A program made the translations under genes and the position numbers. The notes under the pieces are model-generated. The model did no database searches. It was not told where the DNA came from and was given only the letters and a program-made list of their open reading frames with translations. This document shows positions 1 to 64,000 of a DNA stretch of 64,000 nt, one piece after another. The number at the start of each line of letters is the position of its first letter. Positions within the stretch are counted from its first letter, which is position 1. Origin of the DNA: Dichetophora obliterata (taxonomy: Eukaryota > Arthropoda > Insecta > Diptera > Sciomyzidae); contig OY986439.1 in NCBI GenBank assembly GCA_963920525.1, forward strand, positions 44,112,193-44,176,192, given 5' to 3'.

Positions 1-660
1 ATTCGCAAACCTTGTTGAATTCGTCGCAAACTTCGACCCTCAACTAAAACAATTTTGAAATAAATTAAATTCAAAAAGTACATTTGTGTTAAGCGTATCT
101 TGAAAATTCTAAGTTTCAAGTAATTTTTGGGATGAAATATCCTCAAGTGAAAGCTCTACGGATGTAGAGTAATGCACAGTAATGCACATACTAAAACTTT
201 TTAATATACCTATCTTAAAAAAAAATTATTTATAATAGAAATAATATTAATAATAATAATTTAGTTATTGTTAACATTATTGCTGAAAAACTAATAAAAA
301 AAATCGTCTAAAATTGTTCTCAAAACTTTTTTTAACTTTTTCGTATCAACTTATGCTGACTTTAAGCTAGATTTTTTGTAATAACCACTTAATAAGACTC
401 ACAGAATGCAATTTTTTCATATTTATTTGTTGAGCAAAGTTGTTGGCCAGAATAATTGAAACAATTTTGCTAAACAAGCCAATGTGAAAATCCTAATGGC
501 CACCACGCGATTCCTGATGAAAAATCTTTTTTAGTTTTTTGTATACAAACTATAATCTGATAAACTATAATCTGATATATACGTTAGGTTAGAAATTTTG
601 TTCCTCCAAAAAAGTACATATTTTTGTAAGTTTTTTATATTATTCAACTAAAAAAAATAT
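1..660. other. AT-rich intergenic sequence
   Basis: No coding region, RNA gene or bounded repeat that I can support. The sequence is AT-rich with many short poly-A and poly-T runs. Confidence 0.5.
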
Positions 661-666
661 GTAAAC

Positions 667-1169
667 AGGGCCGAAAAAACAGAAAACAGAAAAAATCGAA
701 TTAAATTTGTATTATACGAGTATTTATTATACTTATAAAATTCAAACTTTCGTTCAAATTATTCAACTTTTGTCACCATTTTTCAACACTAAGTGCCATT
801 CATCATTTTTGTTGCTACTTTTTTTAATACAAAAATTAAAATTAGCTCTCAGCACTCGCACAATATAAAATTAAAACATATTTCCTTTAATGGATATGTT
901 AGTTTTTTTATAGAAGTTATTTCGGTCAAAAAAGAATTTTTTCTTCTGTTCGAAAAAAATCGATCAAAAAATAACTTTTATTTCTGATTGAAAAAAAATA
1001 TCGGTCAAAAAATAATTAGTATTTCTGATCGAAAAAAATTATGACTAAGTATTAACTTTTATTTCTGATTGAAAAAAATAACGACCAAGAAATAACTTTT
1101 ATTTCTGATCAAAAAATAACTGTTATTAAGTGATTGATTGATAGCGACAATAATTATTGGCGGTCACTA
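667..1169. repeat. possible diverged hAT MITE with internal tandem repeats
   Basis: The left edge reads CAGGGCCGAAAA and resembles the CAGGGACCGAAAA tip of the well-bounded hAT-type MITE at 39421-40054. The right edge near 1160-1169 reads GGCGGTCACT, a weak match to the expected CGGTCCCTG. Between about 920 and 1120 a unit of roughly 50 bp (fragments such as ATAACTTTTATTTCTGAT and GATCGAAAAAAAT) recurs three to four times and resembles the arms of that MITE. No clean 8-bp target duplication is visible, so the boundaries are tentative. Confidence 0.35.
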
Positions 1170-4138
1170 TTAAATATTGAGTTTTGAGCACAACTTTGTA
1201 TAAATGGACCCCAGTGTGCAGCGTGAAGTTTTAGTTGTCGGCACGAAAATCTTTAAAATCTTTGCAACGACCTTGATGCATTCAAAAACTAAACAGATTT
1301 TTCGTCGAATAACTAAACAAACCATCATTATACTTGTATGTTTTTTTATAGCAAAATTATTGCAAAACTCTTCAATTTTATTTGATGCTATGTAAATATG
1401 ACTCAGTTAATGATATAAAGTTATGTTTGTTACTTTATTTTTTGTGCGAAATATACATGCAAAGGTATATAATTGCATCGTTTTTATGTTAAATTTATTA
1501 AAAGTAATGTAAATGTGACATTGATGATATATTTAAATAACAGAATGAGAACTATTTTTGTTTTTATATTTTTTTTTTGTATATTTTTATTAATTTTTTA
1601 TAGTTGATTAAATTGTCACTTTTGGTTTTGTCATTAATTGAGTGTGCTTCATCAACGTGACGCCATTCTCTCCTCAACTATAGAAGATTTTTTTGTTTAT
1701 GTCTGTATTTTGATTGCTCTATGTCTTATTTGATGTCATCTATTTGCTGGAATATCATTTATTGGCATTGTTGCTTGATATCATTTGAAATTCGATTTAA
1801 GTGGCCTTGATCTGAAAATATTTTCATTTATAGTTGAAAAAATTTTGCAAGAAATTTGAATATCTTAAAACCATTGACGCAGTATTATTCGTATATAATA
1901 ATAATGTGTATGAACTTTTACTGTAACGAATTAAAAATAAAAGGATCAACTGACTGATGAAACAAACCTTTGACACCAATGTAACTCAAGGTTATTGAAG
2001 AAACAAAACTAAATTGCATTTCAGGCTAATGAGTTTCCTGCACACGAACTATTTGTGACATCAACTAAATCTAACAAAGTTTTTTGGAATTTTAATCTTT
2101 TAAAATTTGCACGAAATTGACCAAATCAGCGCAAAATTAATATGAAATCAAATGAAAAGTTGTCATCAAATTTTGGCTATGCTTGCAAAGCCAAAACATC
2201 TTTGAAGGCAAAAAAAAATGTTCTTTATTTTTGATTTAGATTATATTAAAACCACCGTTTATTAAGAACTCTCTCTGTTATTTTGTTCACGTCACCGTCA
2301 GTCACTGAGTACAAAATCGTGAGTCTGGTGGTGACAGATGAATGATGAATTTGTAAGTGTACAAGCCGTGACTAATTTTTTTTTGACATTTACTATTGTT
2401 TTTTATGCAACTTGCGTCAAACAATAGAAAGATGTTCCCATTAGATGTCATTTTTAACCAGCTTAACACATTTCTGACAAAAAAAAACTTTTATGACAAA
2501 CTTGGAAAAAATAAAACAAAAAAACGAGCGATAATTTTATTACCATATGGTGCAAGAATATTTTTTTAACACCATTAGTTAACGAAGCGTGGGTAAAAAT
2601 CAGTGTAAAAAAATAGGTAACAAAAAAAACTAATTTTCTAATTGTAAACTTCAAGTTGTTGACCTCCTCTTTAAGAGTATCAAAAATGTATCTTGGACTA
2701 GATAATCGTTTGGCTCTATTAAGCTTTGGCTGACATCCAAATTTTTATTAGATTTTGAAATTTGAAGAATTGATTTTTTTTCAATCTTTTAGAAAAATCT
2801 TCAATAATTGCTTTTTTATCGTTTTGTCCATACCGAACGGAACTGCTAAAATTTTTAATGAATGGAAATCATGTTTTTTTCTTTCAAACATTTGTTTTGT
2901 ATTTTCACATTTAATATGTTAGCTTGGTAAATTATTTTTTTTTTTATATAAGACATTTTTTCAATTCAACATGTGTGTATGTGCTACAACTTTGTGAATT
3001 GCTACAATTTAGAAAACTTTTAATTGAAAAGATATAAAAATAGATTTTCATTTTGATTACAAGTAATAAAAATCATATTTAAACACATGGCGCTTGAAAT
3101 ACGCCAGTTAATTGTTGAAGCAATTCTGGGATTTGAGCTGGAGAAAAATAAAATTGTTATTAAAAAGTTTATCTACCTTCATATGTACATTTGAAATAGA
3201 TTAATATTGAACAAGTCCTTCTTACATTAAAAATACATCATTTCTAATTGGCATTTAGAAAGAATTGAAATTCAGAAATTCCAGCTAACATTTAAAATAG
3301 ATCGAATAGATTCAAAATAGAATTGAAAGTTGGAAAAGATCAAGTGAAATTCTGAAAAGATCAGTTGAAACTGAGAATTAATCAATTGATATTGTATTGT
3401 TTTGTATTTTTATTCACAATTCTCCAGTAAATACAAAAATAACTTATGATTATGATTTACATTTATTTAAATGACAAAATTTTGAAAACGCTTAAGATAA
3501 GAATAAAGTTGTAAACTAACTGATATTCTACAATTATTAGAAATGACAAGGAATGAAGAAAATATGGTGGCTATTGGAAGTAAAATTAATAACTGTGATA
3601 AATAGCCATAATTATAAGTAAGGTTGAGAAAAACAGTTTGAGAAAGAAAGGTGGGGTCAAACAGTTGCAAAGACAAAACTGAAAGAAAGGAAAGAAATGC
3701 ATGTAAAGCAACCATAAATAAGAAAACAAAAGACAAGAAGAGAAGTTCGTTTGCAGTAGCTTTTATATATACAAGTGCATTAACGAGAGATTTCATTTCA
3801 GAAAAATCATAATTAAAAAGCCAAAATTTTACTTGTTTTAAAAATGTATGTTTATATTTCAGACATTTAAGGTGATATTAAAGCTGTTGCGATAGCTAGT
3901 TGTGCTGTAATATGGAACGTTAAGGTTATAAACTCATCGTAGACTAAAGTTACTAGTAGGAGGTATGCGGGTGTTAAGATTTTTAACGAAATTAATTTTT
4001 AAAGTTTTGAAATAAATACCGTATAGTCAAAATATTGAAGGACTTGAATAAAGAAAAAGAAGACGTTAATCACGCGAAATTTTGGTGTAGACTCAACACT
4101 AACACATACTTACCATAACGTGTTTGTTAATGTATTAG
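1170..4138. other. AT-rich intergenic sequence without recognisable genes
   Basis: About 3 kb of AT-rich sequence. Open frames here, the longest being 109 codons on the minus strand at 3467-3796, are hydrophobic and low in complexity, with no family resemblance that I recognise. No RNA gene or bounded mobile element was seen. Confidence 0.5.
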
Positions 4139-4143
4139 TTGAA

Positions 4144-5456
4144 CATTACCCAATAAACATATACCTTGGAGATCGACTTGACCTCAAGTTGAGCTTCAGT
4201 TCGTTTCTCCAATCTCCAGTTCTGGATATCAACTTCACCTCCACTTGAGATCCAAGCCATTCTCCAGGGTCTCCAATTTAGATAAGGCTGGATCTCCACT
4301 TGATCTCCACTTGATCTCTAAGGTCTTTCACTAACCGATCTCCAACCCAAAATGAAAAACGAAATAGTTTTTTAAGAGAAAGCTTAACCAATTATTTTTT
4401 TATTTCAATCAATGAAAATTGTTTTAAACCTAATATTACACATTTTCATAAAATTATTTAGAATAAATTATATTATTTTTAAAAACTAACTTGAAAAGTT
4501 TTGGTTGCATGCATTAATTATGTTCTTCAAGAGAAGACTTGTTTACATATTTTTATAAATTAATGAATTTGTTTTATTTGATTTTTTTGCTTATTCTAAA
4601 AATAATATAAAATTATGTTGATTTTATATGATTTTAAATACAAATTCTAAATGTTTAATAGTTTAAATTATACTTGATTTTGAATACAAATTCTAGTTGT
4701 TTGATAGTTTAAAATCGTTTATTGAGCTTTAGGTCAAAGTTAGAACAATTAATTAATTGTACTAACGAATCTTTCCAAAGAAACAACAACAACAACAACA
4801 AAGTTTTTTCGATATGAAAAGGAAAAAATCACTACCTTATTTTATTGCAAGTTCGGCCGTGCTAAAGGCTTCATCAGAAATCTTTGTGATACCAGTGCAA
4901 TATAAAATAATATAAAATAAATAAATGTATTCCAGTTCCACTTTTTCCTTCCGCTGAATGCAGCCATTGTTTATTTTCGGCTTTATTCCACAAACTTAAT
5001 ATTTTGCACTGAATTTTGAAACTTTAGCGAATTTTATCTTCTAAGCCATTCGAGGAAAAATAAAAATTAAATTTTTTCATTTTTAGACTAAGGAGTTCAA
5101 AATACGTTTAATAAAATAAGAAAAAAATTATTTACGCGTGGGCCGTAAATTGCACTAATGCCTAATTTGTTGCAGTTTCTACTTATTTTATTCACTTTAC
5201 TTTTATAATTTTGCTGCAAGAAACACACAAGAAACACAATAACAAAAAGAACCTAGTGTTGCCAGGTACAAAAATAAATTATTTTGTTGACACTTTAACA
5301 GTATTTGAACTTTAAACTACTGCATCTCAAGCCAATTTCCAGCTCAACTCCAAGATGTTGGAGTTGACTTGGAGAAATGAGCTGGAGATCAAGTAGAGAT
5401 TGAAGACTTTTTTTCCAAGCTTGAAGAAAAATATTTTTTTTGCTTGTTGGGTATTG
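4144..5456. mobile_element. non-autonomous DNA element with terminal inverted repeats and TTGAA duplication
   Basis: The left end reads CATTACCCAATAAACA and the right end, on the opposite strand, reads CAATACCCAACAAGCA. TTGAA flanks both sides (4139-4143 and 5457-5461), which suggests a 5-bp target duplication. Subterminal regions are rich in GGAGATC, TTGGAG and CTTGATCTCCA motifs in both orientations, a fold-back-like arrangement. No transposase is encoded. An internal block at about 4390-4900 recurs in inverted orientation at about 31350-31720. The superfamily is not clear to me. Confidence 0.5.
4390..4900 (+). repeat. dispersed repeat shared in inverted orientation with 31350-31720
   Basis: The stretch around 4680-4740 (GAATACAAATTCTAGTTGTT, then TTTATTGAGCTTTAGGTCA) and around 4850-4890 (GGCTTCATCAGAAATCTTTG) has its reverse complement near 31360-31620 in the same relative order. 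It includes a short AAC microsatellite at about 4783-4800. This copy lies inside the 4144-5456 element. Confidence 0.6.
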
Positions 5457-5461
5457 TTGAA

Positions 5462-5719
5462 TGTCAAATTTCCACGCTAATTAAATGTACGGACATATAA
5501 AAGACAGCGAAATTTTTAAATTTTAACTCTCCAATTATGGTTGTGAACTTTGATGCATTGAACAAAGTTATCAGTTCAACAGCGTACTAACCAACGAAAA
5601 AAAGATTTCGCTACCTTTTCGCTGTCAAAAGCTTAATGCATTTCTTACGGAAGATTTCTTTTCGCTTAACACATTTTTGTAAAGTTAACAAAATTAAAAT
5701 TAAATTAAATATATTGCAT
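5462..5719. other. unassigned AT-rich sequence
   Basis: Nothing recognisable between the 4144-5456 element and the fold-back arm that follows. Confidence 0.4.
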
Positions 5720-6568
5720 TTTAAAATTCTGACTTCAGATTCGAAATCAGCGACCCCCTAACACTGTTAAATGATGTTTAAAACTATAAAAAAACATACT
5801 ATTAGGTGGCAACCCTATTATACAAAAATTACATAATTTTGAAGTTCTGACAACGGACTTTTACCTAGGATTCGCGCCAGCACCAAATTGGCAAAAATAA
5901 AAAATTAGGTGGCAACTCTATCCACCATACTGAATTTTAAAACTCTGACTTCAGATTCGAAATCAGCGACCCCCTAACACTGTTAAATGATGTCTAAAAC
6001 TCTTAAAAGTAAATTTTACTAGGTGGTAATACTGTGATAAAAATTTAGGTGGCAACCCTAAACTCCATCTTAAATTTTAAAGCTGTGATATTAGATTCGA
6101 AATCAAATCCATTGTCAGAATTTCAAAATTACAAGAATTCGCAAAAATACAAAAAAATCTAGGTGGCAACTCTATCCGCCATCTTGAATTTTAAATTTCG
6201 ACATCAATTCCGAAATCAGCTACCCCCTAAAACTGCCAACCACAAAGTCCACAGAGCCCTTAAAAGTCCTATTACGCTTAAGCTTTCTCTACACAAGCTC
6301 ATTGAATTTTTTGGATACTTGCTTTAAATTCAATTAATTGAATAGTTGTGAGCTTATGAGCTTTTGCCGATCGTTTCAAGCTTTTCAACTTTCTGCCCGA
6401 AAAAGTAAGTCTCAAGAAGTGAAGCCTACGAGAAAGCTTGGATATGACTTGTGTCTGTTTGGTATTTTTGCAAGCTGGCTAAAGCTTGATTTTTCAAGTT
6501 TGGATACCTACTTGAATTCTAGTACTTGAAAAGGCTTGAACTTCAAGTAGGCTTGTGCAATTTTCTGA
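5720..6568. repeat. partial fold-back element (single right arm)
   Basis: This segment matches the right arm of the complete fold-back element at 45943-48517. Shared motifs are TTCGAAATCAGCGACCCC, AGGTGGCAACCCTA and the tip GGCTTGTGCA-TTTTCTGA at 6550-6568, followed by CTTGAA/CAAGCTT-rich subterminal sequence. No matching left arm is found upstream, so this is a truncated copy. It directly abuts the LINE fragment beginning at about 6569. Confidence 0.7.
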
Positions 6569-7741
6569 TGCGTACTGCGACCCAAATGAGATCTGTTATA
6601 CCTCCTTCTCAAGGCTCCGCTGGGTTGGCGGATTGCTGAATTTCCTCGAGACCTAGTTCTTTTAGGTTCAAGGGATGAAATTTGCTCTAGACTCAGCTCA
6701 TAGTTCCCATTGCTAGTTTACGTCTGCGAACCACAGCGTCGCAGTTTGTAAGTAGGTGCATTAGAGTCTCCTCTGCTTCTTCACAGAAACGGCAATTACT
6801 ATTAAACGATGCCCAATTTCGTCAAGTGATATTTAAGTTTGCAGTGTCCTGTAAGGAATCCCGTTTGAATTCTTAGATTTGGTTTGCCTAAGCTTATGCA
6901 CAATTTTGCTCTCCGAATATTAAAATGTCTGAGGAGCAATTTGGATTGTCTTAGCTTTGGGAAGCTTCTCCAAAGGTTTGAACGTTCTTGTCTCTCCTCC
7001 CTTCTTAGTTCTCTTTTAAAGAATGTGTGCCCAATCCGCAGAATGGTTCTGGTTCTATAAATTTTGTGGCGGCATCCTGTCACGCTAAACAATCAGCTTC
7101 TTTGTTACCTTGTATTTCTTTGTGTCCTGGGACTCAGAGTATAGTAACGGTGTTATTCTTGCCTAGTTTATTGAGTTTTTTTAGGCATTCCCGATAATAT
7201 CTCACAGAAAACAAGTGCTTTAATTTCTGCTTGGCTGTCCGACATCACAATTATATCCTGACCTTTGCATTTCCAGTACAGGTTGAATTGAGCACACAGC
7301 TGTATTGCTGGGATTTTCACTTGGAAGAAACTGGGTTTTGTCCCTATAAGTTCAAAGTGCTTGGTTCTTGGTTCGTACACCCTTGCGCCTATACCTTCCA
7401 ATGTTTTGGAGCCATCCGTACACCGCGATATACTGTGTGGTCTCCTGACTTGCAATATTATTTAGCTTTCCCACTTTTTCTTGGTACTAATATTTATTTC
7501 AAAGTGTTTTTCGAAGTTGTACCTTTTTACTATATAGTCTCTTGTTAGATCGATGTAAGGTATGTGCTTTGCAATATCTTCCTTCTCTCTAATGCTTATA
7601 ATTTTGCCTAAACCTCTCCCCTCTTTAGCGATGCATAGCAGAGTTCACTTTGCTACTCCCTCTATGAAGAGGTGGAAGGGAAAGGTGTTAGGTCAAGAAT
7701 TATTTCTAGTGCTGCTGTAGGGCAGGTCCTTATGGCATGGA
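6569..7741 (-). pseudogene. 5'-truncated LINE: RNase H and C-terminal end, degenerate
   Basis: The minus strand reads through the end of a LINE polyprotein in several frames. Near 7740-7550 is the stretch following the reverse transcriptase (TAALEIILDLTPFPFHLFI). At 7455-7168 is an RNase H domain with TDGSK and MSDSQA, where the usual catalytic Glu of the AE-I-AI motif is replaced (KIPAI). At 7092-6690 is the C-terminal segment with TGHCKLKYHLTKLGI followed by a CRFC...HLL..C zinc-binding tail. Stops and frameshifts interrupt it. The endonuclease and most of the reverse transcriptase are missing, as expected for a 5'-truncated insertion. An RNase H-bearing clade such as I, R1 or LOA is likely; the clade is not resolved. 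It is not the same element as the LINE at 10.1-28.4 kb, which shows no RNase H. Confidence 0.75.
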
Positions 7742-9395
7742 TAGATAAAAAAATAATGCAAGAAATGCATAACTGCGCTGATGTAAAATTAACATTTTTC
7801 AAACAGACTTTCTAAATATTAAATGATTTTTTCTGAATTACAACTGGAAATGGTATCATCTAGACTAAAATTTTCTAGCAAAAATTGTTTATTAATTATG
7901 CTTGCGCAATTGATTTTTGTGATATCATTAGTTTACCTACCATCATAATCTTTTAAAAACACATTTAAAGTAGTGTATTGAAATGCGCCAATCAAATAAT
8001 GAAAGCATCAAAAGTATTTTGTAGCTTAGGACTCATATTTATCACATTTTAAGAGATTCTTTGCTGATGGATCGGAAAATACCAAACCCATTTTCACTCT
8101 TCGATTCTATAAAACTGACCATTACATAAATTAATATTTTATTTTTAGAGCATTAATGTGACTCCATATTTCTTTTAGAAACTTAAAATTTCAATTATAC
8201 AATTTATGATTTTAATTGATATTAAGGCTGTATATAACTTTTTAGAACCTCCACTTTTTTATAGTAGCTTTCAATCTTAAAACTCACTCAAAATTGTGGT
8301 AATTTATTATAATGTTGTGAATTGATTCGTCATAAAATATAAAAATTCATCAGCACATAAAATGGGCTGTATTTTTAAAGCGTAATGAAAAACAAATTGT
8401 ATTTTTAAAGCGTAATGAAACTCATATCGGTTTTATGTGGTCACAAAAAAATTGATTTTATCTCTTGCATAATTGGTATTTTTTAATTTCCGGCAGCCAA
8501 CATGTGCTAAGTTGTCACAGAATATTAAATTAGGCCAAATTTAATAAAATTTTTCGGTTTAAGATGCTTTCACATGATAATCTACCAGATAAATTGGCAC
8601 TTTTTGCACAAGACTATTTTGCTGCACTTACTTGGACAATACAAAAATAACAAAAACAATAAATTTGTCGTTGTTTTATTTTTGTGTCAGTGATCCCGGA
8701 AATTGTCATTTATTTATGTACACATAGAATGGGACAAACAAATAGAAGAGGAGAACAAAACAAATATTACGGCTACACAATAACAGGTGGCTGCAGTTTT
8801 CAGAAAATAAAATTTCTTTTATTCACTTTTCATACGACAAAAATATCGATTCTTAGATGCTTAAAAAAAGATATTTTGCAAGAAGGTTAACTTGTGTTTT
8901 CACATTTAACTCATGCAAATAGAGTCATGAGAGTTCTGGATTGGCTCTATCTTTCGAGGTATTTGTGAAATTGTAAGAGTATTAGACTTAAAGCTATATA
9001 CTGCAGTTAATAATTTTTGCACCTAAACACAAGTAATCAATTAATTTAGTAGCAATCAAACCAAAAAATTTAAGCTATCTGTCACTAAAGTCCATCTCTA
9101 TCCAACTAGTTCTTACTGCGTTAAGAATTTAATGAAAATTGAAACAGGGCAGAAATAAAAAGACAAACCTAAGAAGGAGGTTCAAATATAAGCTAATTTA
9201 TCTTATTTAAGATTTATTACTTAAATTTTGACATTTTTTTGAAAATTGTAAATTTACTTAAACCACTCAAATTTCATATTTTATGGCTCAGTACTGAATT
9301 ATTAAAGTTATTAAGTTATCATTAAAATTAAATCATTTTTGTACACGGTGTAAAATCATGGACTAAATTATAAGCTTTTTAGATTACATATAGGA
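7742..9395. other. AT-rich sequence with a 33-bp tandem duplication
   Basis: No gene recognised. Near 8367-8421 a segment containing TTGTATTTTTAAAGCGTAATG is present twice in tandem. The rest is AT-rich. Confidence 0.45.
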
Positions 9396-9532
9396 CAACA
9401 CCAAAAAAAAGCTTACTTTTTAATCCAAGGAAAAGTTTAAAATTTTTCTATCCAAAAAAGATTAGTTTTCAATCCGCAAAAAGTTTAAAAAAGCAATGTA
9501 AATATCAACTTAAAATAAAAAACTTTTCTGAC

Positions 9533-9600
9533 CAGTTCATGATTTGAACACACGTCCTTTGTTGTGCTGGTCCAACACCTTATCTACTCACTCTTCTATC
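9533..9600 (-). repeat. tRNA-like sequence (SINE head or tRNA pseudogene), copy 1
   Basis: On the minus strand this reads GATAAGGTGTTGGACCAGCA, then GTGTTCAAATCATGAACTGG. That gives a degenerate A box and a B box (GTTCAAATC) at tRNA-like spacing, resembling tRNA-Arg. The anticodon stem does not pair well, so it is unlikely to be a working tRNA. A related copy lies at about 9727-9808. Confidence 0.45.
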
Positions 9601-9639
9601 TCAGTTGTTAAGAAAGTTACGCTTATTTTGCATCATAAA

Positions 9640-9720
9640 AAATGCAAGTAAGCTTGCAGTAAGTATGCAAGCGAGTAGAAACGTGGGTTCGAGACCCAGC
9701 TAAATTAAAGTAAAATAAAA
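9640..9720 (+). repeat. short dispersed repeat with B-box-like motif, also at 28441-28490
   Basis: The segment around GAAACGTGGGTTCGAGACCC followed by AGCTAAAT is repeated to the right of the LINE at about 28441-28490 in the same orientation. GGTTCGAGACC fits a pol III B box. Neighbouring AT-rich sequence with TGGATTAAAA or TTTTAATCCA motifs is also similar on the two sides, so the LINE may sit inside or between copies of one repeat family. Confidence 0.4.
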
Positions 9721-9726
9721 AAATGT

Positions 9727-9808
9727 TCTGACCAGTTCGTGATTTGAACACTCGCCCTCTGATGTGCTGGTCCAATACCTTATCCATTCGTCTAACCCAG
9801 TTGTTAAC
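9727..9808 (-). repeat. tRNA-like sequence (SINE head or tRNA pseudogene), copy 2
   Basis: The minus strand reads GGTTAGACGAATGGATAAGG (A box region), then TTGGACCAGCA, then GTGTTCAAATCACGAACTGG (B box and acceptor-like end). The layout is closest to tRNA-Arg. The anticodon stem is poorly paired, which argues for a SINE head or pseudogene. Confidence 0.5.
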
Positions 9809-10117
9809 ATAAAGGGTATTCCCTTATCGCCTAGGAAACTGCTTAAAACTAGTAAACTGCTTAATTTGAAACAAATTGGGAATTTCAGAAATATTTTGTA
9901 TAGAAGTTTTTTTACTATGTTTAAGCTACAATTTCAGTGCTTAAACCATGTTAACAAGTTTGCTTAAACTTTTAGCTGTCAAACAGTAAAAACTTTAATG
10001 GTAGCATTTTTGAAATATTTGACTAATTCATTCTTTTTGTTTTGTTTCAGCATGATAAATGTTGAAGTTATGTAAATTTACATTTTTTTATTCCAGCTGT
10101 TTTTGACATATGCATGG
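9809..10117. other. unassigned sequence left of the LINE
   Basis: About 300 bp without a recognised gene. The 5' end of the LINE could begin anywhere between here and about 10170. Confidence 0.4.
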
Positions 10118-10167
10118 CAAATCTAAACGCGTAAAATCTAAACGCGTAAATTAAAATCTAAACGCGT
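10118..10167. repeat. short tandem repeat (AAATCTAAACGCGT, three copies)
   Basis: The unit AAATCTAAACGCGT occurs three times with slightly different spacers, just before the first LINE-like coding sequence. Confidence 0.7.
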
Positions 10168-10377
10168 CTCGTTTAACCTTAACCCTGAATCTGACTCCCT
10201 CTACATTAAAAATACACCTAAAATTCATAGTACATCCTATCCTAATTTCGTGCACTCTCATACTCTAAGCCCATCTCCATCTGATCCAATTATAATTGAG
10301 CCCTCGAACCAACCTGTCAGTCCGAAGTCATTCCTAGACCCTCTACTACCACCAAGAGTCAAATAAACGTCAAATAA

Positions 10378-10707
10378 ACTGAGAGTAGATATGCCCTTTC
10401 TCGCCTTAGAGAGAACAGTGTATTTAATAACGTTCGCCTGTATCTCGCCTACATGCACAAAGCCCTTGATTCAACATGAATTGAAGGCAAGACTAAAACT
10501 AATCTTAAAGTTTTAATTCAGCAAGAAGGTCTGCCTACCGATGTTGATGACTTGCTTAACTTATTTATTCGTTTTCACGACCAACTCGGCGTGACGATCG
10601 ATCAAGTCAAGGCGGATCTTGATACCTATGGTGCTCACGTCAGGACTAAACATATCTCCCTTCTTCAAAAATCGCGTAAAGACCAACAACAATATTATCG
10701 TCCCTAA
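10378..10707 (+). pseudogene. LINE ORF1 C-terminal remnant
   Basis: Frame +1 encodes a basic, polar segment with EGLPTDVDDLLNLFIRFHDQ and a Lys/Arg-rich end, terminating with TAA at 10705-10707. It overlaps the start of ORF2, as is common for ORF1 and ORF2 of LINEs. The frame is broken by TGA at 10477-10479 and preceded by TAA at 10375-10377, so it is not functional. No nucleic-acid-binding motif is visible in the surviving part; assignment to ORF1 rests on position. Confidence 0.5.
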
Positions 10708-11952
10708 CTCCCATTTCTTAAATATATTTTACCATAACTGCGGCGGCATGAGAAGCAAATTAAATAAACTTTATGTTGACGCCAAATCATGTCACTTCAA
10801 TGTTCTAGTATTCACTGAGACATGGTTAAATGATACCTTCAATAATGAAGAAATTCTTGACAGTAATTGGACTGTCTTCAGAAACGATCGGGATTACTCC
10901 TCTACTGGTCTTTCTAGAGGAGGTGGCGTTCTCGTAGCAACTCAAAATTCTCTTTCAAGTGAGCTAATAGATACGCATACCCATAAACTTTTTGATCACC
11001 TGATAATTAAAGTCTGTTCAGGAAATAGTCTTTTTATGTACATAGGTGTCGTTTACATTCCTTCCGGCTCAAGTGAAACAACATACAACGAGCTATGTGA
11101 AACACTGTCCTCCTTTACATTCACTCTTAAAGAGGAAGATAAGGTTGTTATTCTTGGTGACTTCAACCGGCCAAATATCTCTTTTGTCGTTGATGAAAAT
11201 GACAAGTATCTTCTTCCTGTTAACCTTTCTAATGCCATAGATTTCTCATTATTTAGTACATTTTATGGCAACGATCTGCAGCAAGTTTCTTCTGAACAAA
11301 ATAAAAATGGCAGATTGTTGGACCTTATCTTTACAAACTCGTACGATGAAGTGAAGGTTAGTCCATGCACTAAAGCAGAAAATTTATTTACTAACACTGT
11401 TCACCATACAGCTTTAACAGTTGCTTTCTCTGCTAACGACCTTATTTTTACCCAGTCTTATAATAACTCTATTGCATACGATTACCTCAACGCCGATTAC
11501 GAAAGTATTAAATGTTATCTAAATGCTCTAAACTGGAATAATATTCTATCCAACATAGATTTAGACAGCGCTGTCTCAAGATTTTATCAGCACATTTTTA
11601 CTGCTATCGAAAATTATGTGCCAAAAATAAAGAAAAAGAATAAGAATAAGCTTTCGGAGCCATGGCTAGACAAAGATCTCAGATTTTTGAGAAATCAAAG
11701 AAATAAAATTTACAAACTTCTCAAAACCACCGATAATGTAAGCGATGAACTGAAGCTAAGCTATGACGAGCTATCTAAAGAGTTCTCTATCAAGTCAGAA
11801 GAAGCGTATAAGTTGTACACTAACCTTATCGGCGAGAAAATTGTCGAAGATCCACAAAAATTTTTTGACTTCGTTAACATGAAGCGAAAATCTAGCGGCT
11901 ATCCATCTTCTATGTTTAAAGGTGATGTCAATTCCTCCAACCCTCATGAAAT
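10619..11952 (+). pseudogene. LINE ORF2, 5' part: apurinic-type endonuclease and linker
   Basis: Residues 1-444 belong to ORF2; the frame then runs into the inserted LTR and ends artificially at 12145. The endonuclease/exonuclease/phosphatase fold is recognisable from YHNCGGMRSK (about 38-47), the catalytic Glu in FTETWL (E67), the glycine-rich SRGGGVLVA (99-107) and GDFN (180-183). The C-terminal motif that is normally Ser-Asp-His reads VHH (261-263), so a catalytic Asp appears lost. A basic stretch (KIKKKNKNK) and a coil-rich linker follow. The product would nick target DNA for target-primed reverse transcription. The first Met is used as the start; the true start may be nearer residue 35. 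Confidence 0.85.
11949..11952. repeat. target-site duplication AAAT, left
   Basis: AAAT immediately precedes the 5' LTR and recurs immediately after the 3' LTR at 26304-26307. It is a 4-bp duplication typical of Ty3/gypsy integrases. Confidence 0.9.
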
Positions 11953-12870
11953 TGTAAGGACCAAAACTTTTGTAAAGTTTTGCCCTACATGTTTTAATAG
12001 TAATAACTTTCATTTCAGATATCGTTTCCTGCTGGGTCATACACGGTCGACTACACGCACAGTCCAACCAGAATTACCCAGTGCGGAGGTTAGCCATGCG
12101 AGGGCCACTTCAAGGGTGGTCAAGGCTAAATATGACAGGAGATGAGGAGTGGTTGGCCCAATCTAGGGGTTTAGATTAGGTTAAAGTAGGTTAAGGAAAA
12201 GTGAATTATAGGCTAAGTTATTTCTAATATTCTTTATGTACTTTTATTTAATATGCTTTTATTTTTATTTTATATATATACTTACCTTTATATAAATAGT
12301 ATTTATTTATATAATATATATAATAAAAGCAGGAATGAATTTAAACCAGACCTACCATGACGTTCTTCATCTTAACTTAGTCAGACAGGAACCACTTAGT
12401 CATGCCAATAAGGTGTGCCCCCATTTTCTCACAGGGATGCTGGAAAGCATAAAACACATTTAGTTAAATTCCATATAATTGTTGCTTCGGCAAAACTAAT
12501 GCGTAATTAAAAACAACAGCTATACGATCAGGCGATAATTTGTTGTATTTGCTTTTTTCATTGCATGTAACAACGGCACCATCGTACGATGTATATGAGA
12601 GACGAACACCTGCATGAGATGAACATAACAAGCGAGGGTATATCAAACTAGAATCGAGATGAAGAAGTCAGTCTTGTTTGAAACGCGAAACCGAGAAGTC
12701 CACCAGTGAAACACCAGTCTTATTTAAACCGCGAAGTAGGACAGTAAGTCCATCGAGTGAGCAGCAGTTTACAAACAGCAAAACTTCCTTTACGACAGCT
12801 ACGCTAAGACAGCGCAGCAGCGACATCGACCGTCAGGACGACAGCGCCAGAGCAGCGCAGTCAACGCAGG

Positions 12871-13197
12871 CAGCGGACGTGAGTCAACGGTAGCAGCGCC
12901 ATACAGCTCTGCCAGATCTACCGCATCCTGCCAACAGCGACACAGCCGCACAGTTGAAAGAGACTTCGGCGTGAGCAGCAGGATAACTGCGCTAACAGCG
13001 CAGTATTGATCATCGACACCGACGACAACAGCGACAGAACCGCACGGCCTAGCGGGCAGCGGACGTGCGTCAATGGTAGCAGCGCCACATAGCGCTGCCA
13101 GATCTACCGCATCCTGTCAGTAGCAACAGAGCCGCACAGTTGAAAGAGACTTCGGTTTGAGCAACAGGATAACTGCGTCAACAGCGCAGTATTGATC
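12871..13197 (+). repeat. LTR internal repeat A, two copies
   Basis: Copies begin at 12871 and 13058 and share AGATCTACCGCATCCTG, CCGCACAGTTGAAAGAGAC and GCGCAGTATTGATCATCGAC. Both recur in the 3' LTR, shifted by 11,790 bp. Confidence 0.8.
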
Positions 13198-13653
13198 ATC
13201 GACATCATCGACAGCACCAAAACCGTATAGCCAAATCGGCAGCAGCAGTGCACCAACGACGTCGTAATTAATCAACGACGATTAACAAAGTCGACGTCAA
13301 CAGCACCAATTTCGCAGCAGCCACAAGCGTCAGCACCAGGAAGACGTCAACAGCGACAGAGACAGAGCAACGCCGGCCATACCAGGATAAATCCTGAAGT
13401 CAGCAGCAGCAGGACCATATTAAGTATCATTTATTCATTCCTTTTTATTATATTGATTCTTGTAGATTTATTTAATAATAATTTCGTAGATAATTAAATA
13501 CATTTTTAAATAATTTGATATCAGCTTAACGTAGTAAAAATATGAAATATTCTTGCTAACAAATATTTGAATAATTTAATATTAAAAGTGAGTGAAATTA
13601 AATAAATCATAATAGCCAAATTAATTCCCCCTCAAACCTTATTCCCACCTCCT

Positions 13654-14104
13654 ACGAGATTAGTGAGAACGCGAACTCTCGGATCCACTGTCCAAGGTCA
13701 AGCCCGTACCCAACGTAAGCTTGGTCTTTAAACCTAACCTAAGCATCCTTTTCCTCGGCGAATCACAAGCTTTGCGTGAACTGCGACTTGTGACCCGATT
13801 GCATTTTCCTTGCCTCAAGGTTAGCGAGAACTGCGACCCTTTTGTGCTTCTAACCATCCAGTCCGTTCTTAATCCTCCAAAAACCTATTTTCCTCCAACG
13901 AGATTAGCGTGAACGCGAACTCTCGGATCCGCTGTCCAAGGACGAGCCCGTACCCAACGTAAGCTTGGTCTTTAAACCCAACCTAAATATCCTTTTCCTC
14001 GGTGAACTACAAGCTTAGCGTGAACTGCGACTTGTAGCCCGATTGCATTTTTCCTTGCCTTAAGGTTAGCGAGAACTGCGACCCTTTTGTGCTTCAAATC
14101 CATC
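13654..14104 (+). repeat. LTR internal repeat B, two copies
   Basis: Copies begin at about 13654 and 13899. They share GAACGCGAACTCTCGGATCC, CCCGTACCCAACGTAAGCTT and GAACTGCGACCCTTTTGTGC. The same pair is present in the 3' LTR. Confidence 0.85.
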
Positions 14105-14165
14105 CTTTCCTTTGGCATTGTAACGCATTCTCCCCGGCTGATTAGACAGTTGGAATTTAAGGACA

Positions 14166-14330
14166 ATATTTAAACTACAGAAACTCACAATTAATATTTA
14201 AATTACAAAATATTATTTAAATTACAAAGCATTATTTAAATTACAAAGCATTATTTAAATTACAAAACATTATTTAAATTACGAAACATCTATTAAACTA
14301 CGAAACATTATCTAAATTGCGAAACATTAT
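14166..14330 (+). repeat. AT-rich tandem repeat in LTR (20-22 bp units)
   Basis: About eight units of the type ATTATTTAAATTACAAAGC, becoming more diverged toward the right. It lies just upstream of the 5' LTR end and is mirrored in the 3' LTR. Confidence 0.8.
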
Positions 14331-14514
14331 CACAGATCAATTTGATTAGGGTAGCTCTAGGTAGATTTAAGTTAGATTTAAGCTACGAATTGTGAATAAA
14401 TATTGTCATTATTTGAAAACCCTTGAGTTTGATTTAGTGTTTGCAATTACTAAATTCTTGCAACGATCCTGGTTCCGGCGAGCTTACCTCAGCCGTGAGA
14501 ACGCATCGTTACAA

Positions 14515-14532
14515 TGGCGCCCGAGCAGGGAC
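14515..14532 (+). promoter_or_regulatory. primer binding site, tRNA-Lys
   Basis: TGGCGCCCGAGCAGGGAC begins one base after the 5' LTR. It matches the complement of a tRNA-Lys 3' end at nearly every position and would prime minus-strand DNA synthesis. Osvaldo-type fly elements are known to use tRNA-Lys. Confidence 0.9.
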
Positions 14533-15492
14533 ACTAAATCAATCTCAATAAAAGGATATTAAGCTAAATACTTGACCATCTTTGAAGACAATATTAATTA
14601 AATTCACAATTTATAGCTCATTTCAGAATTGCTTAAATTCTACCAAATTTAGTGAGCTTTAAATTGAAATATTTTGGAACTTAATTATCTTCTCCCAATT
14701 TAGCTGCGAGAATAACATTAAATATTCTTGAAACTGTATATCGTTTTAAGGACATTTAATATCATAATTTTCTGCTCTTGATTTAGTTATTTTGTTTTTG
14801 TGGTCACAAGTCGTGAGCAAGAGGTAGCCATAAGGGACTACATACTCACGAAACCAATTTAATAATTGAATTAGTTAATTTAAATATTCTGCCGTCGCAT
14901 ACACGATAGCCAAAGGAGCCTATCTCGCGTAAGGATATTTAAATTTGTTGACCGCTGTAAAAGTAAATAAATTAAATATATTTTAACAACATTTAATTTT
15001 AAATAAAAGCCAATATCGTGCGAAACTAGATACATGTTGAATCGTATCCCCTCGCATGTGCTTTTAATAAATTGTATAATTCTGCTTACTGAGAGGTTGG
15101 ACAAATCTTGATAAACTTACCACACCTAGAAAATAGACCACGACCTATTGACACATAGATAGTTGGGAGATACTATAAGTCACAGGTCTATTGGTGGTAA
15201 ATTAACGGTGTCGTTTGATAACTATATCAAGATTATTGAATACGTTTTATATTGATTTTAATTTGAATTTTTGGGTGAGGCAAAAGTGCCACCCGTGCGA
15301 AACATTTTTGAGTCATTGAGTGTGAGACCTAGCAGAGGGCTAACGAACACGATATATTAAATAAACTTTCTTTAATAATTTTATTGGATTTTCAGAGGTA
15401 TTAAAACACGTATCAGGTAGGAATTTGCAACGGTAAAGGCATTCTTACATTCTTCCTTGAATTTAGGTTGGGCGAGTGGGTAATAAGAAAAC

Positions 15493-15523
<31 letters not shown>

Positions 15524-15571
15524 TTATATTATCACCACGTTATTGCGGCAACTAAACGGAACAAAGTCACC
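14533..15571 (+). other. 5' untranslated leader of the LTR element
   Basis: About 1 kb between the primer site and the gag start, with no long open frame in the gag direction. It has a run of about 24 A at 15493-15516. It probably holds the packaging signal, but I see no diagnostic structure. Confidence 0.6.
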
Positions 15572-16744
15572 ATGGTCAAGACCTCATGGATACACAGCCT
15601 TCGGAAGGATGACTTGCAGATTTACGCCCTCGAGTTTGGGCTCAGCGAGGAAGGAACTGTGGAGGAATTACGCAAGAGATTTGCAGCCGCCGTGGTCGAT
15701 CTTGAAGACAACCCGCAATTACAAAAGCGGTTGGTGGAGCTGGAAAGCAAACACAGCGACCGAAGAACGCCATCGCCACGACCGGGAACACACACAGCTG
15801 CGCTCAGTCTACCAGGCCAAGAGGACATACCGGTGAGCATCACGATACCCGAGGTGCCAACAGGACGAGGGAGATTTCACGAGGCATCATCGTACGGCAA
15901 TATTATGGACCAGGTCCGAAGGTGGCCCGTTAGATTCGAGGAGGGCCGAGACCCCTTGGAATTCGTTGAGCGGCTAGAGGAGCTCGCCTGTGTATACAGC
16001 GTGGATAAGGACCACTTTCCTAGGGTGATGCCCGAGCTGCTCAAGGACCGAGCCCTCATTTGGTGGCGAAATAATAAAAACTCCAGTGAATCGTGGGCAA
16101 ATTTTAAACACAGATTCCTCACCTATTTCCTGCCAGCCAGATTCTTTGAGCGCCTAGAGGACCAAATACGAAGTCGAGTACAGAAGCCGCAGGAGAGGTT
16201 CAAAGAATATAGCCTGGACCTTATCGATCTGATGCGGCATGCTCACTGGACCGAAGCACAAAAGGTAGAACGAGTTTTCAGAAACTGTCGACAGGAGTAC
16301 CAATTATACATACGACGACGCGATTTCTCGAGCTTCACCGAATTGCTCTCCCTTGCTGAGGACTACGAAATCATACGAGGGTCGGAAGGACCGAGTAGGA
16401 ACCCTCAGCGAAGCAAGGAGGAATTGTATCGATCTGCCATACCAAACACAGCAAAGGCGAAAGCACCAGAGCAAATTCCAGACGAACGGCATAGTCATAT
16501 GGAACCGGAACCACCACCAGTAGCCGAATTTATCAACGTCCGAATAGCCTGCAGCAGATGTGGTCAAGAGGACCATCAGCCAACGGAATGTAGAAACGAT
16601 CGAATATGCTTCTGTAAGGAATGTGGACGACGCGGCCGAGCTACCTTCGAATGTTGCGAAACACAGTTTCAGGGAAACGCCAGAGGACCCGCTCCAGTTC
16701 GAGGAAAGAACGGGTCCAGCCGCCACACTCCTCGACAGCAATAA
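15572..16744 (+). CDS. gag: Gag polyprotein (capsid and nucleocapsid), Ty3/gypsy
   Basis: The 390-codon ORF starts at an ATG in a good context (GTCACCATGG). A retrotransposon Gag domain spans about residues 110-260, with WPVRFEEGRDPLEFVERLE, LLKDRALIWW and FKHRFLTYFLPARFFERL, the last matching the capsid major-homology-like region. The nucleocapsid has one standard zinc knuckle (C327-x2-C330-x4-H335-x4-C340). A second follows in which the His position is Arg (CKECGRRGRATFEC), so it may not bind zinc normally. Gag would assemble cytoplasmic particles and package RNA. The ORF overlaps pol; a GGGAAAC slippery site at 16672-16678 lies in the gag frame as G-GGA-AAC, about 20 codons before the stop. 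The sequence is intact. Confidence 0.92.
   Translation: MVKTSWIHSLRKDDLQIYALEFGLSEEGTVEELRKRFAAAVVDLEDNPQLQKRLVELESKHSDRRTPSPRPGTHTAALSLPGQEDIPVSITIPEVPTGRGRFHEASSYGNIMDQVRRWPVRFEEGRDPLEFVERLEELACVYSVDKDHFPRVMPELLKDRALIWWRNNKNSSESWANFKHRFLTYFLPARFFERLEDQIRSRVQKPQERFKEYSLDLIDLMRHAHWTEAQKVERVFRNCRQEYQLYIRRRDFSSFTELLSLAEDYEIIRGSEGPSRNPQRSKEELYRSAIPNTAKAKAPEQIPDERHSHMEPEPPPVAEFINVRIACSRCGQEDHQPTECRNDRICFCKECGRRGRATFECCETQFQGNARGPAPVRGKNGSSRHTPRQQ
16672..16717 (+). promoter_or_regulatory. -1 programmed frameshift signal (GGGAAAC plus stem-loop)
   Basis: GGGAAAC at 16672-16678 is in the zero frame as G-GGA-AAC, the canonical X-XXY-YYZ form, and a one-base backward slip enters the pol frame. After a 6-nt spacer, GGACCCG (16685-16691) pairs perfectly with CGGGTCC (16711-16717). 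The loop element TCGAGGA (16699-16705) is complementary to TCCTCGA (16729-16735), so an H-type pseudoknot can form. The frames, spacing and pairings were checked by hand; the frameshift efficiency is unknown. Confidence 0.85.
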
Positions 16745-19700
16745 AACACCTACAACATGATGACAGGCGAATCTGGGTACGAGTGCAAATAGATCAGCAC
16801 GAAATAGAGGCCACCATCGACACAGGAGCCACACGCAGCTTTGCCAGCCACACGCTAGCAAATAAATTACGCACTACCAACAATCAACAATTTACTACAA
16901 CCAACGTGCGCATGGCCGATGGGTCTTTGCAGGTAGTTGAAGAAGCCCTGAGCGTGAGAGCAAGAGTAGGATCAAGGCAATGTAAGTTACACCTGCTCAT
17001 CCTGCCTGGAGTAACAGATGACCTCCTACTTGGGATGGATTTCTTAATAAGGACCAAAGCCACTTTTGGCTGGGGTAACCAAACTATTATGCTACGGCCT
17101 GTAAAAAACCCTGTACCCAGCGAACCAGCGTGTACAACGATGTCTGATGTCCCAGCGCCCCGAGAAGAATCATTGGATGAATTTTTAAAAACCGAGCTAC
17201 AGGAATTCGACGCTCTACAAGGAACCGCCCACGTGCCGCCACATAAGATTGTCATGACGGATGACCGACCCCTCAAACAACGTTATTACCCGAGGAACCC
17301 GGCAATGCAGGGAATCATCAACCAGGAGATAGACGAGCTGCTAGAAAAGGGCTTCATAGAGCCGTCCCACAGCCCACACAGCGCGCCCATAGTGCTGGTG
17401 CGTAAGAAGACTGGCTCGTGGAGGCTATGCATCGACTACAGGCAGCTGAACGCGAAGTCGGTTCCAGACGCATACCCCCTGCCCCGAATACACCACATTT
17501 TGGACAGGCTGCGCAACGCCAAATATATAAGCAGCCTTGACCTGAAGAATGGGTACTGGCAGATTCCAATGCATTCAGATAGCAAAAAGTATACGGCCTT
17601 CACCGTCCCAGGACGAGGTTTATTTCAGTGGCGCGTAATGCCCTTCGGACTACACTCAGCACCGGCCACATTCCAGCGAGCATTGGACACCGTCATCGGC
17701 CCCGAATTGGAACCGTTCGCCTTCGCGTATCTTGATGACATCATTGTGACAGGAGGTTCAAAACAGGAGCATGTCCAAAATCTGAAGGAGGTGTTTAGGC
17801 GGTTACGAGCGGCAAACCTTAAGCTGAACATAGAGAAGTGCGAGTTCTTCAGGTCCGAAACGAAGTACCTTGGACATGTAGTAAGCGAAAGCGGAATACA
17901 CACCGATCCGGATAAGGTTGCGGCCATCAAAAATCTGGCACCGCCGACGAGCCTTCGGGAACTGCGTCGATATCTGGGTGTGGCGTCGTGGTACCGCCGT
18001 TTTGTACCCGATTTTGCCACTATCTCGCAGCCTATGACACAATTGCTGAAGAAAGGCAAGCATTGGCGATGGGGACCTGAACAACAAGAAGCGTTCGAAG
18101 CCTTAAAAGGAAAATTGACCAAGGCGCCTGTCTTAGCCTGTCCAGATTTTAGCCGAACCTTCGTACTGCAGACCGACGCGAGCGACTACGGGCTCGGCGC
18201 AGTACTGACGCAGGATTTTGACGGCACCGAGCGCGTAATAGCCTACGCCAGTCGTCACCTCATCCAAGCCGAACGCAATTACAGCCCTACGGAAAAGGAG
18301 TGCCTGGCCATCGTGTGGGGCATCCGGAAAATGCGCTGTTATTTGGAAGGCTACCACTTCAAAGTTATCACCGACCATCTTTCTTTGAAATGGCTGAACT
18401 CGATAGAGAGTCCGTCCGGCCGCATCGCGCGGTGGGCTCTCGAGTTGCAGCAATATAGCTTTGACATCCAGTACAGACGCGGTAAGCTGAACGTGGTGGC
18501 GGACGCATTGTCAAGACAACCGTTGGAGGACTTGTGCAAGACTACTGAGGTTACGGCAGAAACACAGCATTGTCCCTGGCTAGAGCGACGAAAACAAGAG
18601 GTTCGAGACAATCCTGAAAAATTTCCTGATTATATGGAAGAAGATGGCAGCCTATACCGACACATACCTAACCAGATTGGTGACGAAGAAGCAGCCGCTT
18701 GGAAACTATGCGTGCCGACATACCTGCGAGCGAGAGTTATGGCAGAAAACCACGACCAGCCCAGCGCCGGCCACCTTGGAGTTCGTAAGACCATTGGCCG
18801 CATAACCAATCGCTATTACTGGCCTGGCCTGTTTCGAGCTGTCAGCCGATATGTGAGAAGCTGCGAGATATGCCAACGCTACAAATCAAGCCAGCAGGCT
18901 CCGGCAGGGAAAATGTTGTCCCGCATCGCGGACGAGCCATGGTCCGTCGTGTGCGCCGATTTTGTTGGGCCATTACCGAGGTCGAAGCACGGTAACACCA
19001 TGATTTTGGTACTATTCGACAAATTTAGTAAATGGACCGAAGCGGTACCGATGCGCAAAGCCACCAGCGATAATTTGAAAAAAGGTTTTCGAGAAAGAAT
19101 ATTAGCCCGATTTGGAGTCCCAAAGGTACTCATAACTGATAACGGCTCTCAGTTTTGCAGTCGTGCATTTCGGAAGTTCCTGCAGGAGATTGGTACCCGG
19201 CAGCAGTTTACCGCCCCGTATTCACCGCAGGAAAACCCGACTGAGAGAACCAACAAGACGCTCAAAACAATGATAGCGCAATTCAGTCGAAATCAACATA
19301 AGACGTGGGATGAGTGTCTACCAGAGCTCACCTTGGCACTGAACAGCAGCAAGTCTGATGTCACTGGCTTCAGTCCGGCATTTCTAGTGCAAGGTCGAGA
19401 ACCAAGACTCCCTGGAGCACTCTTCGATGAGCAAACGATGGGCACCGGCCGAGAAGTTCAATCACCAACAGCACGTGCAGAACAACTGCAAGAAATATTT
19501 AAACTTGTGCGCTGCAAATTGAGTCAAGCTACGCGCGACCAGGCGCGTCACTACAATTTGCGTAGGCGTGATTGGCAGCCAAGGATAGGCGAGAAGGTCC
19601 TCGTCAAACAACATCCGCTGTCTAGCGCAATAAACAGCTTCGCTGCGAAATTAGCTCCCAAGTATGAAGGCCCTTACGTCGTCATCGGATTTATTTCGCC

Positions 19701-20328
19701 CGTGATTGCACAGCTTCGCAAGAAAGGTGAGTCCAAAGTAAGAAAAGCTCATGTCGGCGAACTGAAGAAGTTCGTTGACGGGACCAACGTCGTTAAACAA
19801 GGTCAAACAGCGGCAGCATCCGCGGAAACAACTGCACAGGGCCAAGTGAGCCGCGACGGGACCAACGTCGTTAAACAAGGTCACAATCGCGGCAACAACC
19901 GCGTTAACAACTGTGAGGAGGCGGCAGCACCCGCAGAAACAACTGCACAGGCGGCCGCATCCGCAGAAACAACTGCCAACCGCGGCGGCAACCGCAAAAC
20001 CAACTGTCAAGGAGGAGGGGTCAAGCAGGCGGCCGCATCCGCAGAAACAACTGCCAACCGCGGCGGCAACCGCAAAACCAACTGTCAAGGAGGAGGGGTC
20101 AAGCAGGCGGCCGCATCCGCAGAAACAACTGCCAACCGCGGCGGCAACCGCAAGACCAACTGTCAAGGAGGAGGGGTCAAGCAGGCGGCCGCATCCGCAG
20201 AAACAACTGCCAACCGCGGCGGCAACCGCAAAACCAACTGTCAAGGAGGAGGGGTCAAGCAGGCGGCCGCATCCGCAGAAACAACTGCCAACCGCGGCGG
20301 CAACCGCAAAACCAACTGTCATAAGTAG
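16679..20328 (+). CDS. pol: Pol polyprotein: protease, reverse transcriptase, RNase H, integrase
   Basis: It is expressed by a -1 frameshift from gag, so the coding start given is just after the slippery site; the frame is open from before 16621. Numbering from the first Met at 16621: aspartic protease with DTG at 67-69; reverse transcriptase about 225-410, with LDLKNGYWQIPM and YLDD at 370-373; RNase H with TDAS at 518-521 and YSPTEKE at 555-561; integrase with the H711-H718-C748-C751 zinc site and catalytic D780 (CADFVG), D840 (TDNGSQF) and E875. No chromodomain is seen. The last 125 or so residues are an in-frame 26-residue tandem repeat. All motifs are intact. It lies on the same strand as gag and is followed by 1.4 kb of untranslated sequence before the protease ORF. 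Confidence 0.93.
19951..20322 (+). repeat. 78-bp tandem repeat encoding the pol C-terminus (about 4.8 copies)
   Basis: Copies begin with GCGGCCGCATCCGCAGAAAC at 19951, 20029, 20107, 20185 and 20263. The unit is 78 bp, exactly 26 codons, so the frame is kept. Encoded units contain AAASAETTANRGGNRKTNCQ. Copies differ by only a base or so, which shows recent expansion. Looser relatives of the unit occur upstream (19805-19950) and downstream (20370-20465). Confidence 0.92.
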
Positions 20329-21721
20329 AAGACGAAGTACGACGAGCCAACGTCGTTTTAAAAAATGGGCAAAGAGGCGGCAGCAACCGTAAGAACAACT
20401 GCATCATCGCGGCGGCATCCGCAGGACAACTGCAAAAACGCGGCGGCAACCGCTAAAACAACTGTGGAAAGCGACAAGTACCAGTCGAAATACGACGCGA
20501 CCATCGTCATTAAAAATAGGTCAAACGGCAGTGGCAGTGTGTCAACGGCTGTAGTGTCTTAATAGAGCTACAAGATCCACCAGAGCCTGGTTACAGCAAC
20601 AGAATCGTGCAGTCAAAGGACCACGGTATGAGCAACAGGACTACTATACCATGCAGGATAGTAAGGATCACCAGAGTCATCGACAACAACCCCAGAGTCA
20701 TCTAGCCGAATACGACGCGACCATCGTCATTAAAAATAGGTCAAACGGCAGTGGCAGTGTATCAACGGCCGTAGTATCTTAATAGAGCTACAAGATCCCT
20801 AGGAACCTGATCACAGCAACAAAATCGTGCAGTCAAGAGTACCACGGTATGAGCAACAGGACTGCTGCGCCAGTAGTGCAGTAAGGATCACCAGAGTCAG
20901 CGATAAAAGCACCAGAGCCATACAGCCAACTCGGCGGCCGTATCCGCCATAAAACAACTGCCAAACCGCGGCGGCAACCGCGCAATAACTGCACCCCGAG
21001 TAGCGAGACGAAAAACCTCAAGTGGACACCAAAGTGGCGACACCAGCTGAAAACAACTGTTAGAAGGTTGTACAATCCCAAAAGATGGAACCAAATACGT
21101 TCACAATCCCGTAGTACAGCATAAGAGTTCAAGAAAATCGACAAAATTACGAATTAAGAACATAACCTGCAACGTAATAAGACGTAACCAACGAATAGAA
21201 AGCGTAAAGTTAGAAAAGCTTAGGTAAAGACAGGCATAATTGAGAATTAAAAGTCATCACGACACAGGGTTATGCTATTCATTCTCACGATTGAGATTAA
21301 TAAAATTGACAAAATTCATATTTTATGTCGGATAGAATGTGTAAAATTCTATTTGAATAAAATTCCGCCGTATTTGATGTATTCTTAACACCTCAAACCC
21401 CCCCTACAGCTACCAACCCAACACTATGCTCACTTTCTCCTAGCGATACCTTTCGTGGTCGTATGACCCAAGTAGTGCGACATCGATGTTACGTGTACAC
21501 AACACTTGAAAATCGCAGCCCTGAAAATCTAATCAGAAAATAACAACACTGGTTGTTATCGGAAAATCGGACAGACCTGCAACACTAGAAATTTAAACAA
21601 GCATTCGTTATTATTATTTCGAAAACAACACAACAAGCGAACTGAAAGGTAAACTTATAAATCTCCAAATCAACTAATAACATCGATTTAAACGATTTAT
21701 TCAGGAAAATCCAAGTGCAAA
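20329..21721 (+). other. non-coding interval between pol and the protease ORF, with 220-bp direct repeat
   Basis: No long open frame. A segment beginning near TACGACGCGACCATCGTCAT at 20491 recurs at 20711 (220-bp offset), including TAAAAATAGGTCAAACGGCA and GAGCTACAAGATCC. Parts such as ATGAGCAACAGGACTAC resemble the internal repeat A of the LTR. Near 21385-21409 the sequence TTCTTAAC followed by a C-rich tract and CCCCTACAG resembles a branch point and 3' splice site, which could serve a spliced mRNA for the downstream ORF. Confidence 0.6.
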
Positions 21722-23734
21722 ATGAAGCGAGCAAATGATGGAAATGGTACACACCATCCTGCAAGAGCAGAAGAGCAGTGCAAAAGGGTCGACATAGCCA
21801 GCACCTCATCGGTAAATCGCGACAGCTTAACCACAGCGGCACGCGAATCCAATGTCAGCAGAACGTCAACTCAAGACCACGAATCGGCCATACTCATCTA
21901 CCCCCCCGGCCAGGGCGGCATCACTATCTACCGCTCTGATTACGAGCGAATTGCGTGCGGAAGGCTATTTAACGATAGCCTCATCGAATTCTATTTGAAA
22001 TGGTTGTACCTTCAGCAACCGAGTCCCACACAAGCGAGCGTACACATCTTTAGCTCACACTTTTTCACGCAGCTCAGCCAGGTGGCCAGTGACGGTTACG
22101 AACCGAGTCAGATCGACCGACTGCGTCGCTGGACAAAACGCATTCGACTCTTGGAAAAAGCATACATTGTAGTGCCCATCAACGAAGGATGTCATTGGTA
22201 CTTGGCGATTATATGCCTGAAACGCCAGTTGTGCCCAGTACCGCGACGTGGTAGGATATGGATCCTCGACTCGTTTGCCAACGCACCCAGAAGCCATGTA
22301 GCGCCAATATTGCGCACATACCTCCAAAGCGAGTGGAAGGCAGCGCACCCAAATGCTACCCTTGCAGCTTGGAACGAGGCTACAGTGCCAAGCTACGATG
22401 TTGTGGTCCCACAGCAATTAAATTCAACAGACTGTGGGCCATTCGTACTTCACTTCGCAGACTTATTTTTGCGCGAGCCTGGAGCAGACCTACGAACAGT
22501 CGGCGGCAGAGAGTGGTTCTCACCCATCGAGGCAGCCAACAAGCGACGCGAGCTCGCAGAATTAATAACTGGCTTGGTAGAAAAATCAGTCAGGACCAGC
22601 CTGCCACCACTATACCTGACTGAATTCATCAGCACAGTGAAAACCAACAGCGCAGCCATAAAAACACCTCCAGCACCAGCCAAGGCTCCGAAAAGACAAC
22701 AGCGACCAATCCAGCGTACACCACGACGATTCCGACGTGATAGCTCATCTGACGACAGCACCAGCTCCAGTAGTAGCAGCTCGTCAACGTCAACCACTAC
22801 TAGCCCTAGCACCAGCAGCACCACGCCCAACGCAAACAAAACAGCATCGATACAGAGTCCCAGCAAAGCGTCGACAAAACGGAGCAGCAGTTCTTCACCC
22901 ATCGTCTTTACATGGCCAGACCCACCACAGCATGCCAGCACATCCCAGTTACGTGAAAGCGTGATTTGTGCCCCACAACAGCGTTGTTTACAACAGCAGC
23001 AACGATTTGAGAGCGATTTCGCACAGCTCAGCTGTGAACCTATGCCAGGTCCCACGAACAGCACCACGACGCGCGCCAGCGTCATCCACAAATTCGGCTA
23101 CGTCAGTCTGCAAGAGCAGCCAGCAGAAGCAAGTAAGCCCGAAACCGAGGCCCACGTCAGCAGCTTGCCAGAGCAGCAAGCGCCCATTCACAGCGCGCGG
23201 CAATATGCCAGCGCCAGCTACTCGAGCGGCCAACCGCAAGTCCCACAGAAGGCCACAGAATCTGTCAAGAGCCATCCATTGGGACAACAGGCCGAAACCT
23301 TGTTTAAAAGACAAGTAAACTTCAAACGCGCATGCAAACGCGCGCTCAACCGCATCAGCTTGAATATAGCAGCACGCGGATCCCGACGACAGCCAAGCGC
23401 TCCCGGCACCTCACAACACGCACACGTCCGAGTCCAAGATCCCCTCTTCCTAAGGGAGATGACAGAGAAAGTATCTCCAGCAGAGGCCATCGGTGAGGAC
23501 AGCGACATGAGCCTGGGCGAGCTTCGTCAAACAACCACAGGATGGTCAACCCAACCTCTTCCAGCTACCGATCCTCTGAAACCCTACTTCAGTAAATTAT
23601 TAGCAGAACAACATCAGCACTGGGTACAAGAAGGCAAAAGGATCCGGTTCCTCGTCACCATCGGTAACCGCCAATTCCAGGTGAACATCCGCAAAGACGG
23701 CACCGAGACCCTCCGCCACCGCCCACTGAAGTAA
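21722..23734 (+). CDS. Ulp1/SENP-like (C48) cysteine protease carried by the LTR element
   Basis: The intact 670-codon ORF starts at ATG 21722 with A at -3. Residues about 65-250 match the Ulp1 SUMO-protease fold: CGRLFNDSLIEFYLKWLY (79-96, substrate-side helix), HIFSSHFF (108-115), YIVVPINEGCHWYLAII (148-164) with catalytic H158 and the following Trp, WILDSF with D183, and QQLNSTDCGPFVLHF with oxyanion Gln232 and nucleophile C238. Known relatives cleave SUMO precursors or remove SUMO from proteins; some viral relatives process structural proteins. The rest has a Ser/Thr-rich low-complexity stretch (about 345-385), a basic segment (about 535-575) and a small C-terminal domain (about 625-670). 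It lies in the env position and its stop overlaps the polypurine tract. No signal peptide or membrane segment was seen. Its substrate is unknown. Confidence 0.88.
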   Translation: MKRANDGNGTHHPARAEEQCKRVDIASTSSVNRDSLTTAARESNVSRTSTQDHESAILIYPPGQGGITIYRSDYERIACGRLFNDSLIEFYLKWLYLQQPSPTQASVHIFSSHFFTQLSQVASDGYEPSQIDRLRRWTKRIRLLEKAYIVVPINEGCHWYLAIICLKRQLCPVPRRGRIWILDSFANAPRSHVAPILRTYLQSEWKAAHPNATLAAWNEATVPSYDVVVPQQLNSTDCGPFVLHFADLFLREPGADLRTVGGREWFSPIEAANKRRELAELITGLVEKSVRTSLPPLYLTEFISTVKTNSAAIKTPPAPAKAPKRQQRPIQRTPRRFRRDSSSDDSTSSSSSSSSTSTTTSPSTSSTTPNANKTASIQSPSKASTKRSSSSSPIVFTWPDPPQHASTSQLRESVICAPQQRCLQQQQRFESDFAQLSCEPMPGPTNSTTTRASVIHKFGYVSLQEQPAEASKPETEAHVSSLPEQQAPIHSARQYASASYSSGQPQVPQKATESVKSHPLGQQAETLFKRQVNFKRACKRALNRISLNIAARGSRRQPSAPGTSQHAHVRVQDPLFLREMTEKVSPAEAIGEDSDMSLGELRQTTTGWSTQPLPATDPLKPYFSKLLAEQHQHWVQEGKRIRFLVTIGNRQFQVNIRKDGTETLRHRPLK

Positions 23735-23742
23735 GGGGGAGA
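23733..23742 (+). promoter_or_regulatory. polypurine tract
   Basis: AAGGGGGAGA directly abuts the 3' LTR and would prime plus-strand DNA synthesis. It overlaps the last bases of the protease stop codon. Confidence 0.88.
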
Positions 23743-26303
23743 TGTAAGGACCAAAACTTTTGTAAAGTTTTGCCCTACATGTTTTAATAGTAATAACTTT
23801 CATTTCAGATATCGTTTCCTGCTGGGTCATACACGGTCGACTACACGCACAGTCCAACCAGAATTACCCAGTGCGGAGGTTAGCCATGCGAGGGCCACTT
23901 CAAGGGTGGTCAAGGCTAAATATGACAGGAGATGAGGAGTGGTTGGCCCAATCTAGGGGTTTAGATTAGGTTAAAGTAGGTTAAGGAAAAGTGAATTATA
24001 GGCTAAGTTATTTCTAATATTCTTTATGTACTTTTATTTAATATGCTTTTATTTTTATTTTATATATATACTTACCTTTATATAAATAGTATTTATTTAT
24101 ATAATATATATAATAAAAGCAGGAATGAATTTAAACCAGACCTACCATGACGTTCTTCATCTTAACTTAGTCAGACAGGAACCACTTAGTCATGCCAATA
24201 AGGTGTGCCCCCATTTTCTCACAGGGATGCTGGAAAGCATAAAACACATTTAGTTAAATTCCATATAATTGTTGCTTCGGCAAAACTAATGCGTAATTAA
24301 AAACAACAGCTATACGATCAGGCGATAATTTGTTGTATTTGCTTTTTTCATTGCATGTAACAACGGCACCATCGTACGATGTATATGAGAGACGAACACC
24401 TGCATGAGATGAACATAACAAGCGAGGGTATATCAAACTAGAATCGAGATGAAGAAGTCAGTCTTGTTTGAAACGCGAAACCGAGAAGTCCACCAGTGAA
24501 ACACCAGTCTTATTTAAACCGCGAAGTAGGACAGTAAGTCCATCGAGTGAGCAGCAGTTTACAAACAGCAAAACTTCCTTTACGACAGCTACGCTAAGAC
24601 AGCGCAGCAGCGACATCGACCGTCAGGACGACAGCGCCAGAGCAGCGCAGTCAACGCAGGCAGCGGACGTGAGTCAACGGTAGCAGCGCCATACAGCTCT
24701 GCCAGATCTACCGCATCCTGCCAACAGCGACACAGCCGCACAGTTGAAAGAGACTTCGGCGTGAGCAGCAGGATAACTGCGCTAACAGCGCAGTATTGAT
24801 CATCGACACCGACGACAACAGCGACAGAACCGCACGGCCTAGCGGGCAGCGGACGTGCGTCAATGGTAGCAGCGCCACATAGCGCTGCCAGATCTACCGC
24901 ATCCTGTCAGTAGCAACAGAGCCGCACAGTTGAAAGAGACTTCGGTTTGAGCAACAGGATAACTGCGTCAACAGCGCAGTATTGATCATCGACATCATCG
25001 ACAGCACCAAAACCGTATAGCCAAATCGGCAGCAGCAGTGCACCAACGACGTCGTAATTAATCAACGACGATTAACAAAGTCGACGTCAACAGCACCAAT
25101 TTCGCAGCAGCCACAAGCGTCAGCACCAGGAAGACGTCAACAGCGACAGAGACAGAGCAACGCCGGCCATACCAGGATAAATCCTGAAGTCAGCAGCAGC
25201 AGGACCATATTAAGTATCATTTATTCATTCCTTTTTATTATATTGATTCTTGTAGATTTATTTAATAATAATTTCGTAGATAATTAAATACATTTTTAAA
25301 TAATTTGATATCAGCTTAACGTAGTAAAAATATGAAATATTCTTGCTAACAAATATTTGAATAATTTAATATTAAAAGTGAGTGAAATTAAATAAATCAT
25401 AATAGCCAAATTAATTCCCCCTCAAACCTTATTCCCACCTCCTACGAGATTAGTGAGAACGCGAACTCTCGGATCCACTGTCCAAGGTCAAGCCCGTACC
25501 CAACGTAAGCTTGGTCTTTAAACCTAACCTAAGCATCCTTTTCCTCGGCGAATCACAAGCTTTGCGTGAACTGCGACTTGTGACCCGATTGCATTTTCCT
25601 TGCCTCAAGGTTAGCGAGAACTGCGACCCTTTTGTGCTTCTAACCATCCAGTCCGTTCTTAATCCTCCAAAAACCTATTTTCCTCCAACGAGATTAGCGT
25701 GAACGCGAACTCTCGGATCCGCTGTCCAAGGACGAGCCCGTACCCAACGTAAGCTTGGTCTTTAAACCCAACCTAAATATCCTTTTCCTCGGTGAACTAC
25801 AAGCTTAGCGTGAACTGCGACTTGTAGCCCGATTGCATTTTTCCTTGCCTTAAGGTTAGCGAGAACTGCGACCCTTTTGTGCTTCAAATCCATCCTTTCC
25901 TTTGGCATTGTAACGCATTCTCCCCGGCTGATTAGACAGTTGGAATTTAAGGACAATATTTAAACTACAGAAACTCACAATTAATATTTAAATTACAAAA
26001 TATTATTTAAATTACAAAGCATTATTTAAATTACAAAGCATTATTTAAATTACAAAACATTATTTAAATTACGAAACATCTATTAAACTACGAAACATTA
26101 TCTAAATTGCGAAACATTATCACAGATCAATTTGATTAGGGTAGCTCTAGGTAGATTTAAGTTAGATTTAAGCTACGAATTGTGAATAAATATTGTCATT
26201 ATTTGAAAACCCTTGAGTTTGATTTAGTGTTTGCAATTACTAAATTCTTGCAACGATCCTGGTTCCGGCGAGCTTACCTCAGCCGTGAGAACGCATCGTT
26301 ACA
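23743..26303 (+). repeat. 3' LTR (2,561 bp)
   Basis: It has the same length and ends as the 5' LTR (TGTAAGG...GTTACA). I found no difference on inspection, and every small ORF inside it is identical at an offset of 11,790 bp. The internal repeats A and B and the AT-rich array are present at the corresponding positions. Confidence 0.94.
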
Positions 26304-26307
26304 AAAT
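26304..26307. repeat. target-site duplication AAAT, right
   Basis: AAAT follows the 3' LTR and matches 11949-11952. Confidence 0.9.
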
Positions 26308-27951
26308 CAGCAACTTATATGCAGAGTATTTTAAAGAAGTTTTCTGTGTTTTCACAAGTAATACTTATAGTTTCCCTCCCTTTTCAGGAATTTGCCCTAT
26401 AATTAATCATATCCAACTAACGTGTGATGAGATATCTAATGCGATTAAAGAAATTGATACAAATAAAGGACTCGGCCCAGACTTGTTACTCCCGCACTTA
26501 CTAGTCCGATGTTTAGACACACTTATGTCTTGTCTTTATATATAATATTTAACAAATCTCTACTCCAAGGATATTTTCCATCGTATTGGAAGATATCTCA
26601 CCTAACACCAATATATAAAAATGGCGATAAAAGGTCTGTTGAAAACTATAGAGGAATCGCCATATTATCGGCTATTCCAAAATTGTTCGAAAAAATTATA
26701 TGCGCAAAACTAACATCTATTATAAATCCTTTACTCAACGAACAGCAACATGGTTTCCGTAAAGCTAGATCAACCAAAACAAATCTAATGACTTTGATCT
26801 CTGATGTTTTAAGTAAAATGGAAAAAGGACATCAAGTGGAGGCAATATACACCGACTTTAGCAAAGCTTTTGATCGTGTCGATCATGATATCTTGGCTTC
26901 CAAATTGGAAAAGATTGGTATCTCAGGATCTTTGCTCAGTTGGCTGAAGTCCTATCTCCACGACAGGTCTCAGTTCGTAAAATTTCAAGGTACCTTATCC
27001 AAACAGATTTTAGTTACATCCGGCGTACCACAAGGTGGTCACCTTGGTCCACTTCTCTTTAATATTTTTATCTCAGACCTATCTGATATTCTTTGCGATA
27101 TCCCACATCTAATGTATGCAGACGACCTAAAAATGTACCATGTTATTAAATCGGAAACAGATGTAATTTACTTACAGTCGAAACTGTCATCTCTTGAGCA
27201 CTGGTGCAATCAAAATAAACTACATCTTAATGTTAAGAAATGCTGCGTAATAACCTTCTCCCGTAAAAATTTGGTAACAAATAACAGTTACTTCCTCAAT
27301 AGCATTGAACTTAAAAGAGTCAACCATATTGTTGATCTTGGTGTAGACTTGGACAACAATTTGCGTTTCAACTTACATTATGATAAAATTGTATCTAGGG
27401 CCAGCAAACTACTCGGTTTTATAAAACGGCGTGCAAAAGAGTTCAAAAATGTTTGGGTCACGAAAGCTTTATACTGCGCGTTAGTGCGCCCTATTCTTGA
27501 ATATGGATGCATTATTTGGAATCCTGCTTTCGAATTACACAGTGAAAGACTTGAATCTATTCAAAAGCAATTTCTGCTTTTTGCGCTTAGGGACACGTAT
27601 AACCCCCGTGAGTACAATATATTGCCACCTTATGATTTTAGGCTTAGCCGTCTGAATTTAATGCCCCTTTCAACAAGAAGGACTTTACTTAGTTCATGTT
27701 TTACCTTCGATGTCATTAACGGTGTTGTTGATAGCGAGTATATATCAAACAAGATACAATTTAATGACCCGATCAGACGTACTCGGCATACACGACTATT
27801 AAATGAATATCAACATCACACTGTCTACGCAAGAAATGAGCCGATAAATAGGTGCTGTAGAGAATTCAATAATATCAGCGAGTACTATTCACCCCCTATG
27901 TCTAAATTAACTTTTAAGAAAAATCTTTCCAAGTCCCTATTTCCGTCATAA
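26308..27951 (+). pseudogene. LINE ORF2, 3' part: reverse transcriptase
   Basis: It continues the endonuclease ORF after the LTR insertion, in the same frame, with NLYAEYFKEVF as the first conserved block. Near 26536-26545 a run of TATATATA shifts the frame; the change is consistent with a 2-bp TA expansion and splits the ORF at 26545. The main downstream frame (480 codons from 26509) has the reverse transcriptase motifs HLTPIYKNGD, NYRGIAIL, GFRKARST, the catalytic YTDFSKAFDRVDH (D116), SGVPQGGHLGPLLF and MYADDLKMY (ADD 204-206), followed by a thumb and C-terminal region. No RNase H is present. Apart from the insertion and the TA slip this half looks well preserved, so the LINE copy was fairly young when it was hit. 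Confidence 0.88.
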
Positions 27952-28405
27952 TACCTTCCTTTAAGCAACTAGGTTTGAAATCATAATCTATAATTAAGCA
28001 TGCCCTCTCCAAATCTTTTTTCCCTACTAAAAGCCCAATAATCCTGCGCTCTTCATTTATTGGCCTTTTAGACATTAAGAATCAAATGCTAAGATAATAA
28101 ATAGCCAGTCCAATTCCCTATTCCCTTCTCAGATCTCTCCTAATCTTATCAAATAAAATTCTTAGCTATATTACTGTGTATAAAATATGTTAGCATGTAA
28201 GTTCCTTTTCTTTTTCTTTTCTTCTCTCCTTTTCTTTTTGAAGTGTTATTGAATTCATGTCGATCAGGTGGGCGGATTACGCCCACATTGATTTGCATAT
28301 CTTCGAACACTAAAACAAGGAAATGGGAGAACGAAAAAAAAACAAACCTGTTAAAATAAGTAAATTGCATTGCTTGGCCAATAAATAAATAAATAAATAA
28401 ATAAA
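27952..28405 (+). other. LINE 3' UTR and AATA-repeat tail
   Basis: About 430 bp of non-coding sequence follows the ORF2 stop. It ends in a run of AATA units at 28380-28405, typical of LINEs that end in short tandem repeats rather than poly-A. Confidence 0.75.
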
Positions 28406-29348
28406 TTCTTGCTTATTTTGCAGCATTACTTAAGTTCTTTTCAGGAACGTGGTTTTGAGACCCAGCTAAATGAAACTAAAGTAAACTAATGTTTGGATTG
28501 AAATATAGTACTTATTGGATGAAAAATTCCTTTAAACCAAAGTTTGGATTAAAACTCAGTGCAAAATTTTTTAACCGTGTATGAAAAATAACATATCGAA
28601 CAATTGAGGTAGGTGATCCTTGGTTACCTCCTCTAATAATAATTTAGGAATTTAATTTTTCAAAGTATAGTTTTATTTCATTATGAAATAAGTGCTTTAA
28701 ATTTGAGTCCGAAAGGGCCATATTGACTGGGGCCATTTTCACAGATCCTTGTGAGCGTAGTGCGTTGTCGAAGTCAATACACAGGGTGTCCAGTTTAAGA
28801 GTACGAATATTTACAGAGGTGAAAGAGGAGGTCGAGTTTAGAAAAAATGGTATGGCAGGGAGGATCTATTGTCACACTCTTAGGAGTAACGATATTTTGT
28901 GACTTTCATTCATACTATTGTTTTTAGCAGGAAAAGTAACTTATGGCAAGCTTATTTTAAAAATGCATTTTAAAGGCAATGATTTGACCTTTCTTACGGG
29001 GCATCAACGAACCCACCCGACGTATCCATTACTGAGCTGTGATCGTGTGAAGATTAAGTAAATCAGTTGAAACTACAAAAGTTAAATTTTTCAACACCCA
29101 AAAAAAATAAGGATTTTAAAAAATTAATCTAAAATTTCATTTGTAATTTAAGTTCAAGTTTAGAATTTATAGGCCTTCAAATATAGAAAAATTAATATTG
29201 TATATATTCAACGAGGTATCAAACATAAAGTTCCATGCATAACTTTTCAAGATATGATTTGTTTTTATAATTAGAATTTGTCTGAAAAACTAGTGGTTTG
29301 CCTTTTACGAAAGCAATACATTAAAAAGAGAATTATTAAAAAGATAAC
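28406..29348. other. unassigned sequence right of the LINE
   Basis: It starts with a repeat related to 9640-9720 (GAGACCCAGCTAAAT at about 28459) and TGGATT-rich sequence. The remainder is AT-rich with no recognised gene. Confidence 0.45.
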
Positions 29349-29361
29349 TACATCCAGAAGT

Positions 29362-29697
29362 GGCGGCCGTAGCCTAGTGGGTAGAGTGCGTGGCCCCTAA
29401 GCTAAAGAACCGCGGCAGCCCGGGTTCGATTCCAGCTCAGACAGAAAGTTTTTTCAATTGAATTAATTTTTCTGTTCGGTCGTCACCTCTCTGCAGACAA
29501 TGGCAAACCTCGGAGAGTAAAAATTGCCATGTAAGGCTTCTTGAGAACATAAGCCGTTCGGAGTCGGCATAAAACACGTAGGTCCAGTTCTCGGTCATTT
29601 GTGATCAAACATTTAATAACACGCACAACACAATTGATCAATAGAAGCTAGGTCAAAGTCCTTCCAAGGGCTGAAATGGCCAGTTTATTTATTTATT
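29362..29697 (+). mobile_element. tRNA-derived SINE, complete (336 bp)
   Basis: The head has a pol III A box (TAGCCTAGTGGGTAGAG) and B box (GGGTTCGATTCC) at tRNA spacing. The body contains CGTTCGGAGTCGGCATAAAA, a type of motif I associate with fly SINEs, and the tail is TTTATTTATTTATT. It is bounded by a 13-bp direct duplication TACATCCAGAAGT at 29349-29361 and 29698-29710, so both ends are exact. It encodes no protein and would depend on a LINE for movement. Confidence 0.9.
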
Positions 29698-29710
29698 TAC
29701 ATCCAGAAGT

Positions 29711-30196
29711 ACTGTTGAAAGCGAAGCCTGTGTTGGACTTACTGAGGTTTGTAATCCCTAAACAGCTGCCGAAGGCCTTCTATTAAAAAGAGACCACTAA
29801 ATACATTTATTTTTTTTTATTTGGAAAAACCTCGCGATTTTAAGTAAAAAAAAGGTTGTATATTAAATGCATGTATTTTTATGTTTGATATCTTGTTGAA
29901 TAGATACTTGTATTACCTCTCTTTTGGTACCCATAAAGTTAAGTTTTGTTGGAAAACCTAAAAAATCAGCTAGATTTTTAGTTCATTTTTTCCAACGTTG
30001 GATGTCTATAACTTCTAAGCCAATTGCGAGCGATTTGAAATTTTTTAAATAATTAGATTTGTTGCTATTCTTTAAATGTTCCTAAAATTTTAATGCATAA
30101 GAACAAACTTTAACAGCTTGGGCCTTCTTTTACGATACAACCGAATACGGCCCTGTGTGATTGTTTCTGTATTTGTTTGAACCAACACCAATATTA
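29711..30196. other. unassigned AT-rich sequence
   Basis: No gene or bounded element seen. Confidence 0.4.
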
Positions 30197-31262
30197 CTGT
30201 GCGCTTAGACCGCCTGAACGAACGAAAGAAACCTCGTTCGTTCGCTCGGTTTAAACACTTTCCCCGAACGAACAGTGTTAGCTATAAATTTATCGCGAAC
30301 GATGTTTGCCCGGTGTAAACAGTAAATTAGGGCGAATTAGATCGAACAAGCTTCGATCTTTTTGGACGAATCCGGTGTTGCGCTGTGTTTAAAAACAGAA
30401 AAGTAGCAAAGAGGAGTAGCTTAAGAGAATAATTTATGAAAAGTATTAAAAAAATGTAGTAATTTATGTTTTATGTTTTTTATAGTGTTCTGTTAACTTT
30501 CGCTGCAATATGATTGTGTTGTGTAAAGGGCTAATTAAAGTTTTTTAAGCGAAAAACCCTATATTTATAGTTTATTTTTAAAGCGACTGTTTATTTGAGG
30601 TAATTTTAATAATAACTATATAACTTTTTATGCAAATTTTTAAGTTTATGGATAGCAAATATTATTTGATATAGCAGGAATCCACAAAAGAGCTTGTTCA
30701 AATAAAATAAAAAAATATTTTAGGTTCTGCTGAAACTTTTTGAGTTTTTATTCGAAGATTTTAGAAAAATGCGGATATTAACTAAAATGATAGTTGAAAA
30801 ATCGATTTGTGACTAAAAGCGATTCCTTAAAGTTATAACATAAAAAGTATTTCTCTAAAAGAAAAATCGAACGACTATAAGTACCAATTGTATTTGCTTA
30901 ACAAGTGCATACAATTTGGTAGCAATTTTTATTTAATTGACTTAAAATTTACGAAATTTATTGACAAACGAAAATTAATTTTTGTTCGTTGAAAAACTTA
31001 AATGGGGCCTTAAGTTAAACACACGTCTTTTTTTATAATAGCTAGTACGAGTAATATACTTTTATGGAGTGGCAAACCATTTGTTGTTGAGAAACGGAGT
31101 ATAAGTTTTAGTACTAATATAAAAATAAGGAGTAATCAACCCTGCATTTATTGATGTTCGGCCAAATGCACAAATTGCTGTTTACACCGCCTGAACGTAC
31201 AAGATGGCGGCCAATGTTTGTTCGCGATTGATGTTCGTGCGGTCTAAACAGTACTCCGAACG
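30197..31262. repeat. pair of small palindromic repeats (TTTAGACCGC/GCGGTCTAAA family)
   Basis: A unit at 30197-30326 begins TTAGACCGCCTGAACGAACG and ends CCGGTGTAAACAGTAA. A second at 31181-31257 begins TGTTTACACCGCCTGAACG and ends GTGCGGTCTAAACAGT. Each unit has inverted ends of about 15-20 bp and the two units are direct copies of each other. The sequence between is AT-rich and uncoded. They may be two MITEs or the ends of one element; no target duplication was established. Confidence 0.4.
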
Positions 31263-31349
31263 AAGAATTTATTGCTAAACCCACAGTTAAATACCACACT
31301 TTTCTGCTATTATACCACTTTCTTATATTTTACTTCTTTGCCCGGGATC

Positions 31350-31720
31350 AATTCCCGCCAGCATCACAAAGATTTCTGATGAAGCCTATAGCAGTGCCGA
31401 AATTACAATGAAATCAGCTAGTGATGTTTTTCTTTTCATATTGAAAAATTGTTTCCTTGGAAAAATTTCGTTAGAGCAATTAATTGTTCTAACCTGACCT
31501 AAAGCTCAATAAACGATTTTAAACTATCAAACAACTAGAATTTGTATTTAAAATCATGATTTGTATTTAAAATCATAATTTAATCAAGAATGATTTAAAC
31601 TATTAAACATTTAGAATTTGTATTTAAGTCGTAGAAAATCAACATAAATTATTAATTATGAAATTATGTGTTAAAATAGGAAAAAAAAATAATAAATAAT
31701 AATAATATGTTCTTAAACTC
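31350..31720 (-). repeat. dispersed repeat, inverted copy of 4390-4900
   Basis: This is the reverse complement of the block inside the 4144-5456 element: CAAAGATTTCTGATGAAGCC at about 31366 and AAACTATCAAACAACTAGAA near 31523. The two copies differ by several substitutions and small gaps, so they are old. Confidence 0.6.
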
Positions 31721-31951
31721 CGCTTAGCCTATTACTCCGTTCTATAACTCAGCTTTAACTCCGAAAGTACTTTTAAAATGTCCATTGGTGACAATATACA
31801 TACCAAAGACACATCTATAAAAATTATTTTAGGTGACTTACTGTAGTGAAACTGTACTGTGGTTTACCCCTTAGCACAGTGATTCACAGCCACAATGGAA
31901 AAAAAAACTCTGCTATTTGTTTGTTAAAGTTTTGTTTTATCTACAGACTTA

Positions 31952-32385
31952 AGGCCCAACCAAAATAGACGTTTTGCTCTGTAACGAGTAAAAACGTAAG
32001 TGTTCGGTTAAACACATATTAATGCTGTTACCCAAAATGAGCAAACGTAACTGAACGAAACAGTTAGCAAGACGTATTATTCCGTAAGAACCGAACTGCT
32101 CGCGTAGCAACTCGTCAACAACAGCTGTGCAAAGTGTGTTTTTATTTTATTTTCATCAATTTGTTTCAACTTTGCCATTATTTCACTCATTTTTCACAAA
32201 TCTTTATTAAAAATTACAAAATGCACAATATAAACAAATAAATAATAATCGATTGCCTACTGATCAACTGTTTCAGACGAGTTGAGCAAATCGTTTCATT
32301 TTGGGTTAAATCCGTAAACATCGGTAACGAGTGCAGACGTTAGTCAAAATGCTATCGTCTCGTTTCGTCTAGTTTGGTTGGGCCT
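31952..32385. mobile_element. PIF/Harbinger-like MITE with TTA target duplication
   Basis: The 434-bp element has ends AGGCCCAACCAAAATAGACG on the left and, on the opposite strand, AGGCCCAACCAAACTAGACG on the right, with one mismatch in 20. TTA flanks it at 31949-31951 and 32386-32388, the 3-bp duplication characteristic of PIF/Harbinger. Subterminal inverted similarity extends further (GTAACGAGT motifs). No transposase is encoded. Confidence 0.78.
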
Positions 32386-32388
32386 TTA

Positions 32389-34158
32389 CTTTTGTTTGAA
32401 CAGTTGGTTGAATTTTTTAATTCTGTTAGTCTTTTTGATAAACTTTAAGAGCGTAAACATGTTTCATGCAGTCTTCTAATTTACCAAAAATACCTGCCTC
32501 TCTTTGGTCGAATTAACAAAGAAAATCCAAATTAGCATTGAAAAAGCATTATTTACATTAATAAAGTGCTAAGTTGAATGGCGAAGCCAAACACGTGCTT
32601 CTTTATAAGACCTTATTAGAGTATGACGCATGTTAAAAAGATATTTGTTAAAATTATTAGCTGACAAAAACTGCGTCATCACTTAGAATACATACATGTT
32701 CATTATTTCTTTAAGCTGTTAATAAAAATTGGCAGAGATTTAATGAGTAGTGTGTCAAAATTGAGCCTCAAAAAAACCGTTTTGTAATATGAGAATGAAG
32801 CAAAAACTATTTTTGGTTTTTTTATTTTTATTGTGCTCTTGTTTTTTCTTTTTCGGTTTTGTGATTGTAATTTTTTACTAACATGACGCACTGCAAAACG
32901 CACATCTTGTTTGTGCTCTAACATCGTCCGGTTCATTTTCTTAAGTATAAACAAATGTTTACCTTTTGAAGGCTCTTTATAGATTGTTTACATTTCTGAT
33001 CGTTTTCAATGTTATTTCTTTAAAATAAGCACACAAATGTTTATATTTGTTACATACGAAATGTTTTCAGTGTATCTTACTTAGATGACGATGGTTTAAC
33101 ATAACATTTTTATTCTTTGTTGTTTCTGCTACACTAGAGTACACTTCTGTAGAATAAATCATTATATTGAAGGTTACTTGAAGGTCACTGGATTTTTGTT
33201 TAATATGACTTTTTTGTTTTTTATGGGTTTTTTTGTGTTTATCGTTTCTTTTTAATCGTTCTTGTAATTTCATTAGAATCCGTTCTATAATTTTTGTTTA
33301 ATCGCGAAAACATAAACTTAAGCATGCAGTTTTTTTATACAATAACATTAGCTTGAAATTAAGTATTTTATCCCTGCTGAAAGTACAGCTTAAAAACGAG
33401 CAAAGGTCAAAAATATGTTAACTTCAGCAGCAGCTATAGCAATTTACAGGAAACCACATCTGCCAACACAGACTCCATTATAACGGTGCTTCAGAGTCTG
33501 GCAAAGCAAGTAAAAGTTTTAAAATTCAGCGCATTACTTGCTTGAAGGTGCTATAGAAAAATCCATGCAACTAACAACAACAAAGCACTAAAGGTGGTTA
33601 TATGCATGGGGCCATAAAAACAGACAGATAAAAAACAAAAATAAACAAAAAAACTCAAACTCAAACTCGTTGCCTATAAGAAAAAAACTTAATAAAATGC
33701 AGCTAGCGGTATATAATTGCACATTTGTGGCGTTACCATAGATAACCTATGCGTCAGACCAGCCCCACAACCACAATCCCACCTCAGGTTGATTACGCCG
33801 TCAAATTCACTGTCACGGTTGTTGACTTTGGCAACAACAAAATAAATAAAAACAAAACAGAAAAAAAGGAAACAGATAAAAATTAACCCTTTCCTGCTGT
33901 TCGCAACAGAGCAATCCATAGCAATTCCATTTGATATTAAATGCAGTTAAAAGTTCACCGTGTTGCAGTATCTAATACTTTGTTTGTTGTGATAAAAACC
34001 AAACCCAGGCACAGATAAGATTGCATTTGTTTATATATCTAACACTGCATAGAACTGCAGTGTTTTTGTTTTTATTTCAACAATCTGTACAAATAACCTT
34101 TATTTAGTATAATTTTCATTTTGTTCTTCATCATAGTAAGCATTATTGTACTAAACTA
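32389..34158. other. AT-rich intergenic sequence
   Basis: About 1.8 kb with only short, low-complexity open frames. No gene, RNA or bounded repeat that I can support. Confidence 0.45.
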
Positions 34159-35451
34159 AAGGGTCTGCTAAATAACTTTTTTTTTGAAAATTCTATAAAA
34201 TAAAACTACTGGATATTTTCTCAAATTTCTTTTTTTACTTGAAAGTACAATCTTTCCGGTTAATAATGAAAAATAATTTCATTCAAATGGCTGCCCTGGC
34301 TGCCCATGCAGTAGCCTACACGATCGGTCCAATTTTTAAGCACATTATCGATTGTGTGCAGCTGTATTTCACCAATGGCTTCACGAATATTGTCCTTTAA
34401 AGCGTTAATTGCCTCTGGCTTGTCGGCGTAACACTTATCTTTGAGGGCGCCTCACAAATAATAGTCCAACGGTGTCAAATCGCCGCTCCGAGATGGCCAA
34501 ACGACATCAGCTCTGCGGCTGATAATGCAATCTTCAAAAACAGGGCGCAAAACATCGAGTGTAGCTTCGGCTGTGTGGCACGTAGCGACGTCCTGTTGAA
34601 ATCAAATGTTGCCACTATCCTCCTCTTCAATTTTTGTGAACAAAAATTCGTTCAACATGGCCCGATAACGATCGCCATTGATTGTAACGGCCACTCCTTG
34701 CTCATTTTCAAAGAAAAATGGCCCAATTATGCCTCTGGACCAAAATCCGCACCAGTGACTCGTTTTGGGTGCAACGGCTTTTCAATGTATGCGTGCGGGT
34801 TTTCTGTGCCCCAAATGCGACAATTTTGCTTGTTTACATACCAGCCAAGATCAAAATGAGCTTCATCTGAAAATATTATTTTTTTGGCAAAATCGGCATC
34901 TTCTGTAAGTCGATCGCAGGCCCACTTAGCGAAGCGAAAACGCATTGGATGGTCAGTTGGCTTCAACTCCTGAACCAATTGGACTTTGTATGGCGTCATA
35001 CCAAGGTCTTTATGCAAAATTCGTCTCAATGATGTCTCCGAAATGTTCAATTGTTGAGAACGACGGTGAATTGATGTTGATGGCGCTTCATGCACACTTT
35101 CTGCCACAGCAGCAATATTCTCTGGTGTACGCACTGCTTTTGGCTTTTCACGCTTTGGTTTATCGATGAGGATGCCAGTTTCTTTCACTTTTTTCACAAG
35201 ATAACGATCATACGGAGCTGACGGTGCTTGTCTTCTTCCAAAATCCGTACACATTCGCACACATTCTGCAACATTACCATGATTTTCAAAGTAATGTCGC
35301 AATATTTCCCAGCGTTGTTCAAGCGTATACACAACCATATTCGTTCAGCGGAAGGATAACACTAATTATCTGTCAAATCAGACATGAGCTAAGTGCTACC
35401 ATTCACGAAATAAGCACTAGTTGAAAAAAAAAAGTTAGATGGCGGACCCTG
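34159..35451 (-). mobile_element. mariner/Tc1-like transposon, inactive
   Basis: The 1,293-bp element has imperfect inverted ends: AGGGTCTGCTAAATAACTTT at 34160 on the left and, on the minus strand, AGGGTCCGCCATCTAACTTT ending at 35450 on the right. TA dinucleotides flank it at 34157-34158 and 35452-35453. It contains a single broken transposase gene on the minus strand. The size and TA target fit mariner/Tc1. Confidence 0.85.
34260..35338 (-). pseudogene. mariner/Tc1-like transposase, frameshift and two nonsense codons
   Basis: The N-terminal half is open from Met at 35338: a helix-turn-helix DNA-binding region (TLEQRWEILRHYFENHGNVA, then RRSQQLNISETSLRRIL) and the first catalytic Asp in FSDEAHFDLGWYVNKQN. 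A loss of about 4 bp near 34765, after the HPKRVT motif, shifts the frame. The second half continues in another frame with the second Asp in QQDVATCHT and the third in DLTPLDYY, ending SHLNEIIFHY with TAA at 34262-34260. Two Trp codons there have become TGA (minus-strand codons at 34604-34602 and 34454-34452), both G-to-A changes. The product would have cut and pasted the element at TA sites. Confidence 0.88.
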
Positions 35452-35453
35452 TA

Positions 35454-35672
35454 TATACTCGTACTGATGATTTACTTTAACCAAAAGTTAAAAATCAAAA
35501 TTAATATCATATTACATTACATTACTTAATACTAAAAGGAAAAATAGAAGATAAAAACATACATGTTTGCAAATATTTAACTAATGGTTACACAATTTAA
35601 ATTTTTAAATTAGATTCAGAATATTTACACTCATTTCAAATGAGTCATTTGGCTCAATAAAAACGTAGTATA
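35454..35672. other. short spacer between the two mariner-like elements
   Basis: About 220 bp of AT-rich sequence with no recognised feature. Confidence 0.4.
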
Positions 35673-36764
35673 GGGTGTTTTTTATAGAGTGATACAATTT
35701 TGAGTTGGCATCACTGCTTTATTTGACCACCCATTTAACAGCTAAAAGTTGCTTTTTATTTTTTTTTTTTGCTTTGACATTTCATTATGGATCGACTAAC
35801 ACCAGAGCAACGCGTGCTAATTGTGGAAATTTTTAATCAAAATAATGGTTCTGTTCGTCAAACTTATCGTGCACTTCGCCCATTTTATGGCGTACAAAAT
35901 CGTCCTTCAGAGCTGCTAATTCGAAGAACAATAGATCGTTTTCGGACCACATTTACTGTTACTGATAATGTGCATCCCGTGAGACGCCGAACAGTGCGCA
36001 CTGAAGAATCTGTAGCCGCTGTACAGGAAAGCATTAAAGATGATCCTAATCAATCGATTCGTCGCCGTTCTCAGAAACTGGGGTTGTGTCCTTCCACTTT
36101 ATGGAAAATTTTACGAAAAGATCATGGCTTAAAACCTTTCAAGATTCAACTTGTGCAGGAGTTAAAGCCAAACGACCATCGTTTGCGCCGCCAGTTCGGC
36201 GAATGGGCTGAAGCACAAATTGATATTGATTTAAAATTTCCATGGAAAATTTTATTTTTCGATGAAGCCCATTTTTGGTTGAATGGGTACGTAAATAAAC
36301 AGAATTGTCGTATTTGGAGTGAAGAGAATCCACAAGCTTTTGTCGAAACACCATTACATCCACAGAAAATTACTGTTTGGTGCGCTTTATGGGCTGGCGG
36401 AGTCATTGGCCCATATGTAATTGGCTTCCAAGATCGTGTGATTTAACCCCATTGGATTATTTTCTTTGGGGTTATGTAAATTCACTTGTCTACGTCGATA
36501 AACCACAAACAACTGAACACTTGGAAATTAACATTCGAAGAGTTATCGGCGAGATACGGCCGCAAATGCTGCGAAAAGTTTGTGCAAACTGGTGTTCCAG
36601 ATTGCGCCTTTTACGCGCCAGCCGTGGCGACCACATGGCCGAAATCATTTTTAAACAATAATGTCATAAAATTTTCTATCCAATAAAGCCCGTTTCATTG
36701 ATATTAAAAATATATTACTATGTTTTATTATGATTTAAACTTGTATCACTCTATAAAAGCACCC
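35673..36764 (+). mobile_element. mariner/Tc1-like transposon with internal deletion
   Basis: The left end reads GGGTGTTTTTTATAGAGTGA and the right end, on the opposite strand, GGGTGCTTTTATAGAGTGA; both continue with TACAA. TA precedes the left end (35671-35672); the right flank (GTTGCA) lacks a clear TA. At about 1,092 bp it is shorter than a full mariner because the transposase gene has lost its middle. Confidence 0.8.
35787..36661 (+). pseudogene. mariner/Tc1-like transposase, internally deleted
   Basis: The first 212 or so codons encode the DNA-binding half (LTPEQRVLIVEIFNQNNGSV, RRRSQKLGLCPSTLWKIL) and the first catalytic Asp (LFFDEAHFWLNGYVNKQN), up to GGVIGPYVIGF. The sequence then jumps, near 36415-36425, to the segment with the third Asp (SCDLTPLDYFLWG) in a different frame and runs to RGDHMAEIIFKQ with stop at 36659-36661. 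The block containing the second catalytic Asp (a QDGAT-type motif) is absent, so the enzyme cannot be active. It belongs to a related but different family from the transposase at 34260-35338. Confidence 0.88.
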
Positions 36765-38839
36765 GTTGCATGCAGTTTCATTGATTTAATGGGCGTTCGA
36801 AAAGGGACGTGGCACCTTCCATACACTCAGGGAATTATTGAATTTCGTACACGGCTGCCATGAAAAAGATGAGGCTGTAGTAGCCATAGTAGAGTTATTA
36901 TATATGAAATGAAGTCACCTTAGCTTAAAGTTTATTGCAAGCACTTTATGAGAGCTCTGATAGCACCAATTGAATCTGCAATAATCATAAAAAAAAACAA
37001 AAATTATGTTGAGCGTCTTTTGAAAATAAGAGCTATGGTTAGTTCAGTACCACAGTTGTGATACATTTAGTATTGTGGCTACTGCAACCAACTTTTAAAT
37101 CTTGCGTGTATAGAAACTCCAATACGGCTATTGTAGCCTCAATACGGTTTTCACGCTTTTACTGAGGATACTAAAACCACAAAAGACAAATTTCTCAATT
37201 TTAGTTTTGGCTTTGCAGCGTGCTTGTTGGAAAATATTAAAAAAATTGTTTTTAAAGTTAATCGGTATTTACTTTGATGATTGCTTTACTTTGATAATCA
37301 TTATTATGCCTTGTGTATTGAAAAAGGCATATACTATTTTACAATTACAGTGTCTAAAACTATTTGTAAGCATGTTTCAGAAGTAATTTTAAATTCTAAT
37401 GGTTTGTCGTTTATAATATGGGATTTTTAAAGTTCCATAAAAAAAAATTAGTTTGTAAAGTTCTATGAGCAATTAAAATTTTATATTTATTTGATCAAAA
37501 AAGCAATATTTTTTCAAATGATTTGAAATAAAAATTTAAATAATATTTAAAAATAACAGTTTTATTAATCAAACGCCATAAGGAAATTGGTGATAACCTT
37601 AAAAGCGCAGAGGTAAGTAGCTTAAATAAAAAAAAGTTCTGACAACCTCAACATAAGGATTTATGGCTATCAAAACCGAATTCCTTTCACCATTGCATAA
37701 GGCGCTGTTATGACCCCTCCACAATTCGGCTATCAAAACCGAATTCCTCTCCCCATTAAAAGTTCTTACAACTTCCTGTGAGGTTGTCAAAACCGGCAAA
37801 GCATCTCTTAAACAGGATTCTAACAGCCCTAATGTAAGTTGTCAGAGCCTCACATATTAAATTTTTTAAGAACCGTAATATTACGGCTAGCAGAAGCGAA
37901 GTTTTGATAGCATCGCCAGTTCTGTGAGTGTACAACCCAAATTTTCGATATCGAATAGCTTTGGAGTTATAGGCTTCATAGCTTTGGAATTTAGTATTTG
38001 ACCCCAATGTACACATGCAGTTTCATTGATAGCATTTTATCGGCATTTGTAAAGCGGGCGTGGCACCTTCCATTTAATCCAAATTTGTGAGTTCGGATAG
38101 TTTTGAAGTTGCAGGTCGCACAGCGTCAAAATTCATTATTCGACCTCAATTTACAAATCCAGTTTCATTAATTACATTTTATGGGCGTGGCGCCTCCCAT
38201 ATAACCCAAATTTGTGCTATCAAATAGCTTTGGAGTTATAGGACGCACAGCGTGGGAATTCAGTATACAACCTCAGTGTTCGACCAAATGTTCAATGAAA
38301 ATATTTTATGGCATTTGTCAAGGGGCGTGGCAACTACCATTTATATATGCAGTTTTATTGATTTAATTTTATTGGAGTTTGTCAAGGGGCATGGCACCTC
38401 CCATTTAACCCAAATTTGTGATATCGAATAACTTTAGAGTTACAGGTCGCACAGTTTTGAAATTCAGTATTCGACCTCAATGTACACATGCAGTTTTGTT
38501 GATAACATTTTATAGGCGTAGGACAAGGGACAATGGCATCTTCTTTACAACCCATATTTGTGCTATCGTATAGCTTTGAAGTTATAAGTCGTTATTCATT
38601 CATTATTGGACCAAAATTTACACATGCAGTTTAATTGATCACATTTTATGAGCGTTGATCAAAGGAGCGTGGTACCTCCCATACAACCCAAATTTGATAT
38701 ATCGAATAGCTTTGGAGTTATAGGTCGCACAACCTCGGAATTCAGTACTCGACCTCAATTTAGACATGCAGTTTCACTGATAACATTTTATGAGCGTTTT
38801 ACAAGAATGCGTGGCAGCAACGTGCCGGGTTTCAGCTAG
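36765..38839 (+). mobile_element. Helitron-like non-autonomous element with internal tandem repeats (forward copy)
   Basis: From about 37980 to 38830 a unit of about 135-140 bp recurs around six times: GCAGTTTCATTGAT, then TTTTATGGGCG, GGCGTGGCACCTCCCAT, AACCCAAATTTGTGATATCG and GGAGTTATAGGTCGCACAG. The right end reads GGCAGCAACGTGCC (a 4-bp-stem hairpin), then GGGTTTCAG and CTAG at 38836-38839 followed by T, as expected of a Helitron 3' end. The 5' end is not found; similar sequence reappears at 36768-36830 beside the mariner, while 36840-37970 is mostly unrelated. The same family occurs inverted at 61586-63894. No Rep/helicase gene is present. Confidence 0.5.
37599..37800. repeat. short direct repeat (GGCTATCAAAACCGAATTCC)
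   Basis: The motif GGCTATCAAAACCGAATTCC occurs at about 37667 and again at about 37728 in similar surroundings. No function is recognised. Confidence 0.5.
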
Positions 38840-38840
38840 T

Positions 38841-39242
38841 TTATTTTTATATTTTTCACTTTAGATATTCCAAGCCACCAAAATTTTAGGTAAAGATAAA
38901 AAAAATTCGCGTCAATATATAACATTTGTTACGTTCGGCAGTTTTGTCGCGAGATGTGCTCCTCTGAAAAATGTTAATCAAATGAAAAAATACACCAAGT
39001 TGGATGGCCACGCACACAAATGGAACTACATGCCGGATGGACTTAGCAAAAAGTCAAAAATTTTTGTCTTCCATCGGACATGTTCATCCGCCTTGATTTT
39101 TTGCACACAAACGATACTACATGTGTGATGACTTGACAGGTCAGATGGAGACATGTAGTTCCATTTGAGGGGCCCTATAGAGCTTTCATTAATTTCTTAA
39201 CATTCACAAAGATTTGGTATTTAAATTTTGCCAAAAACCTCC
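38841..39242. repeat. unassigned sequence with small inverted repeat
   Basis: Contains AAATGGAACTACATG near 39018-39032 and its reverse complement near 39151-39165, each flanked by GGCC-type bases. It may be a MITE of about 170 bp. No gene. Confidence 0.35.
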
Positions 39243-40148
39243 ATGTGACCTTCTCCGAGAAAAAGGACCTAGTGTGTCAAAAAACGGGGTTGGACTTAAG
39301 AGTGGATTCTGGTACCTAAAAGGGTGTAGAATAAGATAAAAAAATAACGTCACCAAAGTCGGCACCCAATCATAACTAACCATACCAAATCGCATCTCCC
39401 AACTGAAGGTGTGTTGACAGCAGGGACCGAAAATAACTGTTATTTTACAATTTTCAGATGAAAAAGGCATAAGGAAAAAGTGGCCGGAGAACTTTTTTAA
39501 ATATACCATTATTATCGTAATGGCTGCAGCTTCGCGAATATTAAATGCCTTTTAAATTTTTGGCTGTTACTATAAAAATTAAAATTAACTGCTATTTTTT
39601 GCCTTTTATTTTTTCGGGCAAAAATAACTGTTACTTTTGACTTTTATTTTTTAGGTCAAAAATAACAGTTATTTTGTGCCTTTTATTTTTTCGGTTAAAA
39701 ATATCAGGCAATTTGTATTTTTTCAAAGGCCAAATAAATACTTAAAAACTAAAAAGTTTCATAGCTCATAATGTGCGCGCTGATGAGACGATAAAAATTG
39801 CATAAAACTTTTTTTGATTTCAAGTGGCCTTTAAAGAAATTCAAATTGCCTGATATTTTTGACCGAAAATATAAAAGGCACAAAATAACTGTTATTTTTT
39901 ACCTAAAAAATAAAAGTCAAAAGTAACAGTTATTTTTGCCCGAAAAAATAGAAGGCATTAAATAACTAGTATTTTTGTCGGAAAAAATAAAAGTTAAATG
40001 ATAACTGTTAATATCTGACTTTTTTGATAAAAACCATAACCGGTACGGTCCCTGGTTGACAGTGATAATGCGTTATGAAACTTTAAATGCGTTTTTCTCA
40101 AAACTTCATTTTCACACACTAGGTCCCTTTTCTCGAAGAAGGTCACAT
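39243..40148. mobile_element. inverted-repeat element interrupted by a hAT MITE
   Basis: The 35-bp ends at 39243-39277 (starting ATGTGACCTTCTCCGAGAAA) and 40114-40148 are inverted copies with two mismatches. Without the nested MITE and one 8-bp duplication the element would be about 264 bp. No coding capacity. Target duplication and superfamily are unclear. Confidence 0.6.
39421..40054. mobile_element. hAT-type fold-back MITE with 8-bp duplication
   Basis: The 634-bp element has perfect 9-bp ends (CAGGGACCG and CGGTCCCTG) and a perfect 8-bp flanking duplication GTTGACAG at 39413-39420 and 40055-40062. Inside, arms at about 39575-39720 and 39845-40020 are inverted copies made of repeated units such as AAAATAACTGTTATTTTT and CCTTTTATTTTTTCGG, so single strands would fold into a long hairpin. 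No transposase. The ends and duplication fit hAT. Confidence 0.85.
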
Positions 40149-43100
40149 ATATAATATTTTATTTTAATATAAAAAAGTATAAAAATATCATTGCTATTAG
40201 GAGAAAAAGAATTATTTGATAAATAAAAGGGAAAAATTTTTTCAAAATTAAAATGACGGTGAATGTAAAATTTTAAAGGATTCACTTGATTTTGCCACAT
40301 TGCAGCAATAGTTATTCTGCATTCGATTCGGGTAAAGACTTATAAATAGAAAATTTTATTTTTGAAAATCTCTCGAGCGAAGCCAAGCCAAATTACGACA
40401 AACATTGTTTATGTGTCAAACAAACATGACAAATATGTATTTCATGTAATAGTATTTCATGTTGTGGCAGACGATATTTGGTGAAGTTTTCATGTATGAC
40501 GCAACAATTGGGACACTATTTAAGGTATGGCTGTTAAATTATGACATAAGATAGAAAAACAATGTTAATATTATAAATTAGGGTGTATCTTACAACATGT
40601 AAAATAAACATAAATTATGCTTGCAATGGTTTGTTGCTGTTAACAATACAAGCTAATGCCTTACAGGAAACGGAAGTGGTTGCTGACTTGGGTGGATACA
40701 AAAAATATTTAAGGCAGGTGTTTGCACTATTGTCTGCATTGGTAAATATTATGCCACTAGTTAGTTCAAACGAAACAACATAAAACAACAAGAAAGAAAA
40801 AAATACGTGTTATTTTGGTTAGTTCTTACATGTCATATTTAACATGTCATCTGGTAAAAATACAGTAATTTTTATAAGAAAGTATTTTTATTTTGGAAAA
40901 TTATTTAAAAAGGCTTAAGGTTTCAATTAATAGTTCCGTTCATATAACTCTAGCAGTATATAAATAAATATGCCCCATTAAAATTATCTCAATGCACTTT
41001 TTGCAAATCCACTCAAATCAAACTCGTTAAATTGACTTAATCAACTCTTGATTAAAACTGCTCCCACACCAATCAACAAAAATAATTATGAGAGTTTAAT
41101 CAAAACGTCAACAACTAACTGCACATCGGCAACAACAGACAACAGAAACAATGGATTACGTTGACTGCACTTCAAAAAATAAAGTAACAGACACACACAA
41201 ATTAATGTTGATGCTGCAGCTCAATTTCCGGCTGCTGTAATATTTTTACTTATTCAGCACTCGTAAATCTCGACCACATCATGTTGAGCGGCAATTTGTG
41301 ATCAGTATGAAATAAGTAACAACGATGAGGATGAAGGCACGAACGGGTCCCATTGGCCCAACGCACACCTTGACAGTTGCACAAAATTTAAGTCTGCTTA
41401 GTCAGCAGCAGTAACGAGTAACTTGGTTGCAAATATGTTCCACATCATACCCTGTAAGCGGCAGTCTAATCCAATTAACTAGTTGATGTATAACTTTTTA
41501 TTGCTCCGCTTGTTGAATGAGGGCGCGCGCTTTGAACATAAGTTAAAAGTTACCAACTCAAGGGGTTGAATTATTTGAGCCGACTCAGTGTTGTTTGTAA
41601 CGACTAAGCTTGAAACCGAATATTTGTGTTTTTAAATAAGCCTTTAGTTAAGCCTTATAAGGCGCTGCTTCAGTTCAAAAGATTACCTTATTTGATTGAC
41701 GAAAGAGATTATTACTTTTATTTGAAAACTACATGGGTTATATAAAGAAATTTTGGTTGTTTAAGAAATTTAGTTTTTTTTATGAAAATGAAAGACAATT
41801 TTCTTATAGTAAATAAATATAAGGTGAATTTTTTGTGGCATCGCTATATCCCCTTGTCCAAAAAAACTTTCATCGGCGCTTAACATTCCGCTTAACATTT
41901 TTCTTCAAAACTTGGCAGCACTGCGCTCCACTTGTCTTCCGCCATGATACAATAATTATTAGGTAGTCTTAATAGCTGCTCAGGGTCGTAGCCAAGGGGT
42001 GATTTCAGGGTTCGAAACCGAAATTTTAATAAAAGTGAATGCATTTAAATAATTATTTCATTGAATCACTTTAATATGTTCTTTAAAAACTTAACAAATC
42101 ATATATTGAAGTTGCGTTTAAGTGTAAAAATCTTTTTTAAGAGTTGATTCGTGTAAGCAACAAAAAAAATGTATAGTGATTTATCCGATCAAACGTGATA
42201 CTTTCAAAACTACCATCACTATTGCTTTCACTGCCCTTGACATCGGCAATTGTAAATGATGGTAGTGATGTTAACAGTGAAGCCAACAAGAACGACTTAA
42301 CCTAGAATCGCCTAGAAAGATTTTAAAGCATATTTCAGCCAACAACCGGTTTTAATTTTCCCTAGATCGGTTCTCGAAAATTTAAATTTCAGCAGCCATA
42401 GTTTTGTCGCTGGATTTGGTTGCCTTACTCCAAATATGTAAATGAAGCTTATTGTAAGTTCTACGTTTTCTTTAGCTCTGATCATGGCGGCATTGCACCA
42501 CAGCTTCTTCGTAATTTACGCACAAAAAAGTTTTTATTAAATAAATTTTTCTGCCCCTTTCAATGTGACTCTTTTATAGTCAAAAGATTTAAAACAATTA
42601 TCTTTCGAACTAGGAATATGAGCTTAAACCTGGTTTAATTTTTGAGGAATATTTGAAGTTACTCATGAGAACTAGGTAACGCTGTTGTTGATTTTTTAAA
42701 AAAAATTATATTTATAAACTGATAAAAATCGACCACAGCGCTTTAGACTATCTTTAGACTATCTAAACAAATAAAAAAATTTCGGAGGACCACACAAACA
42801 CATGTTGTGAATATAAGGTGGATAGCTTCAGTGGCTCAGCCGTGATGGTCAAAAAAAAATACGCACCAACGTTAAGATTATACCTTGAATTTTGTGAATT
42901 TTTTTCTTTAGGAATTTTTTACGATAAGTTTTTGTATAAAACGTATAAATGTGAGACCGATTTTGGATTGAATCGGGTACGAGGATTTCATTTCTGGCAT
43001 CAGTTTTATTCTAGCTGTGCACGTTTATATACAAAAAATTTTTAAAAAAATTCCTAAAGAAAAATTCTCAAAATTGAATATGTGATAGGGTAAAGTGCAC

Positions 43101-43254
43101 CCCTATCGCCCCTTTTTTAAAGAACTTTTCATTACCGATCCGAAAATCGACCAAGCAACAGAGGTTTGCAAATCAACCCAACCTAATACACAGTGATCGC
43201 ACAGTAACAGACGTTTTAGTCTTGAATTTGCTAACACGTTGGTAGAATTTGCGA
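40149..43254. other. intergenic sequence without recognised genes
   Basis: About 3.1 kb. Short open frames only, none with a family resemblance. Composition is AT-rich, slightly less so around 41.1-41.5 kb. No RNA gene, array or bounded mobile element was identified. Confidence 0.45.
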
Positions 43255-43830
43255 AAAAAAGAAGACTTATTATACCCCCACGTTTAAAAAACGTAATGGG
43301 GGTATATTAATTTTGTCACTCCGTTTGTAACGCCGATAAGGAGGCGTGGCCGGTATAGAAAAGTACATACATTCCTGATCAGCATCACCTCCTGAGTCGA
43401 TTTAGCCATGTCCGTCTGTCCGTCTGTGTCCACGATAGCAGCCGTAATTTTTGAGCTATCATAACGAAATTCAAAATATAATCTTTTTATACAAAAATGA
43501 AGGTCAAGTTCGAATCCAAGCAAAATCGGATGAAAACCACGCCTACCTCCCATACAAAGTGACTTAACCAAAACGGTAAGATCTCTTTAAATTCCACAAA
43601 AATCAATTTAATGACTTCAAATTTCGAACAGTGTCTTAAATATTGAATATTTATTTTGAGTATTAAATTTGTAAAAATCAGATGAAAACCACACCTACCT
43701 CCCATACAAAGTGACTTAACCAAAACGGGAAAATCTCTTTAAATATATTTAACAGTTTGCTTAAGACTTTATATACACTCTAATTCGGCCGCGGGGGTAT
43801 TTTAACTTCGGCGCAGTCGAAGATAATTCC
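43255..43830 (+). mobile_element. mini-me-like repeat with GTCY core
   Basis: The left end holds an imperfect palindrome around TATACCCCCACGTT and GGGGGTATA (43270-43308). Next come GGAGGCGTGGCCGGTATAG, GAGTCGATTTAGCCATG and the microsatellite core TCCGTCTGTCCGTCTGTGTC, then AACCACGCCTACCTCCCATA with AAAGTGACTTAACCAAAACG. The last block is duplicated at 43527-43590 and 43681-43745. The right part has CTTCGGCGCAGTCGAAG, a small hairpin. The GTCY run and conserved GAGTCGATTT block recall the non-coding mini-me repeats described in flies; the assignment is from memory of that family. Confidence 0.55.
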
Positions 43831-45934
43831 TTACTAGTTTTTACTATTTTTTTTTTCTTTTATTTTCATACAAACATTTTCAAAATTCAAATGACATAAT
43901 TCTTTATTTGTTTTTTAATTTCTTACAAAATTTTTTCAGAAGGTGTTTATTTTATAATTAATATTTTAGGTTTAATATGCATAAATTTTAGAAATTCTGG
44001 TCATGAATATAGACACTCAAAACCTTTCAAACGATATCTTGAAAGTGAGGATCGCATTAGAAATATTGAAGTTATTTCAATTTTAGTGAAAATAAATGAA
44101 AATTAAATGCAAAGAAAAGCTCGAAAAACAGCATTATCTTTAATGCTATTGCAAAACTTTAAAATTTTGAAGCAGATTTGATTCGGATTCTTTTCTGGCC
44201 TTTAACACAGTTTATGTTTTTTACAACTATTCTACCAGGTATCTGCAAAATGTTTTAACTTAGTGGCGGCTATCGTTACAGATAAAATATTTTGGGAATC
44301 GTTATTAAAAAACCATGGCAAATTTTTAGAGGGATACAAATGGACCTTTTTTCTATATAAATTATACATAAATGTTTATCAAAACCCCTCCCATGGGTAA
44401 ATCCTGGCTACAACCATGTAGCTACCTATTATCTCACGAGCTGCCACTAGCAGAAAAGTCAGCAGTTGGCAATTGTTGTGTTAAAATTTGAGTGAGAAGC
44501 GGTTTATACGAACTGTCACTCCTTCCTTTTAGTTATTGTATCATGTTTTCCACAGAATATATTTATGCCACTTTTTTCTTGATTTGGCATAAACATGGTT
44601 GTTTTCGAAAAAGTGATGCCAATAAATTTCGGACTTTATCATTTTGTTGATCTGTCAAAAGTGTTTCTATCGCCTACTACGAGCTAAGTGAATATAATTA
44701 TCTTATCTTAGCAAAACAATTTTTTTTATGAAAAATATTGTTAAGCAGATATAACTATGCTAAAAAAACACACCTTCAGCCAGATTCTGATGAATTTTAC
44801 CCGAGGCATCGGAAAAAGGAGTTTTTATTTTTAAGATAGCAGATAAAGACAACACATTTTTTTTTTGCTTACACTCACGAATATTGACGGTTGATGAACA
44901 AATTTGCATTAAAAATTTCCAAAATGTTCTTGAACTTTATCTTAAAAATGGAAACTCCCTTTTCCGATTCCCTGGGAAAAATTATTCCCCGGGATTATAT
45001 TGAAATCGATAAATAGAGTTTTTCAGCGATCTCACGAGTTGTTATTCTCGGGCTTGTATCAATTTATGCTTTTATTGTGTCCTCATCAGTTTCAACTGGT
45101 CTTGCAAAACGTGGTTCCTCTTAAACATCTAAATTATCGGATCAAAATTTTGAAAACCAGTTTTGCACTGGTGTTCTGTCAATTCATACACATCGGATAG
45201 TTTCTTTCTTACTTGAACAGCATACCTTTTACCTTTTATACCATATGTTATACCAGTTTACCCTTTCTGTAGTAAACTAATAACATTTGCCGTAAATGCT
45301 GCTTTGAACCAAGTCATATATATAATATATATAAAAATACAAACCGATAGATGGCACAATGAAATTTTATTGTTATACGGAAAAAATTCTGAATTAAATT
45401 TAAATGGTTAGAATAAAATTTCACAAAATTTTGTAGATAAATTATATTAATTTTTGGAAAAAACATCTATTAGTTTTAAATTTGATGCAGGGTTAGAAAT
45501 CTTGGAAATAATAATGTTAATACTTTTGGGGCTACAGATCAGTAATGAACTAAAATGTAATACAGGTCAAGTATTAAAATCAATTTTTATTAAAATTGAG
45601 TACTCAGATCTGTTAAATTTCTTCAAGAAAATTATAAATCTTGTTAGATTTGAAGCCACGAGGCTTAGCGTTTAACTCAACGCTCTAACTTCTCATTTAT
45701 TCAGCTACATGTAAAATGAATTGATAATTAAATTTAAAAACCGAATGCTACATGCTACAAAATATCGTTCTAATACTTACATCATATTAATATATAATCT
45801 ATATAATACAATATCTATTTAATAGATATAATAATACAATAAAATAATACAAAATGTATTGGAAAATTTTATAATTTCAAAAAATTGGCAAAAGTTTTGA
45901 AATTTATTCTGAAAAAGTTTTAATTACGGTGACC
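43831..45934. other. intergenic sequence; small fold-back repeat at about 44795-45000
   Basis: No gene. Near 44795-44840 the sequence CGGAAAAAGGAGTTT with TTTTTAAGATA is mirrored at about 44939-44985 (TATCTTAAAAATGGAAACTC, then CCTTTTCCG). This gives an imperfect inverted repeat of about 45 bp around a spacer of about 100 bp, possibly a MITE. Confidence 0.4.
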
Positions 45935-45942
45935 ATCTGTAC

Positions 45943-48517
45943 CAGAGAACTGCACAAGCCTACTTGAAGTTCAAGCTTTTTCAAGTACTTAAATTCAAGC
46001 ACGTATCCAAGCTTGAAAAAGCAAGCTTTAGCCAGCTTGCAAAAATACCAAACAGATACAAGCCATATTCATGCTTGCTCGTTGGCTTGGCTTGTTTCGG
46101 CTTACTTTGTCGGGTGGAAAGTTGAAAAGCTTAAAACGATCGGCAAAAGCTTGTAAGCTCGCAAGTATCCAAATTATTGAATTAAAGCAAGTATCCAAAA
46201 AATTCAATGAGCTTCTTTAGAGAGAGCTTAAGCGTAATAGGACTTTTCTGTGGACTCCGTGGTGTGAAGTTTTAGGATAAATGATTTCGAAGATGCTGTC
46301 AAACTTTAAAATTTAAGATGGCGGATAGAGTTGCCACCTAGATTTTTTTTATTTTTGCGAATTCTTGTAATTTTGATATTCTGACAACGGATTTGATTTC
46401 GAATATATTGTCACAGTTTTAAAATTTAAGATGGAGGTTAGGGTTGCCACCTAAATTTTTACCACAGTATTGCCACCTAATAATATGTACTTTTAAAAGT
46501 TTTAAACATCATTTATCAGTGTTAAGGGGTCGCTGATTTCGAATCTAAGGTCAGAATTTTGAAATTCAAGATGGTGGATAGGGTTGCCACCTTTATTTTT
46601 TTTAGTTTTATGAATTCGGGGCTGGCAAAAAAAATGGTACGCCAAAAATGGGTTGCTGAATCCGAATCCGTCGTCAGAATTTCAAAATTATAAAATATTG
46701 AAATAATAGGGTTGCCACCTAATAATATGTCTTTTTAAGAGTTTTAAACGTCTTTTATTAGTGTTAAGGGGTCGCTGATTTCGAATCTAAAGTCAGAATT
46801 TTAAATTTCAATATGGTGGATAGGGTTGCCACCTTAATTTTTTGTAGTTTTATGAATTCGAGGCTGGCAAAAAAAAATGGTACGCCAAAAATGGGTCGCT
46901 GAATCCGAATCCGTCGTCAGAATTTCAAAATTATAAAATGTTGAAATAATAGGGTTGCCACCTAAAAATATATCTTTTCAACAGTTTTAAACATCATTTA
47001 TTAGTGTTAAGGGGTCGCTGATTTCGAATCTAAAGTCAGAATTTTAAATTTCAATATGGTGGATAGGGTTGCCACCTTAATTTTTTGTAGTTTTATGAAT
47101 TCGGGGCTGGAAAAAAAATGGTACGCCAAAAATGGGTCGCTGAATCAGAATCCGTCGTCAGAATTTCAAAATTATAAAATTTTGAAATAAAAGGGTTGCC
47201 ACCTAATAATATATCTTTTCAACAGTTTAAAACGTCATTTATTAGTGTTAAGGGGTCGCTGATTTCGAATCTAAAGACAGAATTTTAAATTTCAATATGG
47301 TGGATAGGGTTGCCACCTTTATTTTTTTTAGTTTTATGAATTCGGGGCTGGCAAAAAAAAAATGGTATACCAAAAATGGGTCGCTGAATCCGAATCCGTC
47401 GTCAGAATTTCAAAATTATAAAATGTTGAAATAATAGGGTTGCCACCTAATAATATGTCTTTTTAAGAGTTTTAAACGTCTTTTATTAGTGTTAAGGGGT
47501 CGCTGATTTCGAATCTAAAGTCAGAATTTTAAATTTCAATATGGTGGATAGGGTTGCCACCTTAATTTTTTGTAGTTTTATGAATTTGCCAGCCTCGAAT
47601 TCATAAAACTACAAAAAATTAAGGTGGCAACCCTATCCACCATCTTGAATTTTAAAATTTTGACCTTAGATTCGAAATCAGCGACCCCTTAACACTAATA
47701 AAAGACTTTAAAACTCTTAAAAAGACATATTATTAGGTGGCAACCCTATTATTTCAACATTTTATAATTTTGAAATTCTGACGACGGATTCGGATTCAGC
47801 GACCCATTTTTGGCTTACCATTTTTTTTGCCAGCCCCGAATTCATAAAACTAAAAAATAAAGGTGGCAACCCTATCCACCATCTTGCATTTAAAAATTCT
47901 GACCTTAGATTCGAAATCAGCGACCCCTTAACACTGATAAATGATGTTTAAAACTTTTAAAAGTACATATTATTAGGTGGCAATACTGTGGTAAAAATTT
48001 AGGTGGCAACCCTAACCTCCATCTTAAATTTTAAAACTGTGACAATATATTCGAAATCAAATCCGTTGTCAGAATATCAAAATTACAAGAATTCGCAAAA
48101 ATAAAAAAAATCTAGGTGGCAACTCTATCCGCCATCTTAAATTTTAAAGTTTGACAGCATCTTCGAAATCATTTATCCTAAAACTTCACACCACGGAGTC
48201 CACAGAATCCTTAAAAGTCCTATTACGCTTAAGCTCTCTCTAAAGAAGCTCATTGAATTTTTGGATGCTTGCTTTAATTCAATAATTTGGATACTTGCGA
48301 GGCTTACAAGCTTTTGCCGAAGGGCATCAAGCTTTCCATTGCTTGAAACTTCGTGCCGTTCGCTTGTAAGCTAGAATAGGTGCAAGCTGTGCGTGGGCTT
48401 ATTTATATTCAATTACAAGCTTTGCTTGATTCAAAATTATCAAGCTCAAGCTAGCTTGAACTTGTATTTTAAGCAAGCGCTTGAAATAGACTTCAAGCCG
48501 GCTTGTGCAGTTCTCTG
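45943..48517. mobile_element. fold-back transposon (hAT-like ends, 8-bp duplication)
   Basis: The 2,575-bp element has ends CAGAGAACTGCACAAGCC at 45943-45960 and its reverse complement at 48500-48517. The perfect 8-bp duplication ATCTGTAC lies at 45935-45942 and 48518-48525. The two halves are inverted copies meeting at a central palindrome near 47575-47625 (GTAGTTTTATGAATT and its complement). Subterminal sequence is rich in CAAGCTT/AAGCTTG. The left half holds about four tandem copies of a 242-bp unit (see 46450-47590); the right half holds fewer. No transposase is encoded. A single arm of the family lies at 5720-6568. CAG-type tips and 8-bp duplications suggest mobilisation by a hAT transposase; P/Galileo-type is an alternative. 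Confidence 0.85.
46450..47590 (+). repeat. 242-bp tandem repeat inside fold-back arm (about four copies)
   Basis: Each unit has AGGGTTGCCACCTAATAATA, AGTGTTAAGGGGTCGCTGAT, ATGGTGGATAGGGTTGCCAC, ATGAATTCGGGGCTGGC and GGTACGCCAAAAATGGGTCG. Units recur at about 46709, 46950, 47194 and 47434. Inverted copies occupy about 47590-48190. Confidence 0.85.
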
Positions 48518-48575
48518 ATCTGTACTGTATAATATAGTACTGTATTATACAGTACAGATGTATTATACAGTACAG
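48518..48575. repeat. palindromic target sequence beside the fold-back element
   Basis: ATCTGTACTGTATAATA is followed, after an 8-bp spacer, by its exact reverse complement TATTATACAGTACAGAT, and GTATTATACAGTACAG then repeats once more. The fold-back element inserted at the very edge of this hairpin, since its duplication ATCTGTAC is the first 8 bp of the palindrome. Confidence 0.75.
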
Positions 48576-50148
48576 TTCCCTTTTTTAAGGCAATGTCCTG
48601 TTTAAATTATTTTTTTATGCAAAACATATAAATGTTCCGTATATTATAAAGTGTTCTGTTTTTGTACTGTATTCCACGCTTTGTTTTTATCTTAAAACGC
48701 TTTTTATATATGAAATTAGATATCTTTCTTATTTGAGCTCAAATTTAAAGAAATTGCTCTCAAACGACGTTCAGTGTCAAATTGACACAAAGCTAAGAAA
48801 AGAACGAAAAGAAAAAATAGAAACTGTAACTGCAAATTTTTGTTCGTTTTTTTAAAAATATAATCCTTCTTTGTTACTGGTCATTTTCAGTTTATCCAAT
48901 TCATCTTCTTGCCCCATGTAAGAAATGTTCTCAAACTTAATATAGTTAGTGAATAATGAACAAATTGTTATTTGTAAAATTTTATGAATTATTTTAATTT
49001 TAAAGTTCTAATATGGAAAACATATCTGGAACATTCCTTTTGAGTTTTTTTAAAATAAATATTTTAATTTAACCTGAATAAAAAACATTCTTTTACGTTA
49101 CAAAAAATCAAATGCGTTTGAAGGTTAATCAACCAGTAATAGCTGAAATATTAATGAAATATGTATTTACCTTATGAAAAGCTATATCAAAATTTTAAAT
49201 CAATATACAAAGCTTAATAGCTTATATTCTCTTCAGAATATAATCTCTTCAGAATATATACTGTTATATCCAATAAACATCCTATATCGGTGATTCCATG
49301 CCATATCGGACGCTTTTGTCCAAAAATTGATTTTGAACATTCCGATTTGTTTCAAATTTTGCACGTCGATAGTACTTTAAAAACAAAAAATGTTTGCATA
49401 CTTTCTTAAAATTTTTTTTTTGGCAGTTATACACACTGAAAAATTAAAAAGAAAATTAGAAATTGCCATTCAAACATATACTCAAACAGCTATATCTTCT
49501 AAACCGTTAGTCCTACAAAAAAATGTTTGAGACATATTTTAAAGATCTTGAATTAGTCTTCTTTTTGGTATACTTTCTTACAAACACTTTCGTGAAAAAT
49601 TTTAATTTATTTTACCACTAAAAAGTTTATTCAAATTTTTCATGGTCAGAACAACTATTTTCTTGGCACTTTAAAAATATTATCGTATTGAGGCATTAAT
49701 TCTTAATGAATTCTCAAAATTTGATGTCCGAGAATCAATGTTTACTGTTATAAACGAATTTTTCAAAAACTAACTACTTAATTTTTAAATATGAAATACT
49801 TTAATTTTTTATTAAAAATTAGTCTTTTTTTACCAAACTAGGTACATATTGTCGCTGCGCCGACAAAAACAGATATATGTTTATCAGTAACTTTTCAGGA
49901 GATCAAAAAAACAAATTTTCAGAGCATATCTAGTACTGCGAGCAATAACTGTTTTTGATGACTTCTAAATCAAAAGAGATATAAAAAACTGCAAACTTTT
50001 CGCAAAGAACGAATTTCACTTTTGGGAGGAAATTTCATATATTTGCAAAGCACGAGTTTAACTTTTGATTCGAAAGTACCTACGAATTTAACTTTTTGCG
50101 GATCAAAAGTATTGGTTTGAGTCTTCACTAAGTTAGTGTCGGATTGAC
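48576..50148. other. AT-rich intergenic sequence
   Basis: About 1.6 kb with no recognised gene, RNA or bounded element. Confidence 0.45.
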
Positions 50149-50156
50149 GAATTTAT

Positions 50157-51062
50157 TAGTGTCCGACCGAAACCGAATATTCGTCCATTTTATAATATTC
50201 GGCCGAAACCAAAACTGGTTATTAATATGAAAATTTGCATCTTTATTTATTTCATTATTCATTGGTGTTCGATAGTTTGTCGAAATGCACCATAGAAATG
50301 AAACGAGTTTTTTGCTTCGCCAGCAACTAGAACAGATGGCAACCCTTTATAGAGTTGATGGCGGTGATCTATAAATAGCCTAATGCTTTCAAAAGAATGA
50401 ATTCCAAAATCTGCCCACTCATATGCTAGTTTAAACAGTGAGTTGATCACAGCTGAATCACTCAAAGACTACTGAAGAGGAATTTGTAGCGATTTCCGAA
50501 ACAGACTGTCTAGTCAGCTAAGTGATTGACTCTATACAGAGTTGTTGTTGCCTTCTTTAAAAACTTACTTGATCTAAAGCTCACAATTTAATTCATGTAA
50601 TAATTTCATAGATCATAAAACTAATTAACTTTAGAAATATTTCGTTTTCTTTTTCTTTGTTCCACACACATACAAAGAATTCGTACGGAAGTTTACAAAT
50701 CAATTTTTGACTTCCGTACCTATAAAATTTTAATGTAAATCGTAATAGAGATGATAAAATTGAAAATGATAGTATCGAACGCATAAAATTAACCAAAATG
50801 TCTTTCGTTAACACGATAAATCAAATTATAGACGAATTATTAATTTCTGCTTTGTACAATGCGTTGTAAATATTTTTATTAAACCAAACTTATATATTTA
50901 AATTTAATGACTGATGCAAGAAATTTTTACCAAAAGTTTCGGCTGGTATCGGCTATTCAGCCTCAATACGGCCTCAATATGGCCGAATAGACGAAACTAG
51001 TCGAAACTGAAAAAAGGGCCGAAATTGGCATTAACCGAAACCGAATTTTCGGTCAGACACTA
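50157..51062. mobile_element. non-autonomous hAT element with 8-bp duplication
   Basis: The 906-bp element has inverted ends TAGTGTCCGACCGAAA on the left and, on the opposite strand, TAGTGTCTGACCGAAA on the right. A perfect 8-bp duplication GAATTTAT lies at 50149-50156 and 51063-51070. Further GGCCGAAAC/CGAAACCG motifs lie just inside both ends. The interior (about 50238-50640) is shared, inverted, with 58145-58880. No transposase. TAG tips with 8-bp duplications are typical of hAT. Confidence 0.82.
50238..50640. repeat. repeat block shared in inverted orientation with 58145-58880
   Basis: Shared motifs include CAACTAGAACAGATGGCAAC, GTTGATGGCGGTGATC, GAGTTGATCACAGCT, CAAAGACTACTGAAGAGGAA and TTACTTGATCTAAAGCTCAC. 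A short block, ATTCATTGGTGTTCGATAGT at about 50262, is inverted relative to the rest when the two copies are compared. Confidence 0.7.
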
Positions 51063-51070
51063 GAATTTAT

Positions 51071-51965
51071 CTTCACAGACTTCCCAAAAACCGCCTAATA
51101 TTTATAAAAAATAAAAAATTTCGTCAGGATTTCGAAAGATTTAAAAATTATCTGCTTAGCATACGCGCTGTAACATAAAAATAAATATACATATATTGGC
51201 TATCGAGTACTGGTTAGAAGAATGCTGACTACCCAAATAACCTGCCTGCAGGCCTGTCAGCTAATTTTGACATTTAGTATCAGTTTAGAACTTGGTTATT
51301 GCATAAATGGCTCAAAAGGTGTGTTTTTATATCAACAGCTGCTATTTTAACAATTTTTTAAACTTGGCAGGACTAAACAATATGTGAAGGGAATAGCCTT
51401 AATAATTCTATGTTAATATACAAAGTTTAAAATTTTTTAAAATTATAATTTTCTACGTGACCAAAGAACATCTATTAAGAATGCAGTTTATAAAAATTGC
51501 AACACTCGAAGTAAAATTTAAGATTTTTTATGAGTTTTTTTTCTCAAAATGACGTTTTTGGACTGAAATCTTTCATGATTTTGTTGTAAGTGCCTTTTTG
51601 TCAAAATAACGTGATATTTTTTTGCGAGTTGGTGGCTTTTGGTTTTAAATTATAGGTAACACTGCATTTGAGAATTTTTGAGCCACCGCTTGCCGGTCTC
51701 GAAAGTGTTAGTATTCTGCATTTTTTTACTTTTAAGGTCAACATTGTCAAGAAAGAAACACGGTTCAATTTTAGATTAACGAATTTTTTGAGAAAAGAAC
51801 AAAATAAAAGAATTTTCAACGAGGGAAATAAAAACAAATAGTTTTTCATAATTATTAAATGTCTTAAATCTTTTGTTGAAAGCATGAGTTAATTTTTTCT
51901 ACTTCCCAAAAATTTATGTATAAAAGTAATTTAAAAAAAGATGCTAAGCGTTATTTTTTCCCAAA
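51071..51965. other. AT-rich intergenic sequence
   Basis: No recognised gene or bounded repeat. Confidence 0.45.
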
Positions 51966-51966
51966 G

Positions 51967-52415
51967 AAGGACCCCTTTTCTAAGTAAATTTTTCTGAACA
52001 GAGGTACATAATTTTGTTACATTTTTATGATTCGAGAAACAAAAAACAAAACAAAAAACACATCTGTGTTTTTATTCAATTTATGTGAAGATGTTTTTAT
52101 TTTAGTTTTTCCTATCGTATTCTTACACAAGTACTCGTTTTATAAATACCCGATTACTTTGCATATTTTTTCCACAGCACTGAAGGACCCCTTTTCTAAG
52201 TAAATTTCTCTGTACAGAGATACATTATTTTGTTACATTTTTATGATTCGAAAAGGTTGCCAAACAAAAAACACATCTGTGTTTTTATTCAATTTATGTG
52301 AAGTTGTTTTTATTTTAGTTTTTCCTATCGTATGTTTTAAGTTTTTACACAAGTACTCGTTTTATAAATACCCGATTACTTTGAATTTTTTTCCACAGCA
52401 CTGAACTGCAAAGAA
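51967..52415 (+). repeat. tandem duplication, unit about 226 bp
   Basis: AAGGACCCCTTTTCTAAGTA at 51967 recurs at 52193. The units also share CACATCTGTGTTTTTATTCA, AGTTTTTCCTATCGTAT and ACAAGTACTCGTTTTATAAA, with a few small indels between copies. There is no coding capacity. Confidence 0.8.
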
Positions 52416-54180
52416 ATGCAGGGTATGATTTTAAAGTGTATTACTTAAGGGTCATTAGCCTCCCGAGAATTGCGTTTACACAGCGCTGCACACGAGGTGG
52501 TTTTTGGTATGCAAAGAAATGTTGTCATTTGAACTGCTGTCGTTTTCATTTAACCCCTTTTAGACAAACAAACAGACAAGCTGGCACACTACCCAGTAAA
52601 CTAATTTTGATTGCTTTTTCAGGTCCCTTTTGTTTGAGGTTAATGAACACAGCTTTGTTTGTCAGTTCGAGTTGTTGTTGAATATATTACAGCATTGTTA
52701 GTACAGCATTGAAAAGTAAAATTTATCTTTAGAGGTACAGTTTGAAATTCGTTCTATAAATATATTTACTTGAACTCACATCCCAATAAAATATTTCAGA
52801 AAGTGTTAAAGGTTGGAATTGCAATTTTTTGTAAACATTTACAAAAACATTTCTTACAGTACCCTCAGAAATAAATTTATTGGGTTGAAGACAGCTCATA
52901 TCGGTCTGAATTTCCATCCAAAGCTTACTATGTATTGGCCGCTTAGAGGTTGGCTAATAGAACTCGCACCATCAGCGTTGTGCGAAAGTAAATAAAAGGA
53001 CGCTTCAGTTATTTGTAAAGGGTGTTGTACTCAACACTTTCAGTGTGAATAAATTTGGTGCCATCCTATAAATTATCTTTGACATGGGCAAATGTGCAAA
53101 AAACATGCACATCAGCACTGATTACATTTGGGACGGAAGTGCTAATAGATCAATAATACATTTAAATTTTATGCTGAATTTTTCATTCATGACTTACGAT
53201 ATATACCTACCCTAACATTTTTCTTTATGACCCATTAAAGCATTGTCGTTGTCATTCCAATCGAAATCGACTTCATTGCGAAGGAGTTTTATCTACTTTT
53301 CCTTTCCCTTAAAGAAAATCGTTCAAGTTATACTACCAAATATAAAAATACTTTCCATTGTTGGTTGTCATACAACGTAGTTATTTTTCCAGTATGTATT
53401 TTTTAAAATGTTTTTTATGCTTGTTGTGCCGAGTGGTACCAATAATCCTTTTTTATTTTGAACAGGGTGAGAAATACTTACATTGATATTTTACTTATAC
53501 ACTCTATAACATTACATTTAACCTAAGTCAGTGTCAAAACACAAATTATTTTTAAATAATCTAAAATTATTTTGAAATGAAACTCCTCATTTTACTACTT
53601 ATCCACCTCTGACATAGGTTTATGCTTGCAAACATATGTTTTTATATATTTTATTGGCAACTTTATTTATGTCAAACGTTTCGTGTTTCATTGTTATTGT
53701 AACCTTATTCTTTATTAGTATTATTACTACAGTAAGTACTTGAATAAAATTATTGAATCAGATGTGTAGCCAAAAAGGGATTTTTGGGTTTCAAACCACA
53801 CCATAGGACCCAAAGGTATACCAAAAGTTAATATAAATATGAATTTGAAATAAAAAAAAAATATAATTTAAAAAACAAACTTATTAAATCAGAAAAATAT
53901 TTTGAGAAATAAGTTGCGGTGTCTTAAATTAAATTTTTGAATCTAAGTTAAGAACCAAATGCTAACCATGCCCAATAAAAAATTTAAATAAAATCTGTGA
54001 ATCCCCGAAAAGTTTTTAAATTTTCTCGACTATGAACTAAGATTTTAAAGTTAAGTAATAAATTAATTAAATAATTAATTTAATTGTTGAAATTCTGATT
54101 TCAATGTTGTGAGACAAACTTGTCGTCGTAAATTGATGTATTTTAAGGTTATTTTGATTGGAAATAAGCGAGTAAAATGT
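52416..54180. other. AT-rich intergenic sequence
   Basis: About 1.8 kb; no gene or bounded element recognised. Confidence 0.45.
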
Positions 54181-54182
54181 TT

Positions 54183-54275
54183 GAGCGTAGGACCATGACT
54201 TGGCCGGGATGTGAACTAGGGACCCCTGGTTGATAGCCAAGTGCACTAACACTAGACTACCGAGGCTGTCCTCAA
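54183..54275 (-). repeat. tRNA-like sequence (SINE head or tRNA pseudogene, tRNA-Asp-like)
   Basis: The minus strand reads GCCTCGGTAGTCTAGTGTTA (A box), then CTTGG-CTATCAA-CCAGG, a well-paired anticodon arm whose loop would give anticodon ATC, then TAGTTCACATCCCGG (B-box-like). The layout follows tRNA-Asp. The T arm and acceptor pair poorly, so it is more likely a SINE head than a working tRNA. AT-rich sequence follows on the minus strand. Confidence 0.55.
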
Positions 54276-54488
54276 TTTCAAAATAAAATTACGATTTTCA
54301 AAAAAGGTTTGACAATAAAATTATGATTTTCAAAAAAAGTTTTTTATATTGGGCAATCTTGTTTAATTATATTTTTAATTAAAATTAATTAAAGAGCTCC
54401 CCAAGAGTATGACATAATTAATTGTAACATCATGATATTTAATTCATTGACAGTTTTTTGAAAAAATCAATCCAGTAAAACTTAAATC

Positions 54489-54915
54489 ATGAATCGCGTC
54501 ACACTGAAACAATGCGTTGAAATAGTGAAGCTGTATACTGGAAATGGTGGCTCAGTTGTGTTGACTCAACGTGCATATCGTCAAAAATATCGTGGCCAAA
54601 AAACACTTGGAATACGGCGAAACACTAGCTTGAATTATTGACACTGAACCTGATTTTTGGGAGTATATTTTTAGCTTATGGGGAACGGAGAATCCACACG
54701 AGAAACATGAAACACCATTGCATGACCTTCGATTGCGTTCTGAGCTCTGCCTTGAGCTGCCGAAATCACCGCTATACCAATGATTCAGGCTTCTAGCCCG
54801 AAATGCTCGAAGAAGTATTGGAAAAAAATGGAAAAAGTGCACATTTAGCTATGGCCAATTGAGGCGGTCACATAGTTGATGTTGTACCAAATCCAATACT
54901 AAATTAAATAAAAAA
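54489..54915 (+). pseudogene. mariner-like transposase relic
   Basis: It starts with Met at 54489 and the DNA-binding segment NRVTLKQCVEIVKLYTGNGG with QRAYRQKY, typical of mariner-like N-termini. It then jumps to a fragment resembling the region after the first Asp (LWGTENPHEKHETPLHD) and to a C-terminal piece (MANxGGHIVDVV) ending near 54905. Catalytic motifs are gone through large deletions and frameshifts, leaving about 430 bp of a gene that normally exceeds 1 kb. Confidence 0.65.
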
Positions 54916-54919
54916 ACCT

Positions 54920-55790
54920 CATCTATGAAAATCAATTGTTTTTTAAAGTTATTCAAATGCAAATATGCACAAATTTTTTGTTGTTTATATTCTTGAGTAA
55001 ACGTCACACAGTGGCTTATGGGCGGAAGAAAGGTCTGTTTTTAAAGTGTACACTCCTAATATAAACGTGCTAATCTTAAAAAAAGGTTCAAATATGAATT
55101 TCCAACTCACAGATTTTAATTTAAAAGTTTGGTTTTTTTTTTATTAAATTTACGAAAGTTTAGACATTTTTAAGTAAAAAAAAAACGTAATTTTTTATCT
55201 TAAATTAACCAAAGACTTTTCTAAATAAATTGACCTTTAACAATTTTCTTTTGATATGTTCACTTAATTTGTATCTTTGTTATTTTTATCTAAATTTTAA
55301 CAAAGGCTTTTCTAAATAATTTGAACTTTAACAATTTGATTTTGATATGTTTACTTAATTTGTATCTTTTTTATTCATTAACAAAAATTTTTTGCATAAG
55401 TTTTTATATTCATTTGATAAATTTTCAATTTAAGTAAATTTTAAAGCAAACTCTAACTTCAAAGATAAATATTTTTACCCGCAAAATCCATCCAAGAACT
55501 AAATGGTACCATCGTAAATGTCTAGTTTGCTTTTGTATAAAAAGTTGATGCGACCACCCGAATATATATATATATATGTAGTTTTGTTTACTAACCCTGA
55601 AAAAATTATGCTTTTTGAGCATTTGTTATAAAATTTTAGACATACTTATGATCGCGTGATAAAAATGAAAATAAAACAAGGATTCAAAAAGAGTTTCGAG
55701 AAAAATGAGGATTGTTTGTTGATGCTGTAAAACAAGGCACAGGAACGACAAATAACGCAAACACTTCTAGATTTTTTTCATACCCTGAAG
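54920..55790. repeat. AT-rich sequence with a 92-bp tandem duplication at about 55211-55395
   Basis: AAAGACTTTTCTAAATAAATTGA at 55211 has a close second copy at 55303, both ending in TTTGATATGTT and CACTTAATTTGTATCTTT-type sequence. An AT dinucleotide run lies at about 55560-55577. No gene recognised. Confidence 0.55.
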
Positions 55791-55793
55791 TGG

Positions 55794-56225
55794 TTGCTGA
55801 TTATTACTGAAGTAAAGCTGGAGCTAGTTGAACGATTCCGTATAATATTACAAGCTATTACTTGTGGACAAACTATTAGATCCGATATATTTGGTGATTA
55901 TGCATTTCAAATTGCTGAGCTTTATGTGAATGAATACAATTGGTACTATATGCCAGTTGCAGTTCACAAAGTTCTATTGAATGGCAAATATATAATAAAA
56001 ACAGTAGTGCTTTCTGTTGGACTTCTTACTGAAGAGCCGAAAGAAACTAGAAATAAGGATTACAAAAAATTTAGATTAATGCATTCCAGAAAATGTAGTA
56101 GAATTGCAACGAATACTGATGTGATGCATCAGTTATTGATTCCATCAGATCGATTTATAACGAGTCTAAAGTGTCAACCTAAAACTAGTAAGGAAATATC
56201 TTCGACTGGACCGAAGTTAAAATAG
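55794..56225 (+). pseudogene. uncharacterised transposon-associated protein fragment (143 codons)
   Basis: The ORF contains MPVAVHKVLLNGKYIIKTVV, LLTEEPKETRNKDYKKFRLM and HSRKCSRIATNTDVMHQLLI followed by PSDRFITSL. This pattern (a His-containing segment, an EA/EARNKD-like block and a ...SSDP.ISS-like end) recalls a conserved but unnamed region in many uncharacterised insect proteins that I associate with mobile elements. This comes from memory and not from a search. The preceding frame (55650-55793) is disrupted, so it is probably a fragment of a larger gene. I do not assign a reaction. It is read as a fossil because it lacks flanking coding sequence and lies in repeat-rich DNA. Confidence 0.45.
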
Positions 56226-56880
56226 CCCCACTGCCCTATTTTGGTTTATTCGATGTCTTTAATGTTGTATTATTTTGGTGACGTCACTTTTATAAGGCAT
56301 GGTTTTTATCCAAATATTTCACATTTGAAACTCAGAGTCCTTTTTATATATAATATATTTTTTTTTGGAATTTATAAAGTTTTTACTATAATGATGACGT
56401 CACTTTGAATGGATTGATGAAAATCCCAAGAATCGAGTGCATAGTTAAGATTTAAACAAATTTACAAAATTTGAAGCCATTGTACTAGTTTTTGTTGAAT
56501 TAATGGTTATTTTACTGATTTCATAAAGTCACTTTGCATGGGAGGACCCGTCGTAGATAAGTGGGTTTTCACGGGGTTAAACCCTCCTTTGCAATCCAGA
56601 ATATTTTAATATATTGAATAAAAACACAGATATTCCAAATTATTTAATTTTGCCAAAACATGAAGATAAATTGAAAATTGTATATGAGTAGTTTGGTTAG
56701 AAATTAAGTTAAATATGATACAATATAAATATCTTATTTTATTTTTTTGCAAACTAATTAATGTGCGCAGTTACTAGTCCAGAATATTTGGTTGCAAAAC
56801 AATTAATACATAAAACATTTTCATGAACCTCAAATCTGACAGTAAAGTTGCAAAAAATTCAAAAAGATCTAATAGCATGC
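56226..56880. other. AT-rich sequence with a mini-me-like fragment
   Basis: No gene. AAAGTCACTTTGCATGGGAG at about 56525 matches, inverted, the CTCCCATACAAAGTGACTT block of the mini-me-like element at 43.5 kb, so a short fragment of that family is present. Confidence 0.4.
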
Positions 56881-56896
56881 AGCGAACATATAAATC

Positions 56897-57392
56897 TTGT
56901 TCTCTAAGCTTTGGAAAATTTTCGGAAGAACGATAAAGAAGCATTTAAAGATATATTTAATAAAATTAAGATATGCAATTCTTAACTTGGAATGGAAATA
57001 TGTAAGTCTCGTTTATCAATGTAACGGCAGAAATAGCAGAGGATTTTTATCGAGTTATGTTTTCTATTCCAAAAATAAATAAGTTAAACATTAAATCTTT
57101 TCAAACCGCCATAAGTTCCTTGTATCCAAATAAATTAGATATAGAAAAGTTAGGAACCGAACTTGAGTTAAAGAAAACTAAATGGACCAACAATAGAAAT
57201 AAGGAATGCAGAACAGCTCTTAAAATTCTGGAAATAACTGTCACTTTGCCCTGTAGAACAGCTTCCAGTGAACGTTCCCTTTGCACATTAAAGTTTTTGA
57301 AATTTTTTTTGACATTTTCACAAATTGGCTTCGCTCTGTACACAATTGGCTTCGTTTCCACAAATAAGTATATAAATGTTTATCTTTTTTAA
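56897..57392 (+). pseudogene. hAT transposase C-terminal fragment (dimerisation region)
   Basis: The open frame at 57057-57392 contains LYPNKLDIEKLGTELEL, then CRTALKILEITVTLPCRTAS and SERSLCTLKFLKFFL. The run 'TLPCRTASSERSLCTLK' matches the C-terminal dimerisation motif of hAT transposases (TLPV.TAS.ERSFS.LK in relatives with zinc-finger N-termini). An adjacent frame at 56897-57082 (FGRTIKKHLKIYLIKLRYAI) may hold a little more of it. The catalytic domain and N-terminal finger are missing. Confidence 0.65.
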
Positions 57393-57399
57393 ATATCTG

Positions 57400-58144
57400 T
57401 TTTCGTTGCTTAACTTAAACAAATACGAGTACTTGTCGACCTGCTCAAAACCATGGTATTGAAATTATGTTATATGTTTAGAATTAAAGGTACTGTCTGG
57501 TAAGTTGGGTCGAAAAAATTTTGTTTGCCTTTTTCATTAGCTATAATTGTGTAGAATATCATACTAAAAGTTCAAATTTAAATTCATAATGGTTCAAAAG
57601 TTATAAACCTCAGCCGACCGCGTCACAGCAGGTAGCTGACTTTACTTAAAACTTTAAACGCGTTTTCTGGAAAACTTCGCTTGCGAGATGGCAACTCTCA
57701 TAACCCAGTCAATTTTTAACGAATCATTATGTTTTTTTTTTTTTAACGCGTTATGAAATTGTTCATAGACCATAATCTGACCAATAATCTTCCAAATTCT
57801 TACCAATACATTGCATATTGGATTATTTACCAATAAAAATGTATCAATATTTTTAGCAAAAATGACAAACAATTTTTCAAACGAAGCCATATTGCTATTT
57901 TTTAGCAATTCCAAAAAAGTGGTCTATTCCATATCACACTCTTACTAAACAGGAAAATTTTTTGATTTTTGGTTTCAGATGATTCTTGCGACCTGTGGAT
58001 AGGTCGCCAGCTCGATTCGCTTGCCTGCTTTAGAATATTGATTAAATTATCTGAAAATTTTATACAATCTTCTTCAAAGTGCTATTAATATACCTAAAAA
58101 GTTTTAAGTACCTATATTTTTAACTTTTTTAAAAAAACATTCAT
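57400..58144. other. unassigned sequence
   Basis: AT-rich, with no recognised gene or bounded repeat. Confidence 0.4.
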
Positions 58145-58880
58145 GAAAATTAATTAGTTCTTATGATCTATGAAATTTTTACATGAATTAAATTGTGAGC
58201 TTTAGATCAAGTAAGTTTTTGAAGGAGGCAACAACAACAACAACAACTCTGTATAGAGTCAATCACTTAGCGGACTAGATAGTCTGTTTCGGAAATCGCT
58301 ACATTTTCCTCTTCAGTAGTCTTTGAGTGATTAATAGCCGATACTTATTGACTGCGACTAGCGACGAACGCCAATTGTCAAAAACTAGAACGCATGTTTT
58401 CTTATGAAGATGTATTTTTTAAAGACGGCACGACAAAGAGAGAACACGACCACAATTGTTGCTGCCGCAGACTTCAATCTATTTCTAATTTGATAGACGA
58501 CAAGAGCGAACATAGCAGAGTTTGTTTATGTTTTGTATGAAATACAGATTGTCGCTGTTGCGTTCATTATAATCAAGTCGTCGAGAATACTGCGATATTT
58601 CTCTCTGACGGCAAGTTTTCGTTTTGTCGGTGGACGACTGTTGCAGTCAATGTGTATCGGCTATAAGCTGTGATCAACTCACTGTTTAAACCAGTTATGA
58701 GTGCGCAGATTTTGGAATTCATTCTTTTTGAATTGTATGGCTGCTAATCATATGACATTTCAAAGCAGTAGGCTATTAATAGATCACCGCCATCAACTCT
58801 ATCAAGGTTGCCATCTGTTCTAGTTGCTTCTTTATTTATTTCAATATTCATTGGTGTTCGATAGTTTGACGAAAATGAAA
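58145..58880. repeat. repeat block, inverted copy of 50238-50640, with a nested MITE
   Basis: It carries GTGAGCTTTAGATCAAGTAA, an AAC microsatellite at about 58230-58249, TTCCTCTTCAGTAGTCTTTG, AGCTGTGATCAACTC, GATCACCGCCATCAAC and GTTGCCATCTGTTCTAGTTG, all inverted relative to the 50-kb copy. It is interrupted at 58335-58663 by an inverted-repeat insertion that the other copy lacks. Confidence 0.7.
58335..58663. mobile_element. small MITE with TAA duplication (PIF/Harbinger-like)
   Basis: The 329-bp insertion has ends TAGCCGATAC...ATTGACTGC and the matching inverted end GCAGTCAATGTGTATCGGCTA, flanked by TAA at 58332-58334 and 58664-58666. The homologous repeat at about 50450-50460 lacks it and so serves as a filled/empty comparison. 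No coding capacity. Confidence 0.72.
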
Positions 58881-59455
58881 ATTGCCTATTATACGGCCTT
58901 CTAATCAGACTGAGCCCTTAAAATAAATAAAATTTCATTAACTCTTTTCTTATTGACTGTTGAAATCGGTTAAGAGATTTGGAAAGATCTTAGGCCTTCA
59001 GAAATCCCTATGGAAATGAAAAAAAATATTATTTTGCTTCAGTAAACTCCCTCCCCCCCCCACTTATGAAATACCTATCTACGGCGTTGATGGAAGGTAG
59101 TCGTGGTTTTAATTAGATTTGCACAAATTTTATACATAAAGTGGATATTAAGAGTAAAAGCTTATTAGCTAAATTTGAAGTCATTAGGTTAATTTTTGTG
59201 TAATTTAAAGAGATTTTACCGTTTTGGTAAAGCTACTTTGTATGTGAGGTGGACATGGTTTTCATCTGATTTGGCTCATTTTCGAACTTGATCTGTATAT
59301 TTTAACCCTCATCGGTCCCCTGTATGCGCACGCATACAATTTTGATCTTTAACCTTGTATAAAATAAAAACGGTTCAGCGGAATGACCTTGTATTTTGCA
59401 AAGTAGAATTATTTTGCCTGAACAACCTAAAAAACCCGTTTTTGAATTTGTACCC

Positions 59456-59848
59456 TTACTGTATTTGCCTGTGCAATAAGGTTGATGTATATACCACAAT
59501 GTTGTCAGCATAAATGAGAATAGTGAAAAGTAGAAACTTAACATCATTGAAGACTACAACAAAACCAAGAGTGGAGTTGTTACTATGGTGATTCATATTT
59601 TTCTTTATTGTTCCCAAAATAGTCATGCGATTCTTATGTAAATCTTCTGCCAATTCATACAAAGTGAAAAAGTTGTCACACGTTACATTTCTGCCAGAAA
59701 GTCCTTCCACCAAATCCAAAACAACACGCCGTCCGAGATTACGTTCAGGAGTGGCATTACGAATACGACCAACATAAATTTGTGTGTTGTATGCATACCA
59801 GCTTTTTGAGTCGCATAGCACCCAAATTTTGATGCCATATTTCGCCAT
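59456..59848 (-). pseudogene. piggyBac transposase, central fragment (inverted)
   Basis: The minus-strand ORF contains KYGIKIWVLCDSKSWYAYN, LGRRVVLDLVEGL and VTCDNFFTLYELAEDLHKNR followed by TILGTIKKN. These are the central catalytic-core blocks of piggyBac (DDE_Tnp_1_7) transposases; the Asp in CDNFFT is one of the catalytic residues. The frame then degrades. The rest of the core is missing and the C-terminal part lies on the other strand. Confidence 0.88.
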
Positions 59849-59879
59849 ATTTCGCTACGCACACATGCAAACGAAAAGT

Positions 59880-60270
59880 CAATCGGGTGCCAATGGCAGT
59901 ATTTTTTAACATGCTTGATGTTAGTGCGTTGAATGCATTCGTGACGTTCATTGCATTATTCCCGAATTGGAAAAATTCTAAAACGAACCATAATATTCGT
60001 CGTCGCCTTTTTATCGAGGAGCTTGGATTGAATCTCGTTGAAAAACAGATCACTTAACGTAAAAAACAACCTCAAAGTAATGATGCTCCCAGTGTTATTC
60101 AAAGAATTCGGGAGATTCGCCATTTACCAAGTACATCAAAAGGAGGCCGATGCTACATCTGCACACATAAAAATAACAAAAATCTTTTTGCTACACGCTG
60201 TGAAAAGTGTAGAAATTTCATTTGTGCTGAACATAATTTCAATTTAAGCGAAAAACGTACAAATAATTGA
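59880..60270 (+). pseudogene. piggyBac transposase, C-terminal fragment
   Basis: The plus strand reads VPMAVFFNMLDVSALNAFVT and RRRLFIEELGLNLVEKQIT, then a TAA, then RKKQPQ and a Cys/His-rich end with RCYICTHKNNKN, RCEKCRNFICAEHNF and stop near 60270. This is the end of a piggyBac core plus its C-terminal cross-brace zinc domain. It lies directly next to the central fragment at 59456-59848 but on the opposite strand, so an inversion occurred within the element. One nonsense codon interrupts it near 60055-60060. Confidence 0.85.
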
Positions 60271-60740
60271 CAAAAGTTAAAAATTCAATTTTTTTTTCTA
60301 ATATATGTAATATTCTAATTAATTTCATTCTAAATCTACCTTTATGAAGTTCATATGTATTAATATGATAGTAAACAATGTAATAAACATAAAAAGTCAC
60401 AAAATATAAATGGTTGTTAATTTTTTTAGCTTTTTTGCAATTAAAAATATATGTGTATGCGCGCGCATACAATGGGACCAATTAGATGTATTTCTCGAGG
60501 GACCGATGAGGGTTAATATAAAGCTTATGTACTGACTTTCGTTACAAAATTACTGCTGTTATTGTGATCACAGACGGGCAGACGGACATGACTGAATCGA
60601 CTCAAGAGGTGAAGCTGATCACGAATATATACCGAATACCGAATATCATACCTGCCACGCCTCCTTCTGTGCGTTACAATTGTATTGACAAAGTTAATAA
60701 GCCCCTTACGCATTTTTATATGTGTGGGATATAAAAACAT

Positions 60741-61585
60741 TTGTTTTGAACTAAAAGATAAGATATTGATGATTAAAATTATCATCAAAGCTCGTCGAAT
60801 TTTTAAAATTTTTTCTTAAATCCATTTAAAAATCTAAATGAGGTCATTATTAAAAATAACCTTCTATAGACTCTATATTTAATTCTAAATTGAATAACAT
60901 ATCCTAAAAAATATACTTTTTTATCTAAATTGTTTTCATTGACTTTTTTTGTACGACCCGTCAATAAATGCATATTTTTATTAGTCTTGTTTTAATAACA
61001 AGAAAAAATAATGGCGTAGTGCTTGATAATCATTCCTATGAAATTTTAAAAATGTCCATTTTTGATAATTTATTACAGTTTATTTTTTAAGATTATAATG
61101 ATTGATTCTTTTCTGAATCTGATCAAAAAAGTGTTGATGTTATCTTTTCTGGTTCCAGAGTAACAGACTTGTTTTTCAAAAAAGAGCACATTTTTTACGA
61201 CTGTGCGACGTACAGCTGGTTATGTGAAAAGTATGAAAAGAAGAAAAATGAAACAGATTTAGGTTCATTAGCAATGACTTCTGATATTATGGTTCTCAGT
61301 TTTTAAAGCTATTTTGCTACAACTCTCTCTGGTAATCGAGACAGAGCTACATTTATTGCTCCAAAACACTCGCTATACACAAAAGGCTTACAAGCTTATA
61401 GCATATTCTACCCATTTTTGTACTACAGCCCCTTCTAGTGTTTGAGCTGGAGCAGCAAAATAGTGTCAAATTACTACTTTTTATACCGAATTTTCATGCA
61501 AATCGAAAGAACGGTAATAGATATTTGCAACTTAAATTTGTCAAGTGTTTAATGAAACAAGTTCATATTCACTTTTTATGTTTTA
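60741..61585. other. unassigned AT-rich sequence
   Basis: No gene or bounded repeat recognised. Confidence 0.4.
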
Positions 61586-63894
61586 CTAGCTGAAACCCGG
61601 CGCGTTGCTGCCACTCTCCCTTGTCAAACGCCCATAAAATGTTATCAGTTAAACAGCATGTCTAAATTGAGGTCAAATACTGAATTCCGAGACTGTGCGA
61701 CCTATATCCACAAAGCTATTCGATATAACAATTTTGGGTTGTATAGGAAGTGCCACGCCCTATTGATCACCCCTCATAGCACTTAATCAATGAAACTGCA
61801 TGTGTACATGGAGGTTGAATACCGAATACCAAAACTGTTCGACATATAACTCCAAAACTATTCGATAACACAAATTTGGGTTGTATGGGAGGTGCCACTC
61901 CCCTTTCCCTACGCCCATAAAATTTCGCCAATGAAACTGCATGTGTAAATTGAGGTTGAATACTGAATTCCGAGGCTGAGTTACCTATAACTCCGAAGCT
62001 ATTCGATATCGCAAATTTGGGTTAAGTTGGTGGTGTCACACCTCCCCGACAAACTCTAAAAAAATTTATCAGTAAATCTGCATGCGTAAATTTTGGTCAA
62101 ATACTGAATTCCGACGCTGTGCGACCTTGAACTCCAAAGCTATTCGATATCACAAATCTTTGTTGTATGGGAGGTGCCACTCCCCCTTGATCAACGCTCA
62201 TAAAATGTAATCAATTAAATTACATGTGTACAATGAGGTCCAATACTGAATTCAAAAACTGTGCGACCTATAATCCCAAAGATTATAGGTCGCTTGATAT
62301 CTTTAATTTGGGTTAAATAGGAGGTTTCACGCCCCCTTTTCGTACGCCCATAAAATTTAATTAATGAAACTGCATGTATAAATTGAGGGCGAATACTGAA
62401 TTCTGACGCTGTCAACCTATAACTTCAAAGCAATTCGATATCACCAATTTGGGTTAAATGAGAGGTGCCCCTCCTCCTTGTCCAACTCCCATAAAATTTT
62501 ATCACTGAAACGGTACGCTACACCTGCACAGCAAGTTTCACTATAAAAATGTGTAGAACTCCGGAATTGAAATTATTTCGAAAAAGTGGGAGTATATTTA
62601 ATGCGACCACGCCCATTTTTTGTACAGTTACTGACAGTAACTATCTGAACAAAATTACTAAATCTTAGTTTTTACGATCGAAACCGTCTGATATATATCC
62701 TTTATTTGGTTTGTGGTCGATAGCGCAAATTTGGCTTGTATGGGAGGTACCACGCCCCCTCGTCGAAACGTTACCAAACCTCACAGGAACACTCACTATC
62801 CTCGGCAGACATTGTTCTGCCACAGACCACCTTACTGCCATATACGAAAATGTCAAGAAATGCAAAATATATTCACTATTTCCAGTATAGCTGCCGAAAG
62901 TAGCCATACGCACTAAATAACCAAATTTTAGTCTAATACGATCAAAACCATGCGAAATGTAGCATTTTTGTTGTTTTGCAAGCGGTAAAAAGGGGTGCGG
63001 GAAAATATTTCCCTTGAACCATCTCGTAATCGAAACAAATCGACTGCCCAAATTTCAGCTCAATTTAGGTTAAGACTGGCGCACTTTACTTCACTCGACG
63101 CTAACTCCCTGAAAAGTGAATTTAACTAAAGTGGGACAGGCCTATTTTTAGTGCACTTGCCGAGAGTAATTTTTGTCCAACACGATACAAACCGTTGAAA
63201 TAAAACGTTTTCATTGGTTTGTGGGCAGTAAAAGGGGGGCGTGAAACCAATTTTTAGTATAGTTGCTGACAGTAACAGTACAAACTAAAGCAACATTTTA
63301 GCTCAATAGACCCAGTAGTCAATTTTAATGATTTCTCAAAAAGTGGGTGTGGGTGTGGCTATATAGCGATGACGCCTTTTTTTAGTTCAGTTGCCGAAAG
63401 TAGCCATACAAACTTAGGTATCACATGTTAGTCTCATACGGCCAAAACTGCTTGAAATATAGCATTTTCACTGATTTGTGGGCGCAAAAAGGGGGCGTGG
63501 AAACCAATTTTTCGTACAGTTACTGTCAGTAACTACACAAACCAAAGTACTAAATTTAAGTCTTATACGACCAAAACCGTCTGAAATTAAGCATTTTTAT
63601 TTCTTTGTGGGCGGTAAAAGGGGGCGTGGAAACCCATTTTAAGCACAGTTATCGACAGTAACCGTACATACTAAATTGCAAAATTTTAGCCTTATACGAC
63701 CCAAACTGACTGAAATATAACATTTTTATTGATTTGGGGGCGGTAAAAGGGGGTGTGGCACATTTTTCCCCTCAACCATCTCGTACCTGAAACAAATCGG
63801 CTGCCAAAATTTCAGGTCAATCGGTTTAGTAGTTTTGGAGTCTATAGACATCACACAGCCAGACACACATCGTTTTGCTTTTTATATATATAGA
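61586..63894 (-). mobile_element. Helitron-like non-autonomous element with internal tandem repeats (inverted copy)
   Basis: On the minus strand the element would start TCTATATATATAAAAAGCAA at 63894 and end GGCAGCAACGCGCC-GGGTTTCAG-CTAG at 61586, followed by T. The TC start, the short hairpin nine bases before CTAG, and the trailing T fit a Helitron; the base before TC is G instead of the expected A. Internally, units of about 135-140 bp with GGGAGGTGCCAC, GGTCGCACAG and CATGCAGTTTCATTGAT type motifs occupy 61600-62500, and units of about 130 bp with GGGCGGTAAAAGGGGGCGTG occupy about 63200-63960. No replicase gene is present. Confidence 0.5.
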
Positions 63895-64000
63895 CATTGA
63901 TTTGTGGGCGGTAAAAGTGGGCGTGAAAACATTTATATATAGTGACCGCCTCTTGGAGCACCTATACAGTAAGTTTCACTGTAAAAGTGTATAGAACTCT
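63895..64000 (-). repeat. second partial copy of the Helitron-like repeat at the window edge
   Basis: GATTTGTGGGCGGTAAAAG and CAGTAAGTTTCACTGTAAAA match 63590-63620 and 62528-62548 inside the element to the left. Another copy therefore continues beyond the window, joined at the TC end of the first. Confidence 0.55.

Follow-up and report, generated by a model that had tools for sequence, protein, structure and literature searches.

A C48 (Ulp1/SENP-like) protease gene carried by a Ty3/gypsy retrotransposon lineage of the fly Dichetophora obliterata, and its possible role against SUMO-dependent silencing

Why would an LTR retrotransposon carry a protease gene of the Ulp1/SENP kind behind pol? 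The question is raised by a stretch of 64,000 nucleotides from the genome of the sciomyzid fly Dichetophora obliterata (contig OY986439.1; here called the window), in which a first-pass annotation, made from the letters alone, had pointed to an intact reading frame of 670 codons (ORF3) at 21722-23734 of the forward strand. This frame was borne out by the ORF reading and is, with very little doubt, a conserved element-encoded C48 protease gene. The broader statement, according to which ORF3 is a SENP6/7-like accessory gene of a Ty3/gypsy lineage that strips SUMO from silencing factors, is given about an even chance when the role is included.

The element and its insertion site

The element that bears ORF3 (11953-26303) is a complete and very recent Ty3/gypsy LTR retrotransposon, in which paired LTRs, a primer-binding site, a polypurine tract and a target-site duplication have all been found (Table 1). 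According to Pfam, the domains of pol follow the order protease, RT, RNase H and integrase, as in Ty3/gypsy, with gag also present; pol overlaps gag in the -1 frame. Read directly, the letters of the primer-binding site are TGGCGCCCGAGCAGGGAC, which we take to be of the tRNA-Lys type. ORF3 lies, as had been claimed, between pol and the polypurine tract, where the envelope gene stands in a retrovirus, and on the same strand as the rest of the element. The stop codon of ORF3 had been described as overlapping the tract: the two are adjacent, without overlap, the TAA (23732-23734) abutting GGGGGAGA (23735-23742).

The limits of the element were set at the insertion site. The exact repeat block measures 2562 nt (11953-14514 and 23743-26304), and its final base is best read as target or PBS-adjacent sequence. 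In fact, joining the flanks with a single AAAT restores a LINE-like frame of 531 aa that spans the insertion site, from which it follows that the LTRs measure 2561 nt and that the element runs from 11953 to 26303. The left part of this frame has an endonuclease-type match and the right side, in the next frame, a reverse transcriptase match (Pfam), so that the target of the insertion was a LINE. Since the two LTRs are identical over their whole length, the insertion must be very recent. LTRs of at least about 1 kb and a mostly 4-bp duplication, two criteria of the Osvaldo lineage, are both found here (2561 nt and AAAT, respectively), and the element probably belongs to this lineage. Two other identities were considered and rejected. 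An Env frame of an errantivirus does not agree with the Pfam results, in which no envelope family appears between pol and the 3' LTR and ORF3 is C48, and a DNA transposon of the Ginger1, Mutator or Crypton kind is ruled out by the LTRs, the RT and gag.

Table 1. Features of the ORF3-bearing element, with positions in the window
Feature	Positions	Strand	Basis or remark
Target-site duplication AAAT, left copy	11949..11952	.	flank-joining
5' LTR, 2561 nt, same sequence as 3' LTR	11953..14513	+	exact repeat
Primer-binding site TGGCGCCCGAGCAGGGACACT	14515..14535	+	begins one base past 5' LTR
Candidate 5' splice donor GTAAAG, leader	15433..15438	+	prediction
gag, 390 aa: Retrotrans_gag and weak zinc-knuckle match	15572..16744	+	ORF, Pfam
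pol, 1235 aa: aspartic protease, RT, RNase H, integrase	16621..20328	+	ORF, Pfam
78-nt tandem repeats, 3' end of pol	19948..20337	+	repeat analysis
Pyrimidine-rich 3' splice acceptor-like CTTTCTCCTAG	21433..21443	+	prediction; similar in close families
GT-AG intron-like stretch, 56 nt, with CTAAT, just before ATG	21649..21704	+	prediction
ORF3: C48 (Ulp1/SENP) protease, variable linker, conserved C-terminal module	21722..23734	+	ORF, alignment, model
Peptidase_C48 domain, residues 82-253	21965..22480	+	Pfam, PDB sequence match, fold
Catalytic His158	22193..22195	+	PDB match, alignment A1
Catalytic Asp183	22268..22270	+	alignment A1
Oxyanion-hole Gln232	22415..22417	+	alignment A1
Catalytic Cys238	22433..22435	+	PDB match, alignment A1
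PIVF in linker motif SSPI[VI]F; possible SUMO-interacting motif	22898..22909	+	role inferred
C-terminal helix and three strands, residues 620-668	23579..23725	+	predicted model
Polypurine tract GGGGGAGA	23735..23742	+	directly upstream of 3' LTR
3' LTR	23743..26303	+	exact repeat
Target-site duplication AAAT, right copy	26304..26307	.	flank-joining

The protease gene, its copies and its conservation

The assignment to family C48, for which a profile search had been suggested as a check, was confirmed by Peptidase_C48 (PF02902; E=2.1e-28; 100.1 bits, with the cut-off at 20.7), the single domain above the Pfam cut-off in ORF3. The residues H158, D183, Q232 and C238 stand where the first-pass annotation had placed them and are invariant in all 14 rows of an alignment (A1) of ORF3s from 14 places of the same fly genome, in each of which C48 was found by Pfam; W159, S184 and G239 are among the other invariant columns. 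The same His-Asp-Gln-Cys set is also invariant in a second alignment (A2), which includes 14 database proteins. Among solved structures (PDB), the closest relatives by sequence are SENP7, followed by SENP2, SENP1, SENP5, Ulp2 and Ulp1.

In an AlphaFold2 model, built from an alignment in which 14 database proteins accompany the window ORF, the catalytic domain is mostly confident: 19 of the 23 ten-residue blocks between residues 61 and 290 have a mean pLDDT above 80. Values below 50 are found at 1-52, 337-524 and 551-611, and residues 620-668 comprise a helix with values of 66-72 and three strands with values of 82-86. When this model was compared with known folds (Foldseek), the top PDB match was human SENP7 (E=5.7e-18, TM by target 0.82), and the top match among viral models was a putative cysteine protease of the Feldmannia species virus (E=5.6e-9); a weak resemblance to poxvirus core proteases was seen as well. 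By its predicted model ORF3 has the Ulp1/SENP fold, and sequence and model together suggest that, within this family, it is closest to the SENP6/7 subgroup. We infer that ORF3 is enzymatically active and that SUMO is its target.

A search of the fly's own genome (1.31 Gb in 76 contigs) with ORF3 as the query gave at least 83 matches at no fewer than 66 places; at seven of these places, including the window, identity is 99-100% over all 670 residues and the frame is free of stops. Further searches were made with the Drosophila grimshawi protein P0001, excluding two host loci, and with the ORF3 of locus L017, and the union of the three gives at least 181 distinct C48 places outside the two host loci, a lower bound for C48 places, the element context of which was read for a part only. 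Twenty ORF3 places, chosen for diversity, were read as 10-kb stretches extending upstream, and in 19 of them gag and/or pol of the same kind lies upstream on the same strand; in the twentieth (L021) the stretch read holds only a 29% pol, a 65% gag being located 15.3 kb upstream. Neither of the two outcomes named in the first-pass annotation as refuting its reading has occurred: the C48 score is far above the threshold, and ORF3, as cargo of the element, is no one-off capture. That ORF3 should be a single captured host gene or an artefact of annotation is practically out of the question, since the at least 181 places, the gag/pol upstream in 19 of 20 loci and the purifying selection described below rule it out.

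The association was also examined from the side of gag, the search for which gave at least 118 matches at a minimum of 106 sites. Among the matches listed, C48 lies at most 16 kb downstream on the same strand at 52 of the 106 sites, with no match listed at 54; the opposite strand was found at none and the wrong side at 4. A gag of the window type lies upstream of 52 of the 66 ORF3 places, against 0 of the 51 places obtained from the P0001 search alone. Matches of the L017 ORF3 link 3 of 21 re-checked gag sites to C48. Three unlinked gag sites were read: one holds a full C48 core, another its initial 60%, where the stretch read comes to an end, and the third the ORF3 tail only. Because a C48 core was present on reading, part at least of the unlinked gag sites has a C48 outside the matches listed. 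The presence of ORF3 is established for the families read, not for every family of the lineage. Context was read for 2 of the 51 places known from the P0001 search alone, with gag, pol and then C48 in L038, and gag followed by C48 in L039, the pol frame of which is absent from the ORF list.

Selection was estimated as dN/dS across copies, as had been asked for, by the method of Nei-Gojobori in 20 pairs, 10 of which were informative for the core, 2 too close and 8 saturated or not computable. In the ten informative pairs, which fall into four groups of related copies and cannot be counted as independent, the values are 0.06-0.16 for the C48 core, indicating strong purifying selection on the catalytic part, and 0.21-0.90 for the remainder of ORF3. 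The RT gave 0.02-0.26 (six pairs), and the core is therefore constrained about as tightly as RT. The copies compared include two with the later part of ORF3 frame-shifted or interrupted (L023, L025) and one that is cut short (L033).

In copies without gag or RT, ORF3 is open as far as read. L010 and L022 have in common a deletion of most of gag and pol, and their ORF3s (that of L010 entering the comparison as L029) give dN/dS 0.16 over 313 codons at dS 0.05. For the RT-deleted pair L015/L026 the value is 0.42 over the first 210 codons (dS 0.06), and for the gag of the same pair 0.74 (dS 0.0075). The evidence for selection in non-autonomous copies is thus mixed, with 0.16 in one pair against 0.42 in the other and few changes in all.

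Origin and expression of ORF3

Two trees were built, one for C48 with 33 rows, in which the cut point is misplaced in a host retrocopy and in P0003 (the second half starts 15-20 residues early), and a quick one for RT with 68 rows. In the C48 tree, the 15 ORF3s of window type are united in a single clade (100/100), and these ORF3s, L038, L039 and the database protein P0036 fall with animal SENP6/7-type proteins at weak support (77/82), fungal, plant and SENP1 rows standing apart. The SENP6/7-type gene of the host joins that of Drosophila (92/85), with the mosquito and midge genes standing separately, which agrees with a dipteran host. In the RT tree, the window-type families are together (SH-aLRT 99), with L038 and a Eurosta element beside them (90) and the Drosophila and Musca elements further away. 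Three deep family groups agree between the two trees, which argues that pol and C48 have long been inherited together.

Relatives in other named species were sought among predicted proteins. The matches listed in protein searches with ORF3 (at least 17) and with A1 (at least 15) all look cellular by their names and domains, and no ORF3 relatives were found in the viral contigs and prokaryote genomes scanned, as expected for an insect element. As far as sequence can tell, a cellular gene like SENP6/7 was probably the source of the C48 domain. A search with pol found 4676 proteins, and among the best 120 listed C48 is present in one, P0036 (on a 6.4-kb contig), where it is fused to Pol in the same frame, after integrase, with H, D, Q and C present.

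A profile of the C-terminal 52 residues of ORF3 was run without filters on about 140 proteins and matches the extreme Pol C-termini of three proteins without C48 in that frame, namely P0027 (1.7e-5) and P0055 (0.0016), the RTs of which group with Musca elements, and P0083 of Drosophila subpalustris (0.0036); further matches lie at 0.1 or worse. The comparison suggests that the C-terminal module and its linker began as an extension of Pol, ahead of which C48 was later placed. The reverse order, a loss of C48, is conceivable too, as is a separate C48 ORF in these relatives. As Pols ending in the module occur without C48 in frame, the protease may not be generally needed by such elements.

The linker motif SSPI[VI]F is present in 9 of 17 ORF3 rows and could be a SUMO-interacting motif (SIM); by pattern, such a motif is found in only 2 of the 17. 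In Pol extensions, SIM-like motifs occur in 3 of 24 against 0.21 expected by shuffling, with a pattern chosen after two of the three cases had been seen. Such motifs occur in 3 of 118 Pol bodies as well. Among the three extensions, that of P0020 is part of a predicted protein in which a Pao-type peptidase is also present. The motifs in Pol extensions are a lead only.

With regard to expression, ORF3 starts 1.4 kb past pol and is preceded by an in-frame stop 30 nt ahead of the ATG, so that read-through from pol does not occur here. To judge from predicted splice signals, ORF3 of the window's group is probably translated from a spliced mRNA. An intron-like stretch of 55-61 nt is found in 10 of 10 places of this group, which are related to one another, a comparable stretch arising in 9-19% of shuffles per sequence; it is found in 0 of 5 places in the deeper groups L016/L019 and L017/L018/L020. 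No leader splice donor scoring 8/9 of the consensus was found in the window, only the weaker GGTAAAGG, which recurs at this place, some 140 nt upstream of the start codon of gag, in 6 of the 13 rows aligned and is a candidate, less certain donor.

Proposed role and comparison with known systems

In the mechanism proposed here, ORF3, an accessory gene of a large and recently active Ty3/gypsy lineage, would remove SUMO from chromatin-silencing factors at or near the site where the element itself is transcribed; the loss of SUMO would weaken piRNA-guided heterochromatin. SENP6/7-type enzymes edit SUMO chains. The piRNA-guided heterochromatin of flies depends on the SUMO pathway, and both the formation of heterochromatin through SFiNX and the repression of transposons in the ovaries of Drosophila require the SUMO machinery (PMC8733420). 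The retention of ORF3 fits a function at its own locus, because a helper directed at Gag or Pol could come in trans (L010/L022); where a lineage has lost most of these two genes but retained ORF3, a local benefit fits better than Gag/Pol processing. The lineage-wide form of this SUMO counter-defence, in which a Pol extension of the kind seen in relatives (two of them with a SIM-like motif) gained a captured deSUMOylase once or more, became a separate gene, diversified into many families and strips SUMO from piRNA/heterochromatin factors at its own locus, is tentative and falls short of an even chance. If true, stripping of SUMO at the own locus explains why ORF3 is kept by copies without gag or RT.

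It is also possible, and on balance rather unlikely, that ORF3 acts within the replication cycle, deSUMOylating Gag or integrase or cleaving the polyprotein and in this way controlling assembly or nuclear entry. Adenain-type relatives cleave polyproteins, and the position of ORF3, its co-inheritance with gag-pol, the fusion of C48 to Pol in P0036 and the weak fold likeness to poxvirus core proteases would all suit such a task. However, an aspartic protease is already supplied by pol, the closest match is SENP7 and not a viral maturation protease, and copies that need borrowed gag or RT still have an open ORF3, as far as read.

Non-autonomous copies also bear, with few changes, on an improbable reading in which ORF3 shifts the general SUMO or stress state of the germ cell, for instance favouring DNA repair at integration, without touching silencing: a diffusible effect would not favour retention by such copies over others, and no link of ORF3 to integration has appeared here. 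SENP6/7-like enzymes have many substrates, a point in favour of this reading, and a role of the same kind has been proposed for the Ulp1/OTU domains of Ginger1 (PMC2836005). Very improbable, finally, is a protease fold kept as a SUMO-binding or scaffold module, with catalysis not selected; it would agree with the fast evolution of the remainder of ORF3, and the SIM-like motifs in two C48-less relatives are compatible with SUMO binding, but none of the 14 rows departs from H, D, Q and C, which P0036 has too, and the rate of evolution of the core is about as low as that of RT.

Of the known systems, human SENP7 and the dipteran SENP6/7-type genes, presumably those named 'velo', are the best match to ORF3 in sequence and fold. 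Unlike them, ORF3 has only about 55 residues ahead of the domain, and it is without the long insertion of SENP6/7 between the catalytic halves (25 residues from H to D, against 151 in P0001).

Pol relatives of the window element occur in Drosophila and other flies, and its RT groups with fly elements; its likeness to Osvaldo is drawn from published descriptions. The Osvaldo lineage (Osvaldo, Ulysses and Isis, with cqgypsy of Culex) has long LTRs, mostly 4-bp duplications and a size like that of the window element, and its members in Culex have LTRs of about 1-2.1 kb, a tRNA-Lys primer site and a size of 6.9-12.5 kb (PMC3286476). The term 'ulp' is absent from this paper and from PMC5408442. Likewise, the terms SUMO, ulp and C48 are absent from a small set of papers on extra domains or ORFs of retrotransposons, and no Ulp1/C48 in an LTR retrotransposon was found in the titles and abstract starts listed from the open literature, Repbase and most subscription papers lying outside the search.

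Ulp1/C48 domains are known from DNA transposons of the Ginger1 (PMC2836005), Mutator-like (PMC13317346) and Crypton (PMC3212892) kinds. Ginger1 resembles the window element in joining a gypsy-type integrase with an Ulp1 (or OTU) domain (PMC2836005), but it is a cut-and-paste element with terminal inverted repeats, in which Ulp1 forms the C-terminus of the transposase and not a separate ORF of an LTR element. The oomycete CryptonF and CryptonS likewise encode a C48 peptidase, as an additional protein in some CryptonS (PMC3212892), but they are tyrosine-recombinase elements with an unrelated mode of mobility. An enzyme captured as an extra ORF is also found in orchid Ty3/gypsy elements with an AlkB-like m6A demethylase (PMC9289625), another enzyme in elements of plants, and ORF3 broadens the range of enzymes known to have been captured by LTR retrotransposons.

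A conserved Ulp1 in an accessory gene is likewise found in KIU/VANC of the Arabidopsis Vandal elements, which are Mutator-like; those that carry KIU escape epigenetic silencing, the function of Ulp1 there being unknown (PMC13317346). Unlike ORF3, KIU/VANC belong to plant DNA transposons and act on DNA methylation through recognised motifs. Maintained under purifying selection in many families of a single LTR lineage, a deSUMOylase-like gene would amount to an active counter-defence open to direct test, comparable with the anti-silencing genes that Mutator elements carry in plants, and would offer one explanation of why elements of this kind have done so well in a fly genome of 1.31 Gb.

Apparently non-autonomous copies and clustered C48 frames

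Five stretches read in the window's own genome (L010, L022, L015, L026 and L039) look like non-autonomous copies: in L010 and L022 gag is joined to the end of pol by one deletion, common to both, L015 and L026 are without RT, and in L039 the pol frame is absent from the ORF list. In each of them, the frame of the C48 (Ulp1/SENP-type) protease is open as far as read. SIM-like motifs (EISSESD, VISSDDEE and ELSSDDDD) were found in Pol extensions or before C48 (related Pol proteins P0027 and P0055; L039:4784-6301).

On contig C7, six C48 frames, open over 598 aa, form a tandem array on one strand with a spacing of 11.84-11.86 kb (G000:C7:12176437-12236751). C48 pairs about 10-11.6 kb apart are present on C1, C3 and C4 too, and one of them, at C1:145.15 Mb, consists of two window-family copies.

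Insertion site and internal repeats

The element is inserted into a non-LTR (LINE) element; once one AAAT is removed, the sequences on either side of the insertion join into a single 531-aa frame with an endonuclease-type match. Repeats are found inside the inserted element, and L042:1-460 matches the 78-nt-repeat part of the window pol at 96-98%.

Features of the element and its insertion site
Feature	Window position	Remarks
LINE flanks	10300-11952 and 26308-28000	
LINE reverse-transcriptase frame	26509-27951	480 aa; downstream of the joined frame
LTR internal repeats	14151-14369 and 25941-26159; 12866-13216; 13648-14051	one 19-nt tandem array; also two larger duplications, with spacings of 186 and 244 nt
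pol 3'-end tandem repeats	19948-20337	78-nt unit, in-frame

A second copy of the host SENP6/7-type gene

The cellular SENP6/7-type gene at C4:213.19 Mb has a second copy, L034 (G000:C3:108545267-108549442), which is probably a retrocopy; its 585-aa reading frame is uninterrupted and the catalytic motifs are present.
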